Below, piece after piece: positions 1-64,000 of a stretch of 64,000 bases of DNA. The stretch is taken from positions 186,001 through 250,000 of the forward strand of contig NZ_FOLC01000006.1 in NCBI RefSeq assembly GCF_900112135.1. Reading direction: 5' to 3'. The notes below the pieces were generated by a model that was given only the letters and a program-made list of their open reading frames with translations, ran no database searches and had not been told where the DNA came from. Both the position numbers and the translations under genes were made by a program. The stretch is from Collimonas sp. OK412 (GTDB taxonomy: Bacteria; Pseudomonadota; Gammaproteobacteria; Burkholderiales; Burkholderiaceae_D). Each line of letters begins with the position of its first letter. The first letter of the stretch is position 1.

Positions 1-445
1 AGAGCGAAGCATTGAGGCGGTCGACCGACGCCTGCAAGCTGCCTTCGGCGATCACCAGCTGCGCATTGCAATCGTTGCAGATGCTGGCGAAGCGCGATAC
101 GGCGCGGGTTCCGACCGGCGGAAACGACGGCACCGCAGTGGCGCCGGCCTTGAAAATGGCGAACAGCGCCGTGACGTAGTTCAGGCCCGGCTCCAGCACC
201 AGCAGCACCCGCGCGCCCGGCGTCAGCTGCTGCTTGAGCTGGCGGGCCAGGCGGGCGGCGCGCAAGTCGAGTTGACGATAGGTCAATTCAACGATGTCGT
301 CCTCGCCGTTTTTCAGGAAACGCAGAGCGACCTCGTCCGGCGTGGCCGCGGCGCGCCGGCGCAGGATCGCGTCCATGTCGATATCCTGCGCGGCCAGTTC
401 CTGAACCAACAATGCCGCTTCGCTCATGCTCAAGCTGGATGTCAT
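1..445 (-). CDS. Fatty-acyl-AMP ligase (N-terminal part, runs off left edge)
   Basis: The minus strand is open from an ATG at 445 to the window edge (148 codons). It reads MTSSLSMSEAALLVQELAAQ, followed by an AMP-binding N-terminal domain with the phrases ATPDEVALRFL, YRQLDLRAARLA, RVLLVLEPGLNYVTALFA and KAGATAVPSFPP. That pattern is typical of fatty-acyl-AMP ligases (FAAL), which activate fatty acids as adenylates and load them on acyl carrier proteins. A GGAG lies 6 nt before the ATG at 445; a second in-frame ATG at 427 is possible. The catalytic and C-terminal domains lie outside the window, so substrate and domain fusions (for example to an NRPS/PKS) cannot be judged. A regulated promoter module sits at 540-606. 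Confidence 0.8.
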   Translation of the reverse strand, partial: MTSSLSMSEAALLVQELAAQDIDMDAILRRRAAATPDEVALRFLKNGEDDIVELTYRQLDLRAARLARQLKQQLTPGARVLLVLEPGLNYVTALFAIFKAGATAVPSFPPVGTRAVSRFASICNDCNAQLVIAEGSLQASVDRLNASL

Positions 446-539
446 TCGATACTCCGTTATTTGATTGCCGGGAAAACGCTGCGCGGCGAGGGCAGGCCGG
501 CGTTGCGCCGTTGCACACGGCCGCTCGATCTACGAGACG

Positions 540-606
540 ACTATATGGATTACGTTGTGCCGTGTCTGTTGCGGCGGCGGCCAATTTGATTGCTGCGCGA
601 GACAAT
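540..606 (-). promoter_or_regulatory. Regulated promoter module A, facing the acyl-AMP ligase
   Basis: On the minus strand a TATAGT -10-like hexamer (540-545) lies exactly 17 bp downstream of a 44-bp box (563-606). The box is nearly identical to boxes at 2800-2843 and 2872-2915, with a shared core GGCGGCCAATTTKATTGCTG. The box edge nearest the -10 reads CAGACA, which fits a weak -35. The orientation points transcription at the acyl-AMP ligase starting at 445. I infer an activator site overlapping a weak sigma-70 promoter; the regulator is unknown. Confidence 0.7.
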
Positions 607-651
607 TTGCTGCAGCGCACTGTCGCACGTATATCGATGTGCACATTATTC

Positions 652-689
652 ATATGGCGCGGAGCGGAGCCATGCGCTCCTTGCCATAT
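652..689. other. Strong intergenic hairpin without U-tract
   Basis: ATATGGC (652-658) pairs with GCCATAT (683-689) and GGAGCG (661-666) with CGCTCC (675-680), around an 8-nt loop. It lies about 60 nt past the stop of the Rieske oxygenase on the minus strand and upstream of promoter module A. It could end the oxygenase transcript or stabilise its 3' end, but no U-run follows in either direction. The rest of 446-747 shows no gene. Confidence 0.5.
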
Positions 690-747
690 CGACGCCGGAT
701 TACCGAACGAACTGTCGATACCCGGCAAGCCTGCCCTGCCGCAATAG

Positions 748-1827
748 CTAGACGACTTCGACGCCGGCTTCGCCCATCCTGCTATCTACGGGCGTCGCGT
801 TGCGCAAGTCGAATTCAACGATGCCCCGCTCGCGCACGCCTGCCTCCTGCAGCCGCAGGTCGGCCAGCATGCGGCGCGCAGCCGCGGCGGCCTGGTCGAC
901 CGCGAGGTGGACGATGGGCGCGCTCTGTTTCCAGTTCTGCTGCAGGTGTTCGGTGACGTCCTTGTCCTCGAGCACGGTCTTGACCACTTCTTGCAGGATC
1001 ATCTGCGTCAGCGGCTGGTTGTCGAGCGCAAAGTCGCGATGCATGCCGACCCAGATATGGCTGCTGTCGACCGTTTCAGGCGTGAAAATCGACGTAGTGA
1101 ACAGGCGCAGCGCGATGCCGTCCGCTTCGCCGGGCGCGCGCGCGGTGGTTTCGACGCGTGTGTTCCCGACCGGCCAGAAAATCACTTCCTGGGTGCGGTC
1201 GATATAGTCGAGCCCCATCATTTTCTTGAGCAGCGGCGAATTCTTTTCCTTGCGCAGCACCCGGCTCACGCGCACTTCGCGCTCGCTCACGGTGATAGCG
1301 GGCGGCGTTTCGGCCACCGCTATCGAACTGATGGTTTCCGTATGCACGTAATTGATATGGGTCAGGTCGAGCAGGTTGTCGATCGCCAGGCGGTAATCCG
1401 TCAGCACGTGGGTGTAGCACATTTCACCGGCGAACTGCGCCGAGCTGCATACCGAGTGATCGGGAATCAGCGCCTCGTCGGAGAGCGCGGGTTCGCCCAT
1501 CCACAGCCACACGAAGCCGTATTTTTCGGCGGCCGGATACGTCTTGACGCAGGCGCGCTGAGGAATCAGCTGCTGGCTGGGGATATGGATGCACTTGCCC
1601 TTGGCGTCGAACTGCAGGCCGTGATACCAGCAGACCAGCGTGTCGCCCTGGAGCCGGCCTTTCGACAGCGGCACCTGGCGGTGCGGACAGCGGTCCTCGA
1701 GCACCGCCAGCGTACCGTCCGAGGTGCGGTACATGACGATGTTTTCGTTCAGGATTTTGCGAGCGAACAATTCGGTCTTGATTTCAGACGACAGTGCGGC
1801 GACATACCAGGAATTTCGAATCAGCAT
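748..1827 (-). CDS. Rieske-type aromatic ring-hydroxylating/O-demethylating oxygenase, alpha subunit
   Basis: This 359-residue protein begins MLIRNSWYVAALSSEI, a typical start for VanA/PobA-like single-component Rieske oxygenases. The [2Fe-2S] Rieske motif is intact (CPHR near residue 47, CWYH near residue 66), and a mononuclear-iron motif DNLLDLTHINYVH follows. It probably hydroxylates or demethylates a small organic substrate, taking electrons from a reductase not visible here. The open frame reaches back to 1929, but the ATG at 1827 has GGAAAG upstream and matches where the family starts. It lies 178 bp downstream of the SDR gene on the same strand and may be co-transcribed from promoter B. 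The substrate is unknown; the acyl-AMP ligase nearby suggests a lipid-derived or secondary metabolite. Confidence 0.88.
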   Translation of the reverse strand: MLIRNSWYVAALSSEIKTELFARKILNENIVMYRTSDGTLAVLEDRCPHRQVPLSKGRLQGDTLVCWYHGLQFDAKGKCIHIPSQQLIPQRACVKTYPAAEKYGFVWLWMGEPALSDEALIPDHSVCSSAQFAGEMCYTHVLTDYRLAIDNLLDLTHINYVHTETISSIAVAETPPAITVSEREVRVSRVLRKEKNSPLLKKMMGLDYIDRTQEVIFWPVGNTRVETTARAPGEADGIALRLFTTSIFTPETVDSSHIWVGMHRDFALDNQPLTQMILQEVVKTVLEDKDVTEHLQQNWKQSAPIVHLAVDQAAAAARRMLADLRLQEAGVRERGIVEFDLRNATPVDSRMGEAGVEVV

Positions 1828-1894
1828 AGTGCGCTTTCCAAGTTTTTTGTGGCGCGGCAGCTGCGAAACTGAATGCGCAGGCGTGCCGGTCCCG

Positions 1895-1920
1895 GGCCGT
1901 ACGGCAAGTGCAGTACGGCC
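1895..1920. other. Intergenic inverted repeat (GGCCGTAC/GTACGGCC)
   Basis: A perfect 8-bp inverted repeat with a 10-nt loop lies between the SDR stop and the Rieske oxygenase start. It could be an attenuating hairpin or an operator, and no U-tract follows it. Nothing else of note lies in 1828-2004. Confidence 0.35.
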
Positions 1921-2004
1921 GGTAGGCAAACGGCGGCGGTTTTGTTTCGCAACGGCCTCGGTGTTGTGAATGCGAGGCTTTGGTTGAGAGAGCTTGCGGT
2001 GGCT

Positions 2005-2712
2005 TTATTGACCCCATTCCCGCACGTAGACGGGAAGTTCGGCGTTCAATTCCAGTTTTACCTTTTTCGTGATGTCGTCGCTCAGGACTTCTTCGCGGCC
2101 GAGTTCGATGGCTTCCAGCGTTTGCCGGACTACCTCTTCCGGGCTGGTTTTCGGGCCTTCGACGTGCTTGGCCATGTCGGTGTCGATATAAGCCGCATGC
2201 ACGGCGACCACCAATGTGCGGTTGCCCCGCAACTCGTTGCGCAGGCCGTTGGTCAGCGCCCATGCGGCGGCCTTCGAGGCGCAATATGATCCGATCGGCG
2301 GCAGGCTGAGCCAGCTCAGCACCGACAGCACGTTGACCATGGCGCCGCCGCCGTTCTCGTGCAGGATCGGCGCAAATGCCTGGGCCATGGCCAGGGTGCC
2401 GAAGAAATTGGTTTCCAGCTGCCGGCGGCTGGCTGCGACGCCGTTCTCGCCGAGGAAAGCGCCTGGCGCCAGGATGCCTGCGTTATTGATGAGTATATTG
2501 GTGTCCGCGGCGATCGTCGCCGCAGCCAGTACGTCGTCCGGATTGGTGATGTCGAGCTTGATGGTCTGCACGCCCGGTATCGAGATCGTTGCCGGATCGC
2601 GCGCGCCGGCATACACCTTCCTGGCGCCGGCGGCCAGCAAGCCGTGCACGAACGCCAGGCCGAGGCCGCGGTTGGCGCCGGTCACAAAAACTACAGAACC
2701 TTTGATATTCAA
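2005..2712 (-). CDS. Short-chain dehydrogenase/reductase
   Basis: A 235-residue classical SDR. TGANRGLG near residue 11 binds NAD(P), NNAG marks the core strand, and the catalytic Ser plus YCASKAA (YxxxK) follow. It should oxidise an alcohol or reduce a ketone in the cytoplasm; the substrate is unknown. The start is a TTG at 2712 with AGGAG 7 nt upstream. An ATG five bases upstream is out of frame and opens only ATG-AAT-TGA. Promoter module B (2777-2843) faces this gene, and module C drives the divergent GMC oxidoreductase, so both redox enzymes are probably induced together. The Rieske oxygenase follows on the same strand. Confidence 0.88.
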   Translation of the reverse strand: MNIKGSVVFVTGANRGLGLAFVHGLLAAGARKVYAGARDPATISIPGVQTIKLDITNPDDVLAAATIAADTNILINNAGILAPGAFLGENGVAASRRQLETNFFGTLAMAQAFAPILHENGGGAMVNVLSVLSWLSLPPIGSYCASKAAAWALTNGLRNELRGNRTLVVAVHAAYIDTDMAKHVEGPKTSPEEVVRQTLEAIELGREEVLSDDITKKVKLELNAELPVYVREWGQ

Positions 2713-2776
2713 TTCATTGCTCCTTTGTGTGGTCGCTGACTGGCGAGGTTGTACGGTCAGTCAAACCTTCGGAGTG

Positions 2777-2843
2777 ACTATAGGTACTTAAGCGGTCCAT
2801 GTATGTTGCGCGGGCGGCCAATTTTATTGCTGCCCGGGACAAT
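2777..2843 (-). promoter_or_regulatory. Regulated promoter module B, facing the SDR
   Basis: TATAGT (minus strand, 2777-2782) is separated by exactly 17 bp from a 44-bp box at 2800-2843 that matches boxes A and C. The -35 position reads CATACA. Transcription would run leftward into the TTG-started SDR about 60 nt away. With module C it forms a large imperfect inverted repeat centred near 2858. Confidence 0.75.
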
Positions 2844-2871
2844 CGCGCGGCATAGATCTTGTCGGGTATCG

Positions 2872-2938
2872 ATTGTCTCCGCCAGCAATAAAATTGGCCG
2901 CCGACGCAACATACACAGCTGCGCTTAATACCTATAGT
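2872..2938 (+). promoter_or_regulatory. Regulated promoter module C, facing the GMC oxidoreductase
   Basis: Mirror image of module B. The 44-bp box (2872-2915, beginning ATTGTC and ending CATACA) lies 17 bp upstream of TATAGT (2933-2938). The gene starts at 2971, giving a short leader. Identical geometry in three copies argues for one shared transcription activator. Confidence 0.75.
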
Positions 2939-2970
2939 TTCCTGCCGGTTTGGCATCAACGGGAGATTCA

Positions 2971-4689
2971 ATGGATCACGACATGAGCACAGGATCGAAG
3001 ATCGACGAACTGGAGCGCGCAGCGCTCAGCGGCAGGATCGGCCGCCGCGATTTTCTTGCGCACTTGCTTGCGCTCGGCGTCAGCGCCAGTTCGGCCAGTT
3101 TGCTGGCGATGCATGCCGAGGCCGCCAATCGCAACCAGGCCGCCCAGCGCGCGGCGTTGCGTGACGAGTATGACTATATTATCGTCGGCGCCGGTTCCTC
3201 GGGATGCATACTGGCTAACCGCATTTCGGCCAGCGGCGCTTCGGTGCTGCTGGTCGAAGCAGGCGGCGCCGACATCGGCCAGCCGAAGATTACGCAGGCC
3301 CAGCTGTGGCAGCAGAACCTGTTCAGCGATACCGACTGGGGACGCACCAGCATCCCGGAGCCGGGCCTGGGCAATCGCCGGCAGGCGGCGTCGGGAGGAA
3401 AAATCTGGGGCGGATCCGGCAGCATCAACGCCATGATCTGGCTGCGCGGCGATGTCCGCGATTACCTGCACTGGGCGGAACAAGTCGGTCCGGAATGGAA
3501 CCTGCCGGCGCTGCATCGCGCCTACCTGCGGCTGGCGACGCCGCTGCCGAACGCACGCCCCTTGCGCTCGCCGGCCGGCACCGGCCCGATCACCTTCGGC
3601 CGCTATGCGCCGCAGCATCCGCTGACGCCGGCTTACCTTGCCGCCGGACGTGAATTCGGCCTGGGCGAAATCGAACTGAATGCGGGCGGTTTGCTGGACG
3701 GCATCGGTGTCGCGGAAGTGAATGCGACCGCGGACGGCCGCCGCTCGGGGCCGGCGCAAGCCTACCTGGTGCCGGCGCTGACGCGTTCGAACCTGACCGT
3801 GCTGTCAGACACGCTGGTGACCAGGCTGGAGCTGCAGGGAGACAGATGCCACGGCATCAACGCCATCGTTGACGGCGTGCCGAAGAAAATTACGGCCACG
3901 CGGCAAACCATCCTTTGCGCAGGTGCTTTCGAATCGCCGAAATTGCTGATGCTGTCGGGAGTCGGCTGCGCCGACCAGCTTGCACCGCTTGGCATCCCGC
4001 TGCTGCATGAGATGCCCCATGTCGGGAAAAACCTGCAAGACCATATCCTGCTGCTGAATATCCTGTTCAAGTCGCAGGCAGCCTTGCCGCCGCCGGTCTC
4101 GAACGGCGCTTCCGCGTTCGCCTACTTCAGCAACCGGTCGCGCCTGTGGGCGCCGGATGTCCAGGTAATGTGCCTGCAGAGCCCGTTCCTGACCAATGCC
4201 TTGCCGGTTGGCGCCGGTTTCAGCATTGCGCCCTTCCTTGCCAAACCGCGCAGCCGGGGCACGGCCAAGCTGGTCAGCACGGATCCGCGCAAGGCGTTGC
4301 GCATCGATCCGCGCTACCTGCAGGAACGGGTCGACCAGGACAACATGATCCTCGGCCTGGAGCGCGCCATCGACATCGGCAACAGCCGCGCCCTCAAACC
4401 GTTCTCGGCGGGACTGAACACCCCGTCCGTGCTGAATACGCGCAGCGAAAAACTGGCGTTCATCGCGCAAAACGGCGGCGCCGGTTTCCACTATGTCAGC
4501 ACCTGTTCGGCCGGCGGCAGTCCTGACAACAGCGTGGTGGACGCGCGTTTCAGGGTATGGGGCGTCGAGCGGCTGATGGTGGTCGACGCTTCGGTGATCC
4601 CGGAGGTGACGGCGGTCAACACCCACGTAGCGACCATGATGCTGGCGGAGCTTGCTGCCGAACAGCTGGGCATGGCGCCGCAGGTTTAG
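2971..4689 (+). CDS. GMC-family FAD oxidoreductase, Tat-exported
   Basis: A 572-residue glucose-methanol-choline oxidoreductase. A twin-arginine signal (GRIGRRDFLAHLLALGVSAS, arginines near 24-25) precedes the mature part. The FAD Rossmann motif IVGAGSSGCILANR follows near residue 71, then GGSGSINAMIWLRG, and near the end the conserved block PEVTAVNTHVATMMLAEL. Such enzymes oxidise alcohols to aldehydes, with electrons passing to a quinone or oxygen; the Tat signal places it in the periplasm. The frame opens upstream at a TTG (2950), but the ATG at 2971 has GGGAGA at the right spacing. It is driven by promoter module C and divergent from the SDR, so a shared pathway is likely; the substrate is unknown. 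Confidence 0.9.
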   Translation: MDHDMSTGSKIDELERAALSGRIGRRDFLAHLLALGVSASSASLLAMHAEAANRNQAAQRAALRDEYDYIIVGAGSSGCILANRISASGASVLLVEAGGADIGQPKITQAQLWQQNLFSDTDWGRTSIPEPGLGNRRQAASGGKIWGGSGSINAMIWLRGDVRDYLHWAEQVGPEWNLPALHRAYLRLATPLPNARPLRSPAGTGPITFGRYAPQHPLTPAYLAAGREFGLGEIELNAGGLLDGIGVAEVNATADGRRSGPAQAYLVPALTRSNLTVLSDTLVTRLELQGDRCHGINAIVDGVPKKITATRQTILCAGAFESPKLLMLSGVGCADQLAPLGIPLLHEMPHVGKNLQDHILLLNILFKSQAALPPPVSNGASAFAYFSNRSRLWAPDVQVMCLQSPFLTNALPVGAGFSIAPFLAKPRSRGTAKLVSTDPRKALRIDPRYLQERVDQDNMILGLERAIDIGNSRALKPFSAGLNTPSVLNTRSEKLAFIAQNGGAGFHYVSTCSAGGSPDNSVVDARFRVWGVERLMVVDASVIPEVTAVNTHVATMMLAELAAEQLGMAPQV

Positions 4690-4712
4690 GGATTTGTTTT
4701 CAATCCCCTAAA
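4685..4712. terminator. Hairpin spanning both stop codons of convergent genes
   Basis: TTTAGGGATT (4685-4694) pairs with AATCCCCTAAA (4702-4712) with one bulge. The stops of the GMC gene (4689) and the ABC ATPase (4700) both sit inside it. It may work as a bidirectional terminator, although no clear U-run follows on either strand. Confidence 0.45.
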
Positions 4713-5332
4713 TCTATCAACGCTGCCAGCGGCACTCCCTCCGGCGCTTCGTAAAGCGCTATTACCCAGGCTTGCGCCGGATCGGCCGCGGCCTGGTTGA
4801 GCGTCTTGACGACAAAGTTGATGGACGCCTTGTCCAGCCCGGCAAACGGATCGTCCAGCAGGTTGAGCCGGGCGCCGGCGGCAAACGCCGCCGCCAGCCA
4901 GACTTTCCGTTTGCTGCCGGTGGACAGCATGAACAGCTTCTTGTCCAGGTGCGGTGTCAACGACAAGCCTTCAGCCAGGCTGGGCAGCTGCGTTTCGTCA
5001 AACCCCGGATATGCCGCGTGCAGCGATGCGAAATATTCATGCGCCGTCATCTGGTCGAATTCTTCCGAGCGCGGATCCATCCAGAATACCTGCCGCCGGT
5101 AGCGCTCCGGCTGTCCGGCCAGGGATACCCCATCGATAAACAAGCTGCCGGCCTGGGCCGGCAGCGCCCCGGCCAGCAAGCGCAGCAGGCTGCTCTTGCC
5201 CCGCCCGTCGCCGCCGCGCACCAGCGTCACGCCGGCAGGAATGGCGGCCGACCAATCGCTGAACAATTCCCGCTCGGGATAGTGGAAAACCAGGCCGGTG
5301 GCCTGGAGGATGACTGTGGAGGGCTGTTTCAT
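4700..5332 (-). CDS. ABC transporter ATP-binding protein
   Basis: A 210-residue ABC ATPase. It has a Walker A (GGDGRGKSS), a degenerate signature (LSTGSKRKV) and a Walker B (LNLLDDPFAGLD). It is short and resembles the CcmA/ABC-2 type that works with a separate membrane protein, but no permease gene is adjacent, so its partner and cargo are unknown. The start chosen is the ATG at 5332 (MKQPSTVILQATGLVFHY), which matches where ABC domains begin. An upstream ATG at 5392 is possible, and neither has a strong ribosome-binding site. It converges on the GMC oxidoreductase. Confidence 0.82.
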   Translation of the reverse strand: MKQPSTVILQATGLVFHYPERELFSDWSAAIPAGVTLVRGGDGRGKSSLLRLLAGALPAQAGSLFIDGVSLAGQPERYRRQVFWMDPRSEEFDQMTAHEYFASLHAAYPGFDETQLPSLAEGLSLTPHLDKKLFMLSTGSKRKVWLAAAFAAGARLNLLDDPFAGLDKASINFVVKTLNQAAADPAQAWVIALYEAPEGVPLAALIDLGD

Positions 5333-5575
5333 CGGTGTGGTTTTCAGGTTTCCATGCGGTGATGTTTGTACCGCGATTGTAGAGGAAAGCATTTATGTAT
5401 AAATAATTTGCCGGTCCATGGCCCTTTTTTTTATCTTGCGTGGCAACCCAAATGAGAATCAGAGAAAGAGTCTCGTCGCCGTGATGCGCGGTTTGGTACG
5501 AGATCCATCCGTAAGAACCGGTATCACCTACCGTTCCCGCAGGAACAAGCAAGGCCTCATAAAGGAATCTCGGCA

Positions 5576-5854
5576 ATGAATATGCATACCAGGTACACAT
5601 GTAGCGGTTTGTTCGTCTTGTCGCTGGCTCTCGCAGCAGCATCAGCAGCGGCGGCAGGCCAGCCTGCCGCCCCGGCCAACGCTCCCAAGGCAGGTCCGGC
5701 AACCCAGAACCAGGCCAAACGCGCCGGCGACGGTGTCGAGCTGGTGGAAACCGCGCCTTCGCCGCTGGTCGCGGTGAAAGGAGCGGACGGCCGTGTCGTC
5801 GTGCAGCACTCCAACGACACGGTAGCGCCTGAGAAGAAAAACGAGGTGCGCTGA
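5576..5854 (+). CDS. Small secreted protein of unknown function
   Basis: A 92-residue protein with an N-terminal signal peptide (LFVLSLALAAASAAAAGQ) and a short low-complexity mature part rich in Ala, Pro and Lys, ending VVQHSNDTVAPEKKNEVR. I do not recognise the family. Its stop overlaps the start of the metallopeptidase gene in an ATGA arrangement, so the two are translationally coupled; a role as its partner, inhibitor or propeptide-like helper is conceivable. AAGGAA precedes the ATG. Confidence 0.7.
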   Translation: MNMHTRYTCSGLFVLSLALAAASAAAAGQPAAPANAPKAGPATQNQAKRAGDGVELVETAPSPLVAVKGADGRVVVQHSNDTVAPEKKNEVR

Positions 5855-7533
5855 TGAGAAACCTCGCTTGCAGTGCCGGACTTGTCGTCCTCCTTGCCGG
5901 TATGCCGATGGCGCACGCCGCTGATTTTGTCCTGGTCAACCAGGATGCGCCCGGGGCTGGCTTGAATGACCTTACCGCGGCAGCGCCGGTGGGCGGCAAT
6001 CCGGGCAAAACCCTGGGCGAACAACGCCGCCTGGTCTATCAGTTTGCGCTCGAAATGTATGGCGCGCTGCTCAACAGCGCGGTGCCGGTGCGAGTGCAAG
6101 CGTCGTTCGCTTCGCTCGGCCAGAATGCCGCCGGCAACAATATCCTGGGCCAGGCCGGTCCGATCAGCAGCTATCGCGATTTCGCCAATGCTCCGCTGGC
6201 CAATACCTGGTACAACGCTGCGCTGGCCAATGCCCTGCGCGGCGCCCAGAACAATCCGGGAAAAGACGATATCCAGTCGCAGTTCACCACCGACATCGAT
6301 ATCGGCGGCGCCGGCCAGGGCTGGTATTACGGGCTGGACGGCCGCACGCCGAAGGGACAAACCAATTTCCTCGACGTGGTCACCCACGAAATCGGCCACG
6401 GTCTGGGTTTTACCGGCGACAATTCCACTGTGCGCGCCGCGGCAGACCCGAGCCGGATCTACAACCGCTACATGCGCAGCGCCGGCGGACTCGACTGGAA
6501 TGCGATGAGCGACGCCCAGCGCGCCGCCGCCCGCATCAGCGACAACCTGGTATGGACCGGGCCGCAGGTGACGACGGAAGTGCCGGTCAAGCTGCAGCCC
6601 GAAATCGCCCTGCACATCTCGGCGCCGGCCGCGGCGGCAGGTTATAACCCGTTCGCCACCGCGGATTTCGGTTCGCCCGCCAGCAGCGCGGCGTTTACCG
6701 GCAGCCTGGTGCAAGCGACCTATACCGACGCCGGCAACGTCATCCATACCGACGGCTGCCTGCCGGTCACCAACGGCGCGGCGCTCGCCGGCCGCATCGC
6801 CCTGATCGACCGCGGCGTCTGCAATTTCTCGCAGAAGACGCTCAATGCCCAGCAAGCCGGCGCGGTAGCGGTGGTCATCGCCAGCAACAAGCCTGACGCG
6901 CTGGCGCCGATGGCCGCCGGCGACGCCAACGTAGCGGCGCAGATCACCATCCCGACCGTGCTGGTGACGCAGGCGCTGGGCAACCAGCTCAAGGCCAACC
7001 TGCAAGGACTGGCCGCGGCAGGCATCGGACCCTATGCGGACCGCCACCTGGCTGCCGTGCTGGCGGATGGCGTGGACGCCAACGGCCAGGCCGTGCGGCG
7101 CGTCAAGCTCTACGCACCGCCGGGATTCTTGCCGGGGTCGACCATTTCGCATTTCGACCAGTTGACGGTGCCTACCGCCTTGATGGCGCCTAGCGCCAGC
7201 GCCACCGTGATCGCCCAGGCCGACCTCGACCTGACGCCGGCGCTGTTCATGGATATCGGCTGGAGCGTCAACCGCGGCCCGCTGAGCCTGCTCGATTGCG
7301 CCACCAATGTGCCGATCTCCTCCGCGGGCGGCCTGATCCCCGGCGCCAACGCCTTGACCAACCTCAAGCTGTGCGCCAAGACCTCGGCCACCGTCGGCGA
7401 CTATCGCGACTGCACCGGCCGCTACGTGCAATCGCGGCTGGAAGCCAAGCTGTTCAAGCCGGCGCAGGCGCAGAGCCTGAAGATGTGCCTGGTCGGCAGC
7501 AAGGCCGACGCGCAGTTCGCAGCCTGGCACTGA
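5854..7533 (+). CDS. Secreted PA-domain zinc metallopeptidase
   Basis: A 559-residue exported protein. The signal peptide (MRNLACSAGLVVLLAGMPMAHA) is followed by a zincin motif HEIGHGLGFTG near residue 179. A protease-associated (PA) domain follows at roughly 310-390 (GRIALIDRGVCNFSQKTLNAQQAGA), and then a possible Met-turn (PTALMAPS). HExxHxxGF suggests a metzincin-like fold with the PA domain inserted before the Met-turn. It probably degrades proteins outside the cell. It overlaps the preceding small secreted gene by one base and is followed 37 bp later by the adhesin gene, so these three may form a surface/secreted operon. Confidence 0.82.
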   Translation: MRNLACSAGLVVLLAGMPMAHAADFVLVNQDAPGAGLNDLTAAAPVGGNPGKTLGEQRRLVYQFALEMYGALLNSAVPVRVQASFASLGQNAAGNNILGQAGPISSYRDFANAPLANTWYNAALANALRGAQNNPGKDDIQSQFTTDIDIGGAGQGWYYGLDGRTPKGQTNFLDVVTHEIGHGLGFTGDNSTVRAAADPSRIYNRYMRSAGGLDWNAMSDAQRAAARISDNLVWTGPQVTTEVPVKLQPEIALHISAPAAAAGYNPFATADFGSPASSAAFTGSLVQATYTDAGNVIHTDGCLPVTNGAALAGRIALIDRGVCNFSQKTLNAQQAGAVAVVIASNKPDALAPMAAGDANVAAQITIPTVLVTQALGNQLKANLQGLAAAGIGPYADRHLAAVLADGVDANGQAVRRVKLYAPPGFLPGSTISHFDQLTVPTALMAPSASATVIAQADLDLTPALFMDIGWSVNRGPLSLLDCATNVPISSAGGLIPGANALTNLKLCAKTSATVGDYRDCTGRYVQSRLEAKLFKPAQAQSLKMCLVGSKADAQFAAWH

Positions 7534-7570
7534 CTCCTACCGTCCTTTACTCTAGCCTTGGGAATTTCCG

Positions 7571-9325
7571 ATGATGAATAACCGCAAATGTGGAAGAGAC
7601 GGCGTGCCTGGTTTTGCGCTGTTGCAAATGAGCGTGTGCATTGCTGCGCTGGGCTGGCTGCCGGTAGAGGCCGGCGCACAGGTTGTACCTGCGTACTTTC
7701 AGGCTAAAGGCTTGAACGACGGCACCGATGACGCCAAGGCCACGGGCGTCGACGCCGTGTCTGTCGGCAGCAGCAGCCTGGCCTCGGGCGCCCAGGCGAC
7801 GGCCTTGGGCACAGGCGCCCTGGCCAGCGACGACAACACTACCGCTGTGGGAGCTTACGCCGCGGCCGCCAAGGCCAACGCATCGGCTTTCGGCGCCAAC
7901 AGTTTTGCCGGCGAGACCGGCAGCACGGCACTGGGAGCGAACGCCAATGTGTTTGACGTCAACGGCACGGCGGTAGGAGAGTCGGCGCTGGTCAACGGCA
8001 AGAACAGCACCGCGCTGGGCCGGCTGAGCCGGACCAACAGTGACAACAGCGTGGCGCTCGGCGCCAATTCGGTGGCCGACCGCGCCAATACCGTATCGGT
8101 AGGCAGCACGCAAAGCGTGACCGACGGCGCCGGCGTCGTCACCGCGCCGTTCCAGCGCCAGATCACCAACCTGGCGGCAGGCACGGCGGATACCGACGCT
8201 ACCAACCTTGGACAATACCGCGCGGTGGTGTCGGCGCTGGGCGGCAACGCTTCCATCAACGCTGCCGGCGGCCTGGTCGCGCCGTCTTATGTGATCCAGG
8301 GCGTGGCTTCCTCCAAGGTCGGCGATGCTTTCTCCACCGTCGATGTCTGGATGACCGGCATGCGTTCTTCGTTCACCACGCTCAATACGCAAGTGGGCGT
8401 GATCGACAACCGCGCAACCAAGCTGGAGCAGGTGGTCGGTTCCGGCAGTACGGGCGCCACCGGCAGCAACGGCGCCGCCGGCAACCCGCCCCAATACAAC
8501 AGCGGCGGCACCGCCCTGGTGCTGAATGCCAACGGCGGCAACGGCACGGTGATCAATAACGTCGCCGCCGGCACCGCGGCTACCGATGCGGCCAACGTCG
8601 GCCAGCTGACCGACATGCAGAAGGCCCTGGTGTCCCTGTTCAACAGCGGCGCTTGCCGTGTCGGCGCCGGCGGCGGCATTGCCTGCGGCAACGGCGTCAG
8701 CGCCAAGGGCGCCAATGCTGTCGCCCAAGGCAACAACGCCAGCGCCGATAGCGACAACACGGTTGCCGTCGGCGCCGGCGCTACCGCCAGTTTTGCCGGC
8801 TCGGTGGCAATCGGCGCCGGCGCCAAGGCGATTGCGGATCCGGCCACGGCGGTCGGCAACAATGCGATCGCCAGCGGCAACAATTCGGTTGCGCTGGGCG
8901 CCAATGCAGTGGCTTCCGCTTCCAATTCGGTAGCCTTGGGACAAGGTTCGGTTGCGGCGCGGGCCAATACGGTGTCGGTCGGTTATGCCGGCGGCGAGCG
9001 CCAGGTCAGCAATGTCGCGGCGGGCACCGAAGGCACCGACGCCGTCAACCTCAACCAGATGAAGGCGGCGGCGCAGGATACGCTGAACCAGAGCAAGAGT
9101 TACGCTGCGCGCGCAACGGCGCAGGCAATGGCCATCCCGCATGTGTATATGGCGCGCGGCGACAGCAGCGGCATCGCAGTCGGCACCGCCAGCTACGGCG
9201 GCTACGGCGCGCTGGGGGTGGCTTTTGCGTCCAGCGTTTCGCAGCACACGCAGCTGGCGGTGGGCGCCAGCGCCGCCAACGGCGGCAAAATGGCGATCCA
9301 GGGCAGCGGCAGCTTCTCCTGGTGA
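7571..9325 (+). CDS. YadA-like trimeric autotransporter adhesin
   Basis: A 584-residue trimeric autotransporter. A signal peptide ends near AGAQ. Two head regions of left-handed repeats follow (SVALGANS, NTTAVGAYA, NSVALGANA). Neck/insert motifs of the type NLAAGTADTDATNLGQ recur near residues 197, 329 and 479. The C-terminal part (about 510-584, ending SGSFSW) matches a YadA membrane anchor that forms a 12-stranded barrel as a trimer. It should mediate attachment or autoagglutination at the cell surface. The stop codon abuts, with no spacer, the stop of the convergent phospholipase gene. Confidence 0.88.
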   Translation: MMNNRKCGRDGVPGFALLQMSVCIAALGWLPVEAGAQVVPAYFQAKGLNDGTDDAKATGVDAVSVGSSSLASGAQATALGTGALASDDNTTAVGAYAAAAKANASAFGANSFAGETGSTALGANANVFDVNGTAVGESALVNGKNSTALGRLSRTNSDNSVALGANSVADRANTVSVGSTQSVTDGAGVVTAPFQRQITNLAAGTADTDATNLGQYRAVVSALGGNASINAAGGLVAPSYVIQGVASSKVGDAFSTVDVWMTGMRSSFTTLNTQVGVIDNRATKLEQVVGSGSTGATGSNGAAGNPPQYNSGGTALVLNANGGNGTVINNVAAGTAATDAANVGQLTDMQKALVSLFNSGACRVGAGGGIACGNGVSAKGANAVAQGNNASADSDNTVAVGAGATASFAGSVAIGAGAKAIADPATAVGNNAIASGNNSVALGANAVASASNSVALGQGSVAARANTVSVGYAGGERQVSNVAAGTEGTDAVNLNQMKAAAQDTLNQSKSYAARATAQAMAIPHVYMARGDSSGIAVGTASYGGYGALGVAFASSVSQHTQLAVGASAANGGKMAIQGSGSFSW

Positions 9326-11782
9326 TCAGGCCACCACGGTGAAAACAATTGGCCCCGCCAGTTGTTCCGCATAGGTGTCGTTGGCAAGGAACCAGGTTTT
9401 GTACGAGCCGGGCGCAAGCTTGCGGATATCCAGGGTGACCTGGCCGCTGAGCGAGGATGCGTATTGGTACACGCTGTAGGTTCTGTAGCCTGCCTGGTCG
9501 GGCACCGTGCTGCTTAACGGGAAAACGCCGATCCAGTTGCGGCTGTTCAGTTTCTGGATCGGCGTGCTGTAGTCGAAGACGATCGTGCCGCCCTGGCGCA
9601 CGATCGGCGTTGATGTCGACAGTCTTGACGGCGCCACGACGCCGATCTGCGGATCGGTCCATGCCGGCCAGGGACTTTCCACGTGGCCTGCCAGCCGGCG
9701 CCAGAAGCTGGCGTCGGTATCTGCTTTCACGCTGAAATCGTACCAGCCCTTGGCAGCCCACACCGGCATCGGTATGCTCAGCGCCTGTCCGGCAGCCACC
9801 GTATAGCGTCCCGGCACCTTGGCGAACGGACCGGAGTTGTGCGTGACGGTGAAGGTGCAAGGTTTGGATCCGGCCTGGTTGGATAGTGTCAGCATCAGCG
9901 CGGCGCGGAAAAAGTCGTCGTGGGCGCGCACCTCGGGCGAGCCGTTGTTTGCGTTCAAGAAGCTGCCGCGCATTTCCCTGAAGAATCCGTTTGGCCCGTG
10001 CACGCGCAGTTCGTAGTCATTGCTTGTCCAGTTGCCGATACTGGCTTCAGGCAGGCTCTTGCCCGCTTCGACTGCGTAATGCCACGGCCCGTCGGTGCGC
10101 AGGTTCGAGTAGGCGATGAACGCCGCGCCGCTGCGGCCGGTGTTGCCGAACCTTAGCGTCAGTTCCCGATGTCCCGAGGATGCCGCGATCTTGCCGTCGA
10201 CACTAAGCTGGTACGGCAGCGGGCAGGCGGGACGCGGCCTGCGGTCGGTTTCTTGCAGCGGCAGCGTTTGTTGTACCGGCGGAACTGCATCTACCGGCGA
10301 ATTCACTTCGTGATAAGGCGGCGCCGGCGTGATCTGCGGCCATGCCTTGTTGGGATTCTTGAAATCGAACGCGGACGTCAGGTCGCCGCACACTGCGCGG
10401 CGCCACGGCGAGATGTTCGCGCAGCTGACTTTTTCCCTGTCGAGGCCCTTGCCGGCCGCCAGCCACTCCTCAAGGAAGCGCAGCACCGAAGTATGGTCGA
10501 ACAGCTGGGAACAGACGCGCCCGCCTTTGCTCCACGGCGAAATCACCATCATCGGCACGCGCGGCCCCAGGCCTTTCGATTCCTGGCCGTAGAGTTCGCC
10601 CCTGGTCGGATCGGCCAGCGTGGTCAAGCCTTTGTCGGCATTCAGCGGCGGGATGTTGGACGGCATATGATCGAAAAAGCCGTCGTTCTCGTCGTAGTTG
10701 ATCAGGAAAACCGTTTTCGACCAGACTTCGGGATTGCTGGCGAGCGCATCGAGCAGGCGCGATGAGAGATCCTCGCCGGCATTGGGCGAAGCTTCGGGAT
10801 GTTCGCAGTATTCATACGGAGCGAAGATCCACGATACCTGCGGCAAGGCCGTCTTGCCGTCGACGCCGTCGATGTCGCGCTTGAATGCCTGGACCAGCAG
10901 GTCGCCCTTGGTGCCGGCGGTGTTGCCTGCGGTCGAGCCAGGGATCAAGGCCCGCCCTTTGAGATACAGGGGCGAGGTCGGTTTTAACCTGCTGCCGTCG
11001 CTTTCGACGCGGAACTGCTTGAAGTAGGCAAGGTAGTTATCGCCGTAGTTATCGAATTCCTGGTAAGCCTTCCAGCTGACGTTGTTGGTTTCCAGCACCT
11101 CTGCATAAGTCTTCCAGTCCGGCGCGCCGGCAATGGTTGCGGGGCTGATGTCGTCGTTGTTGATATCGCCGTTGTAGATCGGGTTGGCGTTGTAGAGGCT
11201 GCCCTGGTTCAGCCCGGTGATATTGTCGCCGGCGGTGCCGGACAAGGCGTAAAAGCGGTTAGGATCGGTCGGCCCGAAAATCGAACAGTGATAAGCGTCG
11301 CAGATGGTGAAGGCATCGGCCAGCGCGTAGTAGAAAGGCAGGTCGCCGCGGTCGAAGTAGCCCATGGTCTTGGCGCCCTTCTTTGCGATCCAGGCGTCCC
11401 AGTTCTTCCAGGTGTTTTCGGATCCTTTCCAGCTGTGGTTCAGGCCGACCTTGGTGGCGTTGGTGCCTTGGACGTCGAAGTGATACGGCAGTACGTAGGA
11501 AGCGCCCGCCGGCGTCGGCTGGTACCAGACCGGCTTGCCGCCGGGCAGGGAAATGGCGCGCGGATCGCCGTAGCCGCGCACGCCGGCCAGCATGCCGAAG
11601 TAATGGTCGAACGAGCGGTTTTCCTGCATGAAGATGACGACGTGCTCTACATCTGCAATCGTGCCGGTGCGGTTGTTGGCGGGCACGGCCAGCGCTTTCT
11701 GGATTGCTTCGGGAAGCGCGAAGGTGGCGCCGGCTGCGGCTGCGGCGCGCAGGAAATTACGTCTCGCTCTTGAATCCATCAT
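9326..11782 (-). CDS. Phosphocholine-specific phospholipase C, Tat-exported
   Basis: An 818-residue protein. A twin-arginine signal (RARRNFLRAAAAAG) precedes the phosphoesterase core VEHVVIFMQENRSFDHYFG. Further core motifs are DPNRFYALSGT, NYDENDGFFDHM and GLGPRVPMMVISPWSKGG. Two C-terminal beta domains follow, as in the non-haemolytic Pseudomonas PlcN group. It releases phosphocholine from phosphatidylcholine outside the cytoplasmic membrane, as a virulence or phosphate/choline-scavenging function. Two adjacent ATGs (11782 and 11779) follow GAGGG; the second has the better spacing. Its stop and that of the adhesin together form the palindrome TGATCA. Confidence 0.9.
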   Translation of the reverse strand: MMDSRARRNFLRAAAAAGATFALPEAIQKALAVPANNRTGTIADVEHVVIFMQENRSFDHYFGMLAGVRGYGDPRAISLPGGKPVWYQPTPAGASYVLPYHFDVQGTNATKVGLNHSWKGSENTWKNWDAWIAKKGAKTMGYFDRGDLPFYYALADAFTICDAYHCSIFGPTDPNRFYALSGTAGDNITGLNQGSLYNANPIYNGDINNDDISPATIAGAPDWKTYAEVLETNNVSWKAYQEFDNYGDNYLAYFKQFRVESDGSRLKPTSPLYLKGRALIPGSTAGNTAGTKGDLLVQAFKRDIDGVDGKTALPQVSWIFAPYEYCEHPEASPNAGEDLSSRLLDALASNPEVWSKTVFLINYDENDGFFDHMPSNIPPLNADKGLTTLADPTRGELYGQESKGLGPRVPMMVISPWSKGGRVCSQLFDHTSVLRFLEEWLAAGKGLDREKVSCANISPWRRAVCGDLTSAFDFKNPNKAWPQITPAPPYHEVNSPVDAVPPVQQTLPLQETDRRPRPACPLPYQLSVDGKIAASSGHRELTLRFGNTGRSGAAFIAYSNLRTDGPWHYAVEAGKSLPEASIGNWTSNDYELRVHGPNGFFREMRGSFLNANNGSPEVRAHDDFFRAALMLTLSNQAGSKPCTFTVTHNSGPFAKVPGRYTVAAGQALSIPMPVWAAKGWYDFSVKADTDASFWRRLAGHVESPWPAWTDPQIGVVAPSRLSTSTPIVRQGGTIVFDYSTPIQKLNSRNWIGVFPLSSTVPDQAGYRTYSVYQYASSLSGQVTLDIRKLAPGSYKTWFLANDTYAEQLAGPIVFTVVA

Positions 11783-11999
11783 CGTCCCTCAGTTGGCTCA
11801 GTTGATCTGCACACCAGGATTGATTTGAGCGCATCGCCTTGGCCGGATAGGCAAGGTTGCGCATCAGCGGCGTTGAGTCTAGCGGGGGTTTGTTACTGCC
11901 TGATGACGATACGCAGGATGCTGCGCACCAGCAGTGCATGCTGGCGGCAGGATCGGGTTTCAGATGAAGGGAAGATCAGGGCTCGATGGATGTTGCAAT

Positions 12000-13037
12000 T
12001 CAGGCGGCCTGCAGCCTGCGTATGATCGCTTCGGTGAATTCGCGGGTAGATGCCTTGCCCTTGAGGTCGCCGGTAGCCACATGGTCTTTGTTGAGCGTGT
12101 CGGTGATCGCGGTGCGCAGGCGCAGCGCCAGGTCCTTGTGGCCGACGTGGTCCAGCATCTGCCCCGCTGCCAGCAGCAGGGAAATCGGGTTGGCGATGCC
12201 CTTGCCGGCGATGTCCGGCGCCGAGCCATGCACCGCTTCGAAGATCGCGCAGTCGTCGCCGATGTTGGCGCCGGGGGCCATGCCCAGGCCGCCTACCAGG
12301 CCGGCCATCTGGTCGGACAGGATGTCGCCGAACAGGTTGGTGCACAGGAGCATGTCGAACTGCCAGGGATTGAGCACCAGCTGCATGGCGCAGGCATCGA
12401 CGATCATGTCGTTCATCTGTACCTTGCCTTCATATTCGCGCGCGATTTCCCGCGCGGCTTCGAGGAAGATGCCAGTGAGCGCCTTGAGGATGTTGGCCTT
12501 GTGCACCACGGTGATTTTCTTGCGGCCGTTCTTGAGCGCGTACTCAAAGGCGAAGCGCGCAATCTTCTTGCAGGCCTCGCGCGTGTTGATGCCGGTGGAA
12601 ACCGCTACCGCGCGCGGATCGTCGCCGACCGGGATGTAGTACTCGTGCGCGACATAGAAGCCGCCGATGTTTTCCCGCACCAGCACGATGTCGATGTCTT
12701 CAAAGCGGCCCGGCACGATGGTCACCGCCGGCCGCACATTGGCGTACAGCTGGAATTCTTCGCGCAGGCGCACGTTGGAGGAACGGAAACCCTCGCCTAT
12801 CGGCGTGGTCAGCGGGCCCTTGAGGGCCAGCTTGTTCTTGCGGATGCTGGCTAGCGTGGCTGCCGGCAGCGGATCGCCGGCGCTGGTGACGCCGGCCACG
12901 CCCGCCTGCTGTATGTCCCAGGAAAACGGCGACCCCAGCGCCTCCAGTACCTTGACCGTGGCTTCGACTACTTCAGGGCCGATGCCGTCGCCGGGAATCA
13001 GCGTGGCGGGGATTTGCTTAGGTATTGGGCTATTCAT
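12000..13037 (-). CDS. Isocitrate/isopropylmalate dehydrogenase family, probably NAD-dependent isocitrate dehydrogenase
   Basis: A 345-residue enzyme with LIPGDGIGPEV at the N-terminus, the substrate loop SSNVRLREEFQLYANVRP, the catalytic Lys/Asp region VHKANILK and FGDILSD, and the cofactor loop EAVHGSAPDIAGKGIANP. The SSN...LYANVRP loop is closer to NAD-type isocitrate dehydrogenases (IDH3-like) than to LeuB, though tartrate/homoisocitrate relatives cannot be excluded. The ATG at 13037 has GAGG five bases upstream; the frame opens earlier at 13058. It appears monocistronic. The 217 bp between it and the phospholipase start hold no further gene or clear terminator. Confidence 0.85.
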   Translation of the reverse strand: MNSPIPKQIPATLIPGDGIGPEVVEATVKVLEALGSPFSWDIQQAGVAGVTSAGDPLPAATLASIRKNKLALKGPLTTPIGEGFRSSNVRLREEFQLYANVRPAVTIVPGRFEDIDIVLVRENIGGFYVAHEYYIPVGDDPRAVAVSTGINTREACKKIARFAFEYALKNGRKKITVVHKANILKALTGIFLEAAREIAREYEGKVQMNDMIVDACAMQLVLNPWQFDMLLCTNLFGDILSDQMAGLVGGLGMAPGANIGDDCAIFEAVHGSAPDIAGKGIANPISLLLAAGQMLDHVGHKDLALRLRTAITDTLNKDHVATGDLKGKASTREFTEAIIRRLQAA

Positions 13038-13197
13038 GGAATCCTCTTGAGAACACATTCATGGAACGGGACAGTGAGACCGGCAATATTAGCACCGCGA
13101 AGCTTTCGGACAGTTTACAAAGGCGTCGCGCAGGGGGAAGCCCCGCGGCATTGCTGTCGCGTTGCGTTTCAAACAGACATGGGAGCAGAGGAGCCCG

Positions 13198-13248
13198 CCG
13201 TAGCGTTTTGTGCCAGCCGCGGAACCGGGCTGGCGCAAAACGCTACGG
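13198..13248. repeat. Long intergenic inverted repeat
   Basis: A 21-bp stem, CCGTAGCGTTTTG.GCCAGCC on one arm, with a single G-T opposition and a 9-nt loop. It sits 15 bp past the ahpF stop on the minus strand. No U-run follows, so it is not a standard intrinsic terminator. It looks like a mobile or repetitive extragenic palindrome or an mRNA 3'-stabilising element. Confidence 0.6.
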
Positions 13249-13263
13249 CAGGTTGATTACTTC

Positions 13264-14859
13264 TTAGGCAGCGACAGTTTCGGCTGCAGCGGCGACATCT
13301 TCTTCATCCGACACCGAACTGCGGATCAGGTGGTCGAATGCGCTCAGCGATGCCTTGGCGCCCTCGCCGACCGCGATCACGATCTGCTTGAACGGTACGG
13401 TAGTGACGTCGCCGGCGGCGAACACGCCCGGGATCGAAGTCTGGCCCTTGGCGTCGACTTCGATTTCGCCATGGCGCGACAAGGCAATCGTGCCCTTCAG
13501 CCATTCGGTGTTCGGCACCAGGCCGATCTGCACGAACACGCCTTCCAGCTCTACCGTGTGCACTGCGCCGGTCTTGCGGTCCTTGTAGACCAGGCCGTTG
13601 ACCTTCTTGCTGTCGCCGGTGATTTCGGTGGTTTGCGCCGAAGTGATCACGGCGACGTTTTTCAGGCTGTGCAGCTTGCGTTGCAGCACGGCGTCGGCGC
13701 GCAGCTCGTCGCCGAATTCGATCAGCGTCACATGCGACACCAGGCCAGCCAGGTCGATCGCCGCTTCCACGCCGGAGTTGCCGCCGCCGATCACCGCTAC
13801 GCGTTTACCTTTGAACAGCGGGCCGTCGCAGTGCGGGCAGTAGGCGACCCCGTGGTTGCGATATTCGCGCTCGCCCGGCACGTTGATTTCGCGCCAGCGG
13901 GCGCCGGTGGCCAGCACCACGGTCTTGCTCTTGAGCGAGCCGCCGTTGGCGAGCTTGATTTCGATCAGCTTGCCCGGCACCAGCGCCGAGGCCAACTGAA
14001 CGTTCATGATGTCGACTTCGTAGCTCTTGACGTGCTGCTCCAGCGCGGTGGCGAACTTCGGTCCTTCGGTTTCCTGCACCGAAACGAAGTTTTCGATCGC
14101 CAGCGTGTCCAGCACCTGGCCGCCGAAGCGCTCCGACACCACGCCGGTGCGGATGCCCTTGCGCGCTGCATAAATCGCAGCCGCCGCGCCGGCAGGACCG
14201 CCGCCGACGATCAGCACGTCGTAAGGCGCCTTGGCGCTCAGTTCGACCGCCTTGCGGGCGCCGGCGCCGGTATCGAGCTTGGCGAGGATTTCTTCGACGC
14301 TGGTGCGGCCCTGGCCGAACACTTCACCGTTGAGGTAAGTGGTAGGCACCGCCATGATTTCGCGTTTTTCCACTTCGTCCTGGAACAGCGCGCCGTCGAT
14401 GGTGGCCTGGCGGATGCGCGGATTGATCAGCGCCATCACGTTCAAGGCTTGCACTACTTCCGGGCAGTTCTGGCAAGACAGGGAGATATAGGTTTCAAAC
14501 ACATAATCGCCATCCAGGTTGCGGATCTGCTCGATCACGGCTTCGTCCAGTTTCACCGGGTGGCCGCCGACCTGCAGCAGGGCCAGCACCAGAGAAGTGA
14601 ATTCGTGGCCCATCGGAATCGCGGCAAAGCGGATGCCGGTATCGACGCCTGGGCGGTTGATGGAGAAAGACGGCTTGCGTTCGTTGTCGTCGCTGCGCTC
14701 GATCAGCGTGATGCGATCCGACAGCGTCGCGATTTCCTGCAGCAGCGATTGCAGTTCACGAGACTTGTCACCGTTGTCCAGCGACGCAACGATCTCAATC
14801 GGTTGCACGATTTTTTCCAAATAGCTTTTCAATTGGGTTTTGAGATTTGCATCCAGCAT
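13264..14859 (-). CDS. ahpF: Alkyl hydroperoxide reductase subunit F
   Basis: A 531-residue flavoprotein disulfide reductase that passes electrons from NADH to AhpC. The N-terminal tandem thioredoxin-like domain carries CQNC near residue 130. The FAD-binding segment [15 protein letters not shown], the active-site CPHC near residue 345 and the C-terminal FAD motif [16 protein letters not shown] are all present. The length matches the family. The start at 14859 ([10 protein letters not shown]) has AAGGAA upstream; the frame opens five codons earlier. It follows ahpC on the same strand after 102 bp that hold a GC-rich hairpin, which may set the ratio of the two subunits. Confidence 0.96.
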
Positions 14860-14915
14860 GGCGGTTCCTTGCATTCGTGACGATAAATTGGGGTACTGCT
14901 TGGGGGGATACTGCG

Positions 14916-14943
14916 GGTCCGGACCCTGTTCGGGACCCGGACC
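14916..14943 (-). other. ahpC-ahpF intercistronic hairpin
   Basis: GGTCCGG (14916-14922) pairs with CCGGACC (14937-14943), with a further CCC/GGG above one asymmetric mismatch and a 5-nt loop. There is no U-tract. It probably attenuates read-through or protects the ahpC transcript. Confidence 0.45.
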
Positions 14944-14961
14944 GTGAAATACTTGCGGGTA

Positions 14962-15525
14962 TTAGATCTTGCCGACCAGGTCCAGCGATGGTGTCAAGGT
15001 TGCTTCGCCTTCTTTCCACTTGGCTGGGCAAACTTCACCTGGGTGCGATGCGACGTATTGCGCTGCCTTGACCTTGCGCAGCAGTTCCGAAGCGTCGCGG
15101 CCGATGCCGTTGTCGTGGATTTCGTACAGCTTGATCAGGCCTTGCGGATTGATCACGAAAGTGCCGCGCAGCGCCAGGCCTTCTTCTTCGATCAGCACTT
15201 CAAAGTTGCGCGACAGGGTTGCGGTTGGGTCGCCGACCAGCGGGTAGTTCACTTTCTTGATCGCGTCCGATGTGTCGTGCCATGCCTTGTGGGCGAAATG
15301 GGTGTCGGTCGACACGCCGTAGATTTCCACGCCCAGTTTCTGGAATTCAGCGTAGTTGTCGGCCAGGTCTTCCAATTCTGTCGGGCAGACGAAAGTGAAG
15401 TCAGCCGGGTAGAACACGAATACCGACCACTTGCCCTTCAGGGTTTCCTGGGTAACCGGCACGAACTTGCCGTGATGGAGAGCAGTTGCAGAAAATGGCT
15501 TAACTTGGGTATTGATCAAAGACAT
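14962..15525 (-). CDS. ahpC: Alkyl hydroperoxide reductase subunit C (peroxiredoxin)
   Basis: A 187-residue typical two-cysteine peroxiredoxin of the AhpC/Prx1 group. The peroxidatic cysteine is in [15 protein letters not shown] (near residue 47) and the resolving cysteine in GEVCPAKW near the C-terminus, which ends [10 protein letters not shown]. It reduces hydrogen peroxide and alkyl hydroperoxides and is recycled by AhpF encoded just downstream. AAGGAA lies upstream of the ATG. The strong AT-rich upstream region suggests peroxide-inducible control. Confidence 0.97.
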
Positions 15526-15593
15526 AGGGTTTTCCTTACTAAGGCTGGGGTTGAAGAAATCTAGGTAGCAACGATAAACCAGGTTGGTTCATT

Positions 15594-15622
15594 TGTATAA
15601 TTGATTTAATTTTATGTTTCGA
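15594..15622 (-). promoter_or_regulatory. Candidate ahpC promoter in a 436-bp intergenic region
   Basis: On the minus strand TCGAAA (15617-15622) and TATACA (15594-15599) are 17 bp apart, with a leader of about 60 nt to ahpC. Just upstream is an ATCGATA-containing dyad (about 15629-15643, GTTATCGATAGTTAT) where an OxyR tetramer could bind; I only see a partial match to the OxyR consensus. Elsewhere in 15526-15961 there is an 8-bp inverted repeat, CCGGGCAA/TTGCCCGG (15740-15769), of unknown role. I see no gene there. Confidence 0.4.
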
Positions 15623-15961
15623 TCCAAAATAACTATCGATAACGGGTGAAATCCTCCTTTGGATACGGTTTTGCCCTGGTAGAAATCATACTTTCAAGGC
15701 AATCAATAGAAAAAGCGCCAGAAATGAATGGACGTTTTACCGGGCAATAAGTTTAAGCATCTTGCCCGGATTCGTCATGCCGAGATCACGGTTGTAGAAC
15801 AAAACCCTGCCGCCGCGCAAGGCGCCGGCGCATGTAACGTAATGTAATGATCAGGAAATATTTCCAAAATATAATTTCCGCCCGGAACGCCTCAAAAAGC
15901 GCGTAACAGTGGCGCCAGCTTCTTATCAAGACAAGCCCCGACAATATTTCCGAAAGTTCCC

Positions 15962-18058
15962 ATGCATAAAAAGATGTGTCTGACCGCCCTCGCTGCCTTG
16001 GCAGTTTCCGCCTGCGGCAGCAACGGCAGCAGCAACCTCGGCGTCAATAATCCCGACAATGCGATTCCCGAAGGCACGGTGCTCAAGCTGGGACTGCTGG
16101 AGACTACCGACATCCACCAGAACGTGCTGAGCTACGACTATTACGGCTTGAAGGCCGACACCAGCCTCGGCCTCGAGCGCACCGCAACCCTGATCAAGGG
16201 CGCGCGCCAGGAAAATCCCAACAACCTGCTGCTGGACGACGGCGATGTCATCCAGGGCACGCTGCTCGGCGATTACCAGGCGGTTGCCGCGCCGGTGACC
16301 TGCAGCGGCACGCTGGCGGTGCACAAGGTGATGAACGCCCTGAAGTACGACGGCGCCGGCATGGGCAACCACGAATTCAACTACGGCCTGGATTTCCTCA
16401 GCCAGATCACCAATACCGATTTCGGCGTGCCGGGCGTGCAAAAAGGCAGCAGCTGCGGCGCGCCCAACTTCCCGCTGGTGCTGTCCAACGTGGTCGGGGT
16501 GTCGTCCGGCAAGCCGATCTTCAATCCCTACGCCGTGATCGCCAAGCAGTTCACCGCCACCAAGCCCGACGGCGGCAGCATGAACGTGGCGCTGAACGTC
16601 GGCATCATCAGCTTCGTGCCGCCGCAGATCATGGACTGGGACCAGAAAAACCTGGCCGGCAAGGTGATGGTCAACGGCGTGCAGGAATCGGCGCTCAAAT
16701 ATGTGCCGGAGATGCGCAGCAAGGGCGCCGACCTGGTGGTCGCCCTGTCGCACGGCGGGCTGGATGCTTCGCCTTACAGCCCGAAGATGGAAAACGGCAG
16801 CCTGTACCTGGCTACTACCGGCATCGACGCCTTGATGCTGGGCCATTCACACCTGATTTTCCCGCAAGCGCGTGAAACCGGCGCGCCGGCCATCGACGCT
16901 TCGCTGGCAGCCCTGCCAAGCACCCTGGTGGATACCGGCAAAGGCTTGGTCAACGGCATTCCGGCAGTGATGGCGCAAAGCTGGGGCCGGCGCCTGGGCA
17001 TCATCAAGATGGTATTGAAATACCAGGGCGGCAAATGGGTGGTGCAGAAAGAGCAGACCAGCGTCGAAGCGCGCGGCTTCAAATATGCCGACGGCAAGAC
17101 CAATATCGACGCCGATCCTACGATTGCGCCGCTGGTCGCCGCTGAACACCAGGCTACCCTGTCTTATGCCACGCAGCCGCTGGGCACCACGACCGATTTC
17201 GAGATGTCCGCCTACTTTTCGCTGGTGGGCGATGTCAGCGCGATCCAGATCGTCAACCAGGCCCAGATCGACTATGTGAAAACCTTCCTCGCCAGCTCCA
17301 CCGATCCGGTGCTGGCGAGCTACAAGTCGATCCCGGTGATTTCCTGCAGCGCGCCGTTCAAAGCCGGCCGCAACGGTCCCACCGACTTTACCGACGTCGC
17401 TCCGGGCGCGTCCGCGGCCGCCCCGTTCGGCTTGCAGGTACGCAATCCAGGCGATCTGTACTTGTACGGCAACAACAACCTGCAGGCAGTGAAGATCAAG
17501 GGCTCCGATCTGAAAAACTGGCTGGAAACCGCGGCCAAGCAGTTCGCCACGATCAATCCGGCCAGCACCGGCGAGCAAGACCTGGTGCCGTCCTACTCGA
17601 CGATTTTCAACTACGACGTGTTCTATGCCGAAAACAACGCGATGCAGTACCAGATCGACGTCACCAAACCGGCCGGCAGCCGCATCGTCAATCTGACGTA
17701 CGCCGGCAAGGCAGTCGCCGATACCGACGATTTCATCGTCGCCACCAATGACTACCGCGCGGGCGGCGGCGGCAACGTGCCGGGCATAGACGGCAGCAAG
17801 ACCATCATCAAATCGCCGGACGCCAACCAGGCGGTGGTCAGCGCTTACCTGAAAAAACAGGGCAAGGTCACCAATGCGGCAAACGGCAGCGGACAAAGCT
17901 GGAGTTTCGTCAAGGTGAGCACGCAGGGGCCGGTGATCCTGCGCTCCGCGCCGGGCAAGCTGGCGGTGGCGCAAGCGCTGGGTTTGGGCCGGGTAACGGC
18001 GGAAGGCGCGCTGGACGCCAGCGGTTTTGCCAAATACGCCATCGACCTGAGCAAATGA
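15962..18058 (+). CDS. Bifunctional 2',3'-cyclic-nucleotide phosphodiesterase/3'-nucleotidase-like lipoprotein
   Basis: A 698-residue CpdB-like metallophosphoesterase. The lipoprotein signal is LTALAALAVSAC. Metal-binding blocks are in order: LLETTDIHQNV, LDDGDVIQGTLLGDY, GMGNHEFNYGLDFL, VVALSHGG and GHSHLIFP. A 5'-nucleotidase C-terminal domain follows. It degrades extracytoplasmic nucleotides for phosphate and nucleoside salvage. E. coli CpdB is periplasmic and soluble; here the N-terminus predicts a lipid anchor. The next gene starts within the last codons (ATGATG over the stop), so the two are translationally coupled. Confidence 0.88.
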   Translation: MHKKMCLTALAALAVSACGSNGSSNLGVNNPDNAIPEGTVLKLGLLETTDIHQNVLSYDYYGLKADTSLGLERTATLIKGARQENPNNLLLDDGDVIQGTLLGDYQAVAAPVTCSGTLAVHKVMNALKYDGAGMGNHEFNYGLDFLSQITNTDFGVPGVQKGSSCGAPNFPLVLSNVVGVSSGKPIFNPYAVIAKQFTATKPDGGSMNVALNVGIISFVPPQIMDWDQKNLAGKVMVNGVQESALKYVPEMRSKGADLVVALSHGGLDASPYSPKMENGSLYLATTGIDALMLGHSHLIFPQARETGAPAIDASLAALPSTLVDTGKGLVNGIPAVMAQSWGRRLGIIKMVLKYQGGKWVVQKEQTSVEARGFKYADGKTNIDADPTIAPLVAAEHQATLSYATQPLGTTTDFEMSAYFSLVGDVSAIQIVNQAQIDYVKTFLASSTDPVLASYKSIPVISCSAPFKAGRNGPTDFTDVAPGASAAAPFGLQVRNPGDLYLYGNNNLQAVKIKGSDLKNWLETAAKQFATINPASTGEQDLVPSYSTIFNYDVFYAENNAMQYQIDVTKPAGSRIVNLTYAGKAVADTDDFIVATNDYRAGGGGNVPGIDGSKTIIKSPDANQAVVSAYLKKQGKVTNAANGSGQSWSFVKVSTQGPVILRSAPGKLAVAQALGLGRVTAEGALDASGFAKYAIDLSK

Positions 18059-18795
18059 TGGTTATCAAAAAACCGTTGGCGATAACGCTCTTGCTGCTGG
18101 CCGCGTCGCTGGGCGCATGTACCAGCGAGGTAGTGCCGGACAATGCACGGATCGAATCGGTCGGCATGCTTGCCCTGCACGGCCGCCAGCCCGGCGCGGT
18201 TGCCCAGCTGCAGGCGTGGGCCGCGGCTGGCCGGCCGGTGGCGCAGCGTGAACTGGCGCTGGCGTTGGCGTCTATGCCCGACCAGTCCGCGCAAGCGGGC
18301 GCATGGCTGCTGAAAGCGGCGGCAGCCGGCGACCCGGAAGCCCGGTTCCAGCTGGCCCAGGCTTTTTACCAAGGCAACCTGGGACTCAAGCTTGACCAAG
18401 CCCAAGCCTGGAGCTGGTATGAGCGTGCCGCCGCGTCGGGCAATGCAAAAGCCGGTTTCATGCTGGCCCGCATGGCGAAATACGGCGAAGGCGTGCCGCG
18501 CAACCTGCAACTTTCGGCCACATGGCTGCTGGAAGCCAGCAAGCAGGGCAACGCGCAAGCGATGTTCCTGCTGTCGAACGCCTATGCCGCGGGCGAAGGC
18601 GTAGAGCAGAATCCGCAGCTGGCCCGCGTATGGCTGGAACGTTCGGCCGAGGGCGATTTCCCGGTGGCGATCCAGGCCCTGGCCATGAGCCTGGAGAGCG
18701 GCGACCAGCACGGCGAGCGTGATCCCGTGCGGGCGCGCCACTTGATCAAGGAAGCCACCGACGAGCGCAGCATGCGCTGGAATAATTACCAGTAA
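18055..18795 (+). CDS. Sel1-repeat (TPR-like) lipoprotein
   Basis: A 246-residue protein with lipoprotein signal LLLLAASLGAC and about five Sel1-like repeats (for example AQAFYQGNLGLKLDQAQAWSW, AKYGEGVPRNLQLSATWLLEA, AYAAGEGVEQNPQLARVWLER). Sel1 repeats build an alpha-solenoid for protein-protein contacts. Translational coupling to the nucleotidase suggests a joint envelope role, such as holding the enzyme in a complex. Partner unknown. Confidence 0.82.
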   Translation: MMVIKKPLAITLLLLAASLGACTSEVVPDNARIESVGMLALHGRQPGAVAQLQAWAAAGRPVAQRELALALASMPDQSAQAGAWLLKAAAAGDPEARFQLAQAFYQGNLGLKLDQAQAWSWYERAAASGNAKAGFMLARMAKYGEGVPRNLQLSATWLLEASKQGNAQAMFLLSNAYAAGEGVEQNPQLARVWLERSAEGDFPVAIQALAMSLESGDQHGERDPVRARHLIKEATDERSMRWNNYQ

Positions 18796-18965
18796 CCGCT
18801 GCAGGCCGGCGCTCCAGGACGCCTGGATTTCTCCCGTACCTATCCTCATATCCGGCAGAGTAGAATTAGCCAGGAACCTGTGTGCCGATCCGGCGTCATA
18901 TGCCGGTTGCCAGCCTTGCGCCGGCAGCGCACACACCTGCCCCGGATTTTTCATGAGGAATGTTC

Positions 18966-19781
18966 ATGCTCTTGTCACCACGACGGATTTTCGTTGCCGC
19001 CCTTTTCCTCACCGCCGCACAGATCGCCTTTGCGCAAACGCCGAAAACCGTCTTCCTTGAAGAGCTGACCTGGACCGAGCTGCGCAGCCAGGTCCAGGCC
19101 GGCAAGACCACCATCCTGATTCCCATCGGCGCGACCGAGCAAAGCGGCCCCGATGTCGCGCTCGGCAAACACAACGTGCGCGTGAAGATCCTGTCGCAGC
19201 GGATCGCGGAAGGACTGGGCAATGCGCTGGTGGCGCCGGTGATCGCTTACGTGCCGGAAGGCAATTTCGCGCCGCCGACGTCGCATATGCGCTTCCCCGG
19301 CACCATCACGATCCCGGACGACGTCTTCCAGAAGACCCTGGAATCGGCCGCCAACAGTTTCAAGGTCCACGGTTTCAAGAACATCGTGTTCCTGGGCGAC
19401 CACGGCGGCTACCAGAACGATGTCAAGAAAGCCGTGGCGCAGCTGAACAAGAGCTGGGCCGGTTCGCCGGCGCGCGCCATCCTGCCGCCGGAATATTACG
19501 CCGCCAGTTCGGACGGCTACGCCGAGATACTGCGCAAGCGCGGCTATCGCGACGATGAAATCGGCACCCACGCCGGACTGGCCGACACCTCGCTGCAGCT
19601 GGCCGTGGCGCCGCAGATGGTGCGCCAGGACAGCCTGCGCAGCGGCCCCAGGCTCGGCCTGGCCGACGGCGTGTACGGCGGCGATCCGCGCCGCTCCAGC
19701 GCTGAAATCGGCCAGCTCGGCATCGACAACATCGTGACGCAGACCGTCAAGGCGCTCAAGGCCGAGACGGCTGCACGCTAA
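18966..19781 (+). CDS. Exported creatininase-family protein
   Basis: A 271-residue protein with a signal peptide (FVAALFLTAAQIAFAQ), followed by a creatininase fold. Recognisable blocks are ILIPIGATEQSGPDVALGKHN, APPTSHMRFPGTITI, FLGDHGGYQ and DEIGTHAGLADTS. Cytoplasmic creatininases usually have ATEQHGPHLP and HAGEFETS; here the first His is Ser and the Glu after HAG is Leu, so the metal site may differ or activity may have changed. The ATG at 18966 has GAGGA at good spacing; an in-frame ATG at 18960 directly abuts that site. It is followed by a beta-propeller protein and may act with it in the periplasm. Confidence 0.8.
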   Translation: MLLSPRRIFVAALFLTAAQIAFAQTPKTVFLEELTWTELRSQVQAGKTTILIPIGATEQSGPDVALGKHNVRVKILSQRIAEGLGNALVAPVIAYVPEGNFAPPTSHMRFPGTITIPDDVFQKTLESAANSFKVHGFKNIVFLGDHGGYQNDVKKAVAQLNKSWAGSPARAILPPEYYAASSDGYAEILRKRGYRDDEIGTHAGLADTSLQLAVAPQMVRQDSLRSGPRLGLADGVYGGDPRRSSAEIGQLGIDNIVTQTVKALKAETAAR

Positions 19782-19836
19782 ACCATCACTTCAATCACCG
19801 ACATTACTTTGCTGCTTATTTAATCAAGGAACCATC

Positions 19837-21009
19837 ATGCAATTTCGTTCTTGCCGTCTGTCGCGCCTCGCAATCTCTGTCAGCAGCGCCTTGGCAGCCG
19901 TATCCGTCGCCGCCGGCGCCTTCGCCGCGCCCGCCATCGCCACCGTGGCCGGCATGCCGCCCGTGGTCAACCCTGCCAACCTGTACAGCGAAGCCGGCGC
20001 CGGCCGCCTCAGTCCAGTAGTAGCTGACGCGCTGCCGCGCATTTATGTGCCTAACCTGCGTTCCAACGATGTCTACGTGATCGATCCGGCGACCTTCAAG
20101 GTGGTCGAGAAATTCCGCGTCGGCTACAGCCCGCAGCACGTGGTGCCGGCCTGGGACCTGAAGACCCTGTGGGTAGCGAACAATGCCGAAGGCCGGCCCG
20201 ACGGCAGCCTGACGCCGATCGATCCCAAGACTGCGAAGCCGGGCAAGGAAGTGGCGGTGGACGATCCCTACAATATGTATTTCACGCCCGACGGCAAGGA
20301 AGCCATCGTGGTGGTGGAAGCCCATGCCCAGCTGGATTTCCGCGATGCGCATACGATGGCGCTGAAGTCGAGCCTGCCGGTGCCGGAATGCAAGGGCATC
20401 AACCACGCCGATTTTTCGATCGACGGCAAATACGCCCTGTTCACCTGCGAGTTCGGCGGCAAGCTGGCGAAGATCGACATGGTCAACCGCAAGGTGCTCG
20501 GCTACCTGCTGCTCGACAAGAAAGGCATGCCGCAGGACATCCGCATTTCGCCGGACGGCAAGGCGTTTTTTGTGGCTGACATGATGGCTGACGGCGTTTA
20601 TGTGATCGACGGCGATAGTTTCACCAAGACCGGTTTCATCAAGACCGGCACCGGCACCCACGGCTTGTATCCGAGCCGCGACGGCAGCAAGCTGTACGTT
20701 TCCAACCGCGGCTCGAACAAGGTCCACGGCGGCCGCCGCGGCAAGGGCAGCATCTCGGTGATCGACTTCGCCACGCGCCAAGTGGTGGCGAACTGGCCGA
20801 TCCCGGGCGGCGGCAGCCCTGACATGGGCAATGTCAGCGCGGACGGCAAGATGCTGTGGCTGTCCGGCCGTTTCGACGATGTCGTGTATGCCATCGACAC
20901 CACCAGCGGCGCGGTCAAGTCGATCCCCGTCGGCATGGAGCCGCACGGCCTCACCGTCTGGCCGCAGCCGGGCCGTTATTCGCTGGGCCACACCGGCAAC
21001 ATGCGCTGA
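19837..21009 (+). CDS. Exported YVTN-type beta-propeller protein
   Basis: A 390-residue protein with a signal peptide and repeated blades of the YVTN/YncE type (IYVPNLRSNDVYVIDPATFKVVEKFRVG, LWVANNAEG, LYVSNRGSNKV, GSISVIDFATRQVVANWPIPGG). AAGGA precedes the ATG. Such seven-bladed propellers bind ligands or proteins in the periplasm; no cofactor motif is obvious. It lies 55 bp downstream of the creatininase-like gene and is likely in the same operon. Confidence 0.82.
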   Translation: MQFRSCRLSRLAISVSSALAAVSVAAGAFAAPAIATVAGMPPVVNPANLYSEAGAGRLSPVVADALPRIYVPNLRSNDVYVIDPATFKVVEKFRVGYSPQHVVPAWDLKTLWVANNAEGRPDGSLTPIDPKTAKPGKEVAVDDPYNMYFTPDGKEAIVVVEAHAQLDFRDAHTMALKSSLPVPECKGINHADFSIDGKYALFTCEFGGKLAKIDMVNRKVLGYLLLDKKGMPQDIRISPDGKAFFVADMMADGVYVIDGDSFTKTGFIKTGTGTHGLYPSRDGSKLYVSNRGSNKVHGGRRGKGSISVIDFATRQVVANWPIPGGGSPDMGNVSADGKMLWLSGRFDDVVYAIDTTSGAVKSIPVGMEPHGLTVWPQPGRYSLGHTGNMR

Positions 21010-21077
21010 TTTTTCTCGACCGCTGCCCGGGCTCCCGGTCCGGGCAGCCTGCGCCTGACACTTATTTTCCGCCGATT

Positions 21078-21794
21078 ATGCAAGCCATAGAATCCTTTGA
21101 AGTTCCCTACGAAAATTTCTTGCTGAAAGGCGATTTCCATCGCGCCGCTTCGTCTTGCCATGCCTTGATACTGCACGGCGCCGGCGCCAGTTCGCGCGCT
21201 ACCGCCAGCCGCTCGGGTTTGCGGCCGGCGCTGCAGGCGCGCGGCGTGGCCAGCACTTCGTTCGATTGCATCGGCCATGGCGATACCGGCGGCTTGCTGG
21301 AATATTCTTCGGTGGCCAGCCGCACGCGCCAGGCCGAGGCGGTGATCGCAGCCCGCAAGCTGGCGCAGCCGCTGGTGATATTCGGCAGCAGCATGGGCGC
21401 TTACAACGCCATCAAGCTGACGCAAACGCACCAGGTCGCCGCCTTGATCCTGATCGTGCCCGGGGTGTATGAACCCGCCGCCTACGCGCTGCCGTTCGGC
21501 CCGCGGTTCTCAGAGATCATCCGGCGCCACCGCAGTTGGGCCGACAGCGACGCCTGGGCAATCCTGGCCGGATTCACCGGCAACTTGCTGATTATCGCGG
21601 CCGAGCACGACGCCGTGATTCCCCTGGAAATACCGGAACGGCTGCTGCAGTCGGCGCAAAAAGCGCGTTCGCGCCAGCTGCGGATAATCGCCGGGACCGA
21701 CCACCAGCACCTGTTTCCGCTGTTGAGCGCAGAACGCCCGGATGAATTTGACGAACTGATGCGCCTGATTGTCGATTGCGCCAAGGGTTCCTAG
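21078..21794 (+). CDS. Alpha/beta hydrolase
   Basis: A 238-residue cytoplasmic alpha/beta hydrolase with LILHGAGASS (oxyanion region), the nucleophile elbow GSSMGAYN, an acid near AAEHDAVIP and the catalytic His near GTDHQHL. The frame extends upstream inside the propeller gene, but the ATG at 21078 (MQAIESFEVPYENF) is the sensible start, 68 bp past that gene. Substrate unknown; a serine hydrolase acting on acyl esters is likely. Confidence 0.8.
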   Translation: MQAIESFEVPYENFLLKGDFHRAASSCHALILHGAGASSRATASRSGLRPALQARGVASTSFDCIGHGDTGGLLEYSSVASRTRQAEAVIAARKLAQPLVIFGSSMGAYNAIKLTQTHQVAALILIVPGVYEPAAYALPFGPRFSEIIRRHRSWADSDAWAILAGFTGNLLIIAAEHDAVIPLEIPERLLQSAQKARSRQLRIIAGTDHQHLFPLLSAERPDEFDELMRLIVDCAKGS

Positions 21795-21927
21795 CGTTGT
21801 CCGGATGCTTCACAGACGACGCCGCTGGGAATACAGGGCGTTGCTGATATATCCCCTGTCGGGATGGAAGTTAATTTGCTAGCATCCTGCTGCTGCTCTT
21901 ACATCCACCCCCATCAGGAGGACTTGC

Positions 21928-23052
21928 ATGAAGATTGTATGGTTAGGGTGCCTTATCCTGGCTTTGACTTCCACCCACGCTAGCGCGCAACAGCCTGCAG
22001 AGGCGGCAGCCTACAAGAAGGTAAAAGAAGTGGTCCGCGACCTGGAGCGCATCGTCGCGCCGTCCGGCATCCAGGAGTCCTATAAAACCGGCATTGGCGG
22101 CATAGACCAATGGCTCAACGTCCGGGGCCAGGACCAGGCCAACCCTATCATCTTGTTCATCCACGGCGGCCCGGCCTCGCCCTTGACACCCACCATCTGG
22201 CAGTTCCAGCGGCCGCTGGAAGAATATTTCACCGTGGTCAACTGGGACCAGCGCGGGGCCGGCAAGACCTATGGCGAGGCCTATGGCGCGGCCGATGGCG
22301 AGGCCGATCCGCACGCCATCGGCGACAGCATCCATATCCCGCGCTACGTCGACGACGCCATCGAAGTAGCCGAATACGTCCGTAAGCGATACCACAAGAA
22401 AAAAATCATCCTGATGGGACACAGCTGGGGTACGGTCATCGGCATGAGTGCCGCGCTGAAGCGCCCCGATCTTTTTTATGCCTACATTGGCATCGGACAG
22501 GTCATCAGCACCAGGGAAAACGAGCGCATCAGCTTTGAATACGCGCTGCAGCAGGCAAAAGCGCATGACAATGCGCCTGCCCTGAAGGAACTGGAGTCGA
22601 TTGCGCCTTACCCGGGCGACCAGCCCATCACGCGCGAGCGCATCATTGTCGCCAGGAAGTGGCCCCAGTTCTACGGCGGCTTGAGCGCATTCCGCGATAC
22701 ATCCACCTATTATTTCGACGCGCCGCTGCTATCGCCAGAGTATGACGAGGCCGATATCCGCGCCATAGACCAGGGCAGCCTGCTCACCTTGGGCAAGATC
22801 CTGCCCGAGTTCGTCAATGTCGACTTTACGAATGTCCATACCTTTCCCATACCTGTAGTGATGTTCATGGGGCGCCATGACTACACGACCCCAACCTCGC
22901 CTACCGCCGCCTGGCTGGACCAGGTGCGCGCACCCTACAAGCAAGGTGTCTGGTTTGAGCATTCGGCGCACATGATTCCGTGGGAAGAGCCCGGCAAAAC
23001 GCTGGTCAGCCTGCTGAAATATGTGCGGCCGCTGGCGGAGGGCGCCAACTAG
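21928..23052 (+). CDS. Exported alpha/beta hydrolase (proline iminopeptidase-like)
   Basis: A 374-residue protein with a signal peptide (MKIVWLGCLILALTSTHASA), LFIHGGPASPL, the strand NWDQRGAGKTYGE and the nucleophile elbow GHSWGTVIG. HGGPG-like and DQRGAGKS-like motifs are characteristic of the S33 prolyl aminopeptidase group. The catalytic Asp is near MGRHDYTTP and the His near FEHSAHMIPWEEP. AGGAGG precedes the ATG. It probably cleaves small peptides or esters in the periplasm. Confidence 0.85.
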   Translation: MKIVWLGCLILALTSTHASAQQPAEAAAYKKVKEVVRDLERIVAPSGIQESYKTGIGGIDQWLNVRGQDQANPIILFIHGGPASPLTPTIWQFQRPLEEYFTVVNWDQRGAGKTYGEAYGAADGEADPHAIGDSIHIPRYVDDAIEVAEYVRKRYHKKKIILMGHSWGTVIGMSAALKRPDLFYAYIGIGQVISTRENERISFEYALQQAKAHDNAPALKELESIAPYPGDQPITRERIIVARKWPQFYGGLSAFRDTSTYYFDAPLLSPEYDEADIRAIDQGSLLTLGKILPEFVNVDFTNVHTFPIPVVMFMGRHDYTTPTSPTAAWLDQVRAPYKQGVWFEHSAHMIPWEEPGKTLVSLLKYVRPLAEGAN

Positions 23053-23150
23053 GAGCCGCGATCGGGTGGGCAAAAATGCCGATCCCGGATTTCCTCTATG
23101 ATTCCAATGCGGCGGCAAGTGCGCATTGCGTAACCTACAGAGAGAATTCC

Positions 23151-23945
23151 ATGAAGATCGATCTAAGCGACAAACATGCAGTAGTGAGCGGCTCGACCGC
23201 CGGCATCGGCCTGGCGATTGCGCTCGGCCTGGCGCAGGCGGGGGCGACGGTGGTAGTGAACGGCCGCACCCAGGAACGGGTCGACCAGGCCCTGGAGCAG
23301 ATCCGCGGCAAAGTTCCTGCCGCCCGCCTGCAAGGCATCGCCGCCGACCTCGGCACCGCGGACGGCGCCGCCCTGCTGTTCAAGCAAGTGCTGGAAACCG
23401 ACATCCTGATCAACAACCTTGGCATCTTCGAAGCCAAGCCTTTCTTCGATATTACCGATGAAGATTGGCAGCGTTTCTTCGACGTCAACGTGATGAGCGC
23501 GGTGCGCCTGTCGCGCCACTACGCGCCGGGCATGGTCAAGCGCGGCTGGGGCCGGGTGCAGTTCCTGTCGAGCGAATCGGGTTTGCAGATTCCCAAGGAA
23601 ATGGTTCATTACGGCATGACCAAGACAGCCTTGCTGGCAGTTTCGCGCGGCTTGGCGGAAACCCTGGCCGGCAGCGGCGTCACCGTCAACGCGGTGTTGC
23701 CGGGGCCGACCCGCTCCGAAGGCGTAGGCGATTTCTTCGCTTCGATGGCGCGCGACCAGGGCATCGCAAGCGAAGAGTTGGAACGCGACTTCCTGAAAGA
23801 ACACCGCCCCAGCTCGCTGATCCAGCGCCTCGCCACGGTGGAGGAAGTCGCCAACATGGTGGTCTATCTCGCCTCGGTACAGGCTTCGGCTACCACTGGC
23901 GCCGCCTTGCGTGTGGATGGCGGCGTGGTGCGTTCGATTTCCTGA
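23151..23945 (+). CDS. Short-chain dehydrogenase/reductase
   Basis: A 264-residue SDR with SGSTAGIGLAIALGLAQAGA for NAD(P) binding, NNLG in place of NNAG, a Ser then YGMTKTALLAV (YxxxK) and the C-terminal DGGVVRS typical of FabG-like enzymes. The frame opens further upstream, but the ATG at 23151 has AGAGAGAA upstream. Its last 82 bp overlap the 3' end of the convergent GST gene. Substrate unknown. Confidence 0.87.
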   Translation: MKIDLSDKHAVVSGSTAGIGLAIALGLAQAGATVVVNGRTQERVDQALEQIRGKVPAARLQGIAADLGTADGAALLFKQVLETDILINNLGIFEAKPFFDITDEDWQRFFDVNVMSAVRLSRHYAPGMVKRGWGRVQFLSSESGLQIPKEMVHYGMTKTALLAVSRGLAETLAGSGVTVNAVLPGPTRSEGVGDFFASMARDQGIASEELERDFLKEHRPSSLIQRLATVEEVANMVVYLASVQASATTGAALRVDGGVVRSIS

Positions 23946-24562
23946 TTTGCCTGGGCTCTAGCAGCTTCCGCCGCCAGCGCCGCTTTCACCGTGGCGCGGG
24001 AGCCGATGTTTTCCATATAGCGGGCGATGGCCGGCCACCGGGCCAGGTCAATCGAAAACAATGTCGTCCAGCGCAGCACCGTGAACAGGTAGGCATCGGC
24101 CACGCCGAACTGCGCGCCGAGCAGGTAGTCGTGCTGCTCCAGGGTCGATGCGACCTGGTCCAGGCGCTGCAGCAGCTTGTCCTTGAAGACGGTCTTGACG
24201 CCATCCGGGAGCGTCGCGTTGAACAGCGGGCTCAGTCCCGCATGGATTTCGCTGGTGATGAAATTCAGCGATTCCTGCAGGCGCACCCGCTGCCAGCTGC
24301 CGTTGGCCGGCGCCAGTTTTGCTTCCGGCCTGAGATCGGCGAGATACTGCACGATTGCCGGCCCCTCCGTCAGCACTTCGCCGTTCTCCAGCTGCAGCGC
24401 CGCCACGTAGCCTTTCGGATTGACGGCCAGGAAATCCTGGCCGTCGGCGGTGCGCTTGGTCTTGTTGTCGACCTTCACCAGTTCAAACGGCAAGCCCAGT
24501 TCGCGCAGCACGATGTGCGGCGACAGCGAACAAGTCTCGGGGGCAAAATACAGTTTCATCAT
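23864..24562 (-). CDS. Glutathione S-transferase
   Basis: A 232-residue GST with a thioredoxin-fold N-terminal domain (MMKLYFAPETCSLSPHIVLRELGLPFELVKVD, the beta-class Cys near residue 10-11, and EGPAIVQYLADL) and a helical C-terminal domain (ADAYLFTVLRWT). It conjugates glutathione to electrophiles. AGGAG precedes two adjacent ATGs. The family usually ends near 205 residues; here about 27 extra residues (QEIERTTPPSTRKAAPVVAE...) are encoded antisense to the end of the SDR gene, as though the original stop was lost. The divergent HxlR gene is probably its regulator. Confidence 0.9.
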   Translation of the reverse strand: MMKLYFAPETCSLSPHIVLRELGLPFELVKVDNKTKRTADGQDFLAVNPKGYVAALQLENGEVLTEGPAIVQYLADLRPEAKLAPANGSWQRVRLQESLNFITSEIHAGLSPLFNATLPDGVKTVFKDKLLQRLDQVASTLEQHDYLLGAQFGVADAYLFTVLRWTTLFSIDLARWPAIARYMENIGSRATVKAALAAEAARAQANQEIERTTPPSTRKAAPVVAEACTEAR

Positions 24563-24623
24563 CCGGTTCTCCTGTGGAATCGCAGCCGTATGCTGCAGGT
24601 GCAGGAGAGTATGGTGATGGTAG

Positions 24624-24635
24624 TTACTATTGTAA
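24624..24635. promoter_or_regulatory. Candidate HxlR operator between GST and its regulator
   Basis: TTACTATTGTAA is a short dyad in the AT-rich 124-bp divergent region. HxlR-type regulators bind TTAC/GTAA-like dyads in such positions. A second looser one (GTACATAAATTATAC) lies near 24660. The call rests on position and symmetry alone. Confidence 0.3.
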
Positions 24636-24686
24636 AGAAGGGAGATTTTTGTTATATAGGTACATAAATTATACTTAGGTGGCTGC

Positions 24687-25037
24687 ATGAAAACGAATGT
24701 CTCGGGCTGCTCGGTGGAGGAAGCCATGCTGCTGCTGGGCGGGCGCTGGCGCATGCTGCTGGTGTCTTACCTGCTGGATGGCCCCAAGCGCTTCAACGAC
24801 TTGCGGCGCGACGTGCCGAATATCTCCCAGCGCATGCTGACGCTAGACCTGCGCGCCCTGGAAGCGGCGGGACTGGTGCAACGCACGGTTTACGCCGAAG
24901 TGCCGGTGAAAGTGGAGTACTGCCTTACCGCCGACGGCCAGCGCTTGCGCAAGGTGGTGGAGGTGCTGAAGGAGTTCGGGCTGTGGCTGAAACAGGAACA
25001 GCAGCAAAACCCGGAACAGGCTAAGCTGGCGCCCTGA
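24687..25037 (+). CDS. HxlR-family transcriptional regulator
   Basis: A 116-residue winged-helix protein with the family pattern GCSVEEAMLLLGGRWRMLLVSYLLDGPKRFNDLRR and then ISQRMLTLDLRALEAAGLVQRTVY. Cys8 in the N-terminal segment is where several HxlR members sense thiol-reactive compounds. It is divergent from the GST gene, which fits induction of glutathione conjugation by electrophiles. The rest of the protein is ordinary in length. Confidence 0.88.
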   Translation: MKTNVSGCSVEEAMLLLGGRWRMLLVSYLLDGPKRFNDLRRDVPNISQRMLTLDLRALEAAGLVQRTVYAEVPVKVEYCLTADGQRLRKVVEVLKEFGLWLKQEQQQNPEQAKLAP

Positions 25038-25097
25038 CCGGAACATTTCACTGCACGGCAGGTCTGTTAGAGCTACCATTCACCCCTTGAGACGACG

Positions 25098-25235
25098 ATG
25101 CGCCTACTGTTTCCCCTGATGACAATCCTGCTGCTGGCAGCCTGCGGCCATGTCACATCGCCTTCCGGCGAAAGCGGCACCACCATCACTCCCTACGGCG
25201 TGATCGATGCCGGCGTCACGCGCAGCAATCGTTAA
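25098..25235 (+). CDS. Short putative lipoprotein (45 aa)
   Basis: The reading frame MRLLFPLMTILLLAACGHVT... is a 45-residue product with a clean lipobox (LLAAC, Cys16) and a 29-residue mature part ending ITPYGVIDAGVTRSNR. Similar very short lipoproteins are common in this group. It ends 22 bp before gmhA and may be co-transcribed. Function unknown. Confidence 0.6.
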   Translation: MRLLFPLMTILLLAACGHVTSPSGESGTTITPYGVIDAGVTRSNR

Positions 25236-25257
25236 CTTATCCGAACGGAGTATGCAA

Positions 25258-25854
25258 TTGAAGCAACACATTAACGCCAGCCTGGCCGAAGCGCAGCAAG
25301 CGCTGGAAGCCCTGCTCGCCAACGACACGGCGCTGCAATCGATCGAACAGGCGGCGGCGCTGCTGATCGATGTGTTTGAACGCAAGGGCCGCGTGTATTC
25401 GTGCGGCAATGGCGGCTCGATGTGCGACGCCATGCATTTCGCCGAAGAACTGACCGGCCGCTACCGGCTGGACCGCGCGGCGCTGGGCGCCACCGCGATC
25501 AGCGACGCCGGCCACCTGACCTGCGTCGGCAACGACCATGGTTATGAACAGGTGTTTTCGCGTTATATCGAAGGGCACGGCCGCGCCGGCGATTGCCTGG
25601 TCGCGCTGAGCACCAGCGGCACCAGCAAGAACATCATCCGCGCGGCGCAAACCGCACGCGACCTCGGCATGCATGTGATTATCCTGTCCGGCAAGCAGGC
25701 GGAGCTGCTGTCGTCCCTGAGCGATGTCTATATCTGCACGCCGGGCGGCACGTTCGCCGATCGCGTGCAGGAATTGCACATCAAGGTGCTGCACATCCTG
25801 ATCGAACTGATCGAACGTCATTTTTTCCCAGAGAACTACGCCGGCAAGGCTTGA
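25258..25854 (+). CDS. gmhA: Phosphoheptose isomerase
   Basis: A 198-residue SIS-domain protein closely following E. coli GmhA: SCGNGGSMCDAMHFAEELTGRYR, AISDAGHLTCVGNDHGYEQVFSRY, STSGTSKN and ADRVQELHIKVLHILIELIE. It converts sedoheptulose 7-phosphate to D-glycero-D-manno-heptose 7-phosphate, the first step to LPS core heptose. The start is uncertain: CGGAG sits directly before the ATG at 25252 but is well spaced (7 nt) for the TTG at 25258, which I prefer. Confidence 0.92.
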   Translation: MKQHINASLAEAQQALEALLANDTALQSIEQAAALLIDVFERKGRVYSCGNGGSMCDAMHFAEELTGRYRLDRAALGATAISDAGHLTCVGNDHGYEQVFSRYIEGHGRAGDCLVALSTSGTSKNIIRAAQTARDLGMHVIILSGKQAELLSSLSDVYICTPGGTFADRVQELHIKVLHILIELIERHFFPENYAGKA

Positions 25855-25915
25855 CGCCTGCCTGCCGCGCCGCGCTCAGCAAGCGAGCGCGTGGCCGGCC
25901 GTCTCCCTGCGCGCA

Positions 25916-26632
25916 TCAAGCCAGCTGTTCGGCGCCCGGCACAGCGGCAGCGCTGAGCACCGCGTCGCGCTTGTCCAGCAAGTGCTGGCGCAATATTGCC
26001 GCCAGCCGTTTGCCGTCGCGCGCTTCCAGCGCTTTCACCATTTCGTCGTGATCATGCGCGGCGCTATCCCATTTGGTCGGCTGGAAATTCGACTTGAAGC
26101 GCAGCGCCTTCAGGCGCCGGTTCAAGCCCAGGTAAGTCTGGCGCAGCACTGAATTGCGGGCGGCGTCGTTGATCTTGTCGTGTATCGCCTGGTTGCGGCT
26201 GTAGTAGCCAGGCAAATCGTTCTGCGCCTTGCACGCCAGCATCGCATAGTGCAGGGCCTTGATCTCGGCCAGTTCGACCGGCGTGATGCGCTCGCAGGCC
26301 AACTCGCCCGACATCGCTTCCAGGCCGCTCATCAGTTCGAAGGTTTCCCAGATTTCCGTTTCCGACATCTTGGAGACTGAGGCGCCCCGGTTCGGCGATA
26401 TCTCTATCAAGCCTTCGGCCGCCAGCACCTTCAGCGCTTCGCGCAAGGGGGTGCGCGAAATGCCCAGCGTTTCGCACAACTCCCGTTCGTTGAGTTTGGT
26501 CCCTGGTGTCAACACCGCTTCGACGATCAGGTTGCGCAAATGGTCAACCACCGTGTCATGCAGGCGCTGGCGCTCCAGTTTGGGCACCAGGGGAGCGGCT
26601 TTTTCTTCCTGTCCAATTATCGCATTTTGCAT
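25916..26632 (-). CDS. GntR/FadR-family (FCD) transcriptional regulator
   Basis: A 238-residue regulator. The winged HTH (LRNLIVEAVLTPGTKLNERELCETLGISRTPLREALKVLAAEGLIEI) is followed by an all-helical FCD ligand domain (about 90-225) with conserved metal-site histidines. It probably represses the divergent catabolic operon until a small carboxylate binds. The palindrome ATTTTGAATGCAAAAT covers its own start codon (26624-26639) and recurs before the divergent operon, indicating autoregulation. Confidence 0.9.
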   Translation of the reverse strand: MQNAIIGQEEKAAPLVPKLERQRLHDTVVDHLRNLIVEAVLTPGTKLNERELCETLGISRTPLREALKVLAAEGLIEISPNRGASVSKMSETEIWETFELMSGLEAMSGELACERITPVELAEIKALHYAMLACKAQNDLPGYYSRNQAIHDKINDAARNSVLRQTYLGLNRRLKALRFKSNFQPTKWDSAAHDHDEMVKALEARDGKRLAAILRQHLLDKRDAVLSAAAVPGAEQLA

Positions 26633-26639
26633 TCAAAAT
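26624..26639. promoter_or_regulatory. GntR operator overlapping the regulator's start codon
   Basis: On the minus strand ATTTTGAATGCAAAAT contains the ATG of the regulator gene itself. It is identical to the site at 26852-26867, and TTTTG-N4-CAAAA is a typical FCD-GntR half-site pair. Binding here would block elongation or initiation of its own mRNA. Confidence 0.7.
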
Positions 26640-26851
26640 CCTTTTCCACGCATTTGTCTGTATTTTAACATCAAATACCAGGCGCAAGAATCGTTGGCCG
26701 TGGTTATCCGAAGTGAATGTAAAAAAGAATAAATCAGCTAAAAATCACTATATTTCATTGATTATTAAGGGTTTGAAGTGGTTTTAAGCCGATTCCGCCA
26801 GTCAGGTATTGTTAAAAATCCCTTTACGGCTGAGATTTGGACTGATAAAGT

Positions 26852-26867
26852 ATTTTGAATGCAAAAT
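26852..26867. promoter_or_regulatory. GntR operator upstream of the catabolic operon
   Basis: A second exact copy of the 16-bp palindrome ATTTTGAATGCAAAAT, 25 bp before the aminotransferase ATG. It contains an in-frame ATG that would give a false early start (MQN...), the same residues that begin the regulator. Confidence 0.7.
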
Positions 26868-26891
26868 ACAATTTGTTCAAAGGAGGCATAC

Positions 26892-28109
26892 ATGTTGACA
26901 CTAGATTTCCATCCGGCCGGCCGTCATTTCCTGCAGATCCCGGGTCCCAGCCCGGTGCCTGACCGCATCCTGCGCGCCATGAGTTATCCCACCATCGACC
27001 ACCGCGGCCCGGAATTCGGCGCGCTGGGCCTGCAGGTGCTGGCAGGCATCAAGAAAATCTTCAAGACCGTGCAGCCGGTAGTGATCTATCCGGCCTCCGG
27101 CACCGGCGCCTGGGAAGCGGCACTGACCAATACCCTGAGTCCGGGCGATACGGTGCTGATGTACGAAACCGGGCATTTCGCCACGCTCTGGAAAAAAATG
27201 GCGGAGGCCTTGGGATTGAAGCCGGAGTTCCTCGGCTTGCCCGGCACCGAAGGCTGGCGCCAAGGGGTGCAGGCCGACCGCATCGAACAGCGCTTGCGCC
27301 AGGATCGCGAACATCAGATCAAGGCGGTGTGCGTGGTCCACAATGAAACTTCAACCGGCGTCACTTCGGATATCGCCGCCGTACGAAGGGCGATAGACGC
27401 CGCCGGCCATCCGGCCTTGCTGATCGTCGACACGATTTCCGGCCTGGCCTCGGCGGATTATCGCCACGATGAGTGGGGTGTCGACGTTACCGTGTCCGGA
27501 TCGCAAAAAGGTTTGATGCTGCCGCCCGGCATCAGCTTCAACGCGGTATCGCAGAAAGCCATCGCGGCCGGCAAGAACGCCAGGTTGCCAAAAGCATTCT
27601 GGGACTGGACCGACATCATCGAGATGAACCAGGCCGGCTACTGGCCCTACACGCCCAACACCAACCTGCTGTACGGATTGTCGGAAGCGCTCGACATGAT
27701 CCTGGGCGAAGGCCTGGAGCAGGTGTTCCTGCGCCACCAGCGGCTGGCAAGCGCCTGCCGCGCCGCGGTGCGTGCCTGGGGCCTGGAAATCCAGTGCGCC
27801 GATCCGGCGCTGTACTCACCGGTGCTGACCGGCGTCATGACGCCACCCGGCTTTGATGCCGATGCGATCCGCAAGACCATCTATGAAAACTTCAACATGT
27901 CGCTCGGCACCGGCCTCGGGAAAATGAAAGGCGGCATGTTCCGCATCGGCCACCTGGGCGAAGCCAACGACCTGACGCTGATGGCGACCCTGGCCGGCTG
28001 CGAAATGGGCCTGAAGCTGGCCGGCGTGCCCCTGGCCGGCAGCGGCGTAGTGGCGGCGATGGAAAACCTGGCGGCGCAAAAGAGCAAACCGGTATTAAAG
28101 GCAGCGTAG
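26892..28109 (+). CDS. Class V PLP aminotransferase (alanine/serine--glyoxylate type)
   Basis: A 405-residue fold-type I aminotransferase of the AGXT/SgaA group. It begins with a PGPSPVPDRILRAMSYPTIDHRGPEF block. SGTGAWEAALTN binds the PLP phosphate, VDTISGLASADY carries the cofactor Asp, and SGSQKGLMLPPG carries the PLP lysine. It probably transfers amino groups between alanine or serine and glyoxylate or a related 2-oxo acid. AAAGGAGG precedes the ATG at 26892; an earlier in-frame ATG lies inside the operator. First gene of a four-gene operon under the GntR regulator. Confidence 0.88.
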   Translation: MLTLDFHPAGRHFLQIPGPSPVPDRILRAMSYPTIDHRGPEFGALGLQVLAGIKKIFKTVQPVVIYPASGTGAWEAALTNTLSPGDTVLMYETGHFATLWKKMAEALGLKPEFLGLPGTEGWRQGVQADRIEQRLRQDREHQIKAVCVVHNETSTGVTSDIAAVRRAIDAAGHPALLIVDTISGLASADYRHDEWGVDVTVSGSQKGLMLPPGISFNAVSQKAIAAGKNARLPKAFWDWTDIIEMNQAGYWPYTPNTNLLYGLSEALDMILGEGLEQVFLRHQRLASACRAAVRAWGLEIQCADPALYSPVLTGVMTPPGFDADAIRKTIYENFNMSLGTGLGKMKGGMFRIGHLGEANDLTLMATLAGCEMGLKLAGVPLAGSGVVAAMENLAAQKSKPVLKAA

Positions 28110-28215
28110 ACGGCGAAATTGCGGAAACCGCTCCGGCACCGTCCCGCAGAGGACGGGGAGCAAGGATAAAGATGTCCTGCGGCGCTTGCCGACCACCATG
28201 ATATTGGAGACAACA

Positions 28216-29499
28216 ATGAAACACCTGCGTTTGCGCGCGACCACGGTCGTGCTCATCATGTTATGCCTGATGTATTTCATTACCTACCTGGATCGCGTCA
28301 ACGTCAGCACCGCCGCGGCCGGCTTTGCGAAAGAATTCGATCTGTCGAAAACGCAGATCGGCCTGGTGTTCTCGGCCTTCGCCTATCCCTACCTGGTGTT
28401 CCAGATCATCGGCGGCTGGGTCAGCGACAAGTTCGGCGCCAAACGCACCCTGATCTATTGCGGCATCTTGTGGGGCATCGCCACCATCCTGACCGGTTTT
28501 GCCGGCGGCCTGTTTTCGCTGCTGCTTGCCCGGCTGCTGCTCGGGCTGGGCGAGGGCGCCACCTTTCCGGCAGCCACCAGCGCCATGTCGCGCTGGGTCG
28601 CCAAGGAAAACCGCGGGTTTGCCCAAGGTGTCACCCATGCCTTCGCCCGTATCGGCAATGCGGTCGCGCCGACACTGGTGGTGTTCATCATGGCGACCCA
28701 TGGCTGGCGCGAATCGTTCTATATCTGCGGGGTGATCAGCCTGGTCTGGGTACTGGTGTGGGCATTCGTGTTTACGGAACATCCGGAGAAACATCCGCGC
28801 ATTACCCAGGAAGAGCTGGCAGTGCTGCCGGCCGTCAAGAAAAACACGCCGAAGATTCCATGGGGAGCGCTGTTCAAGCGCATGCTGCCGGTGACCATCG
28901 TGTATTTCTGCTATGGCTGGACGCTGTGGCTGTTCCTGAGCTGGATCCCGCAATATTTCCTGCACAGCTACGACCTGGACATCAAGAAATCCGCCCTGTT
29001 CGCTTCCAGCGTGTTCTTCGCCGGCGTGGTCGGCGATACGCTGGGCGGCATCGTCAGCGACAGGATCCTGAAACGCACCGGCAACCTGAAGCGGGCGCGC
29101 AGCCAGATGGTGTCGGTCTGCATGCTATTGACGTTGCTGTCGCTGCTGCCGCTGCTGGTCACGCACAACGTCTACGTCTCGATACTTTGCCTGAGCGCCG
29201 GTTTCTTTTTCGCCGAAATGACGATCGGCCCGATGTGGGCGATTCCGATGGATATCGCTCCGCAATATTCAGGCACCGCCAGCGGCATGATGAATACCGG
29301 TTCGGCGCTGGCGGCGATCATCTCGCCGGTGCTGTCCGGTTACCTGATCGACCGCTTCGGCAGCTGGGAACTGCCGTTCGTCGGCAGCATGATCCTGATG
29401 GGATTCGGCGTGCTGCTGGCGTTCCGCATGCAGCCCGACAGCAAATTCGAGCACAGCGTGGCGGACGCTGCGGCCAACCCGGTGAAGGCCGGCGCCTAG
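28216..29499 (+). CDS. MFS transporter (anion:cation symporter family)
   Basis: A 427-residue, 12-helix major facilitator protein. It has the ACS-family opening FITYLDRVNVSTAAAGFAKEFDLSKTQIG, then GGWVSDKFGAKRTL between helices 2 and 3 and LGLGEGATFPAATSAMSRW in helix 4. ACS members import organic anions such as hexuronates, tartrate or phthalate. The ATG at 28216 has GGAGA six bases upstream; the frame opens ten codons earlier. It likely imports the acid degraded by the flanking enzymes. Confidence 0.88.
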   Translation: MKHLRLRATTVVLIMLCLMYFITYLDRVNVSTAAAGFAKEFDLSKTQIGLVFSAFAYPYLVFQIIGGWVSDKFGAKRTLIYCGILWGIATILTGFAGGLFSLLLARLLLGLGEGATFPAATSAMSRWVAKENRGFAQGVTHAFARIGNAVAPTLVVFIMATHGWRESFYICGVISLVWVLVWAFVFTEHPEKHPRITQEELAVLPAVKKNTPKIPWGALFKRMLPVTIVYFCYGWTLWLFLSWIPQYFLHSYDLDIKKSALFASSVFFAGVVGDTLGGIVSDRILKRTGNLKRARSQMVSVCMLLTLLSLLPLLVTHNVYVSILCLSAGFFFAEMTIGPMWAIPMDIAPQYSGTASGMMNTGSALAAIISPVLSGYLIDRFGSWELPFVGSMILMGFGVLLAFRMQPDSKFEHSVADAAANPVKAGA

Positions 29500-29548
29500 A
29501 AGCGCCTGTCGATCCGGCCATGCGACATAGCTATAACCAGGGGTTTTT

Positions 29549-30316
29549 ATGAGTTCTTCGCAATCTCCACAACAGCGGCTGGCGCATCTGTTGGGCACGG
29601 CATACGGCAATCATGCGACAGTCGAATGCATTCCGCAGGAACTGGAGCCGGTTAGCGCCGACGCTGCCTACCTGGTGCAGCACGCGTTCCTGCAGCACCG
29701 GCAGGCCAGGATCGGCGGCTGGAAGATAGGTGCAAAATCGGCGCAGGGGCCGATACAGGGTGCGCCTTTGCCGGCGGAGCGTATTTATCCCGCCACCACG
29801 CTCATCGAGCGCTCCGCTTACCCGGTGCTGGGCATCGAGCTGGAAATCATGTTTTGTTTCGACATCGATTTCCAGCCCGGCGCGGCGCCGATGGCGGAAC
29901 CGGAGGTAATGCGCCACATCGGCAGCATGGCGGCGTCGATCGAGATCGTTTCCAGCCGCCTTGCCGGCTGGCCGGAAGTGCCCAAGCTGAGCCAGCTGGC
30001 GGACCTGCAAAACCACGGCGCCCTGGTCAGCGGCGAGTTCATCGCCTATGACGCCGCTTTTCCTTTCCTGAAGCCGGAGGCGCACCTGACCTTGAACGGC
30101 AAGGACATATTCAAGGGCAGCGCCGGCAATCCCGCCGGCGATCCGCGGCGCCTGCTGGGCTGGCTGGTGAACCATTGCAACACGCGCGGCATAACCCTGC
30201 CTGCCGGCACGGTAGTCACAACCGGGTCCTATACCGGCATCCACTTTCCGGATGAACCGGGCCTGGTGATCGGCCAGGTTGCGGGTTTGCCGCCGATTCA
30301 TTTCGAGCTGGCCTAA
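29549..30316 (+). CDS. 2-keto-4-pentenoate hydratase/fumarylacetoacetate hydrolase-fold protein
   Basis: A 255-residue protein matching the MhpD-type hydratase fold: GGWKIGAKSA near residue 57, GIELEIMFCF (metal-binding Glu residues), NHGALVSGEF, and GTVVTTGSYTGIHFPDEPG at the end. Family members hydrate 2-oxo-pent-4-enoate or decarboxylate oxo-acids with a divalent metal. The local context of an aminotransferase and a 2-hydroxyacid dehydrogenase suggests a 2-oxo acid intermediate. AGGGG precedes the ATG. Confidence 0.85.
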   Translation: MSSSQSPQQRLAHLLGTAYGNHATVECIPQELEPVSADAAYLVQHAFLQHRQARIGGWKIGAKSAQGPIQGAPLPAERIYPATTLIERSAYPVLGIELEIMFCFDIDFQPGAAPMAEPEVMRHIGSMAASIEIVSSRLAGWPEVPKLSQLADLQNHGALVSGEFIAYDAAFPFLKPEAHLTLNGKDIFKGSAGNPAGDPRRLLGWLVNHCNTRGITLPAGTVVTTGSYTGIHFPDEPGLVIGQVAGLPPIHFELA

Positions 30317-30360
30317 GCCGGGCATCGGCAATTTTTTCAAGTTTTTGACAGGACTCCATC

Positions 30361-33348
30361 ATGTTGGTCAAGCCTATCCACCTGGTCCCTCGCAGCCCAA
30401 CGCTGGCGACGCCGCTGGCTGCGCAGCTGCGGCGCGAACTGAAAGGTGAAGTACTGTTCGGCCGGGCCGACCGCGGCCGCTATGCCACCGACGCTTCGAT
30501 CTACCAGATCATGCCGCTTGGCGTGGCGGTGCCGCGCGACCAGGACGACCTGCTGCTGGCGCTGGACATCGCCCGCAGCCACCAGGTCCCGGTGCTGGCG
30601 CGCGGCGCCGGCACCAGCCAGTGCGGCCAGACCGTAGGCGAGGCGCTGGTGATCGACAACAGCAAATGGCTGAACCAGGTCATCGATTTCGATCCGGCGG
30701 CGCGCACCGTGACGGTGGAGCCCGGCATGGTCCTCGACCACCTCAACGCCTGGCTCAAGCCGCACGGGCTGTGGTTTCCGGTGGACGTATCGACCGCGGC
30801 CCAGTGCACGATCGGCGGCATGGCAGGCAATAATTCCTGCGGCTCGCGGTCGATCGAGTACGGCAACATGGTGCACAACGTAGCCGCCATCGATGCGGTG
30901 CTGGCTGACGGCACGCTAGGACGCTTCCAACGCCTGGACCGCATGGAGCAGGGCGGCCGCATCGGCGGCATCACCGCCGGACTGCAGCGTATCGCGCGGC
31001 GCGAACAGGCCGAGATCACGGAACGCGTACCCAAGGTGCTGCGGCGGGTCGGCGGCTACAACATCGATATCTTCGATTGCCAGAATCCGCGCGCCTACAC
31101 TGACGACGGCATTGCCAACCTGGCGCATATCCTGGTCGGCTCCGAAGGGACGCTGGCGTACAGCAGACAGCTCACCTTGTCGCTGGCGCCGCTGCCGGCG
31201 CACAAGGTCCTGGGCGTGGTCAATTTCCCGACCTTCTACCAGGCAATGGACATGACGCAGCACATCGTCAAGCTCGGTCCGACCGCGGTCGAGCTGGTCG
31301 ACCGCACCATGATCGACCTGTCCATGGGCAATCCGGCATTCAAGCCAGTCATCGAAAAAGCCCTGGCAGGGCAGCCGCAAGCGATTTTGCTGGTCGAGTT
31401 CGCCGGAGACGATCGCGCCGCGCTGTTGAAAAAACTGGCCAGCCTGGACCAATTGATGGCCGACCTGGGGCTGCCCGGGTCCGTGGTGCAAATGAGCGGC
31501 GCGGCCGACCAGAAAGCATTGTGGGATGTGCGCAAGGCTGGCCTGAACATCATGATGAGCATGAAGGGCGACGGCAAGCCGGTATCCTTCATCGAAGATT
31601 GCGCCGTGCCGCTGGAGCACCTGGCCGAATACACCAGCCAGCTGACCGAAGTGTTCCACAAATACGGCACCGAAGGCACCTGGTACGCGCACGCCAGCGT
31701 CGGCACCCTGCATGTCAGGCCGATACTCGACATGCGCCGCGGCGGCGCCAAGGATATGCGCGAAATTGCCGAGGCTGCCTCGGCGCTGGTGCGCAAATAC
31801 AAAGGCGCTTATTCGGGCGAACACGGCGACGGCCTGTGCCGCGGCGAATGGGTGGCCTGGCAATACGGTCCGAAAATCAATGCGGCCTTCACCGAGATCA
31901 AGGAACTGTTCGATCCGCAGAATCGCTTCAACCCGGACAAGATCGTGCGCCCGCCCAAGATGGACGACGCCAGCAATTTCCGTTTTGTCCCAGGCTATAG
32001 CGAGCTGCCGCATCGTCCTTTGCTGGACTGGTCGTCCTGGAACGTCAGGCGCAATCCGCTGACCGGCGAAGAAACCGCGGCCGGCAGCGGCGGCGACCAG
32101 AGCGGCGGCCTGGCCAAGCTGGTTGAAATGTGCAACAACAACGGCCATTGCCGCAAATTCGACGCCGGCACCATGTGCCCCAGCTATCGCATCACTAAAG
32201 ACGAAAAGCACGTCACGCGCGGCCGCGCCAATACCCTGCGCCTGGCGCTGTCGGGCCAGCTCGGCAGCGAGGGCCTGGCCAGCGCCGAGGTCAAGGAAGT
32301 GCTGGACCTGTGCGTATCGTGCAAAGGCTGCAAGCGCGACTGCCCGACCGGTGTCGACATGGCCAAGATCAAGATTGAAGCGCGCGCGGCGTGGGCCGGC
32401 AAGCATGGCCTCAGCTTGCGCGACAGGCTGGTGGGATTTGTGCCGAAGTATGCGCCGTACGCCAGCGCTATCGGCGGCCTGATCGCCTGGGCCGATGGCA
32501 TTCCTGTGCTGTCCGGCTGGCTGAAAAAGCAGGTAGGCCTGGCGCCGCAACGATCTTTTCCGCGCTTCAAGAATGCTTTTCTGAACAATGCAAGATCGGC
32601 TGGAGAGGGCGAACGGGAGGTCTTGCTGTTCGTCGATACCTTCAACAATTACATGGAACCTGAAAACGCCCGTGCCGCGCAAGCGGTGCTGGAAGCCGCC
32701 GGGTACCAGGTGCACTTCAATACGGTGGCAGGCCAAAAGCCCTTGTGCTGCGGCCGTACCTATCTGTCTGCCGGCCTGGTCGAACAGGCAAAGGCGGAAG
32801 CACGCAGGACGCTGGATGTATTGATGCCATTCGTTGAGCGCGGAATTGCCATTGTCGGGCTGGAGCCATCCTGCCTGCTGTCCTTGCGCGACGAGTTTCT
32901 TAATTATGGTTATGGCGAAGAGGCGAAGAAGCTGGCGGCGTCGGCCTATCTTTTTGAGGAATTCCTGATGAGAGAAAAAAAGGCCGGCCGTTTCCACCTG
33001 GACCTGAAGCCGCTGCCTGGCAACAAAGTCCTGGTGCACGGGCATTGCCATCAAAAAGCCTTCGACGCTTTGCGTCCGGTGCACGCGGTATTGCAATGGA
33101 TCCCGCACATTGAACTGGATTCAGTGGAATCTTCCTGCTGCGGCATGGCCGGCAGTTTCGGCTATGAAGCCGAGCACTACGATGCGTCGATCGCCATGGC
33201 CGAGCTGGCGTTGTTGCCGGCTGTCCGCAAGGCTGGCAAAGACAGTATCATCGTCGCCGACGGTACCAGCTGCCGGCACCAGATTCACGATGGAGCGGAT
33301 ACGGTTGCGCTGCATGTGGCGCGTGTCCTCGCCATGTCGCTACCGTGA
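30361..33348 (+). CDS. FAD- and Fe-S-containing 2-hydroxyacid dehydrogenase-like protein
   Basis: A 995-residue fusion. The N-terminal FAD_binding_4 domain (PVLARGAGTSQCGQTVG, GGMAGNNSCGSRS) is followed by the FAD-oxidase C domain (HASVGTLHVRPILDMR, GEHGDGLCRGEW). A [4Fe-4S] segment with CVSCKGCKRDCPTGV and a CNNNGHC...CPSYR set follows, and then a C-terminal CCG domain (CCGRTYLS, SSCCGMAGSFGYE). This layout matches respiratory D-lactate, glycolate or D-2-hydroxyglutarate dehydrogenases that feed electrons to quinone. Exact substrate unknown. Last gene of the GntR-controlled operon. Confidence 0.9.
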   Translation: MLVKPIHLVPRSPTLATPLAAQLRRELKGEVLFGRADRGRYATDASIYQIMPLGVAVPRDQDDLLLALDIARSHQVPVLARGAGTSQCGQTVGEALVIDNSKWLNQVIDFDPAARTVTVEPGMVLDHLNAWLKPHGLWFPVDVSTAAQCTIGGMAGNNSCGSRSIEYGNMVHNVAAIDAVLADGTLGRFQRLDRMEQGGRIGGITAGLQRIARREQAEITERVPKVLRRVGGYNIDIFDCQNPRAYTDDGIANLAHILVGSEGTLAYSRQLTLSLAPLPAHKVLGVVNFPTFYQAMDMTQHIVKLGPTAVELVDRTMIDLSMGNPAFKPVIEKALAGQPQAILLVEFAGDDRAALLKKLASLDQLMADLGLPGSVVQMSGAADQKALWDVRKAGLNIMMSMKGDGKPVSFIEDCAVPLEHLAEYTSQLTEVFHKYGTEGTWYAHASVGTLHVRPILDMRRGGAKDMREIAEAASALVRKYKGAYSGEHGDGLCRGEWVAWQYGPKINAAFTEIKELFDPQNRFNPDKIVRPPKMDDASNFRFVPGYSELPHRPLLDWSSWNVRRNPLTGEETAAGSGGDQSGGLAKLVEMCNNNGHCRKFDAGTMCPSYRITKDEKHVTRGRANTLRLALSGQLGSEGLASAEVKEVLDLCVSCKGCKRDCPTGVDMAKIKIEARAAWAGKHGLSLRDRLVGFVPKYAPYASAIGGLIAWADGIPVLSGWLKKQVGLAPQRSFPRFKNAFLNNARSAGEGEREVLLFVDTFNNYMEPENARAAQAVLEAAGYQVHFNTVAGQKPLCCGRTYLSAGLVEQAKAEARRTLDVLMPFVERGIAIVGLEPSCLLSLRDEFLNYGYGEEAKKLAASAYLFEEFLMREKKAGRFHLDLKPLPGNKVLVHGHCHQKAFDALRPVHAVLQWIPHIELDSVESSCCGMAGSFGYEAEHYDASIAMAELALLPAVRKAGKDSIIVADGTSCRHQIHDGADTVALHVARVLAMSLP

Positions 33349-33458
33349 ATTGAGCTGGGCTTTCGCATTGCTACAGCGATGCACAACCGTAGCAGTCCTG
33401 GCTGCTTCCTGCCGGAGCTACGCGCATCTTGCTTTCGCACGTCACCTTAAGCCTGTCG

Positions 33459-33635
33459 TCACCCATCGTCGCCACCATTCCTGGTTCGCCCTGAAAGCAG
33501 CAGGTTCAGGTTTTGTTTTTCGATACGGCGTATCCGGCGCGCGGGATCATGCGCGGCATGCGCCCCTGCTTTCCTTGCCCTGGCCGGCGCAACCAGCGGA
33601 TTGCGCGGTTTCGGCACTTTGATCGTTATTTTCAT
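33459..33635 (-). CDS. Small basic conserved protein (58 aa)
   Basis: The frame reads MKITIKVPKPRNPLVAPARARKAGAH and continues with an Arg/Lys-rich tail (RRIRRIEKQNLNLLLSG). The KPRNPLVA...RKAGAH pattern resembles a widespread small protein of Burkholderiales whose role I do not know. AAAGG lies 6 nt upstream of the ATG at 33635; another ATG two codons earlier is possible. The strongly basic composition suggests a nucleic-acid or ribosome contact. Confidence 0.5.
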   Translation of the reverse strand: MKITIKVPKPRNPLVAPARARKAGAHAAHDPARRIRRIEKQNLNLLLSGRTRNGGDDG

Positions 33636-33736
33636 CTTCATCCTTTCATGCAGATGACCAGGCGCAGCGTGTGCGCCACTGTTTGTCATGCCGGCATTTC
33701 TGCTGCGGGCCGGCCAATGCCTGGCCCGGAAAAGCA

Positions 33737-33768
33737 AAAACCCCGGCGAGTTTCCTCACCGGGGTTCA
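33737..33768 (-). terminator. Intrinsic terminator
   Basis: On the minus strand a CCCCGGTGAG/CTCGCCGGGG stem with a GAAA loop is followed by TTTTTGCTTTT. A strong rho-independent terminator, 100 bp before the small basic gene and 250 bp after the HNH gene. It therefore ends either the HNH transcript or a short leader RNA. Confidence 0.85.
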
Positions 33769-33831
33769 TGGTTGGAACGACCGGCTCGGGTCGGCAATGT
33801 CGCCGAAGGCCCCGAGCAGTCATGCACGGGG

Positions 33832-33870
33832 CTATTTATTGTTCAAATTGTTGATAGCCGTCCGTGGCAT
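33832..33870 (-). other. Possible 12-codon leader peptide within a structured transcript
   Basis: AAGGAA lies 6 nt before an ATG encoding MPRTAINNLNNK and a stop. Three GC hairpins follow on the minus strand (around 33804-33833, 33789-33802 and 33778-33793, partly alternative) and then the terminator at 33737-33768. The layout resembles a leader peptide with attenuator, or a small RNA. Apart from this, 33636-34021 shows no gene. Confidence 0.35.
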
Positions 33871-34021
33871 GGCCGTTCCTTTCCTGTAAAAAATACGTTG
33901 GTCAAAATGCTGAGTTGCGATTCTGCGCTCGATGAAAACGCGGTGTCAAACGTTTCGTCGATACACCGCCGTGTTCTGTTGTTTTTTGTGCGAGTGCCCG
34001 CGATGGACATGGCCGCGCGCT

Positions 34022-34594
34022 TCAGTTCAAGTCGCGCATCCTGCTGTGCTTGGGCAGCCTGGCCGCCAGGTAATCGTGCTGGTCGGCCAGCACGTTCCTG
34101 CCGCTCAGCAGATAGTGTTCGGCGCGGCATGGCACATAAGGCACGTACAGCAGCGGGCGGAAGCTTTCCAGCGGCTTGTTGCCCTTTTCCTGGTTGCAGT
34201 CCTTGCAGGCGGTGACGCAGTTCATCCAGGTGTCTTTGCCGCCGTGGGAGCGTGCATGGATGTGATCGCGCGACAGTTCGTTGTGCGGAAAGCGGCCGCC
34301 GCAGTATGCGCAAGTGTAGCGGTCGCGCCTGAACAGCAAGTCGTTGTGATGGCCCAGCGGCAGTTCCATGTGCAGCATGCGCGCCATGATGGCGCTGCCG
34401 GCGATGGCGATGATAGGTTTGACAGCGATGCGCGATTGCACGCCGGCGCGGGAATAGCCGCCGCGGAAAACGATGTCGCCATCTCCCAGTTCCCAAGCCA
34501 CTTTCCCGCTCGCGTAATAGAGCACAGCATCTTGCGGCGAGATCCAGTCGAATGGATTGCCTGCGATATCGAGAGTCAGAATATGGGAGATCAT
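34022..34594 (-). CDS. HNH endonuclease
   Basis: A 190-residue protein. The C-terminal HNH domain (about 95-150) is complete: CAYCGGRF, RDHIHARSHGGKDTWMN and CVTACKDCN, giving four zinc-binding cysteines and the catalytic His. The N-terminal half (SHILTLDIAGNPFDWISPQDAVLYYASGKVAWELGD) matches a common family of free-standing HNH proteins found in many Proteobacteria. The ATG at 34594 has AAAGG upstream; a GTG at 34603 is the alternative. The role is unknown; it sits next to the RNA-repair operon on the same strand, 258 bp past rtcA. Confidence 0.85.
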   Translation of the reverse strand: MISHILTLDIAGNPFDWISPQDAVLYYASGKVAWELGDGDIVFRGGYSRAGVQSRIAVKPIIAIAGSAIMARMLHMELPLGHHNDLLFRRDRYTCAYCGGRFPHNELSRDHIHARSHGGKDTWMNCVTACKDCNQEKGNKPLESFRPLLYVPYVPCRAEHYLLSGRNVLADQHDYLAARLPKHSRMRDLN

Positions 34595-34851
34595 TTTCTT
34601 CACCTTTGCCGTTGATTATAACCAGCATCTCCCGGTTTCGGAAAGCGGGCGTTTTTTCGTTGTTTTACTGGCGGATGAGCATAAATCCGATGGGGTGGTT
34701 TATCGGGAACGATCCGATATCTTCGCGGGTCACAGCCGCGGGCTTTGCCGGTTAAGCTAAAACCACCATTGAAGCGCTTCTCAGGCGCGAGAACCCATTC
34801 AGGCTGGTTCCTGAAATTGATCCGGATGACCGGCGCTAAAAGCCGGCCTAT

Positions 34852-35877
34852 CTATTTTTGAATGACACAGGTACTGAATGCGCCATTATTTTCAAACATG
34901 ATCGCCACTGGCAGAAAGCGTCTGATGACCTCGGCGTTGGTCGTTGCGTGCCTGGACACGTAACTGGTCGTGAAGCGGCCGCTTCCCGCCAATGCAAATG
35001 GCAGCATGATCTGATCCGCCAGGTGTTCACCTACCGCGGCGCCCGAGGCGATATATTGCCGAACCTGTGAAATTACTTTTTTTGCAACATCCTCGGCGCG
35101 CACCATTTTTTCGCCGAAGGCGCAAAAGACATCTGTCGCGTGCTGGTGTTCCAGGGTGAGCAGCAAGGCATTGCCTGGTCCTTGATCGTGGGACAGGCCG
35201 CGGATCAATAGTTGCGGCTCATCCCAGCCCATGGCAGTTTGCACACTGGCCAGTTCTCGCTTTGCGACATCAGCCGGCACTCCCGCGATAAAACTTTCCG
35301 CATAGCCGGACAGGCGCTCGCCGCGTGTCATCAATTCAAGTGGGCGCAGTTGTCCGCACGGCGATACGCGCGCCACGATTTCGCCGCCGCCGGCGGGATA
35401 AAAGCCGAAGCGTTTCAGTTCAATATCCACTGTCGCACCCATCTCGGCCAGCACGCGGCCGTATGCGCGCTGCAAAAAATGTGCGGGCGGCGCCATGGAA
35501 TTATGCGTACCCCCGGTGATGTGGACTACCGATGGCGCATCCGCATACAGCAATGCCGGCAGCAAGGTCTGCAACACCAGGGTGCAGCTGCCGGCCGTGC
35601 CGATGGCGAACCGGTATTCGCCGCCTTTGATTTTTCCCGGCACGAATTGCAGCGATTGCGAACCCACGGTCGCGCCGCCGATATCGGCATTGCTTATCTC
35701 GGCCGCGGCTTGCACCGCCACCAGGTGCTGGCGCATCAATCCGGGTTTGGGCCGGTTGGCCCTGATATTGGCAATGCGAAACGGTTGGCCGGTAATCATC
35801 GACAATGTCAGCGCCGTGCGCAAAACCTGGCCGCCGCCTTCCCCTGTTGCTCCATCTAATTCAATCATTTTATGCAT
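34852..35877 (-). CDS. rtcA: RNA 3'-terminal phosphate cyclase
   Basis: A 341-residue protein with the RtcA N-terminus IELDGATGEGGGQVLRTALTLSMITGQPF, the block RANRPKPGLMRQHLVAV, the nucleotide region GTAGSCTLVLQTLLPALL and the adenylated-His segment VGEHLADQIMLPFALAG. It converts RNA 3'-phosphates to 2',3'-cyclic phosphates using ATP. The start is uncertain between ATGs at 35877 (MHKMIEL) and 35868; neither has a strong ribosome-binding site. It is 69 bp downstream of rtcB in the same operon. Confidence 0.95.
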   Translation of the reverse strand: MHKMIELDGATGEGGGQVLRTALTLSMITGQPFRIANIRANRPKPGLMRQHLVAVQAAAEISNADIGGATVGSQSLQFVPGKIKGGEYRFAIGTAGSCTLVLQTLLPALLYADAPSVVHITGGTHNSMAPPAHFLQRAYGRVLAEMGATVDIELKRFGFYPAGGGEIVARVSPCGQLRPLELMTRGERLSGYAESFIAGVPADVAKRELASVQTAMGWDEPQLLIRGLSHDQGPGNALLLTLEHQHATDVFCAFGEKMVRAEDVAKKVISQVRQYIASGAAVGEHLADQIMLPFALAGSGRFTTSYVSRHATTNAEVIRRFLPVAIMFENNGAFSTCVIQK

Positions 35878-35946
35878 TTCTTTATTTTTATCGTCATGGC
35901 TTCGGCCGAAACCGGAGCCATGACATCTCATAAGAGAGGAAATCCC

Positions 35947-37182
35947 CTATCCTTTTACGCATACCACTTGTTTCAGGGTATGCACGACTTCCACCAACGC
36001 GCGCTGCGCTTCCATCACGGCGTCGATATCTTTGTACGCCATCGGAATCTCATCGATCACATTGGCATCCTTACGGCATTCCACGCCCTCGGTTGCCTTG
36101 ATCTGGTCGTCAACGGTAAAGCGTTTTTTTGCCTCGGTCCGGCTCATGGTCCGTCCGGCGCCGTGGCTGCAGCTGTTGAAGCTTTCCGCATTGCCTTTTC
36201 CGCGCACGATGAAGCTTTTCGCTCCCATCGATCCTGGAATGATCCCGAGCTCGCCTGCACGCGCCGACACGGCGCCTTTGCGCGTTACCAGCACGTCCTT
36301 GCCGAAATGGTGCTCTTTCTGCACGTAGTTATGGTGGCAATTTACTGCTTCCACGTGCGTCTCGAACGGCTTGCTGATCACAGTGCGGACCGCTGCAATC
36401 AAGTTCTGCATCATCACTTCACGGTTCATTCGCGCAAATTTCTGCGCCCAGCTCACGGCTTCGACATAATCGTCGTAATGCCGGGTGCCTTCCGGCAGAT
36501 AAGCCAGGTCCTGATCCGGCAAGTTAATGAAATGCGTACGCATATCCTGCTTGGCCAGCTCGATGAAATGCGAGCCGATCGCGTTGCCTACGCCGCGTGA
36601 ACCGGAGTGCAGCATAAACCAGACCGCATTGGTTTCGTCCAGGCATACTTCGATGAAGTGGTTGCCGGAACCCAGAGTACCCAGGTGACGATAATTATTC
36701 GTGTTTTTCAGCTTGGGCGTTTTAAGGCAAACCACGTCGAATTCGTCTTTCAACTGCGCCCATGCAGCATCAACCGGCGTCGGCGGCGTTTCCCAGGAAC
36801 CTTTATCGCGTCCCTTGAAACCACGCGTCTTCGGCGACATCCCGTGTGGAACGGCTTTCTCGATTGCACTACGCAACGGCCCCAGGTTATCGGGCAGATC
36901 GCTGGCGCTCAAGGTTGTCTTGGCAGCCATCATCCCGCAACCGATATCTACCCCGACGGCGGCAGGAATGACGGCGCCCAGGGTTGGAATCACGCTCCCG
37001 ATGGTCGAACCTTTGCCAACGTGCACGTCAGGCATTACGGCCAGATGCTTATAAATGAACGGCATCTTCGCGGTATTGGCAAGTTGCTGCCTGGCTTCGG
37101 CTTCCACCGGCACGCCTTTGGTCCACATCTTGATATGGCTTCCGCCTTCAACGTTCAACACGTCGTATTCTTCATGCTTCAT
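35947..37182 (-). CDS. rtcB: RNA-splicing ligase RtcB
   Basis: A 411-residue RtcB of the short bacterial type. Metal-binding motifs include AVMPDVHVGKGSTIGSV, GVDIGCGMMA, GSGNHFIEV and HSGSRGVGN. The guanylated histidine is in SFNSCSHGAGRTMSR near residue 330. It joins RNA 2',3'-cyclic phosphate or 3'-phosphate ends to 5'-OH ends with GTP and Mn(II), repairing cleaved tRNAs or rRNA. GAAGAAG precedes the ATG. It directly follows the Y-RNA array, so the same sigma-54 transcript can carry rsr, Y RNAs, rtcB and rtcA. Confidence 0.97.
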   Translation of the reverse strand: MKHEEYDVLNVEGGSHIKMWTKGVPVEAEARQQLANTAKMPFIYKHLAVMPDVHVGKGSTIGSVIPTLGAVIPAAVGVDIGCGMMAAKTTLSASDLPDNLGPLRSAIEKAVPHGMSPKTRGFKGRDKGSWETPPTPVDAAWAQLKDEFDVVCLKTPKLKNTNNYRHLGTLGSGNHFIEVCLDETNAVWFMLHSGSRGVGNAIGSHFIELAKQDMRTHFINLPDQDLAYLPEGTRHYDDYVEAVSWAQKFARMNREVMMQNLIAAVRTVISKPFETHVEAVNCHHNYVQKEHHFGKDVLVTRKGAVSARAGELGIIPGSMGAKSFIVRGKGNAESFNSCSHGAGRTMSRTEAKKRFTVDDQIKATEGVECRKDANVIDEIPMAYKDIDAVMEAQRALVEVVHTLKQVVCVKG

Positions 37183-37207
37183 GGTCTTCTTCTTTTAAAA
37201 ATAAGAG

Positions 37208-37328
37208 TGATGACAAGTGATGATGAAATATTTTCTGAGCTTTCGGCTTACGCCGACCCGGGTTTGAACCGGGGACCTCCGGAGCAAGCTCCGGCGCTCT
37301 ACCGATGTAATTTCATCTGCATTCATCA
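37208..37328 (-). ncRNA. Y RNA 4: tRNA-like, circularly permuted in the D-loop
   Basis: Minus-strand RNA of about 121 nt. Its ends pair (TGATGA with TCATCA, then GATGAAAT with ATTTCATC) around an internal loop ATGCA/ATCACTTG, giving the Y-stem. Inside, in order: TACATC, GGTAGAGC (3' half of a D-arm), a CCGGAG-CTTG-CTCCGG hairpin in the anticodon position, AGGT, a canonical T-arm (37257-37273, TTCAAAC loop), an acceptor helix TCGGC/GCCGA closed by GTAA (37243-37256) and GCTCAG (5' half of the D-arm). Joining the last to the first restores a full tRNA. This matches the YrlA-type Y RNA design, which binds Rsr and mimics tRNA. Confidence 0.85.
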
Positions 37329-37338
37329 AAAACAAATT

Positions 37339-37479
37339 GGCGACAAGGAGTGGTGAAACGGTGTGCGGTTTCCCGCACGGCGCTCTTCCAGTTAAGCTAC
37401 GGCGACGGTATTTTGTCGCCGGCGGGATTTGAACCCGCACCTCCCCAGGTTTAATGATGTAGTTCCACCTGCATTCGCC
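37339..37479 (-). ncRNA. Y RNA 3: tRNA-like, permuted between T-arm and anticodon arm
   Basis: Minus-strand RNA of about 141 nt. The Y-stem is GGCGA/TCGCC, then an ATGCA/ACTCCTTG internal loop, then GGTGGAA/TTTCACC. Inside, in order: TACATCA, a T-arm GCGGGTTCAAATCCCGC (37422-37438), a perfect 7-bp acceptor helix CGGCGAC/GTCGCCG (37400-37421) with an 8-nt loop joining the two strands, a complete D-arm (37382-37397) and a GTGCGG-GAAA-CCGCAC hairpin (37363-37378) in place of the anticodon arm. There is no free 3' CCA end, so it is not a working tRNA. Same design as YrlA but a different permutation point from Y RNA 4. Confidence 0.85.
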
Positions 37480-37503
37480 TAAAACCTGATAATGCGCGGT
37501 CTG

Positions 37504-37728
37504 TTAAATCCCGACAAGAGTCGACAGGACATTCTGCCAGACTTGTTCCGCCTGGCAGGCCGGATTCGAACCGACTTTACCTGATGTAGTCTTGCCGGCA
37601 TTCGGGGACACGCGCAATTGAGCCACGGTATGACAAGAGGTCGATGTGACGAGACAATTTGATGTAATCACACCGGCATTCATGCCGCGCTCAAAACCTG
37701 TACTGCTAATTCTGATCAGCCAGCTCAT
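37504..37728 (-). CDS. Possible small ORF reading through Y RNAs 1 and 2
   Basis: AAGGAG lies 6 nt before an ATG at 37728 and opens a 74-codon frame (MSWLIRISSTGFERGMNAGV...) that stays open across both Y-RNA structures and ends at the base of Y RNA 2. The codons for MNAGVITS and PNAGKTTS coincide with the conserved Y motif. The strong ribosome-binding site just after rsr is hard to dismiss, but the composition looks like translated structured RNA. I give it low weight. Confidence 0.3.
   Translation of the reverse strand: MSWLIRISSTGFERGMNAGVITSNCLVTSTSCHTVAQLRVSPNAGKTTSGKVGSNPACQAEQVWQNVLSTLVGI
37509..37608 (-). ncRNA. Y RNA 2: Y-stem with T-arm/acceptor minihelix
   Basis: Minus-strand RNA of about 100 nt. 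The Y-stem is TCCCCGA/TCGGGA, internal loop ATGCC/GACTCTTG, then GGCAAGAC/GTCCTGTC with one mismatch. TACATCA follows. The loop holds a T-arm GTCGGTTCGAATCCGGC (37559-37575) stacked directly on a perfect 7-bp acceptor-like helix CTGCCAG/CTGGCAG closed by 11 nt (37534-37558). No D-arm or anticodon arm is present, so it mimics only the top half of a tRNA. Confidence 0.75.
37626..37687 (-). ncRNA. Y RNA 1: minimal Y-stem without tRNA module
   Basis: Minus-strand RNA of about 62 nt. CGGCATGA pairs with TCATACCG (one mismatch), the internal loop is ATGCC/GACCTCTTG, and the inner helix is GGTGTGAT/GTCACATC. The terminal loop is short and begins TACATCA. It has the same stem, internal loop and TACATC signature as the other three but no tRNA-like insert, suggesting a bare Rsr-binding element. 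Confidence 0.65.
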
Positions 37729-37775
37729 ATTGAGCTCCTTTAATAAGACCCTCAGCCGTATCTGGGCCAGGGGCG

Positions 37776-39329
37776 TCAAATAACGATGGATTGAATTTCA
37801 CCCACCCAATGCGCTGAACTCAACTGACCGGCTGCAAAATCGGCGACGATCTGGAAGATATCGTCCGAAAAACCGCCGATGTTCAAGATGTCTGCCCGTT
37901 CCACGGCCTGGGTCGTGCTGTATGGCGTGATATCGATGCAAGCCAGCCTGGCGTTCGGGTTGCGCTGCTTGAATATGTTCCATTCACGCATTGTGGCAGT
38001 TGCGCCGCCACGCTTCGCGTCCACCCAGGATTCGTTATCCGACACAAAAATCACCAGGTCAGCCTTCGCCTTGTTCTTGTTCAACTGCGCCAGCGGTGCG
38101 CTGCAATTTGTGCCGCCGCCGCCGATGGACGCCAGCTTGCTCGCGTTAGTCATGACTGAATCGCGCGGATTCACATTGCAAGCCACTACGTCATTTTCGA
38201 ACGGCAACACCAGCGTGTCCGGATTCTTGCGCAGCATCGCGGCAGCCATCAGCGCGGCGACATCGATGCAACGAACCGCCGATGTCGCAGAACCGCGATA
38301 CCCTGTGGCGGATGAATGCATGGAGCCTGATACGTCAGGGCACACCACTACCTTTCCGGCAATTTCAGGCACGTTGTTCAGCGCAATTTCCATCGCGTCT
38401 TGTAATGCTTCACTAATTTCCATTGGTATCTCTTTGTTGGCCGCGGCATAGGCGGCCATTAACTGGTACGGAAAAACCATGGCCTTCGCAATCGCTTCGG
38501 CGTCGCGCAGTTTCTCCGCAATGCATGCCGTCATGCCCGGTAACGCATACACACCGTGGCGCGCAAATGTATTCAGGTTCATGCGCAGCATCTGCCATCC
38601 GCTTTGGCGTGCAATCTGCGCCCATGCCTGGTCCGACAGTTCCAACGCGGTCAGCATCTGGAACGGCACATTCGGCAACGGTTGCGAGCGGTCGGCCTTG
38701 TACGCCTCAAATGCCTTTACCAGAGGCGGCAGCGCTTGCGGGTCATATGCCTTGCCGATCAGCCATGCGAAGAATGCTTCACGCCAGGCTTCCGCCGGTT
38801 TGGGATGGACCATCTTCACTACATCAGCCAGCGACGGCGCATTGCCTACCGCTGCGGACAACAAGTCTTTTTCGGACGCATTGTTCAGCCATGCTTGCAC
38901 CAGCTTCTTCGGACGGGTGCCCAGCGACTTGCGTCCTACGGCGCCCGATCGCATGATTTGCACAAAATTGCGCAGCATCTTGCCGTTGTTGATCACGCGC
39001 TTGAAAGTGCGCGACAGCTCGGGCGATCCTTTTCCAGCCAATGTCGCTGTCAACAACGCCGGCATATCTTTCATATAGCCGCGTTCACGGCAGTACACGG
39101 CGGTCTGTGCAACGAAATGCGCATCGACTTCTTTGCACAGTTCCAATACGGTTTCCAGCTGGGCTTCGGCGCTTGCGTAGTAAGTAGCGTTCAGGCAGCC
39201 GGTAGCCGCGTATTGCGCCAGCTGATGGCGCGGCGACATTGCATAGGCTGGCGCCCCTTCGAAGTTGGCGGCGTTTGCCTGCGGCAGGAATTTGCCCTTC
39301 AGGCTCTGGAACAATTGGGTATTAGCCAT
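37776..39329 (-). CDS. rsr: Ro60 ortholog Rsr (TROVE-domain RNA-binding protein)
   Basis: A 517-residue protein. The N-terminal TROVE HEAT-repeat ring (about 1-340) contains GCLNATYYASAEAQLETV, CRERGYMKDMPALLTATLAGK, FKRVINNGKMLRNFVQIMRSGAVGRKSLGTRPKKLVQ and MLRMNLNTFARHGV. A vWA-like domain follows with the MIDAS motif CPDVSGSMHSS. Ro60 proteins bind misfolded RNAs in the ring cavity and Y RNAs on the rim. In bacteria Rsr works with YrlA and exoribonucleases. The ATG at 39329 (MANTQLFQ) has GAGGAA upstream; the frame opens two codons earlier. A sigma-54 promoter lies about 90 bp upstream. Confidence 0.93.
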   Translation of the reverse strand: MANTQLFQSLKGKFLPQANAANFEGAPAYAMSPRHQLAQYAATGCLNATYYASAEAQLETVLELCKEVDAHFVAQTAVYCRERGYMKDMPALLTATLAGKGSPELSRTFKRVINNGKMLRNFVQIMRSGAVGRKSLGTRPKKLVQAWLNNASEKDLLSAAVGNAPSLADVVKMVHPKPAEAWREAFFAWLIGKAYDPQALPPLVKAFEAYKADRSQPLPNVPFQMLTALELSDQAWAQIARQSGWQMLRMNLNTFARHGVYALPGMTACIAEKLRDAEAIAKAMVFPYQLMAAYAAANKEIPMEISEALQDAMEIALNNVPEIAGKVVVCPDVSGSMHSSATGYRGSATSAVRCIDVAALMAAAMLRKNPDTLVLPFENDVVACNVNPRDSVMTNASKLASIGGGGTNCSAPLAQLNKNKAKADLVIFVSDNESWVDAKRGGATATMREWNIFKQRNPNARLACIDITPYSTTQAVERADILNIGGFSDDIFQIVADFAAGQLSSAHWVGEIQSIVI

Positions 39330-39415
39330 TTTCATTTCCTCGGTTCTTGGTCACTGTTGCTATTCGTTTGCGGCGAGATCCTGATTTGGATCTGCTCGCT
39401 CTATGTCCCTTATAT

Positions 39416-39431
39416 TGCAACGACTGTGCCA
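39416..39431 (-). promoter_or_regulatory. Sigma-54 promoter of the rsr-Y RNA-rtcBA operon
   Basis: On the minus strand TGGCACAGTCGTTGCA is a full match to the -24/-12 consensus (TGGCAC-N5-TTGCA). It faces rsr, leaving a leader of about 75 nt. RtcR, encoded divergently, is the dedicated sigma-54 activator of rtc operons, so this is its target. The AT-rich 100 bp further upstream would hold its enhancer sites. Confidence 0.92.
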
Positions 39432-39522
39432 GGCCCGATTTTTGCGGTATGGATTTGTATAACTATTTGATTAAAAAAGGATTGTTTTCTATTTGGAGCC
39501 AAGTGGCAGCTATATGGGATTA

Positions 39523-39552
39523 TTGAAAATTGTGATAAATTATCTTTATAGA
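39523..39552 (+). promoter_or_regulatory. Candidate rtcR promoter
   Basis: TTGAAA (39523-39528) and TATAGA (39547-39552) are 18 bp apart in an AT-rich stretch. The hexamer ends 18 bp before the rtcR ATG, which would make a very short leader and fits the absence of a clear ribosome-binding site. Confidence 0.4.
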
Positions 39553-39570
39553 TAAAAACTTATCCAAAAT

Positions 39571-41202
39571 ATGAAGAAGAAACGCGTTGTTGTTGTTGGA
39601 TTTGTCGGCACCCAACTGGACAAGGGCTCTGGCAGCGGCCGCTGGGACAAATGGCGTCCTACGGTCGCGCTGACCCAGCATGACGAGATGGTGATCGAAC
39701 GCCTGGAGCTGCTGTATAGCGGCAAGTACGAAAACCTTGTGCAGCAGGTAACACGCGATATCGGATCGGTGTCTCCGGAAACCGAAGTGGTTGCCCGCCA
39801 GCTGCCTATCGCCGATCCCTGGGATTTTGAAGACGTGTATGGAAGCCTGTTCGATTTTGCGAAGAGCTACCCGTTCGATACCGATAACGAGGAATACTGG
39901 ATCCACATCACAACCGGTTCGCACGTGGTCCAGATCTGCATGTTCCTGATGACCGAGGCGCACTATTTTCCAGCACGCCTGCTGCAATCCTCGCCACCGC
40001 GCCGGCACAGGGCTGGCGACCCGGGGAGCTATACGCTGATCGATCTCGATCTCTCCAGGTATGACCAGATCGCGCAACGTTTCTCGCGTGAGCAAGAGGA
40101 AGGAGTGGCGTTCCTGAAATCCGGCATTGCAACCCGCAATGCGCGTTTCAATACCATGATCGATGAAATCGAGCGTGTCGCCATCAAATCCAGGGCGCCT
40201 ATCTTGCTGATGGGGCCGACCGGAGCCGGCAAATCGTTTCTTGCCCGGCGCGTGTTCGAGTTAAAGAAAGCACGCCATCAGCTGGATGGAAAATTCGTTG
40301 AGTTGAATTGCGCGACGCTGCATGGCGACGGCGCAGGATCTACTTTGTTCGGCCATATCAAAGGGGCGTTCACAGGCGCGGCTTCGGACCGTCCGGGGCT
40401 GCTGCGTACGGCGCACAAGGGATTGCTGTTCCTCGACGAGATCGGAGAGCTGGGTCTTGACGAGCAGGCCATGCTGCTGAAAGCGGTCGAGGAAAAGCGC
40501 TTTCTTCCGGTAGGCGGCGACCACGAGGTGCAAAGCGACTTCCAGTTGATCGCCGGCACCAATCGCGATCTGTCGAGGGAAGTTGTAGCCGGACGCTTCC
40601 GCGAAGACTTGTATGCGCGTATCAACCTGTGGACCTACGAACTACCTGGACTGGTAGACCGCTCGGAAGATATCGAACCCAATATCGATTACCTGCTGGC
40701 GCAATTCGGCGCTGAAAACGGCCAGATGGTTCGTCTGAACAAGGAAGCGCGGGATCACTACATGCGTTTTGCGATGTCGGCAGAAGCGCTGTGGATGGGA
40801 AATTTCAGGGATTTGTCGGCTTCCGTGACACGTATGGCGACATTGGCCGATGCCGGCCGTATTACCGCTGCCATCGTGTCCGATGAGACCCGGCGCCTGA
40901 AACGGTTGTGGCATCACTATGCAACACCGTCGACCGAAGCGGATGGGATCGACCCTGAGGAAGTGCTAGGGCGAGATCAGATAGCGCAAATGGATTTGTT
41001 CGATGTCATGCAATTGAAAGCGGTAATCGAGATATGCCGTCGTTCGAAATCGATGTCTGATGCTGGCCGCAAACTGTTCGCCGCATCGCGCAGCGCCAAG
41101 GAAAAACCAAACGATGCGGACCGGCTCAAGAAATATCTGGCGAAATTCGGCCTGAACTGGGAGAGATTGAACGCAGGCGGCAGCGACACAATCGTCAGGT
41201 AA
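39571..41202 (+). CDS. rtcR: Sigma-54-dependent RNA-repair activator RtcR
   Basis: A 543-residue regulator. The N-terminal RtcR domain (about 1-180, MKKKRVVVVGFVGTQLDKG..., THITTGSHVVQICMFLMTEA) is a CARF-like ligand domain. The AAA+ module has Walker A GPTGAGKS near 214, the sigma-54-contacting GAFTGA at 265-270 and Walker B FLDEIGE. A C-terminal region with a DNA-binding helix follows. Family members sense RNA ends carrying 2',3'-cyclic phosphate and then open the sigma-54 promoter of rtcBA. It is divergent from rsr and overlaps the stop of the next, convergent gene by 8 bp. Confidence 0.95.
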   Translation: MKKKRVVVVGFVGTQLDKGSGSGRWDKWRPTVALTQHDEMVIERLELLYSGKYENLVQQVTRDIGSVSPETEVVARQLPIADPWDFEDVYGSLFDFAKSYPFDTDNEEYWIHITTGSHVVQICMFLMTEAHYFPARLLQSSPPRRHRAGDPGSYTLIDLDLSRYDQIAQRFSREQEEGVAFLKSGIATRNARFNTMIDEIERVAIKSRAPILLMGPTGAGKSFLARRVFELKKARHQLDGKFVELNCATLHGDGAGSTLFGHIKGAFTGAASDRPGLLRTAHKGLLFLDEIGELGLDEQAMLLKAVEEKRFLPVGGDHEVQSDFQLIAGTNRDLSREVVAGRFREDLYARINLWTYELPGLVDRSEDIEPNIDYLLAQFGAENGQMVRLNKEARDHYMRFAMSAEALWMGNFRDLSASVTRMATLADAGRITAAIVSDETRRLKRLWHHYATPSTEADGIDPEEVLGRDQIAQMDLFDVMQLKAVIEICRRSKSMSDAGRKLFAASRSAKEKPNDADRLKKYLAKFGLNWERLNAGGSDTIVR

Positions 41203-42001
41203 GCACGGTATCCCGCAGCAGGCGGTCCAGCACGGTGAAATCCTGCTGTTCGTCGTGGACGGGCGCAAAAGCATGGCTGAGCCGGTCCAGGTGAAATTCA
41301 AGAAACTGGTTGATGAGCGGCATGGCCAGGCCATGCTCGGACTCCAGCGCCCGACGCTTGATTGACAGCAGTTCGGCAATCGCATTCTTGAGCGGGGTAT
41401 CGACGACGATGGCATCAACCATATCCTGGAAGCGCATGGGTACCGGCCCGCGCTCTTGTTCTATCCATATGCAGGCGAGCAAAGGCCGAAGTACGTATAG
41501 GTACTTCTTGAGGCGAACGGTTTCTCCGCGCAAATGCTCGCGATAATTTTTCCTGGCCATGTGCAGATAATGGTGGAAAGCGCGTTCAGGGCGGCTGACC
41601 TGGCCGGCAGCTGTAACTATAGCCGGGAGGAATGCCGGATCTGCCTTGTAGATCACTGGCGACGACAGCCATTCCACCAGCGTGGCGTTACCGTTGCGCA
41701 GCAGGCCAAGCGCCTTGCGCAGATCCCAGCCGCTGACGTCATAGACATCGCTGATAGGAAGTTCAATGACATCCCGTCCGGGAAGGACGGTCAAATACCA
41801 GTCCAGGCGATTGGCATAGATAAAACGCACATCGTAGTCGCTGTCGGGTGAAGCAAAGCCCCAGCCGCGGCTGCCAGACTCGCATGCGAACAGCACCTTG
41901 ACGGCGTATTCAGCTTCAATCCGGGCAAGTGTGGCGTTGATCTGGATTCGGACATCGGGATCGATCGGGTGCTCGGCGTCGTGATCGGTAGGTTTATCCA
42001 T
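41195..42001 (-). CDS. Nucleotidyltransferase of the RNA-ligase-associated (RlaP-like) group
   Basis: A 268-residue protein with the pol-beta nucleotidyltransferase signature GSRGWGFASPDSDYDVRFIY near residue 43-62 (catalytic Asp pair in SDYD). A helical C-terminal half follows (HHYLHMARKNYREHL, RLKKYLYVLRPLLACIWIE). It matches COG3541-type proteins, some described as RNA ligase-associated polymerases found beside rtcB. It may add nucleotides to damaged RNA ends before ligation. It converges on rtcR with an 8-bp overlap, which supports a link to the rtc system. The start at 42001 has no good ribosome-binding site. Confidence 0.75.
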   Translation of the reverse strand: MDKPTDHDAEHPIDPDVRIQINATLARIEAEYAVKVLFACESGSRGWGFASPDSDYDVRFIYANRLDWYLTVLPGRDVIELPISDVYDVSGWDLRKALGLLRNGNATLVEWLSSPVIYKADPAFLPAIVTAAGQVSRPERAFHHYLHMARKNYREHLRGETVRLKKYLYVLRPLLACIWIEQERGPVPMRFQDMVDAIVVDTPLKNAIAELLSIKRRALESEHGLAMPLINQFLEFHLDRLSHAFAPVHDEQQDFTVLDRLLRDTVLT

Positions 42002-42182
42002 GGCGCAAATAAAAACACGTAGATTAGCCTAACGACCCGGCCCGCACAAATGTCTGTGTAAAAGCGGCCCGGATAGCGCGGGTATGGGACGGCATTGGGC
42101 GACGGCCGAGATGTCTGCGATTGCATCAAGCATCGACTTCACAGACAATACCTGAGCCAATTACAACAAGAGAGCTAACACT

Positions 42183-45035
42183 ATGATTATGTGGGGGATT
42201 CTTTGCGGAGCTGTGCTGGGTTGGCTATGGCCGAGCTCGGGATACGGTGACTTCGGCATCTTTTTGGGCGGCGGTCTTGGTTTGCTGGCGGGATTGGGAT
42301 TGCAGCATGCGGTCCGCAGCGAGATGCGCAAGTCGAACGAAAAATTGCGGCTGCAGATGCTGGAACTGTTGAAATCTCGCGGCGACAGCACAACTGTCCC
42401 TGACTCAACGCCGGCCAGCAAGCCCGCGTTGGCAAGCGCACCTGACACTCCGGTAGCGGCAGCAGCGCCGGCTGCAACCGCTGCCCGGCCAGCTACTCCG
42501 GATATCGCACCCGCTACGCAGCCGGCGGCGCCACCCGCACCTCCCCGCGTCCGTCCACCCGCTGAACCGAATGCCGTCGAGCTGGCTTTCGCCGCGGCCA
42601 AGAACTGGCTCCTTGGCGGCAACACCATAGTGCGTATCGGCCTGGTGATCCTGTTCATCGGCCTGTCTTTCCTGTCCAGCTACGCGGCGGCCGCCGGCCT
42701 GTTTCCGGTCGAGCTGCGGCTGGCGGTCGTCGCTCTTGCCGGAATTGCGCTGCTGGCTGTCGGTTTCGTCAAGCGCCAGGCCAGGCCGGCTTTTGCACTG
42801 GCATTGCAGGGCGGCGGCGTGGCGGTGATCTATCTCACCGTGTTCGCCGCTTTCCGCCGCTTTGACCTGGTTGCGCCCTTGCCTGCTTTCGGTTTGATGA
42901 TCGTGGTGTGCGCCTTGAGTTGCGCGCTGGCGCTGCTGCAGGATTCGCGCGCGCTCGCGGTGGCGGCTTTTGCCGGTGGTTTTGCGGTGCCGCTGCTGCT
43001 TTCCACCGGAGGCGGCAGCAGTGTCGCCCTGTTCAGCTATTACACGCTGCTTAACCTGGCGATCCTGTTCATTGCTTATAAACGTTCCTGGCGCGTGCTG
43101 AACATGGTGGGTTTTGTCGCGACCTTTGGCGTGGCTACGTTGTGGGGCGTGCTCAAGTACGAGCCGGCGCATTACATGAGTTCGCAGCTGTTCCTGATCG
43201 TATTCGTGCTGATTTATGTGGCGGCGGCGATCCTGTATGCACGCAACACGCCGACCCGGCTTGGCAACGCGGTCGACAGCACGCTAATGTTCGGCACTGC
43301 GCTGGTCGGTTTTGGCTTGCAGGCCGGCCTGGCCGACCAGTTCAAGTTCGGCGGCGCCTTTTCGGCGCTGGGATTTGCCGCCTTGTACCTGGTGCTGGCA
43401 GCGGTGCTGATGCGCCGCGGACGGGATAGCTATCGCCTGATGATCGAATCCATGATCGCCATCGGCCTCGGTTTTGTAACCCTGGCGGTGCCGCTGGCGC
43501 TGGACATGCGCTGGACATCGGCAGTGTGGGCGCTCGAAGGAGCCGGCGCGTTCTGGGTCGGCATGCGGCAGGCGCGCTGGATGCCGCGTGCGTTCGGGCT
43601 GTTGCTGCAGGTGGTGGCGGCCGGCGCTTTCCTGGCGGGGATCGAGGACAATGTGTCGGCCTGGCCGCTGGCCAATCCGATGTTCATGGGCGCCATGTTT
43701 ATCGCCTTGCCTGCATTCGCCATCGCCTGGTGGCTGCGCGGCGTGCTGCCGCACAGCGATTCGCGCTGGGCCAGGGAATTTGCCAAGGCCGAAGCCATGC
43801 TGTCGCAGCCGGTCTACCTGTTTGGTTTCGTGTTCTGGTGCCTGGCGTGGATAGTCGAGATATGCCGCGAGCTGCCCGGCAGCGAAACCGGCATGGCAAG
43901 CGTGCCGGTTTTCAGCGACGGCACCCAGCAGTTGCTGACGGTGCTGGCGCTGGTGGCGAGCGCATGGCTGTCGCTGCTGCTGGCGCGCAGGAGCAGCTGG
44001 ACAGTGGCCGCCTGGCCCAGCCGTTTCACCTTGCTGCCGCTGGCGCTCGGGTTTATCGCGCAGGAGCTGTCCGGGGAACGTGTCCTGTATACGCCGGCCT
44101 GGGCCATCTGGTTGCTGGCCCTTGGCTTGCATTACTGGATGCTCTACAAGAACGACACGCAAACCCAAAACAATATCGCCACCCTCAAGCTGAATCGCGC
44201 AACACATGTCGGCAGCGTCTGGCTGCTCACGCTGTTGCTGGCCGACTGCCTGTGGTTCGGCATCGAGCGCGGCAATTTGTGGCAGAGTTCCTGGGCCAGC
44301 GTGGTGCTGCTGGTCAGCGCGATTGCGGTATTGCTGTGTTTGTCGGTGTGGGCCGGCAGGGCCAACCGCATTGCGCTGCTGCCGGCGTTCAGGTGGCCGC
44401 TCGGCACGCATGCTGTCGCCTACTACTGGTATGCGGCTTTGCCGCTGACAGTGCTGGTGTTTTTCGGCGCGCTGCTGATGGCGCTGCTGTCGTCGGGACA
44501 TACGGCGCCGCTGCCGTATGTCCCGTTGCTTAATCCTACCGACCTGGCGCTGGCCCTCGCCCTCGGCGCGCTGGTATTCTGGCGCCGCGCGATTGTCGCG
44601 GCCCAGCCCTTGCCTGCCGGCGCCGGCTGGGTGCCGCGCAAACAGACGCTGCTGGCGCTGGCCGCGTTGGCATTTGTCTTGCTCAATACCGTCTGGCTGC
44701 GCACCGTGCATCATTTCTTCGGCGTGAGATGGGACAGCGCGGCGCTGTTTGACAGTTTTGTGGTGCAGACCGGCTACGCCATCTTGTGGACGCTGCTGGC
44801 GCTAGGCCTGATGCTGCTGGCGCACCGGCGCGTGCAGCGCGGTTTGTGGCTGGCCGGCGCGGCATTGCTGGGCCTGGTGGTGGTCAAGCTGCTGCTGGTC
44901 GATTTGTCGAATGCGGGCGGCGCGGAACGCATCGTCACCTTTATCGCGGTGGGCGCGCTGATGCTGGTGGTTGGTTATTTTGCGCCGTTGCCGCCAAAGG
45001 CGGCGGCGGATGCCGGTACTGTGAAGGAAGCGTAG
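42183..45035 (+). CDS. DUF2339 multi-pass membrane protein
   Basis: A 950-residue inner-membrane protein. A short hydrophobic N-terminus is followed by a charged stretch and an Ala/Pro-rich linker (about 70-130), and then by more than 20 predicted membrane helices beginning at GLSFLSSYAAAAGLFPVELRLAVVALAG. NWLLGGNTIVRIGLVILFIGL is the family signature. DUF2339 proteins are of unknown function and commonly sit beside DUF3999 proteins, as here; the next gene starts 3 bp after its stop. A role in envelope transport or stress response is only a guess. Confidence 0.85.
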   Translation: MIMWGILCGAVLGWLWPSSGYGDFGIFLGGGLGLLAGLGLQHAVRSEMRKSNEKLRLQMLELLKSRGDSTTVPDSTPASKPALASAPDTPVAAAAPAATAARPATPDIAPATQPAAPPAPPRVRPPAEPNAVELAFAAAKNWLLGGNTIVRIGLVILFIGLSFLSSYAAAAGLFPVELRLAVVALAGIALLAVGFVKRQARPAFALALQGGGVAVIYLTVFAAFRRFDLVAPLPAFGLMIVVCALSCALALLQDSRALAVAAFAGGFAVPLLLSTGGGSSVALFSYYTLLNLAILFIAYKRSWRVLNMVGFVATFGVATLWGVLKYEPAHYMSSQLFLIVFVLIYVAAAILYARNTPTRLGNAVDSTLMFGTALVGFGLQAGLADQFKFGGAFSALGFAALYLVLAAVLMRRGRDSYRLMIESMIAIGLGFVTLAVPLALDMRWTSAVWALEGAGAFWVGMRQARWMPRAFGLLLQVVAAGAFLAGIEDNVSAWPLANPMFMGAMFIALPAFAIAWWLRGVLPHSDSRWAREFAKAEAMLSQPVYLFGFVFWCLAWIVEICRELPGSETGMASVPVFSDGTQQLLTVLALVASAWLSLLLARRSSWTVAAWPSRFTLLPLALGFIAQELSGERVLYTPAWAIWLLALGLHYWMLYKNDTQTQNNIATLKLNRATHVGSVWLLTLLLADCLWFGIERGNLWQSSWASVVLLVSAIAVLLCLSVWAGRANRIALLPAFRWPLGTHAVAYYWYAALPLTVLVFFGALLMALLSSGHTAPLPYVPLLNPTDLALALALGALVFWRRAIVAAQPLPAGAGWVPRKQTLLALAALAFVLLNTVWLRTVHHFFGVRWDSAALFDSFVVQTGYAILWTLLALGLMLLAHRRVQRGLWLAGAALLGLVVVKLLLVDLSNAGGAERIVTFIAVGALMLVVGYFAPLPPKAAADAGTVKEA

Positions 45036-45037
45036 AG

Positions 45038-46429
45038 ATGAAATATTTCCCGATGCACGCTGCCGTGTGCCTGGCTGTCATGACGGCAGCCGGCGCCGCC
45101 TGGCCGGCGTCCGACCCAAATGACGCGCAGTCGTATGCGCTGCGCCTGCCGCTTGCCTTTGCCGCGGATGCGCCGTTGCAGCGCCTGGTCCTGCCGGCGC
45201 AGGCATTGGTGAGCCTGCAAACCGGCGGCTTGAGCGATGTGCGGATTTTCAACGCCAAGGGCCAGCCTCTGGCCATGGCCCTGTCCGACAGCGCCAGCCT
45301 GCGGCAAACCGAGAAACGCAAGATCGAGCTGAAGTCGTCGCCCATCATGGGCAGCGCCGACCTTGCCGACCTATCGGCATCTTCGCTGCGGATCGAAGAA
45401 CAGCAAGGCAAGCGTATCGTGCAAATCGACAGCAACCCAACAGATGCCGGCGCGCCCCGCAAAAAAGTGCTGGGCGCATTGCTCGACACGCGCGCCATCG
45501 ACGATCCGGTGGTGGACTTGGTGCTGGACGTGGATTTGCCCGACGCGCAGCCGGTTACCTTCGACCTGCAAGCCAGTAAAGACCTCAAATACTGGCGTCC
45601 GCTGGCGGAGACCGTGCTGTACCGCGCCGAAGCGGGGGCCGGCGGGATGGGCAGCGACCATGTCGAACTGCCTGCCGCCGATCTCAAGGAGCAGTACCTG
45701 CGCGTCACCTGGACCGACGCCGCGGGACGGACCGCGCCGGTCACCATGCGCAGCGCGACATTGACTACCGCCCGTGGCGTCACCAGCACCGCCCGGGTCA
45801 CGGCCGCGCTGGCCCAGCCGGTGCTGGACAACCCCTATACGCTGCGGTTTTCACTGCCCTTCGCGACGCCGGTGGCGGCGCTGAAAATCAAGCCGGCGGG
45901 CGACAATGTGCTGCTGCCGGTGCGGGTGCTGGGCCGCCAGGATGCCGGCCAGCCATGGACCTTGATGACGGCCAGCGTCATTTATAAATTGCAGACCGGC
46001 GGCAAGCTGCAAACCAGCGCAGCCATCGAACTGCCGCCGACCGCATATCGCGAAATCAAGATCGAAGCGGACAAGAAAACACAGGGGTTCTCGGCGCCGC
46101 CGGAGATCAGCCTGGAATTCGAGCCGGTGCAGATCGTGGCGCTGGTCAATGGCCCGGCGCCGTTCACCCTGGCGGCCGGCCTTGCCAGCGCCAGCAGTCC
46201 TTATCTGCCGATGCAAAGCCTGATGCCTGGTTACCGCCCGGCGCAGGAGAACAGCTTGCCGTTGGCGAAAGTGGACGGCGCGGCGGCGCTGGTGGCCGCA
46301 CCCGCCGGGCGCGATGGCATGCCGACGCGCAACATCATTCTGTGGACGGTATTGCTGCTGGCGGCTTCGGCCTTGGGCGCGATGGCCTGGGTCCTGCTCA
46401 AGCAAAATGCCAATCCGCCTCGGCAATAA
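45038..46429 (+). CDS. DUF3999 envelope protein
   Basis: A 463-residue protein with a signal peptide (AVCLAVMTAAGAAWPAS), an extracytoplasmic beta-rich region (PLQRLVLPAQALVSLQTGGLSDVRIFNAKGQPLAMAL; VLDVDLPDAQPVTFDLQASKDLKYWRPLAE) and a C-terminal membrane helix (NIILWTVLLLAASALGAMAWVLL). This matches DUF3999, the usual partner of DUF2339. The ATG at 45038 is 3 bp past the upstream stop, with GAAGG in range. The pair probably forms one envelope complex of unknown task. Confidence 0.85.
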   Translation: MKYFPMHAAVCLAVMTAAGAAWPASDPNDAQSYALRLPLAFAADAPLQRLVLPAQALVSLQTGGLSDVRIFNAKGQPLAMALSDSASLRQTEKRKIELKSSPIMGSADLADLSASSLRIEEQQGKRIVQIDSNPTDAGAPRKKVLGALLDTRAIDDPVVDLVLDVDLPDAQPVTFDLQASKDLKYWRPLAETVLYRAEAGAGGMGSDHVELPAADLKEQYLRVTWTDAAGRTAPVTMRSATLTTARGVTSTARVTAALAQPVLDNPYTLRFSLPFATPVAALKIKPAGDNVLLPVRVLGRQDAGQPWTLMTASVIYKLQTGGKLQTSAAIELPPTAYREIKIEADKKTQGFSAPPEISLEFEPVQIVALVNGPAPFTLAAGLASASSPYLPMQSLMPGYRPAQENSLPLAKVDGAAALVAAPAGRDGMPTRNIILWTVLLLAASALGAMAWVLLKQNANPPRQ

Positions 46430-46485
46430 ATGTGCAGTTTGTTGTTTTTGGGAAACATGATTGCCTAAAATTTATTGGCATTCTA

Positions 46486-46572
46486 GAAAGTAAGTTATTG
46501 TGTTATCCGACTGTTATTGGTGATTTTAGTAACGTTTCTCACCAATTAACTTTCTAACTTTCACTTACTTTC
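46486..46572. repeat. Widely spaced inverted repeat upstream of the M48 gene
   Basis: GAAAGTAAGT (46486-46495) and its exact complement ACTTACTTTC (46563-46572) flank an AT-rich 67-bp segment that contains the likely promoter of the M48 protease gene. It could be an operator pair for looping, or chance; no protein is obvious. Confidence 0.3.
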
Positions 46573-46611
46573 GTTATTGACCAAAACAACGATTTCACAG
46601 AGGGGATTCAG

Positions 46612-47388
46612 ATGAACATGAAATTTAAGCTGTTGGCGTTAGTTGCAACCACGGCATTGGCCGGTTGCGGAGCAGCGGGTGGCGGCGTCGCCGGCGTGAA
46701 CGTGGACGGCATGATGGCAGCAGGCGGCACCGCACTCAAGGCAGCGTCCTTGAGCGATACCGATGTCAAGACCATGTCGGACGACGCTTGCGCCGCCAGC
46801 GACAAGCAAAACAAGATTGCGGCGCCGAAGAGCAAATACGATGTGCGCCTGAACAAGGTGGTGCAGGGTTTCAGCCCCAGCCTCAACGGCGCGCAGACCA
46901 ATTACCGTGTCTACATGACGAAAGACGTCAACGCCTGGGCCATGTCGAATGGCTGCATCCGGGTGTATAGCGGCTTGATGGACATGATGAACGACAGTGA
47001 ATTGCGCGGCGTGATCGGGCATGAAATGGGGCACGTGGCATTGGGCCACACCAAAAAAGCCATGCAAACCGCTTATGCCGTGACGGCTGCGCGTACTGCC
47101 GCAGGCGCGACGGGCAACGCAGTGGTCACCAACCTGTCGGCATCGCAGCTGGGCGAGCTGACTGAAAAAATCATCAATGCCCAATTTTCCCAGGTGCAGG
47201 AAAGTGCCGCCGACGACTATTCGTTTGACCAGCTGACCAAGATGAACATGGATCGCAAAGGGCTGGTGACAGCATTTCAAAAGCTGGCAAAACTGGACGG
47301 CGGCGCCGGCGCCAGCATGCTCAGCTCGCATCCGTCGTCAACCGACCGCGCCCAGCATATCCAGCAACGGATCGATCAGAACAAGTGA
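46612..47388 (+). CDS. M48-family metalloprotease lipoprotein (LoiP/YggG-like)
   Basis: A 258-residue lipoprotein (LLALVATTALAGC) with the zinc motif GHEMGHVALGH near residue 141 and the third-ligand helix QESAADDYSFDQL near residue 197. It ends in the SSHPSSTDRAQHIQ block seen in outer-membrane M48 proteases. It lacks the membrane helices of HtpX, so it is of the LoiP/BepA type that surveys outer-membrane proteins. AGGGG precedes the ATG. Monocistronic, with a long AT-rich upstream region. Confidence 0.9.
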   Translation: MNMKFKLLALVATTALAGCGAAGGGVAGVNVDGMMAAGGTALKAASLSDTDVKTMSDDACAASDKQNKIAAPKSKYDVRLNKVVQGFSPSLNGAQTNYRVYMTKDVNAWAMSNGCIRVYSGLMDMMNDSELRGVIGHEMGHVALGHTKKAMQTAYAVTAARTAAGATGNAVVTNLSASQLGELTEKIINAQFSQVQESAADDYSFDQLTKMNMDRKGLVTAFQKLAKLDGGAGASMLSSHPSSTDRAQHIQQRIDQNK

Positions 47389-47430
47389 TCTGAGGCGAGT
47401 ATCGCAGGCGCTGCGCCTGTCCTCATCGGG

Positions 47431-48291
47431 TCAGTTGAGGTGGGGATAGGTGAAGCCGATGAAGTGGACCGCGTTGACCGCGAAATGGACGATGATCGCA
47501 GCCTCGATGCGTTGCGTGACGTAATAAGCATAGGCATAACCCAGGCCGGCAACCGTAGCCAGCAGCACGTAGGTGCCGCCCCCGGCCATGTGCGCCGCGC
47601 CGAACAAGAGCGCCGAGCAGGCGACTGCCAGCAGCGGGCCATAACGAAAGCGCGCCAGCGACAAGGCCAGCCGGTCTTGCAGCAAGCCGCGGAAAAAAGC
47701 TTCTTCCGCTACTACTGTAAAGAACAGGTTGGTGAACAAGAACAGCGCGGTAGCCTGGCTTAGCTTGAAATCCGGTTTGACATAGCCGATAGCGGTCGCC
47801 AGGCCGAGCACGGCAATGACTGCAACCAGCGCGATGGGCCAGGTTTGCTGCAACAGCTTGCGCCATTCAGTTGCGGAGCTGGCGCGGCGGCACAGGAACG
47901 CCAGCAGGACCAGGCCGGCGGCGCCTTTGTCGAAGTTGGCATACTGCGTGAAGGGCACGGAGTCGGCAGACAGGCGCAGTTGGGAAATCAGTATCGGATT
48001 ATTGAACCCAGGCAACCGATGCAAGGCCAGCGCCAGGGCCAGGAGGGTTGCCGCCATGCCGAACAGGAGGCTGGTTTTGCGCTGGGTGGCGGCCGCCAGG
48101 TAAGCAGCCAGGAAAAATATCGCGAGTGCGAGCACCGCAACGGGGCTCAGGACAGCGGCAGCGAAGCCGCTGACAACCGCGCCGGTGGCGATTGCCATCC
48201 ACGGCGGCAGGAGGAAACGGTCAGTCAGTCGGAGGGGTTTCAGCCAGGCCGCGGCAATCGCGATGGCGAGCAAGGCAAAGGTAAGCGGCAT
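47431..48291 (-). CDS. CPBP-family intramembrane metalloprotease
   Basis: A 286-residue polytopic membrane protein with the CPBP/CAAX motifs EEAFFRGLLQDRL near residue 196, FGAAHMAGG near residue 234 and HFAVNAVHF near the C-terminus. These carry the paired Glu, Arg, His and His/Asn of the intramembrane active site. Bacterial members are implicated in processing small secreted peptides or in immunity to them, but no such peptide gene is apparent here. Start at 48291; AGGAC is close by. Confidence 0.85.
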   Translation of the reverse strand: MPLTFALLAIAIAAAWLKPLRLTDRFLLPPWMAIATGAVVSGFAAAVLSPVAVLALAIFFLAAYLAAATQRKTSLLFGMAATLLALALALHRLPGFNNPILISQLRLSADSVPFTQYANFDKGAAGLVLLAFLCRRASSATEWRKLLQQTWPIALVAVIAVLGLATAIGYVKPDFKLSQATALFLFTNLFFTVVAEEAFFRGLLQDRLALSLARFRYGPLLAVACSALLFGAAHMAGGGTYVLLATVAGLGYAYAYYVTQRIEAAIIVHFAVNAVHFIGFTYPHLN

Positions 48292-48349
48292 CAGTCCTGG
48301 CGCTCCGCGATGGCAGTCAATCCAGGACCGGTGGCGGACAAGACCGGAC

Positions 48350-49264
48350 TTACCGGTTTACCTTGCATGCGGTATCGGTATCCCAGCGTCCGGAGCAAAT
48401 GCGCCAGCGGCACAATTCACCTTCGATCATGCCCAGCTGCTTGCAGCGCTGCAGCAAGCCTCCTGTGCTGTCGCCGGCTTTGCGTTCAACGATGTCGGGC
48501 CCGTCGGAGGCATTTTGCGCGAGTACAGGCTCTGCAGCTTTCTTCTTGGCTTGTTGCCTGGACTTCGCGGTTTCCTTGGCTTTTGGCGGTTCGTTCACGC
48601 TGTCGCCATGGGAAACCAATGCCGTCAATATGTTGACATCGCTGTCGCTAGGCTGGGCGCCGGCTTTCGGTGCATTCGGCGCTTTTGGCGGGGCGACTTT
48701 TTTCTCTTGGACATTGCGATTCACCAGCGGTGCGTTCACGCTCTTGGGAGCCGGCTTTGGTTTCGACGCCTTGGGTTCTTCCAGCGCCTTCTTCAGCGCG
48801 GTGGAACTGACCGGCACGCCGGCTTCCAGGGTCTCTGTCAATTTGGCGCGAGGATCGGCCGACGCTTCGTCGGCTTTATCGGCATGCGCGGCTGGATCGT
48901 TTTCGATCACTGCTGCTTGCGATTCTGTCTTTTCCGCGGATGCGGCATCGTTGGCGGCAAGTGCAGGAGCTGGAGTGCTTGGCGGCAATTCTTTCGGCGC
49001 CGGGGCGCTGGCCGCGATCGCGGTTTCGGGCTGGCTGCCGCGTTGGTTCAAGGCAAAATAACCGCCTGCGCCGATCGCCGCCAGCAAGACGACGACGAGT
49101 CCCGCACGCAAGGCGCCGGAGTTTTTTTGTGCGCTGGCCTTCGAAGGCGATTCCTTGCCTTCCAGGGCATTCAGGATGCTGCCGCTGCTGTTTTCTGTCG
49201 CCGTCGAGCCCGATAACAAATTCGGTTTTACGGAGCCGCGCGCAGTTTCTTCAGATGGTTGCAA
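48350..49264 (-). CDS. Uncharacterised single-pass membrane protein with Cys-containing C-terminus
   Basis: A protein of about 304 residues. A cytoplasmic Ser-rich N-terminus is followed by one membrane helix (ALRAGLVVVLLAAIGAGGYFAL, about 52-73) and a long Ala/Pro/Lys/Glu-rich spacer. The short conserved-looking C-terminus is LLQRCKQLGMIEGELCRWRICSG...DTAC, with four cysteines. The layout resembles TonB-like or scaffold proteins that span the periplasm, but I do not recognise the family. The start is uncertain: TTG at 49264 with GGAG upstream, or TTG at 49279. It lies between the CPBP gene and the T6SS locus. Confidence 0.55.
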   Translation of the reverse strand: MQPSEETARGSVKPNLLSGSTATENSSGSILNALEGKESPSKASAQKNSGALRAGLVVVLLAAIGAGGYFALNQRGSQPETAIAASAPAPKELPPSTPAPALAANDAASAEKTESQAAVIENDPAAHADKADEASADPRAKLTETLEAGVPVSSTALKKALEEPKASKPKPAPKSVNAPLVNRNVQEKKVAPPKAPNAPKAGAQPSDSDVNILTALVSHGDSVNEPPKAKETAKSRQQAKKKAAEPVLAQNASDGPDIVERKAGDSTGGLLQRCKQLGMIEGELCRWRICSGRWDTDTACKVNR

Positions 49265-49415
49265 GACACAAATCTCCAAATGTCAGTTATTGAACACAGA
49301 CCGACGTGACGCCAAGTTTGATAAGGTATACTCTCTGACAACTAAATATGTCAACTGGCAATATATTACCAAAAAAATATAATTTTTCTTTGGTAATATT
49401 CACGAGAAGGTTTTT

Positions 49416-50255
49416 GTGTTCGTCTTAGTCGTCGCCCTTTACTTTCTGCTTGCATGCGGCGTCGCCGGGCTGCTGTTGTTCCCGGCTGCCCGCGAGATTG
49501 TTTATTTGGCATTGGCCAAGCGCCGGCAGCAGATTGGGGCGCAGGTCCAGAACTGGCGAGACCGCCGGTCCGAGACCACAAGATCCCTTTCGCAAAACCT
49601 GCAGGCATCCAGGCTCTCAAGCTGGCAGTTCATCAAGCGGCATCAATGGATTCTACTCGCCGGAATGGCGGTCGTGCTGATCCCGCCTTTGACTGCGTGG
49701 ATGTTGAGCGGTAAAACCATGCTGGGCAGCTATGATGATTCCGGGCAAGTAGTTAACCAGCAGATTGCCGCATTGCTGGAAGGCGAGCAGCTGGTACCGC
49801 CGCCGCCGCTGCCGCCTGAGGTGTTTACTACACAGGAAGTGGCGCAAGTGCGGCCTATGCTGGATACCGCCAGCCGTAACTGGCAGGCGCTGGATGCCGA
49901 TTTCACCCAGCGCTTGCTGATGACTTTCAAGATCATGAAAGAGAAGCACGGTTACGACATGGTCATTATTGAAGGGTATCGTAGCCCCGAACGGCAGAAT
50001 GCCCTGGCGCAAATGGGCGGCAGCGTGACCAACGCCAAGGCGTTCCAGAGCTACCACCAGTACGGCCTGGCAGCCGATTCTGCGTTCATGCGCAGCGGCA
50101 AGCTGGTGATTACAGAGAAAGACCCGTGGGCCATGCGCGGTTACCAGCTGTATGGCGAAGTGGCGGAATCGGTCGGACTGACGTGGGGTGGCCGCTGGAA
50201 AATGATGGACCTGGGCCACGTGGAATTCCGCAAGCCGGGCGTAATGAAAAGATAA
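49416..50255 (+). CDS. M15-family peptidoglycan peptidase, TagX-like T6SS accessory
   Basis: A 279-residue protein with two N-terminal membrane helices (about 1-24 and 73-92) and a periplasmic M15/VanY-type domain. Zinc motifs are YRSPERQNALA...SYHQYGLAADSAF (HxxGxAxD) and WKMMDLGHVEF. The start is GTG with GAAGG five bases upstream. Such M15_4 peptidases at T6SS loci (for example TagX in Acinetobacter) open the cell wall for assembly of the secretion apparatus. An intrinsic terminator follows, so it forms its own unit ahead of tssM. Confidence 0.82.
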   Translation: MFVLVVALYFLLACGVAGLLLFPAAREIVYLALAKRRQQIGAQVQNWRDRRSETTRSLSQNLQASRLSSWQFIKRHQWILLAGMAVVLIPPLTAWMLSGKTMLGSYDDSGQVVNQQIAALLEGEQLVPPPPLPPEVFTTQEVAQVRPMLDTASRNWQALDADFTQRLLMTFKIMKEKHGYDMVIIEGYRSPERQNALAQMGGSVTNAKAFQSYHQYGLAADSAFMRSGKLVITEKDPWAMRGYQLYGEVAESVGLTWGGRWKMMDLGHVEFRKPGVMKR

Positions 50256-50352
50256 GAGAAATATAAAATCGTTGTATCTGCGCAAAAAAATCGACAAAAA
50301 GAGGGATGGCATGGCGAGGCGATTGATAGTATCGGGCAATAAAATTTCAGGT

Positions 50353-50390
50353 GGCGGGATCGCCGTCCGGCGGGCGACGCCCCTTTTTTG
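50353..50390 (+). terminator. Intrinsic terminator after the M15 peptidase
   Basis: GGG-A-TCGCC pairs with GGCGA-CG-CCC around a small loop and is followed by six T residues at 50384-50389. The rest of 50256-50556 shows no gene and should contain the tssM promoter. Confidence 0.65.
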
Positions 50391-50556
50391 CAATGCAATC
50401 CTGGTCCTTTGTTCAGGCTGACACAGTCATGCAGCACAGCTTGCTCAGCGGCCGAAGCAGCCGTTACGTTGTTGTGAACAGGCAACAATTTGTGGCCGTC
50501 GGCGTACGCCGTTAGCATCCCTTCCAAAAGAATCAACCATTTAATTACTGATACCT

Positions 50557-53500
50557 ATGCAACGAATTTGGCAATTCCTGACGAATACACGAACCTTGAT
50601 GGTGGTCGGTTTTGTGGCGCTGGCCTGCTTTCTCTTTCTCGCCGCGGATGCTTTGCAAATCGATGGCATCTGGGTCGTGGTTTTCCTGGTTGCGATCCTG
50701 CTGATATGGGGACTGGTCGTGCTGTACCGCAAGCAGCGCACCAAGACAGCGTCGCAAAATTTCAGCTCCATGCTGGAAGGCCAGGCCGAGAAGGGCAGCG
50801 ACAAGACCAGCGCTGTCGGCCGCGATGAAACCGAAACCATCCGCAAGCGGATGCTGGAAGCGATTTCGACCATCAAGAATTCCAAGCTTGGCGAAAAGTC
50901 GGGCGCTACTGCTTTATATGAACTGCCGTGGTACATGATCATCGGCAATCCGGCCGCCGGCAAAAGCACCGCGGTCGCCAATTCCGGCCTGCAGTTTCCG
51001 CTGGCTGACAAGAACAGCAATATCGTGCAGGGCGTGGGCGGCACCCGCAATTGCGACTGGTTCTTCACTACCGACGGCATCCTGCTGGATACCGCAGGGC
51101 GCTATTCGGTGCATGAAGAAGACCGTGCAGAGTGGTTCAGTTTCCTCGGCCTGCTGAAAAAGCACCGCAGCCGCGCGCCGATCAACGGCATCATCATCGC
51201 CGTCAGCGTCGCCGAGCTGGCGGGCAACCGGCCGGAGTTCGGCATCAACCTGGCCAAGAACCTGCGCCAGCGCGTGCAGGAACTGACTGAAAAGCTGGAA
51301 GTGTTTGCGCCGGTGTATGTCATGTTTACCAAGGCCGACCTGATCACCGGCTTCACCGAATTCTTCGTCGACATGGACCGCGGCGAAAAAGACCGGGTCT
51401 GGGGCGCAACCTTGCCTTACAGCAGGAAGACCAGCAGCCAGGACGTGCTGGCGTATTTCGACGAACGCTTCGACGAGCTGTTCGAAGGCCTCAAGGAAAT
51501 CAGCCTGGCCAACATGGCCTTGAGCCGCGGCGATCGTTTGCCGCCTGGCGTGCTGACTTTCCCGCTCGAGTTCGCCGCGGTAAAGAGTTCCCTGCGCGCG
51601 TTCATCGCCACCCTGTTTGAAGAAAATCCGTTCCAGTTCAAGCCGGTATTCCGCGGTTTCTATTTCACCAGCGCCTTGCAGGAAGGCAGCGGACTCAGCA
51701 CTTCGTCGGAACGGATCGCCGAGCGTTTCGACCTCAAGCTGCAAGCGCTGGAGCGGCCGGAGATCCATTCCAAGCATGGTTTCTTCCTGCTCAACCTGTT
51801 CCGTAAAGTCATCTTTGCCGACAAGGACCTGGTTTCGCAATACGCCAGCCGCCACAAGACGCGCTTGCGCTACACCATGTTTTTCGCCGCCACTGCCTTC
51901 GTCGGCCTGGCTTTGGCCGGCTGGAGCTGGTCCTACATCGGCAACCGCCAGCTGACCGCCAATGTCCAGGCGGACCTGGACAAGGCCATCAAGCTGCAGG
52001 AAAAACGGCTGGACCTGCAATCGCGCTTTGAAGCGATGGAGATCCTGCAAGACCGTATCGAGCAACTGCAGAAATACGATAACCGCCGGCCTTTGTCGCT
52101 CGGTTTCGGCCTGTACCAGGGGGAATTGCTGGAGCAGAAACTGCGTGAGGAATACTTCGCGGGCATCAAGGACATCATGCTCAAGCCGGTGACCGCGAAT
52201 ATCGAATCCTTCCTGTCTGAAATGAATGCCCACGCAGGTTCGCTGGAACCGATGTCGCGTCCGGTGCAGCTGGCCGGCGCCGCCCAGCCGGCTGCGGGCG
52301 CTGCAGCAGCAAGCGCGGCGGCAGCCGCCGCTCCGGCCGCCAACGCCGGCAGCACCCAGCAATACAAGGATTCGTCGCCGACCAATGTGGAAGACGGCTA
52401 CAACGCCTTGAAGACTTACCTGATGCTGAGCGACCGCTCGCGCGCCGAGTCCAGCCACTTGAATGACCAGCTGACCCGTTTCTGGCGCGGCTGGCTGGAA
52501 AGCAACCGCGGCAACATGACGCGCGAACAGATGATCCGCAGCGCCGAACGCCTGATGAGTTTTTACCTGTCGCAAGTCAACGATCCGTCCTGGCCTACGA
52601 TTGAAAGCAAGCTGACCCTGGTCGACCAGTCGCGCGACAACCTGCGCCGCGTAGTGCGCGGCATGGCGGCCCGCGACCGGGTCTATGCGGACATCAAGGC
52701 GCGCGCCTCGACGCGCTTCCCGTCGATTACGGTGGCGAGCATCGTCGGCGACCTGGACAAGGAACTGATTGTCGGCAGCTATGCGATCCCGGGCACATTC
52801 ACCCGCGACGCCTGGGAAAAATTTGTCCAGGGCGCGTTCAAGGAAGCCGCCAATAAAGAACTGCAAAGCGCCGACTGGGTGCTGAAAACCGCCTCCAGCG
52901 ACGACCTGACGCTGGAAGGCAGCCCGGAGCAGATCCAGAAAGCCCTGGTTACCCAATACAAGACCGAGTACGCCAAGGAATGGCAGAAGTTCATGCAGGG
53001 CGCCAACATCGCCGACCTCGGCGGGTTTGACAACGCGGTCAAGGCGATGAACCGTTTTGGCGATCCGTCCACTTCGCCGATCAACAAGTTCGTCAGCGCG
53101 GTCTACCAGCAGACATCCTGGGACAATCCGTCGCTGCTGAACACCGGCCTGGGGCGCGCGCAAAGCGGTTTCATCGCCTGGTTCAAGCAAACCATCCTGC
53201 GCCAGGCGCCGTCGGGAGTGAACGTCAACGTCAACCTGAACGCCAATACCGATCCAACCGCCGCGCCCATGGGCCCGGTCGGCAAGGAGTTCGCCGGCGT
53301 CGCGCGCCTGGTGACGGCCAAGGACAAAGACGCCACGCTGATGCGCGGCTACATGGAAAGCCTGTCGAAACTGCGTACCCGCTTCAACCAGATCAAGAAC
53401 CAGGGCGATACCGGCCCAGGCGCCAACCAGCTGATGCAGCAGACCCTGAACGGCAGCGGATCGGAACTGGCCGACGCGCTCAAGTATGTCGACGAACAGA

Positions 53501-54468
53501 TGCTGGTCGGCATGAGCGATACGCAGAAACAGGCAATCCGTCCGATCCTGGTGCGGCCGCTGATCCAGGCTTTCGCCGTCACCATCAAGCCGACCGAGGC
53601 GGAGATGAACCGCACCTGGCTGGCGCAGGTTTATTCTCCGTTCGAGAAAACCCTGGGCGAAAAATATCCGTTTGCCGCCAACTCGAAAATCGAGGCGACC
53701 AGCGCCGAGATCGGCCAGACATTCGGCCCGGACGGCAGCATCGCCAAGTTCGTCAATTCCTCGATGGGACCGCTGGTGGTGCGCCGCGGCGACACCCTGG
53801 CCGCCAAGACCTGGGCCGACATGGGCATCACGCTGTCGCCTACCATGGTGTCGAGTTTCGCACGCTGGGTAGCGCCGCTGGGCGCCAGCAGCGCGGCAGC
53901 CGGCGGCAGCGCTGGCGGCGCGGATGCGCAAACCGTGTTCCAGATCCAGGCGCTGCCGGCTGGCGGCACCACGGAGTACACCATCGAGATCGATGGCCAG
54001 CAGCTGCGTTACCGCAATACCCAGGCGCAATGGACCAACTTCGTGTGGCCTAATCCGCAAGGCGTGGCCGGCGCCCGCATCACGGCCGTCACCTTCGACG
54101 GACGTACTGTTGAGATCGCTAACCAGCCTGGCCGTTTCGGGCTTGAGCGCCTGATCAACACGGCGGTGCGCAAGCGCAAGGACGGCAACTTCGAATTGAG
54201 CTGGACCAATGAAAACATCACGGTGCCGATCAACCTGAAGATCATCAGCAGCCCGCAAGTCAGCGCCAAGTCGCCTGACGGCGGCGCCCAGCAAGGCCAG
54301 GGTTTCCTCGGCATGAGATTGCCGGAAACCATTGCCGGCACGGCGGCGAGTCCGGTCAGCACTCCGGCGGCGGTGCCTGCGGCCGGCACATCGGCCGCTG
54401 GTACGCCGGCTGCCGCGCCTGGCGCAACGCCGGTTGCTGCAGCCAGTGCAGGAGGGACCGCACAATGA
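50557..54468 (+). CDS. tssM: Type VI secretion inner-membrane protein TssM (IcmF)
   Basis: A 1303-residue protein. Two N-terminal membrane helices (about 13-55) are followed by a cytoplasmic NTPase-like domain with Walker A GNPAAGKST near residue 130 and DTAGRY, then a third membrane helix near 435-455 (YTMFFAATAFVGLALAGW). A long periplasmic region follows, including the IcmF-related and DUF1215-type parts and an Ala/Pro-rich C-terminal tail. TssM spans the envelope and, with TssJ and TssL, forms the membrane complex. It overlaps tagF by 4 bp. Confidence 0.96.
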   Translation: MQRIWQFLTNTRTLMVVGFVALACFLFLAADALQIDGIWVVVFLVAILLIWGLVVLYRKQRTKTASQNFSSMLEGQAEKGSDKTSAVGRDETETIRKRMLEAISTIKNSKLGEKSGATALYELPWYMIIGNPAAGKSTAVANSGLQFPLADKNSNIVQGVGGTRNCDWFFTTDGILLDTAGRYSVHEEDRAEWFSFLGLLKKHRSRAPINGIIIAVSVAELAGNRPEFGINLAKNLRQRVQELTEKLEVFAPVYVMFTKADLITGFTEFFVDMDRGEKDRVWGATLPYSRKTSSQDVLAYFDERFDELFEGLKEISLANMALSRGDRLPPGVLTFPLEFAAVKSSLRAFIATLFEENPFQFKPVFRGFYFTSALQEGSGLSTSSERIAERFDLKLQALERPEIHSKHGFFLLNLFRKVIFADKDLVSQYASRHKTRLRYTMFFAATAFVGLALAGWSWSYIGNRQLTANVQADLDKAIKLQEKRLDLQSRFEAMEILQDRIEQLQKYDNRRPLSLGFGLYQGELLEQKLREEYFAGIKDIMLKPVTANIESFLSEMNAHAGSLEPMSRPVQLAGAAQPAAGAAAASAAAAAAPAANAGSTQQYKDSSPTNVEDGYNALKTYLMLSDRSRAESSHLNDQLTRFWRGWLESNRGNMTREQMIRSAERLMSFYLSQVNDPSWPTIESKLTLVDQSRDNLRRVVRGMAARDRVYADIKARASTRFPSITVASIVGDLDKELIVGSYAIPGTFTRDAWEKFVQGAFKEAANKELQSADWVLKTASSDDLTLEGSPEQIQKALVTQYKTEYAKEWQKFMQGANIADLGGFDNAVKAMNRFGDPSTSPINKFVSAVYQQTSWDNPSLLNTGLGRAQSGFIAWFKQTILRQAPSGVNVNVNLNANTDPTAAPMGPVGKEFAGVARLVTAKDKDATLMRGYMESLSKLRTRFNQIKNQGDTGPGANQLMQQTLNGSGSELADALKYVDEQMLVGMSDTQKQAIRPILVRPLIQAFAVTIKPTEAEMNRTWLAQVYSPFEKTLGEKYPFAANSKIEATSAEIGQTFGPDGSIAKFVNSSMGPLVVRRGDTLAAKTWADMGITLSPTMVSSFARWVAPLGASSAAAGGSAGGADAQTVFQIQALPAGGTTEYTIEIDGQQLRYRNTQAQWTNFVWPNPQGVAGARITAVTFDGRTVEIANQPGRFGLERLINTAVRKRKDGNFELSWTNENITVPINLKIISSPQVSAKSPDGGAQQGQGFLGMRLPETIAGTAASPVSTPAAVPAAGTSAAGTPAAAPGATPVAAASAGGTAQ

Positions 54469-55451
54469 GCGTAGGAGAAAAATTGGCTAACATCGGCTAT
54501 TTCGGCAAGATCCCCAGCCGCGGCGATTTCATCAAGGCTACCGACAACATGCCGCTGGTGTCGATCCTCGATGACTGGCTGGCGCAGGCAATGGACCTGC
54601 TGTCTGCCGAGCCGCGCTGGAAAATCGCCTACGACGCCGTCAGTCCGCTGCACTTTGCTTTCATCGGCCCGCGCAGCAGGCGCGCCATCGCCGGTCACCT
54701 GATTGCCAGCAACGACCAGGCTAACCGCCGTTTTCCATTCCTTGCCGTCAGCACCATGGAAATCGATGAGCCGCAGGATTTTACGGCGAAGAGCCCGATG
54801 GCGTTTTCGCGCCTGTGGAACCGGCTGGAAACCCAGGCTTCCGAAGTGATCGCCGCAACCGATCCGGCGATTTCCCTGCAGAACCTGACCGCCACCGGCA
54901 TTCCCTTGCAGCTGGGCAGCGGCGCCTATCACGCGGCTTTCACCGACTTCATGGAAATCCAGAGCATAGGCGGGCTGGAGAACATGCTGCACAGCGCCGG
55001 TTTCAAGGGCTCTTTGCGGCACCTGGTCCTGGCGCTGGGCATCTTGCTGCAGCCGGTGATGGCGAGTTCGTCGTCGCGCCTGGAAAAGAGCCTGGTGATG
55101 CCGTTGCCGGTCGATCCCATGTATCGCAACCTGGTGGCGTCCTACTGGTTGCACCTGATTACGCCATTCCTGTTGCGCGGCAATTTCGAACTGGCCACTT
55201 TTGTTACCAGGATCAACGACCGGCCATCCATGGTGATCGGCTTCAGCGGTGCTTCGCCGCGCACCTTGCAAGCCATCATGGACCCGCAGGTCGCGCTCGA
55301 GCACCACATCTCTTTCGAGGATGCCAGCTGGGTCGAAGAACAGGTCAAGTCGGATTACAGCATCACGAAGATCGCCAGCTACCTGGCGCAACCCACCCTA
55401 TCTTTAAAATCGGCTCATGATTCGTTTCGTGACGCATTTATTGGAGCCTGA
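54465..55451 (+). CDS. tagF: Type VI secretion-associated protein TagF
   Basis: A 328-residue protein with the TagF/ImpM N-terminal domain (GYFGKIPSRGDFIK...LVSILDDWLAQAM, FAFIGPRSRRAIAGHLIASNDQANRRFPF) and a C-terminal extension of about 160 residues. In Pseudomonas TagF represses T6SS post-translationally. The ATG overlaps the tssM stop, indicating translational coupling. Confidence 0.92.
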   Translation: MSVGEKLANIGYFGKIPSRGDFIKATDNMPLVSILDDWLAQAMDLLSAEPRWKIAYDAVSPLHFAFIGPRSRRAIAGHLIASNDQANRRFPFLAVSTMEIDEPQDFTAKSPMAFSRLWNRLETQASEVIAATDPAISLQNLTATGIPLQLGSGAYHAAFTDFMEIQSIGGLENMLHSAGFKGSLRHLVLALGILLQPVMASSSSRLEKSLVMPLPVDPMYRNLVASYWLHLITPFLLRGNFELATFVTRINDRPSMVIGFSGASPRTLQAIMDPQVALEHHISFEDASWVEEQVKSDYSITKIASYLAQPTLSLKSAHDSFRDAFIGA

Positions 55452-55454
55452 CGC

Positions 55455-56237
55455 ATGCGTTATCTGAGCATTGCCCTGACATCGTTATTCGTGTCGAACC
55501 TGGCGCTGGCACAAAATGTCGCGCCGCCCGTGGCTACCCCGAAACCGGGCCAGATCCTGGTCAGCGGCACGGTGCCCGACGAAGCCAGCAAGCAGAGCGC
55601 GCTGAGCAAGCTGCAGGAACTGTATGGCGCCGACCGTGTGGTCGACCAGATTTCGGTCGGTTCGGTGGTGTCGCCGGCGAACTGGAACGGTTATGTGCAG
55701 AAACTGATCGGTCCGAGCCTGAAACAGGTCAGCCGCGGCCAGCTGAAGATCGACGGCAATACCGTCACCATCAACGGCGAAGTCAGCAACGAAGCGCAGC
55801 GCCAGCAGATCGCCAGTGAAATCGCCGGCAACCTGAATCCGACTTACACCGTCAAGAACGGCTTGCGGGTTTCTGCCTCCGAGCAAAATATCCTGGACCA
55901 GACCCTGGCCAACCGTACCATCGAGTTCGAAAGCGGACAAGCCACGCTGACGCCTTCCGGCATGCGCATCCTGGATGAAATGTCGGCTGCGCTGCTGAAG
56001 GTGAAAGACAAGAAAGTGGAAGTCATCGGCCATACCGACAACCAGGGTTTGCGGGCGCGTAACGTTTCGCTGAGCAAGGCGCGCGCCGATGCAGTGAAGG
56101 ATTACCTGGCGCAGAAGGGCATCAACCCGGACAGCATCGTGACTTCAGGCCAGGGGCCGGACCGGCCGATCATGACCAACGATACCGCCGACGGCCGCTC
56201 GCGCAACCGCCGTATCGAATTCCGGGTATCGCAGTAA
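55455..56237 (+). CDS. OmpA/BON-domain exported protein of the T6SS locus
   Basis: A 260-residue protein with a signal peptide (SIALTSLFVSNLALA), a region with BON-like repeats (LVSGTVPDEASKQSALSKLQELYGADRVVDQIS; LKIDGNTVTINGEVSNEAQRQQIASEIA) and a C-terminal OmpA domain (IEFESGQATLTPSGMRILDEM, EVIGHTDNQGLRARNVSLSKARADAVKDYL, RSRNRRIEFRV) that binds peptidoglycan. It probably anchors the secretion complex to the cell wall, replacing the OmpA extension of some TssL proteins. It follows tagF after 3 bp. Confidence 0.9.
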   Translation: MRYLSIALTSLFVSNLALAQNVAPPVATPKPGQILVSGTVPDEASKQSALSKLQELYGADRVVDQISVGSVVSPANWNGYVQKLIGPSLKQVSRGQLKIDGNTVTINGEVSNEAQRQQIASEIAGNLNPTYTVKNGLRVSASEQNILDQTLANRTIEFESGQATLTPSGMRILDEMSAALLKVKDKKVEVIGHTDNQGLRARNVSLSKARADAVKDYLAQKGINPDSIVTSGQGPDRPIMTNDTADGRSRNRRIEFRVSQ

Positions 56238-56253
56238 ACCGGGACAGGCGTTT

Positions 56254-57342
56254 TTAATTGTCGTCGTTTTGCTGGCTGCCGTGCAGCCCCAGCAGTTCTT
56301 CCACGTGGGCCAGCGAGCCTGGATCCTTGATGACCGTGCGCAGCCAGTGGTGCAGCGGCAGGTCGCCCCAGCTGGCAGCCTTGTCCGCCAGGTAGGCGAC
56401 CGGGCTGTGCGGTTCGGTGCGGCGGAAAAAATCGGCCACATGGCGCAGCTGCGCCAGGGCCTGGGCGCGGTTCTGTATCGGGCCGTTCAGCGTGGTCTGT
56501 GCTTGCTCCACCTTGCTTACCTCCTGCTGCACCGTGGGTGCGGTTTGTGTCTCGTTGCTGCCGGCTTTCGGCGCGGTGCCTGTATTGACTCCGGCTTCCT
56601 GGGCGAAGCGGGTGATGACCGCAATCACGTTTTCCAGTGCGTCCTTGGCGGATGAAAATGCCGGTCCATCCTGGCCTACCCGGAAATCGATCGATTTTTC
56701 CAATTGCAGCAGCGCTTGCTGGCACAAGTTGGCGTCCGCCAGCAATGTTTCATAAAATTTCGGCGACGATTTGCGTTTTGCCGCTTCGATGTCGGCCAGC
56801 TTGACGCCGTCGCTGCTGACGCTCTCGCCGTTGGCCCGATCCCGTTCTTCACTGGCCGCACGGATGCGCGCCGACTCGAAATCCACGCTGGAAAACGCAG
56901 TGCCGCGGCCTTCCGTGATCGGGATCTCGCGGATCAGCTGCACTGAGCGCGACAATAACCAGCTCAGGTTGCCGACCCGCAATTCCTGGTCGTCATCGTC
57001 CGGCACCGGATGCAAGCCTTCCCAATACCGGTCGCTCAGGCCGGCCAGCAACAGGTAGCCGTCGGCCAGGCCGCTGAAATGGCGGATTTTGGCATTGGCT
57101 TCCGCCAGCCAGACCGCCAGCCGCAGATCCTTGCTCTGGGTTTCTATCAGCCGCGCGCAATTGTCGACGACGAAACCCCAGTCCGCCTCCTTGAGCTCGG
57201 TGACCCATTCGCCCTGGTCCAGCGACGGGTCGTCAAAGCGCCGGGCGTTGGCGATCGCATCCAGGTCGCTTGAGAAAGACAGGTCGGCGCCGCACGGTGC
57301 GGCGTCGCTGACGGGATTGAGTAATTGATCGACAGAAAACAT
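56254..57342 (-). CDS. tssA: Type VI secretion baseplate/sheath cap protein TssA
   Basis: A 362-residue protein with the ImpA_N domain (CGADLSFSSDLDAIANARRFDDPSLDQGEW, WGFVVDNCARLIETQSKDLRLAVWLAEA, GLADGYLLLAGLSDRYWEGLHPVPDDDDQELR), a central helical part and a C-terminal domain ending LAHVEELLGLHG. TssA primes sheath polymerisation. The ATG at 57342 (MFSVDQLLNPV) is preferred to one five codons earlier. It converges on the OmpA gene with 16 bp between, and it is alone on this strand; other T6SS core genes must lie elsewhere. Confidence 0.92.
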   Translation of the reverse strand: MFSVDQLLNPVSDAAPCGADLSFSSDLDAIANARRFDDPSLDQGEWVTELKEADWGFVVDNCARLIETQSKDLRLAVWLAEANAKIRHFSGLADGYLLLAGLSDRYWEGLHPVPDDDDQELRVGNLSWLLSRSVQLIREIPITEGRGTAFSSVDFESARIRAASEERDRANGESVSSDGVKLADIEAAKRKSSPKFYETLLADANLCQQALLQLEKSIDFRVGQDGPAFSSAKDALENVIAVITRFAQEAGVNTGTAPKAGSNETQTAPTVQQEVSKVEQAQTTLNGPIQNRAQALAQLRHVADFFRRTEPHSPVAYLADKAASWGDLPLHHWLRTVIKDPGSLAHVEELLGLHGSQQNDDN

Positions 57343-57639
57343 AAATGACAAACCCAAATAAAAAGTGGTTCAAGCCGGAGGGCGGCGACGCTCTTGCGAG
57401 ATATTCATCGGAATTTCCTTGGCACAATCATACCCCAGCAGCCTGTCGGCGTTTCAAAAAAGGAATCTTAGTCGCACTCCTGATGTCGCGCAAACCAGGC
57501 ATCGGTGATGCCGGGCGGATATGTCGAAATATCAAAGGAGATGTTTCCGTAGTAACATGTGTCCTGAATGCATCCCCAAAAAAGCGTCGATATCCAGCAT
57601 TTGCCACAGTTGATGTCTACTGTCGCCGATTGTTATATT

Positions 57640-57655
57640 TGCAATGGCTGTGCCG
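57640..57655 (-). promoter_or_regulatory. Candidate sigma-54 promoter upstream of tssA
   Basis: On the minus strand CGGCACAGCCATTGCA matches the -24/-12 pattern except at the first base. It points at tssA but would leave a leader of about 285 nt. Many T6SS loci are sigma-54 controlled. The rest of the 355-bp region 57343-57697 holds no gene and must also contain the promoter of the rightward TPR-like gene. Confidence 0.4.
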
Positions 57656-57697
57656 TGCCTGCCCAGGTCTTAATATTTTCAGGAAAGTGAGTAAGCT

Positions 57698-58252
57698 ATG
57701 AAGCTTTGGAAAACCAAGTTGGTCTGCAGTGTCGCTTTAACATGTTTGATGATTCCATTCGCTGCGTCGGCTGCTCCCGCCGCCGCGCCGGATACGGCAC
57801 AAAAAAGTGCGGCCGACCAGGAAATCCAGGTGCTCAAGGACGTGGCGCAAGCCCGTCCGACCGAAAAGACGCCATGGGTGCGCATGACCCAGATCAAATA
57901 CGACGCCGGCAGCTATGGCGACGCGGTAGCCTATGCATTGCAGGTATTGCAACGCGATCCGGCCGACAAGTACGCCAAGGGCGTAGTGGCGTTGGGCAGC
58001 CTCAAGCTGTCGATCAAGGCCCTGAACGACTTGAGCGCGCAAAGCGACCTGAACGGCGGCGTGCTCAGCGATGCGCAAAACCAGACCAGGTTGCTGCGCG
58101 AAAGCCTGGGCGAAACCGTGGTCGACCCGGCCGCAGTGGCCGACACCAAGCCTAAGGTGACTCGCCCGCTGAAGAAAAAGACGACGCGCGCCGCCAAAGC
58201 CGCGACGCCGGATGCCGGCGGCGAGGGCAAGCCTTTCGGTGCTTTGCAGTAA
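57698..58252 (+). CDS. Exported TPR-like protein of the T6SS locus
   Basis: A 184-residue protein with a signal peptide (LVCSVALTCLMIPFAASAA), a helical TPR-like segment (EIQVLKDVAQARPTEKTPWVRMTQIKYDAGSYGDAVAYALQVLQRDPADKYAKGV) and a basic C-terminus (KKKTTRAAKAATP). I do not recognise a named family. Its position between tssA and vgrG suggests a periplasmic accessory or chaperone for the secretion system. Confidence 0.7.
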   Translation: MKLWKTKLVCSVALTCLMIPFAASAAPAAAPDTAQKSAADQEIQVLKDVAQARPTEKTPWVRMTQIKYDAGSYGDAVAYALQVLQRDPADKYAKGVVALGSLKLSIKALNDLSAQSDLNGGVLSDAQNQTRLLRESLGETVVDPAAVADTKPKVTRPLKKKTTRAAKAATPDAGGEGKPFGALQ

Positions 58253-58546
58253 GCCGGGCAAACACCAGATATTGATCTTAAAGTAATGTAAATACCACTG
58301 CGGTCCGGCTCAGCACGCCGGACGCCGCCTCGCCGCCGCTGTCACTCGCTGGCAACCCCAGCGCTGTAAATTATTCAGACACGGCGCCGCGACCACCTTA
58401 AATACCGATATAATTTCAAATCGGCAATATTGCTGCCGCGTAATTGTTCGCGGTTATCACAGGCAAAGCCGACGTCCTTATTCAGGATCGCGGCTTAAAT
58501 AGCAGCTCTATGCAAAGCCATTCCTTCTGCAAAACGGAGAGTGCCA

Positions 58547-60790
58547 ATGTATCCAAACCCTTCTGCAATGCTGGCCCGGGTAGGCCGCTTCAACCAGGAC
58601 CGGCGTCTGGTCCGTATCAAGACACCGCTCGATGCCGATCTGCTGCTGGTGCACCGGATGTACGGCAGCGAAGCCTTGTCCAAGCCGTTCCAATTGACCC
58701 TTGAATTGCTGTCGCCCTACGACCAGCTTGAACTCAAGCAGCTGGTCGGGCAGCCGGTGCTGCTGACCATGCTGACCGCAGCCGATGAGCGCCATTTCCA
58801 CGGTTTTGTCCAGGAGTTCAGCCGTACCGGCAGCGACGGCGGGCTGGCCACTTACCAGGCGCAGCTGGCGCCGTGGTTTTCCTTCCTCGACTATGCCAGC
58901 AACTGCCGCGTGTTCCAGGACCTGTCGGTGCTGGAAATCACACAGGAAGTATTCAGCAAGTACGGCCAGCTGGCCGACTACCGTGTCGACCTGGTCTCCG
59001 GCCGTTATCCGAAACTGCCGTACTGCGTGCAGTACAACGAATCCGATTTCACCTTCGTCTCGCGCCTGCTGGAGGACGCCGGCATCTACTACAGCTTCGA
59101 GCACAGCGAGAGTGGCCACAAGCTGGTGCTGGCCGACGATTCGACCCAGTGCCAGCCGCTGGCAGGCGACGCCACGGTGCGTTTCCAGCCCAACCAGGAA
59201 TTGCAGGCCAGCGACGTGCTGGACGACTGGCGGCCGCGGCGCCGGGTCGGGCCTTCCGTGCACAGCATCAAGAGTTTCGATTTCAAGCAGCCGCGCAATC
59301 CGCTCGCGGTCGAACTGAAGAACGATGCTCCGCGCGGCACCTTACCCCAGTTCGAGCGCTATGCTTACGACGGCGCGGCCAGCTACGGCAACAGCTCGGT
59401 CGGCGAGCAGCTGACCGCGGTGCGCGCCGAGGAAGCCGGCTGGCAAACCAAGCTGTTTGAAGGCGCCGGTACTACCCGGGAGCTGGTGGCCGGCCGCTAT
59501 TTCGACCTGGCCGGCCATTTCGAGCACGAGGGGGACGATCCGACCGAACACCGTTTCATGGCGCTGCGGGTCAGCCACGACGCCCGCAACAATTTTTCCA
59601 GCGATTTCGGCGAAGCCCAGGATTGCATGTACCGGGTCGAGGTCAGCGCCCTGCGCCGCAAGATTCCCTACCGGCCCTTGCGCGACACCGCCAGGCCGCG
59701 CATGCCGGGGCCGCAGACGGCGACCGTGGTGGGACCGAAAGGCGAGGAGATCTGGCACGACAAATTCGGCCGCGTCAAGTTGCAGTTCCACTGGGACCGG
59801 CTGGGCCAGTTCAATGACCAGAGCTCTTGCTGGGTGCGGGTCGCCAGCCCCTGGGCCGGCAGCGGCATGGGCGGCGTCTCGGCGCCGCGCGTGGGGCAGG
59901 AAGTGGTGGTCGATTTCCTCGACGGCAATCCGGACCGGCCCATCATCACCGGCCGTGTCTACAACGCCGACAACATGCCGCCGTTCGGCCAGGAAGTGAG
60001 CGGCATGCGCTCCAAGACCGTGCGCGGCGGCGGCTTCAACGAAGTCACCATGCACGACACCGGCGGCAGCGAACTGCTCAACATGCATGCCCAGCGCGAC
60101 ATGGCGGTGACGGTGCTGAACGACCATAACAGCACCGTCAACAACAACAAGGCGACCAAGGTTGCCGTCAACCACAGCCTGAATGTCGGCGCCAACCAGG
60201 ATATCTCGGTGGGCGGCAACCGCGGCGCCACGGTGACCGGCAACGATACCCGCACCGTCACCGGCACGTCCACCGCCACCGTTACCGGCGCTGTGACGCA
60301 GACCTACCAGGCCGGCCAGAAACGGACCATTACCGCCGCGGGTTATAACGAAAACATCACCGGCGATTACGGCAGCAGCCTGGTCGGCAACTATAGCGGC
60401 AGCACCAGCGGCAATTGGAAAAGGGATATCACCGGTACGCTCACCCATACCGTTACCGGCGCGGTCAGCGACACCATGCACGCCGGCCGCGAAGTGACGG
60501 TGACCGGCACCGACAAGCGCACGGTCGCCGGTCCGGTGGAAGACGGCAATACCGGACCGCGCCTGCTGTCGGTGACCGGCAACATGCAGCATGAAGTGTC
60601 CGGCACCCACACGGTGTATTCCGGCTCCGACCAGACCATTGCTTCCGGCAGCAAGGTCGACCTTGTCGTCGGCGGCGCCGGCATCAGCATCGACGCCGGC
60701 GAAATCACCATCACGGCAGGCGGCTCGATCATCAAGATCAACGGCGGCGGCGTGTCGATCAATGGCAGCAAGATCAACCTGAACAGCTAA
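58547..60790 (+). CDS. vgrG: Type VI secretion spike protein VgrG
   Basis: A 747-residue VgrG (TssI). The Gp27-like N-terminal part (RLVRIKTPLDADLLLVHRMYGSEALSKPFQLTLELLS; YNESDFTFVSRLLEDAGIYYSFEH) is followed by a Gp5 OB-fold (GPKGEEIWHDKFGRVKLQFHWDR, WVRVASPWAGSGMGG, VDFLDGNPDRPIITGRVYN). A long beta-prism tip of short Gly/Thr/Val repeats ends GGGVSINGSKINLNS. GGAG lies 8 nt before the ATG at 58547; a GTG two codons earlier is possible. No extra effector domain is visible, so the cargo is likely the downstream PAAR/Rhs protein. Confidence 0.95.
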   Translation: MYPNPSAMLARVGRFNQDRRLVRIKTPLDADLLLVHRMYGSEALSKPFQLTLELLSPYDQLELKQLVGQPVLLTMLTAADERHFHGFVQEFSRTGSDGGLATYQAQLAPWFSFLDYASNCRVFQDLSVLEITQEVFSKYGQLADYRVDLVSGRYPKLPYCVQYNESDFTFVSRLLEDAGIYYSFEHSESGHKLVLADDSTQCQPLAGDATVRFQPNQELQASDVLDDWRPRRRVGPSVHSIKSFDFKQPRNPLAVELKNDAPRGTLPQFERYAYDGAASYGNSSVGEQLTAVRAEEAGWQTKLFEGAGTTRELVAGRYFDLAGHFEHEGDDPTEHRFMALRVSHDARNNFSSDFGEAQDCMYRVEVSALRRKIPYRPLRDTARPRMPGPQTATVVGPKGEEIWHDKFGRVKLQFHWDRLGQFNDQSSCWVRVASPWAGSGMGGVSAPRVGQEVVVDFLDGNPDRPIITGRVYNADNMPPFGQEVSGMRSKTVRGGGFNEVTMHDTGGSELLNMHAQRDMAVTVLNDHNSTVNNNKATKVAVNHSLNVGANQDISVGGNRGATVTGNDTRTVTGTSTATVTGAVTQTYQAGQKRTITAAGYNENITGDYGSSLVGNYSGSTSGNWKRDITGTLTHTVTGAVSDTMHAGREVTVTGTDKRTVAGPVEDGNTGPRLLSVTGNMQHEVSGTHTVYSGSDQTIASGSKVDLVVGGAGISIDAGEITITAGGSIIKINGGGVSINGSKINLNS

Positions 60791-60813
60791 GACCTTACCG
60801 AAAGGACGCCAGC

Positions 60814-62442
60814 ATGGCGAAGAATCCTGTCGAAAAGCGCGTCGACACCCTGCGCAACCTGTGGCTGGAACACACCGACGATCCGCAAATGCGGGTGCTG
60901 GTGTGGCGCATCCCGGACAATGCCGACCGCATGCTGCAAGCGTTTTTCGAGATGCAGCAACATCCTGGCGACTGGACCACGCCGGACCTGTTCCTGCGCT
61001 TCGATGCGCCGTTTGACACTGGCTTCGGCTACAGCCGCGCATTGCGCCAGGCCCTGGCCGACAGCTATATCGACAGCAAGGACAGCCTGCGTGAGCAAGG
61101 CGTGGCGGCAGACTGGCCATTCACCCGGTTGCCTCATCACGATTCGGCATCCGGGACAATGGCCGTTCTGGCTTCATTCGCGCAGCATCACCAGGCGCAG
61201 CTAGCGCATTTGCGCTACGTGAACGCGGTGCTGGCGCCGAATGGCGTGGCCAGCCAGGACGCCTGGGAAGTCTGGCTGGATGCCGCGCTGCATAGTCCCG
61301 GCCTGGCGTCGGATGCGAGCCGAGTACGGCTGACGCTGGTCGACACCTTGTCCGATCGCCGCTGGCAGGCACTGGCGCAGCGCCATGGCGCCCGTGTCCG
61401 CGTAGTGGAAGCGCCGATCGACATGTTCGACATCGCCCGCGAAACGGTGGCGCAAGCTGGCGGTTCAGGACCGACGGTGGCTTACCGCCAGCTGCTCACC
61501 GACGTTATCACCCTGGTGGAAAAGGGCAGTGCGGCACAAACTGCGGCGCGCGCTGAAAAGGCCATGCAGATCGCACAGCGCGAGCAATGGCCGGACCAGC
61601 AGGTAGTGCTGCAGATGGCGGTGGCCGGCGCCTATGTAAAAGAAAAGAACTATGCCGACGCCATCAAGCGCTATCGCGACGCCCGCACATGCGCCACCCA
61701 GGCGGAACAGGACAAACACCCGATGGCGGCCGACCTGATCATGCAGACCTGGTTCGGCGAAGCCGGCGTATGGCTGGTTGCGAAGCAGCCTGAAAAAGCG
61801 GCGCAAGCCTACCGCAGCGCCGCGGAACAGGCGCAGCGCGTACCCAATCCCATGTTTGAAATCGAAGGTTTCCGCATGGCCGGCTATTGTTATGCGCAAG
61901 CCCGGCAGGAAAAACCGGCGCGCGACCACGGCGCCCTGGCATTGCGCGCCGCAAAAGCCATCGACCCTGCCGAGCGTCCGCTCACCACCATGGCGCTGGC
62001 CCTGCAGGACCTGTTGCGGCTGCAAGATCCGGGACGCACCGAAAAGCTGGAGCGCTGCGCGGCCGATTACCAGGCCGCCGTCGCCGCAGCGCACCTGCAA
62101 GCCGAACAGCAAGCCGGCAAGCTTGGCGCACAGCCTTCGCCGGCCGACCTGGAAAAAATCGAAAGCACCATGCACGCGCGTTTCGAAAGCGGTTTCCAGC
62201 GCCAGCGCCAGGAACGCGAACACCTGATCGCAGGCGGCGACGAATTTTTCCGCAAAGTGGTGGCGCTGGCGCGCGAGCTGCTCAATCCGCTCTGGAATGG
62301 CCTGCCCGAGGTCAAGCATCCGCTCGACAAGGATGTGCCGGAATGGAGCGAGCCGCCGCAATTCACCAAGCTGCCCGATCCATCGGGTCTGATCAATGAT
62401 GCCGCTCCAGTACAACCGAGCGCCTCTGCAGTGACAGCTTGA
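60814..62442 (+). CDS. Uncharacterised TPR-like protein between vgrG and PAAR/Rhs (putative effector adaptor)
   Basis: A 542-residue soluble protein. The first ~200 residues (VEKRVDTLRNLWLEHTDDPQMRVLVWRIPDNADRMLQAFFEMQQHP...) have the feel of a conserved T6SS-linked domain I cannot name. Residues ~220-430 are helical repeats resembling TPRs (AQREQWPDQQVVLQMAVAGAYVKEKNYADAIKRYRDA; AAQAYRSAAEQAQRVPNPMFEIEGFRMAGYCYAQARQ). AAAGGACG precedes the ATG. Genes in this slot often encode chaperones that load the adjacent effector on VgrG. It is not of the DUF1795 (EagR) or DUF4123 type as far as I can tell. Confidence 0.65.
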   Translation: MAKNPVEKRVDTLRNLWLEHTDDPQMRVLVWRIPDNADRMLQAFFEMQQHPGDWTTPDLFLRFDAPFDTGFGYSRALRQALADSYIDSKDSLREQGVAADWPFTRLPHHDSASGTMAVLASFAQHHQAQLAHLRYVNAVLAPNGVASQDAWEVWLDAALHSPGLASDASRVRLTLVDTLSDRRWQALAQRHGARVRVVEAPIDMFDIARETVAQAGGSGPTVAYRQLLTDVITLVEKGSAAQTAARAEKAMQIAQREQWPDQQVVLQMAVAGAYVKEKNYADAIKRYRDARTCATQAEQDKHPMAADLIMQTWFGEAGVWLVAKQPEKAAQAYRSAAEQAQRVPNPMFEIEGFRMAGYCYAQARQEKPARDHGALALRAAKAIDPAERPLTTMALALQDLLRLQDPGRTEKLERCAADYQAAVAAAHLQAEQQAGKLGAQPSPADLEKIESTMHARFESGFQRQRQEREHLIAGGDEFFRKVVALARELLNPLWNGLPEVKHPLDKDVPEWSEPPQFTKLPDPSGLINDAAPVQPSASAVTA

Positions 62443-62455
62443 GGAAGACAGGTCC

Positions 62456-64000
62456 ATGACTAACGCCGCCAAGCATTTCGATCCGCAAATCGGGATCGAC
62501 ATCCACATGTACGAACTGGTGCCGGGAACGCCGCCGGTGCCGCTGCCGACCGCGCACATCTCGATGGTGCTCGATCCCTTCGATTACCTGCCATTCATCG
62601 GCGCCACGGTGCAGGTAGCCGGCGTCAAGCGCGCCACCGCGGGGACCGGAGGATTGTCGGTGCATATCCCGCTGGCGCTGTGGGTGCCGTTCCTGCGCGC
62701 CCCCGGCGGACCGCAGTTCGATGATGAGCTGTTCATGGGCAGCAAGACCGTACTCGCCGACGATTCGCCATTCTCGCGCCTAGGCATGCCGGTGCTGGAT
62801 TGCAGCGTAGTCGGCATGGTGCCGCCGTTCCGCCTGAAAAAGCCATCCAAGCCGCATCTGTCGATGACTTTGCCTACCTCGGTCAACCTGGCGATACCCG
62901 ATAGCGTATTCATCGGCGGGCCGCCGACGATCTCCATGATGGCAATTGCGTCCAGGCTGGGACTCGCTGCCTTAGGTAAAGGATTCAAGGCACTGCGCGG
63001 CACCAAGGGTTACAAGCGGGCGGCTGAAGCCTTCAAGAAGGCGCGGCAGAAGCTGTTCAAGAATATGGAGCCGAGTTTCTTGAAATGCAAAGTGCTGCGC
63101 GCCGAGCCGGTCGATATCCGTGACGGCAGCGTCGCTCTCTCGCATCAGGATTTTGCGATACCGGGACGTTTGCCCCTGATCTGGAGTCGCGCTTATTCGT
63201 CGAATAATAACCACCAAGGCGTATGCGGATACGGCTGGCAGACGCCTGCGGATTTTCGGCTGGAAATCGAGCCGGATGGCATGGTCTTGTTTTTCGAGGC
63301 TAGCGGCGCGGCGGTATTTCCACAATCGCCGCAAGCGATTGGGGTTGAACACGCGGTGACCGAATTTGTCGATGGCGCAAGATTGGTTTGGGTTAACAAT
63401 GACGGCATAGATGAACTGCAAGTCGTCACCAAAGACGATTTGCGTTACGTTTTTCGCAAACCCGCACTGAACCTCTCGCCGTTGCATAAGGCTCTGCATC
63501 TGCAGGTCGAAAGGATCGAGGATCTGAGCGGCAATCACTGGCGATTCGAGCGGGTCGACGGTCATTTGACAAGGATCGCAGAGAGCGGCATCAACGAGTT
63601 GCCGGGGCGTTTTATCGAAGTGCATGAATTCGCTGGACAAATTCACCAGCTCAGCCTGCATGATCCGGCCACTGGCTTGACGCATCCGCTGGTGAGCTAC
63701 AAATATCAAAACCATGACTTGATCGCGGCTGTCGACGCCCTCGGTGCGGCCCGCGTTTTCGATTACGACCGTCATCATATGGTGCGCCACGCCGATCGTC
63801 TTGGGCTGTCTTTTCATTATGCATATGATGCCGAATGGCGTGTAGTGCGCGCCTGGGGCGACCAGGGATTGCATGATTATCGCTTTGTGTACGACACTCT
63901 GTTGCGTGAAACGGCCGTAACCGATTCTCTTGGCCATACTTCGTTAGTGAAGTTCGATGACAATAACCTGCCTTTGTGCGAAATCGATGCCTTGGGCGGC
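62456..64000 (+). CDS. PAAR/Rhs-repeat T6SS effector (N-terminal part, runs off right edge)
   Basis: The frame is open from the ATG at 62456 to the window end (515 codons). Residues ~1-180 form a PAAR-like spike domain (HISMVLDPFDYLPFIGATVQVAGVKRA, VFIGGPPTISMMAIASRLGL). The Rhs N-terminal block begins near residue 225 (VALSHQDFAIPGRLPLIWSRAYSSN..GVCGYGWQTPADFRLEI), and YD-type repeats start thereafter (YDRHHMVRHADRLGLSFHYAYD). Rhs proteins form a cocoon around a C-terminal toxin; that tip and its immunity gene lie beyond the window. AGGAAGACAGG precedes the start. Confidence 0.88.
   Translation, partial: MTNAAKHFDPQIGIDIHMYELVPGTPPVPLPTAHISMVLDPFDYLPFIGATVQVAGVKRATAGTGGLSVHIPLALWVPFLRAPGGPQFDDELFMGSKTVLADDSPFSRLGMPVLDCSVVGMVPPFRLKKPSKPHLSMTLPTSVNLAIPDSVFIGGPPTISMMAIASRLGLAALGKGFKALRGTKGYKRAAEAFKKARQKLFKNMEPSFLKCKVLRAEPVDIRDGSVALSHQDFAIPGRLPLIWSRAYSSNNNHQGVCGYGWQTPADFRLEIEPDGMVLFFEASGAAVFPQSPQAIGVEHAVTEFVDGARLVWVNNDGIDELQVVTKDDLRYVFRKPALNLSPLHKALHLQVERIEDLSGNHWRFERVDGHLTRIAESGINELPGRFIEVHEFAGQIHQLSLHDPATGLTHPLVSYKYQNHDLIAAVDALGAARVFDYDRHHMVRHADRLGLSFHYAYDAEWRVVRAWGDQGLHDYRFVYDTLLRETAVTDSLGHTSLVKFDDNNLPLCEIDALGG

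Follow-up and report, generated by a model that had tools for sequence, protein, structure and literature searches.

Bacterial Y RNAs are already known as partners of Ro60 encoded near its gene and as tRNA mimics, with YrlB, YrlA and the circular permutation of the latter among what has been described. A survey from 2014 reportedly found Y RNAs in over 250 species, each of which had one or more tRNA-like members, so that a locus with several Y RNAs is no novelty as such. In Salmonella, the rsr-yrlB-yrlA-rtcBA operon under RtcR/sigma-54 control is described with two Y RNAs in the rsr-rtcB interval, a bare one and a tRNA-like one (PMC7790460, PMC9879122), and its activator RtcR responds to tRNA 5' fragments with a 2',3'-cyclic phosphate end (PMC7790460). 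The tRNA-like module of YrlA (PDB 6CU1) is a circularly permuted tRNA fold set on the Y stem (PMC11472068, PMC13355120), YrlA is modified by DusA and TruB (PMC8394870), and Salmonella Rsr and YrlA bind PNPase (PMC9879122). In Deinococcus radiodurans, the Y RNA of the Rsr-PNPase complex (RYPER), to which the role in rRNA decay belongs, ends in two hairpins, one of them T-arm-like, and this end binds PNPase (PMC6181284).

The window analysed here, a stretch of 64,000 nucleotides from Collimonas sp. OK412, shares gene order, control and the combination of bare and tRNA-like Y RNAs with the Salmonella operon. In contrast, it holds four units instead of two, all with scores under the Rfam cut-offs, and its extras are a minihelix unit, a hairpin on the YrlA-like unit and a unit opened in the D loop. 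The four natural modules of the array are set on the same type of stem and are directly comparable.

Along the minus strand, rsr is followed in turn by the four Y units, rtcB, rtcA, tRNA-His and an HNH gene. The product of rsr (37776..39335, minus strand) is a Ro60 homologue according to Pfam (vWA_Ro60, E 9.4e-20; TROVE with 22.0 bits, slightly below the cut-off of 23) and matches the Deinococcus Rsr structure 2NVO with E 2e-22; the closest named relative by Rsr is Collimonas humicola (86% identity). The RNA ligase gene rtcB (35947..37182, minus strand; Pfam RtcB, E 1.5e-133) and the RNA 3'-phosphate cyclase gene rtcA (34852..35931, minus strand; Pfam RTC, E 9.4e-80) lie downstream, and the divergent rtcR, encoding the sigma-54 activator (39571..41202, plus strand; Pfam RtcR, E 3.3e-83, and Sigma54_activat, E 1.2e-48), is followed by rlaP. 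About 95 nt upstream of the rsr start, a sigma-54 promoter-like site, TGGCACAGTCGTTGC (39417..39431, minus strand), is the sole match to the consensus in the window, yet 23 of 100 shuffled windows hold at least one. From rsr to rtcB, including the Y array, no sigma-70-like site was found on the minus strand, and a terminator-like site at the end of rsr (37785-37806) is the only one in the region, versus a mean of 3.9 in shuffles. Apparently, rsr-Y1-Y2-Y3-Y4-rtcB-rtcA form one operon adjoining the RtcR gene. The position of the units within this apparent operon and the lack of sigma-70-like sites on the minus strand within the array would also suit structures that give rise to no RNAs of their own and act solely in the rsr-rtcB messenger, e.g. 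as stabilising or processing elements. This explanation is highly improbable in our judgement, as both the tertiary elements of tRNA and the motifs of the Y stem persist across phyla, the YrlA units of Cardiobacterium lie upstream of rsr, and the Y RNAs of Salmonella and Deinococcus are separate RNAs in the papers cited above.

Instead, the minus strand of the rsr-rtcB interval is confirmed to encode four separate predicted bacterial Y RNAs, for which an earlier note on this DNA had given coordinates that proved correct within a few bases. Y1 (37626..37687, minus strand), 89 bases from rsr, is a bare, YrlB-like Y RNA consisting of a Y stem and a small loop without tRNA module, and Y2 (37507..37609, minus strand) carries a T-arm and an adjacent acceptor-like hairpin, i.e. 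a minihelix, on the Y stem. Y3 (37336..37482, minus strand) resembles YrlA, with a tRNA body that is opened at the anticodon and comprises T-arm, closed acceptor and D-arm, and has an extra GAAA-capped hairpin; in Y4 (37206..37330, minus strand), the unit nearest to rtcB, the opening of the tRNA body lies in the D loop. Anatomy hence bears out the inserts that had been proposed (none, a T-arm plus acceptor-like minihelix, and two full tRNA-like folds), and their description as Rsr-linked Y RNAs is supported by the adjoining Ro60 homologue. Common to all four are the motifs GAATGC ... TACATC ... CTTGTC together with two helices, one outer and one inner; of the shared closing stem, internal loop and TACATC signature claimed before, geometry and loop motifs are indeed common, but the stem sequence differs. 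Y4 is, moreover, shorter than Y3.

As checks, the earlier note had named a covariance search, folding of each interval and a comparison with relatives for compensatory changes. When Rfam was applied to positions 36900-38000 at a relaxed threshold, YrlA (RF02553) matched Y3 (44.1 bits, E 2.8e-8), Y4 (33.5 bits, E 3.1e-5) and Y2 (32.8 bits, E 5.1e-5), and YrlB (RF02565) weakly matched Y1 (18.2 bits, E 1.5). No unit reaches the gathering scores of 69 bits (YrlA) and 97 bits (YrlB), and in a whole-window Rfam scan at gathering score all four are absent. Present annotation therefore overlooks the Y RNAs of the window, with none of four called at that score. As for tRNA genes with anticodon and CCA-bearing 3' end, ARAGORN calls none in 37206-37687, and the Rfam tRNA model scores Y4 with 23.1 bits, below its cut-off of 29. 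Folding gave energy z values of -3.4, -3.5, -4.5 and -3.4 for Y1 to Y4, with none of 200 dinucleotide shuffles folding as well for any unit, and the tRNA-like core of Y4 alone reached -2.7 (1 of 200 shuffles as good). With a covariance model based on Y4 plus 16 relatives, every unit of the window was recovered, at 139.4 (by construction), 57.7, 33.9 and 26.1 bits, and 283 matches with E up to 0.01 were obtained in 81 sources.

For the comparison with relatives, structures were drawn on the window unit and pairs were counted on MAFFT alignments, the shuffles leaving relatedness in. Paired cells amount to 95.9% for Y1 (20 sequences), 96.4% for Y2 (19), 95.9% for Y3 (12) and 93.4% for Y4 (17), and both sides have changed in 6 of 11, 13 of 25, 14 of 35 and 18 of 33 pairs, respectively, so that compensatory changes were found in all four units. 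The covariation score was matched by none of 500 shuffles in each case and was lower when partners were slid; as counter-evidence, 19 of 500 shuffles equalled Y1 in doubly changed pairs, and 179 of 500 equalled Y2 in further pair types. The extra hairpin of Y3 is just 78.3% paired because three sequences have it placed elsewhere. Within the 17-sequence alignment of Y4, the D stem shows no double change; it is gapped in two sequences and invariant except for one one-sided change. Among D-loop-opened units in general, the D stem takes the forms GAGC/GCTC, GCGC/GCGC (five Mesorhizobium-type units) and CGC/GCG (Leu-like bodies), as found with a pattern that was written to find those forms and is misplaced in L054 and L068. 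These variants read as compensatory change between families, and the D-stem covariation of Y4 depends on this family comparison. Overall, each predicted structure from Y1 to Y4 is supported by covariation, and this includes the closing stem with conserved internal-loop motifs that is expected of a Y RNA.

The two full tRNA mimics differ in where the tRNA body has been opened. In Y4, GGTA and the 3' half of the D stem (GAGC, 37296..37299), i.e. the 3' halves of D loop and D stem, come first, followed by an anticodon arm with a predicted 6-bp stem and a CUUG cap in place of the 7-nt anticodon loop (37279..37294), an AGGTC variable loop, a T-arm with the loop TTCAAAC (37257..37273), a predicted acceptor stem closed by GUAA (37243..37256) and finally AA-GCTC-A, all on the minus strand. 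Therein, the 5' half of the D stem (GCTC, 37237..37240, minus strand) is predicted to pair with 37296-37299 and to close the cloverleaf; at the position of tRNA U8, the window unit has an A. In a rotation-blind alignment, for which each insert was cut out, rotated in steps of three with subsequent refinement and compared with 45 distinct tRNAs of the same genome, Y4 found its best partner in tRNA-Asn(GUU), scoring 35.2 rotated and 28.3 unrotated versus 21.5 for the best of six shuffles, and its junction fell within the D loop, at tRNA position 15. Y3 aligned best with an Arg tRNA (28.3 rotated, 16.2 unrotated, 19.2 shuffled) and a junction at position 35 in the anticodon loop; Y2 scored 22.5 rotated, 16.3 unrotated and 17.6 shuffled, and Y1 stayed at shuffle level against real tRNAs (7.8 and 7.8). 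Over all units aligned in this way, the junction falls at tRNA positions 14-16 in all 19 tested units read as D-loop-opened and at 26-40 in six of seven tested units of YrlA order, the remaining one (L073 unit 2) joining at 18, off the anticodon. Y3 therefore follows the order of YrlA and carries one hairpin more, and Y4 represents another circular permutation. The sequence of T-arm, acceptor, D-arm hairpin and closing anticodon-side stem, which is that of the YrlA module in 6CU1, is found in the window in Y3 only, whereas Y4 has an anticodon arm and its module is closed by the D stem, not by the anticodon stem. As judged from sequence and predicted fold, Y4 is a complete cloverleaf whose D loop has been cut open, its anticodon arm being capped by a tetraloop and its acceptor closed. 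The "stepwise increase" in mimicry proposed earlier is accordingly replaced by two tRNA permutations, opened in the anticodon loop and in the D loop, respectively, which do not form one series.

An opening of Y3 in the variable loop was considered and rejected, since its best tRNA alignment joins at position 35 and relatives (e.g. L073 unit 1 and L086 unit 1) have an anticodon stem as closing stem and AGGTC as variable loop; hence, the extra hairpin of Y3 is an addition to YrlA. Both Y3 and Y4 retain the T-loop/T-arm, the D stem, G18G19-like bases, A14 and the stacked acceptor-T arm, and in both the acceptor is closed as a hairpin and neither an anticodon loop nor a CCA end is present. In the accessible parts of the literature, a full-text search found no D-loop-opened permutant and no Leu-like Y RNA, though primary Y-RNA papers may show them.

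The isotype likeness of Y4 is clear, with 35.2 for Asn and 25.5 for the runner-up. Among 21 units compared with the tRNAs of the host of the window, Asn ranks first in 11, and the others resemble Met (L013), Arg, Gly or Leu, several of them as near-ties. A D-loop-opened body with a long variable arm, nearest to tRNA-Leu, occurs in Mesorhizobium relatives and two Burkholderiales. Six such Mesorhizobium-type units score 33.9-40.9 for Leu and 21.7-30.6 for the runner-up; L045 and L047 are weaker, with 26.7 and 27.3 for Leu versus 21.5 and 21.4. As a control, 30 of 37 Mesorhizobium tRNAs match their own isotype in the host set.

The distribution of such units was assessed using a motif-plus-helix finder built on the motifs of the window and applied to the first 1,200 bases downstream of rsr. 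At its lowest threshold, 399 units in 111 loci were obtained, near-duplicates included, and none in one mononucleotide shuffle per locus or on the reverse strand. Removal of identical stretches left 95 loci with 352 units, 91 of these loci having at least one unit. The finder missed at least one unit called by Rfam (L035:7989-8103): in nine other loci, Rfam calls seven YrlA units above the cut-off, one of them missed by the finder, versus 33 finder units. Arrays of four or more Y RNAs are common, as 49 of the 91 loci (range 1-9 units) and 28 of the 65 loci having rtcB downstream contain at least four, and the earlier view of four units side by side as unusual was given up.

A formal classifier recognised 28 of the 352 units as D-loop-opened (2 of 3,520 core-shuffled), 87 as YrlA order (2 of 3,520) and 66 as minihelix (32 of 3,520); by locus, D-loop-opened units occur in 24 of 91, YrlA order in 58 and both in 18. 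By eye, 42 D-loop-opened units were picked in 32 of the 91 loci, where conservation of the motifs is no blind count because the units were chosen partly by GG and GAGC; the classifier recovers 27 of these 42 and calls one extra. The 42 belong to Oxalobacteraceae, Acidovorax- and Cupriavidus-type Burkholderiales, Alphaproteobacteria, Methylomonas, a Bryobacterales MAG and a Bacteroidota MAG, and the Y4 model also matches L014 and L100, both outside this set. D-loop-opened calls for L049 unit 2, L063 unit 1 and L088 unit 3 were dropped as false on inspection by eye. Four loci (L021, L022, L025 and L030) have one bare and one D-loop-opened unit and no others, so the D-loop-opened body can be the sole tRNA mimic. 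Within 15 genomes of the genus, the five with rsr are the same five that have three or four matches to the Y4 model, and among the ten others, one has a single weak match. In viral contigs, two exact D-loop-opened patterns led to 14 stretches, in which the Y4 model gave one weak match (18.5 bits) and the finder none, so these two patterns yielded no phage copy. Separately, three Y RNAs of 88-89 nt (L008 unit 3, L009 unit 1 and L014 unit 2) show a hairpin followed by a T-arm but lack the acceptor hairpin, and are perhaps decayed D-loop-opened bodies. In Cardiobacterium hominis, the YrlA units upstream of rsr lie at L079:5190-5792 and L072:5414-5674; two "tRNA-Cys" calls of ARAGORN in L079 overlap tandem YrlA units and were discarded as misreadings.

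Identity between the units of the window and their counterparts amounts to 77-89% for a congener (L089) and another genus (L094) and to 70-86% for Undibacterium terreum, versus 34-61% for Y1 to Y4 against one another, so the four are not recent duplicates. These values bear on another explanation, in which the units are redundant tethers, all modules recruiting PNPase and the array representing copy number with drifting ends. PNPase binding reported for both a minihelix-type Y RNA (Deinococcus; PMC6181284) and YrlA (Salmonella; PMC9879122) as well as the variation from 1 to 9 units across 91 loci would be in line with it. Drifting ends, however, are hard to reconcile with counterparts that hold their own module type and identity across genera and with the D-loop-opened unit being the last before rtcB in all 20 betaproteobacterial loci that have one picked by eye, and we rate redundant tethers as quite improbable.

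Probably, the apparent rsr-rtcBA operon encodes four Y RNAs with four separately conserved ends, of which the Y stems would be bound by Rsr and the exposed modules would recruit partners. According to this proposal, tRNA damage would switch the operon on, Rsr would bind each Y stem, and each module exposed thereby would recruit its partner. By resemblance, the minihelix of Y2 would come closest to the T-arm hairpin pair tethering PNPase in Deinococcus, to which it is likened by anatomy alone (PMC6181284), Y3 and Y4 might present the elbow of a tRNA to PNPase, to enzymes that modify tRNA or to nucleases that cleave it, and Y1 might occupy or gate Rsr with no effector. As Y3 and Y4 are without CCA end and anticodon loop, the displayed part would be the elbow, which points to elbow-reading partners such as PNPase, modification enzymes and nucleases and away from aminoacylation and decoding. 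That two different permutations agree in the elbow they retain and in the two ends they lack shows what has been maintained by selection and hence what the partner should read.

The same two losses, no anticodon loop and no free acceptor end in either Y3 or Y4, could also characterise a set of decoys, in which the full mimics are uncleavable tRNA bodies competing for anticodon nucleases or other tRNA-damaging enzymes during RtcA/RtcB repair and Rsr mainly stabilises. Hughes et al. saw no YrlA fragments under SOS and suggested YrlA as a competitive inhibitor of an SOS-linked nuclease (PMC7790460). A decoy should, however, keep the part read by the nuclease, and the anticodon loop is precisely what is missing; moreover, the bare and the minihelix unit are left unexplained, so that we find decoys unlikely. 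Returning to the recruitment of partners by separate modules, a tentative extension, which may well not hold, is that tRNA bodies were acquired by Y RNAs in two or more circular permutations (anticodon loop and D loop) and from more than one tRNA type, namely Asn-like bodies of class I in Betaproteobacteria and, in Mesorhizobium relatives and two Burkholderiales, Leu-like bodies of class II whose variable arm is long, with the elbow kept and both working ends gone. A single RNA-repair operon might then display several tRNA bodies without ends on one and the same Rsr ring and, with the divergent spare tRNA that follows rtcA, serve in sorting, shielding or replacing tRNAs that have been damaged.

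This divergent tRNA is a second tRNA-His(GUG) gene with the T loop ATCGTTC (34691..34766, minus strand), located 85 nt after rtcA on the same strand and matching the other tRNA-His of the genome at 44 of 76 positions. Relatives of it were found in 5 of the 294 family genomes searched (host included), all with rsr, and a damaged copy was seen in the congener G175; a phage search with it returned no match. It may serve the repair operon as a spare tRNA or as one resistant to nucleases. However, of 54 loci with rtcA, only 3, the window counted, have a tRNA at a distance of up to 3 kb from this gene. In Anabaena, a stress-induced trn operon co-repressed with rtcB likewise ties spare tRNAs to RNA repair, comparable to the tRNA-His and the tRNA arrays near rsr loci, but has the repressor TrcR instead of RtcR and a plasmid-borne tRNA array, and the accessible part of that report mentions no Y RNAs (PMC10272220).

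Behind tRNA-His, an HNH endonuclease-like gene (34022-34603, minus strand) is present at the same place with 93-98% identity in the four Collimonas relatives compared (L228-L231), and past this gene, a second RtcB homologue with 54-55% identity to the operon RtcB was seen in Collimonas relatives (L007:11771-12916, also L229 and L231). When ARAGORN was run in its intron mode at a low threshold, 44 calls were obtained over 16 kb and discarded as noise. Downstream of rtcA in G016 (L232:4643-6158, equal to locus L008), ARAGORN lists a row of Gly, Arg, Pro, Leu and His tRNAs, the last being the same divergent tRNA-His, and this row also includes a Trp-like tRNA with a long variable-region insertion (5228-5382, 51.2 bits). 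Same-strand tRNA rows are further found upstream of rsr in two MAGs, one from Acidobacteria around an rtcB (L058:130-5778; 15 tRNAs by ARAGORN, 16 by Rfam) and one from Pyrinomonadaceae (L063:750-3318; 10 by ARAGORN).
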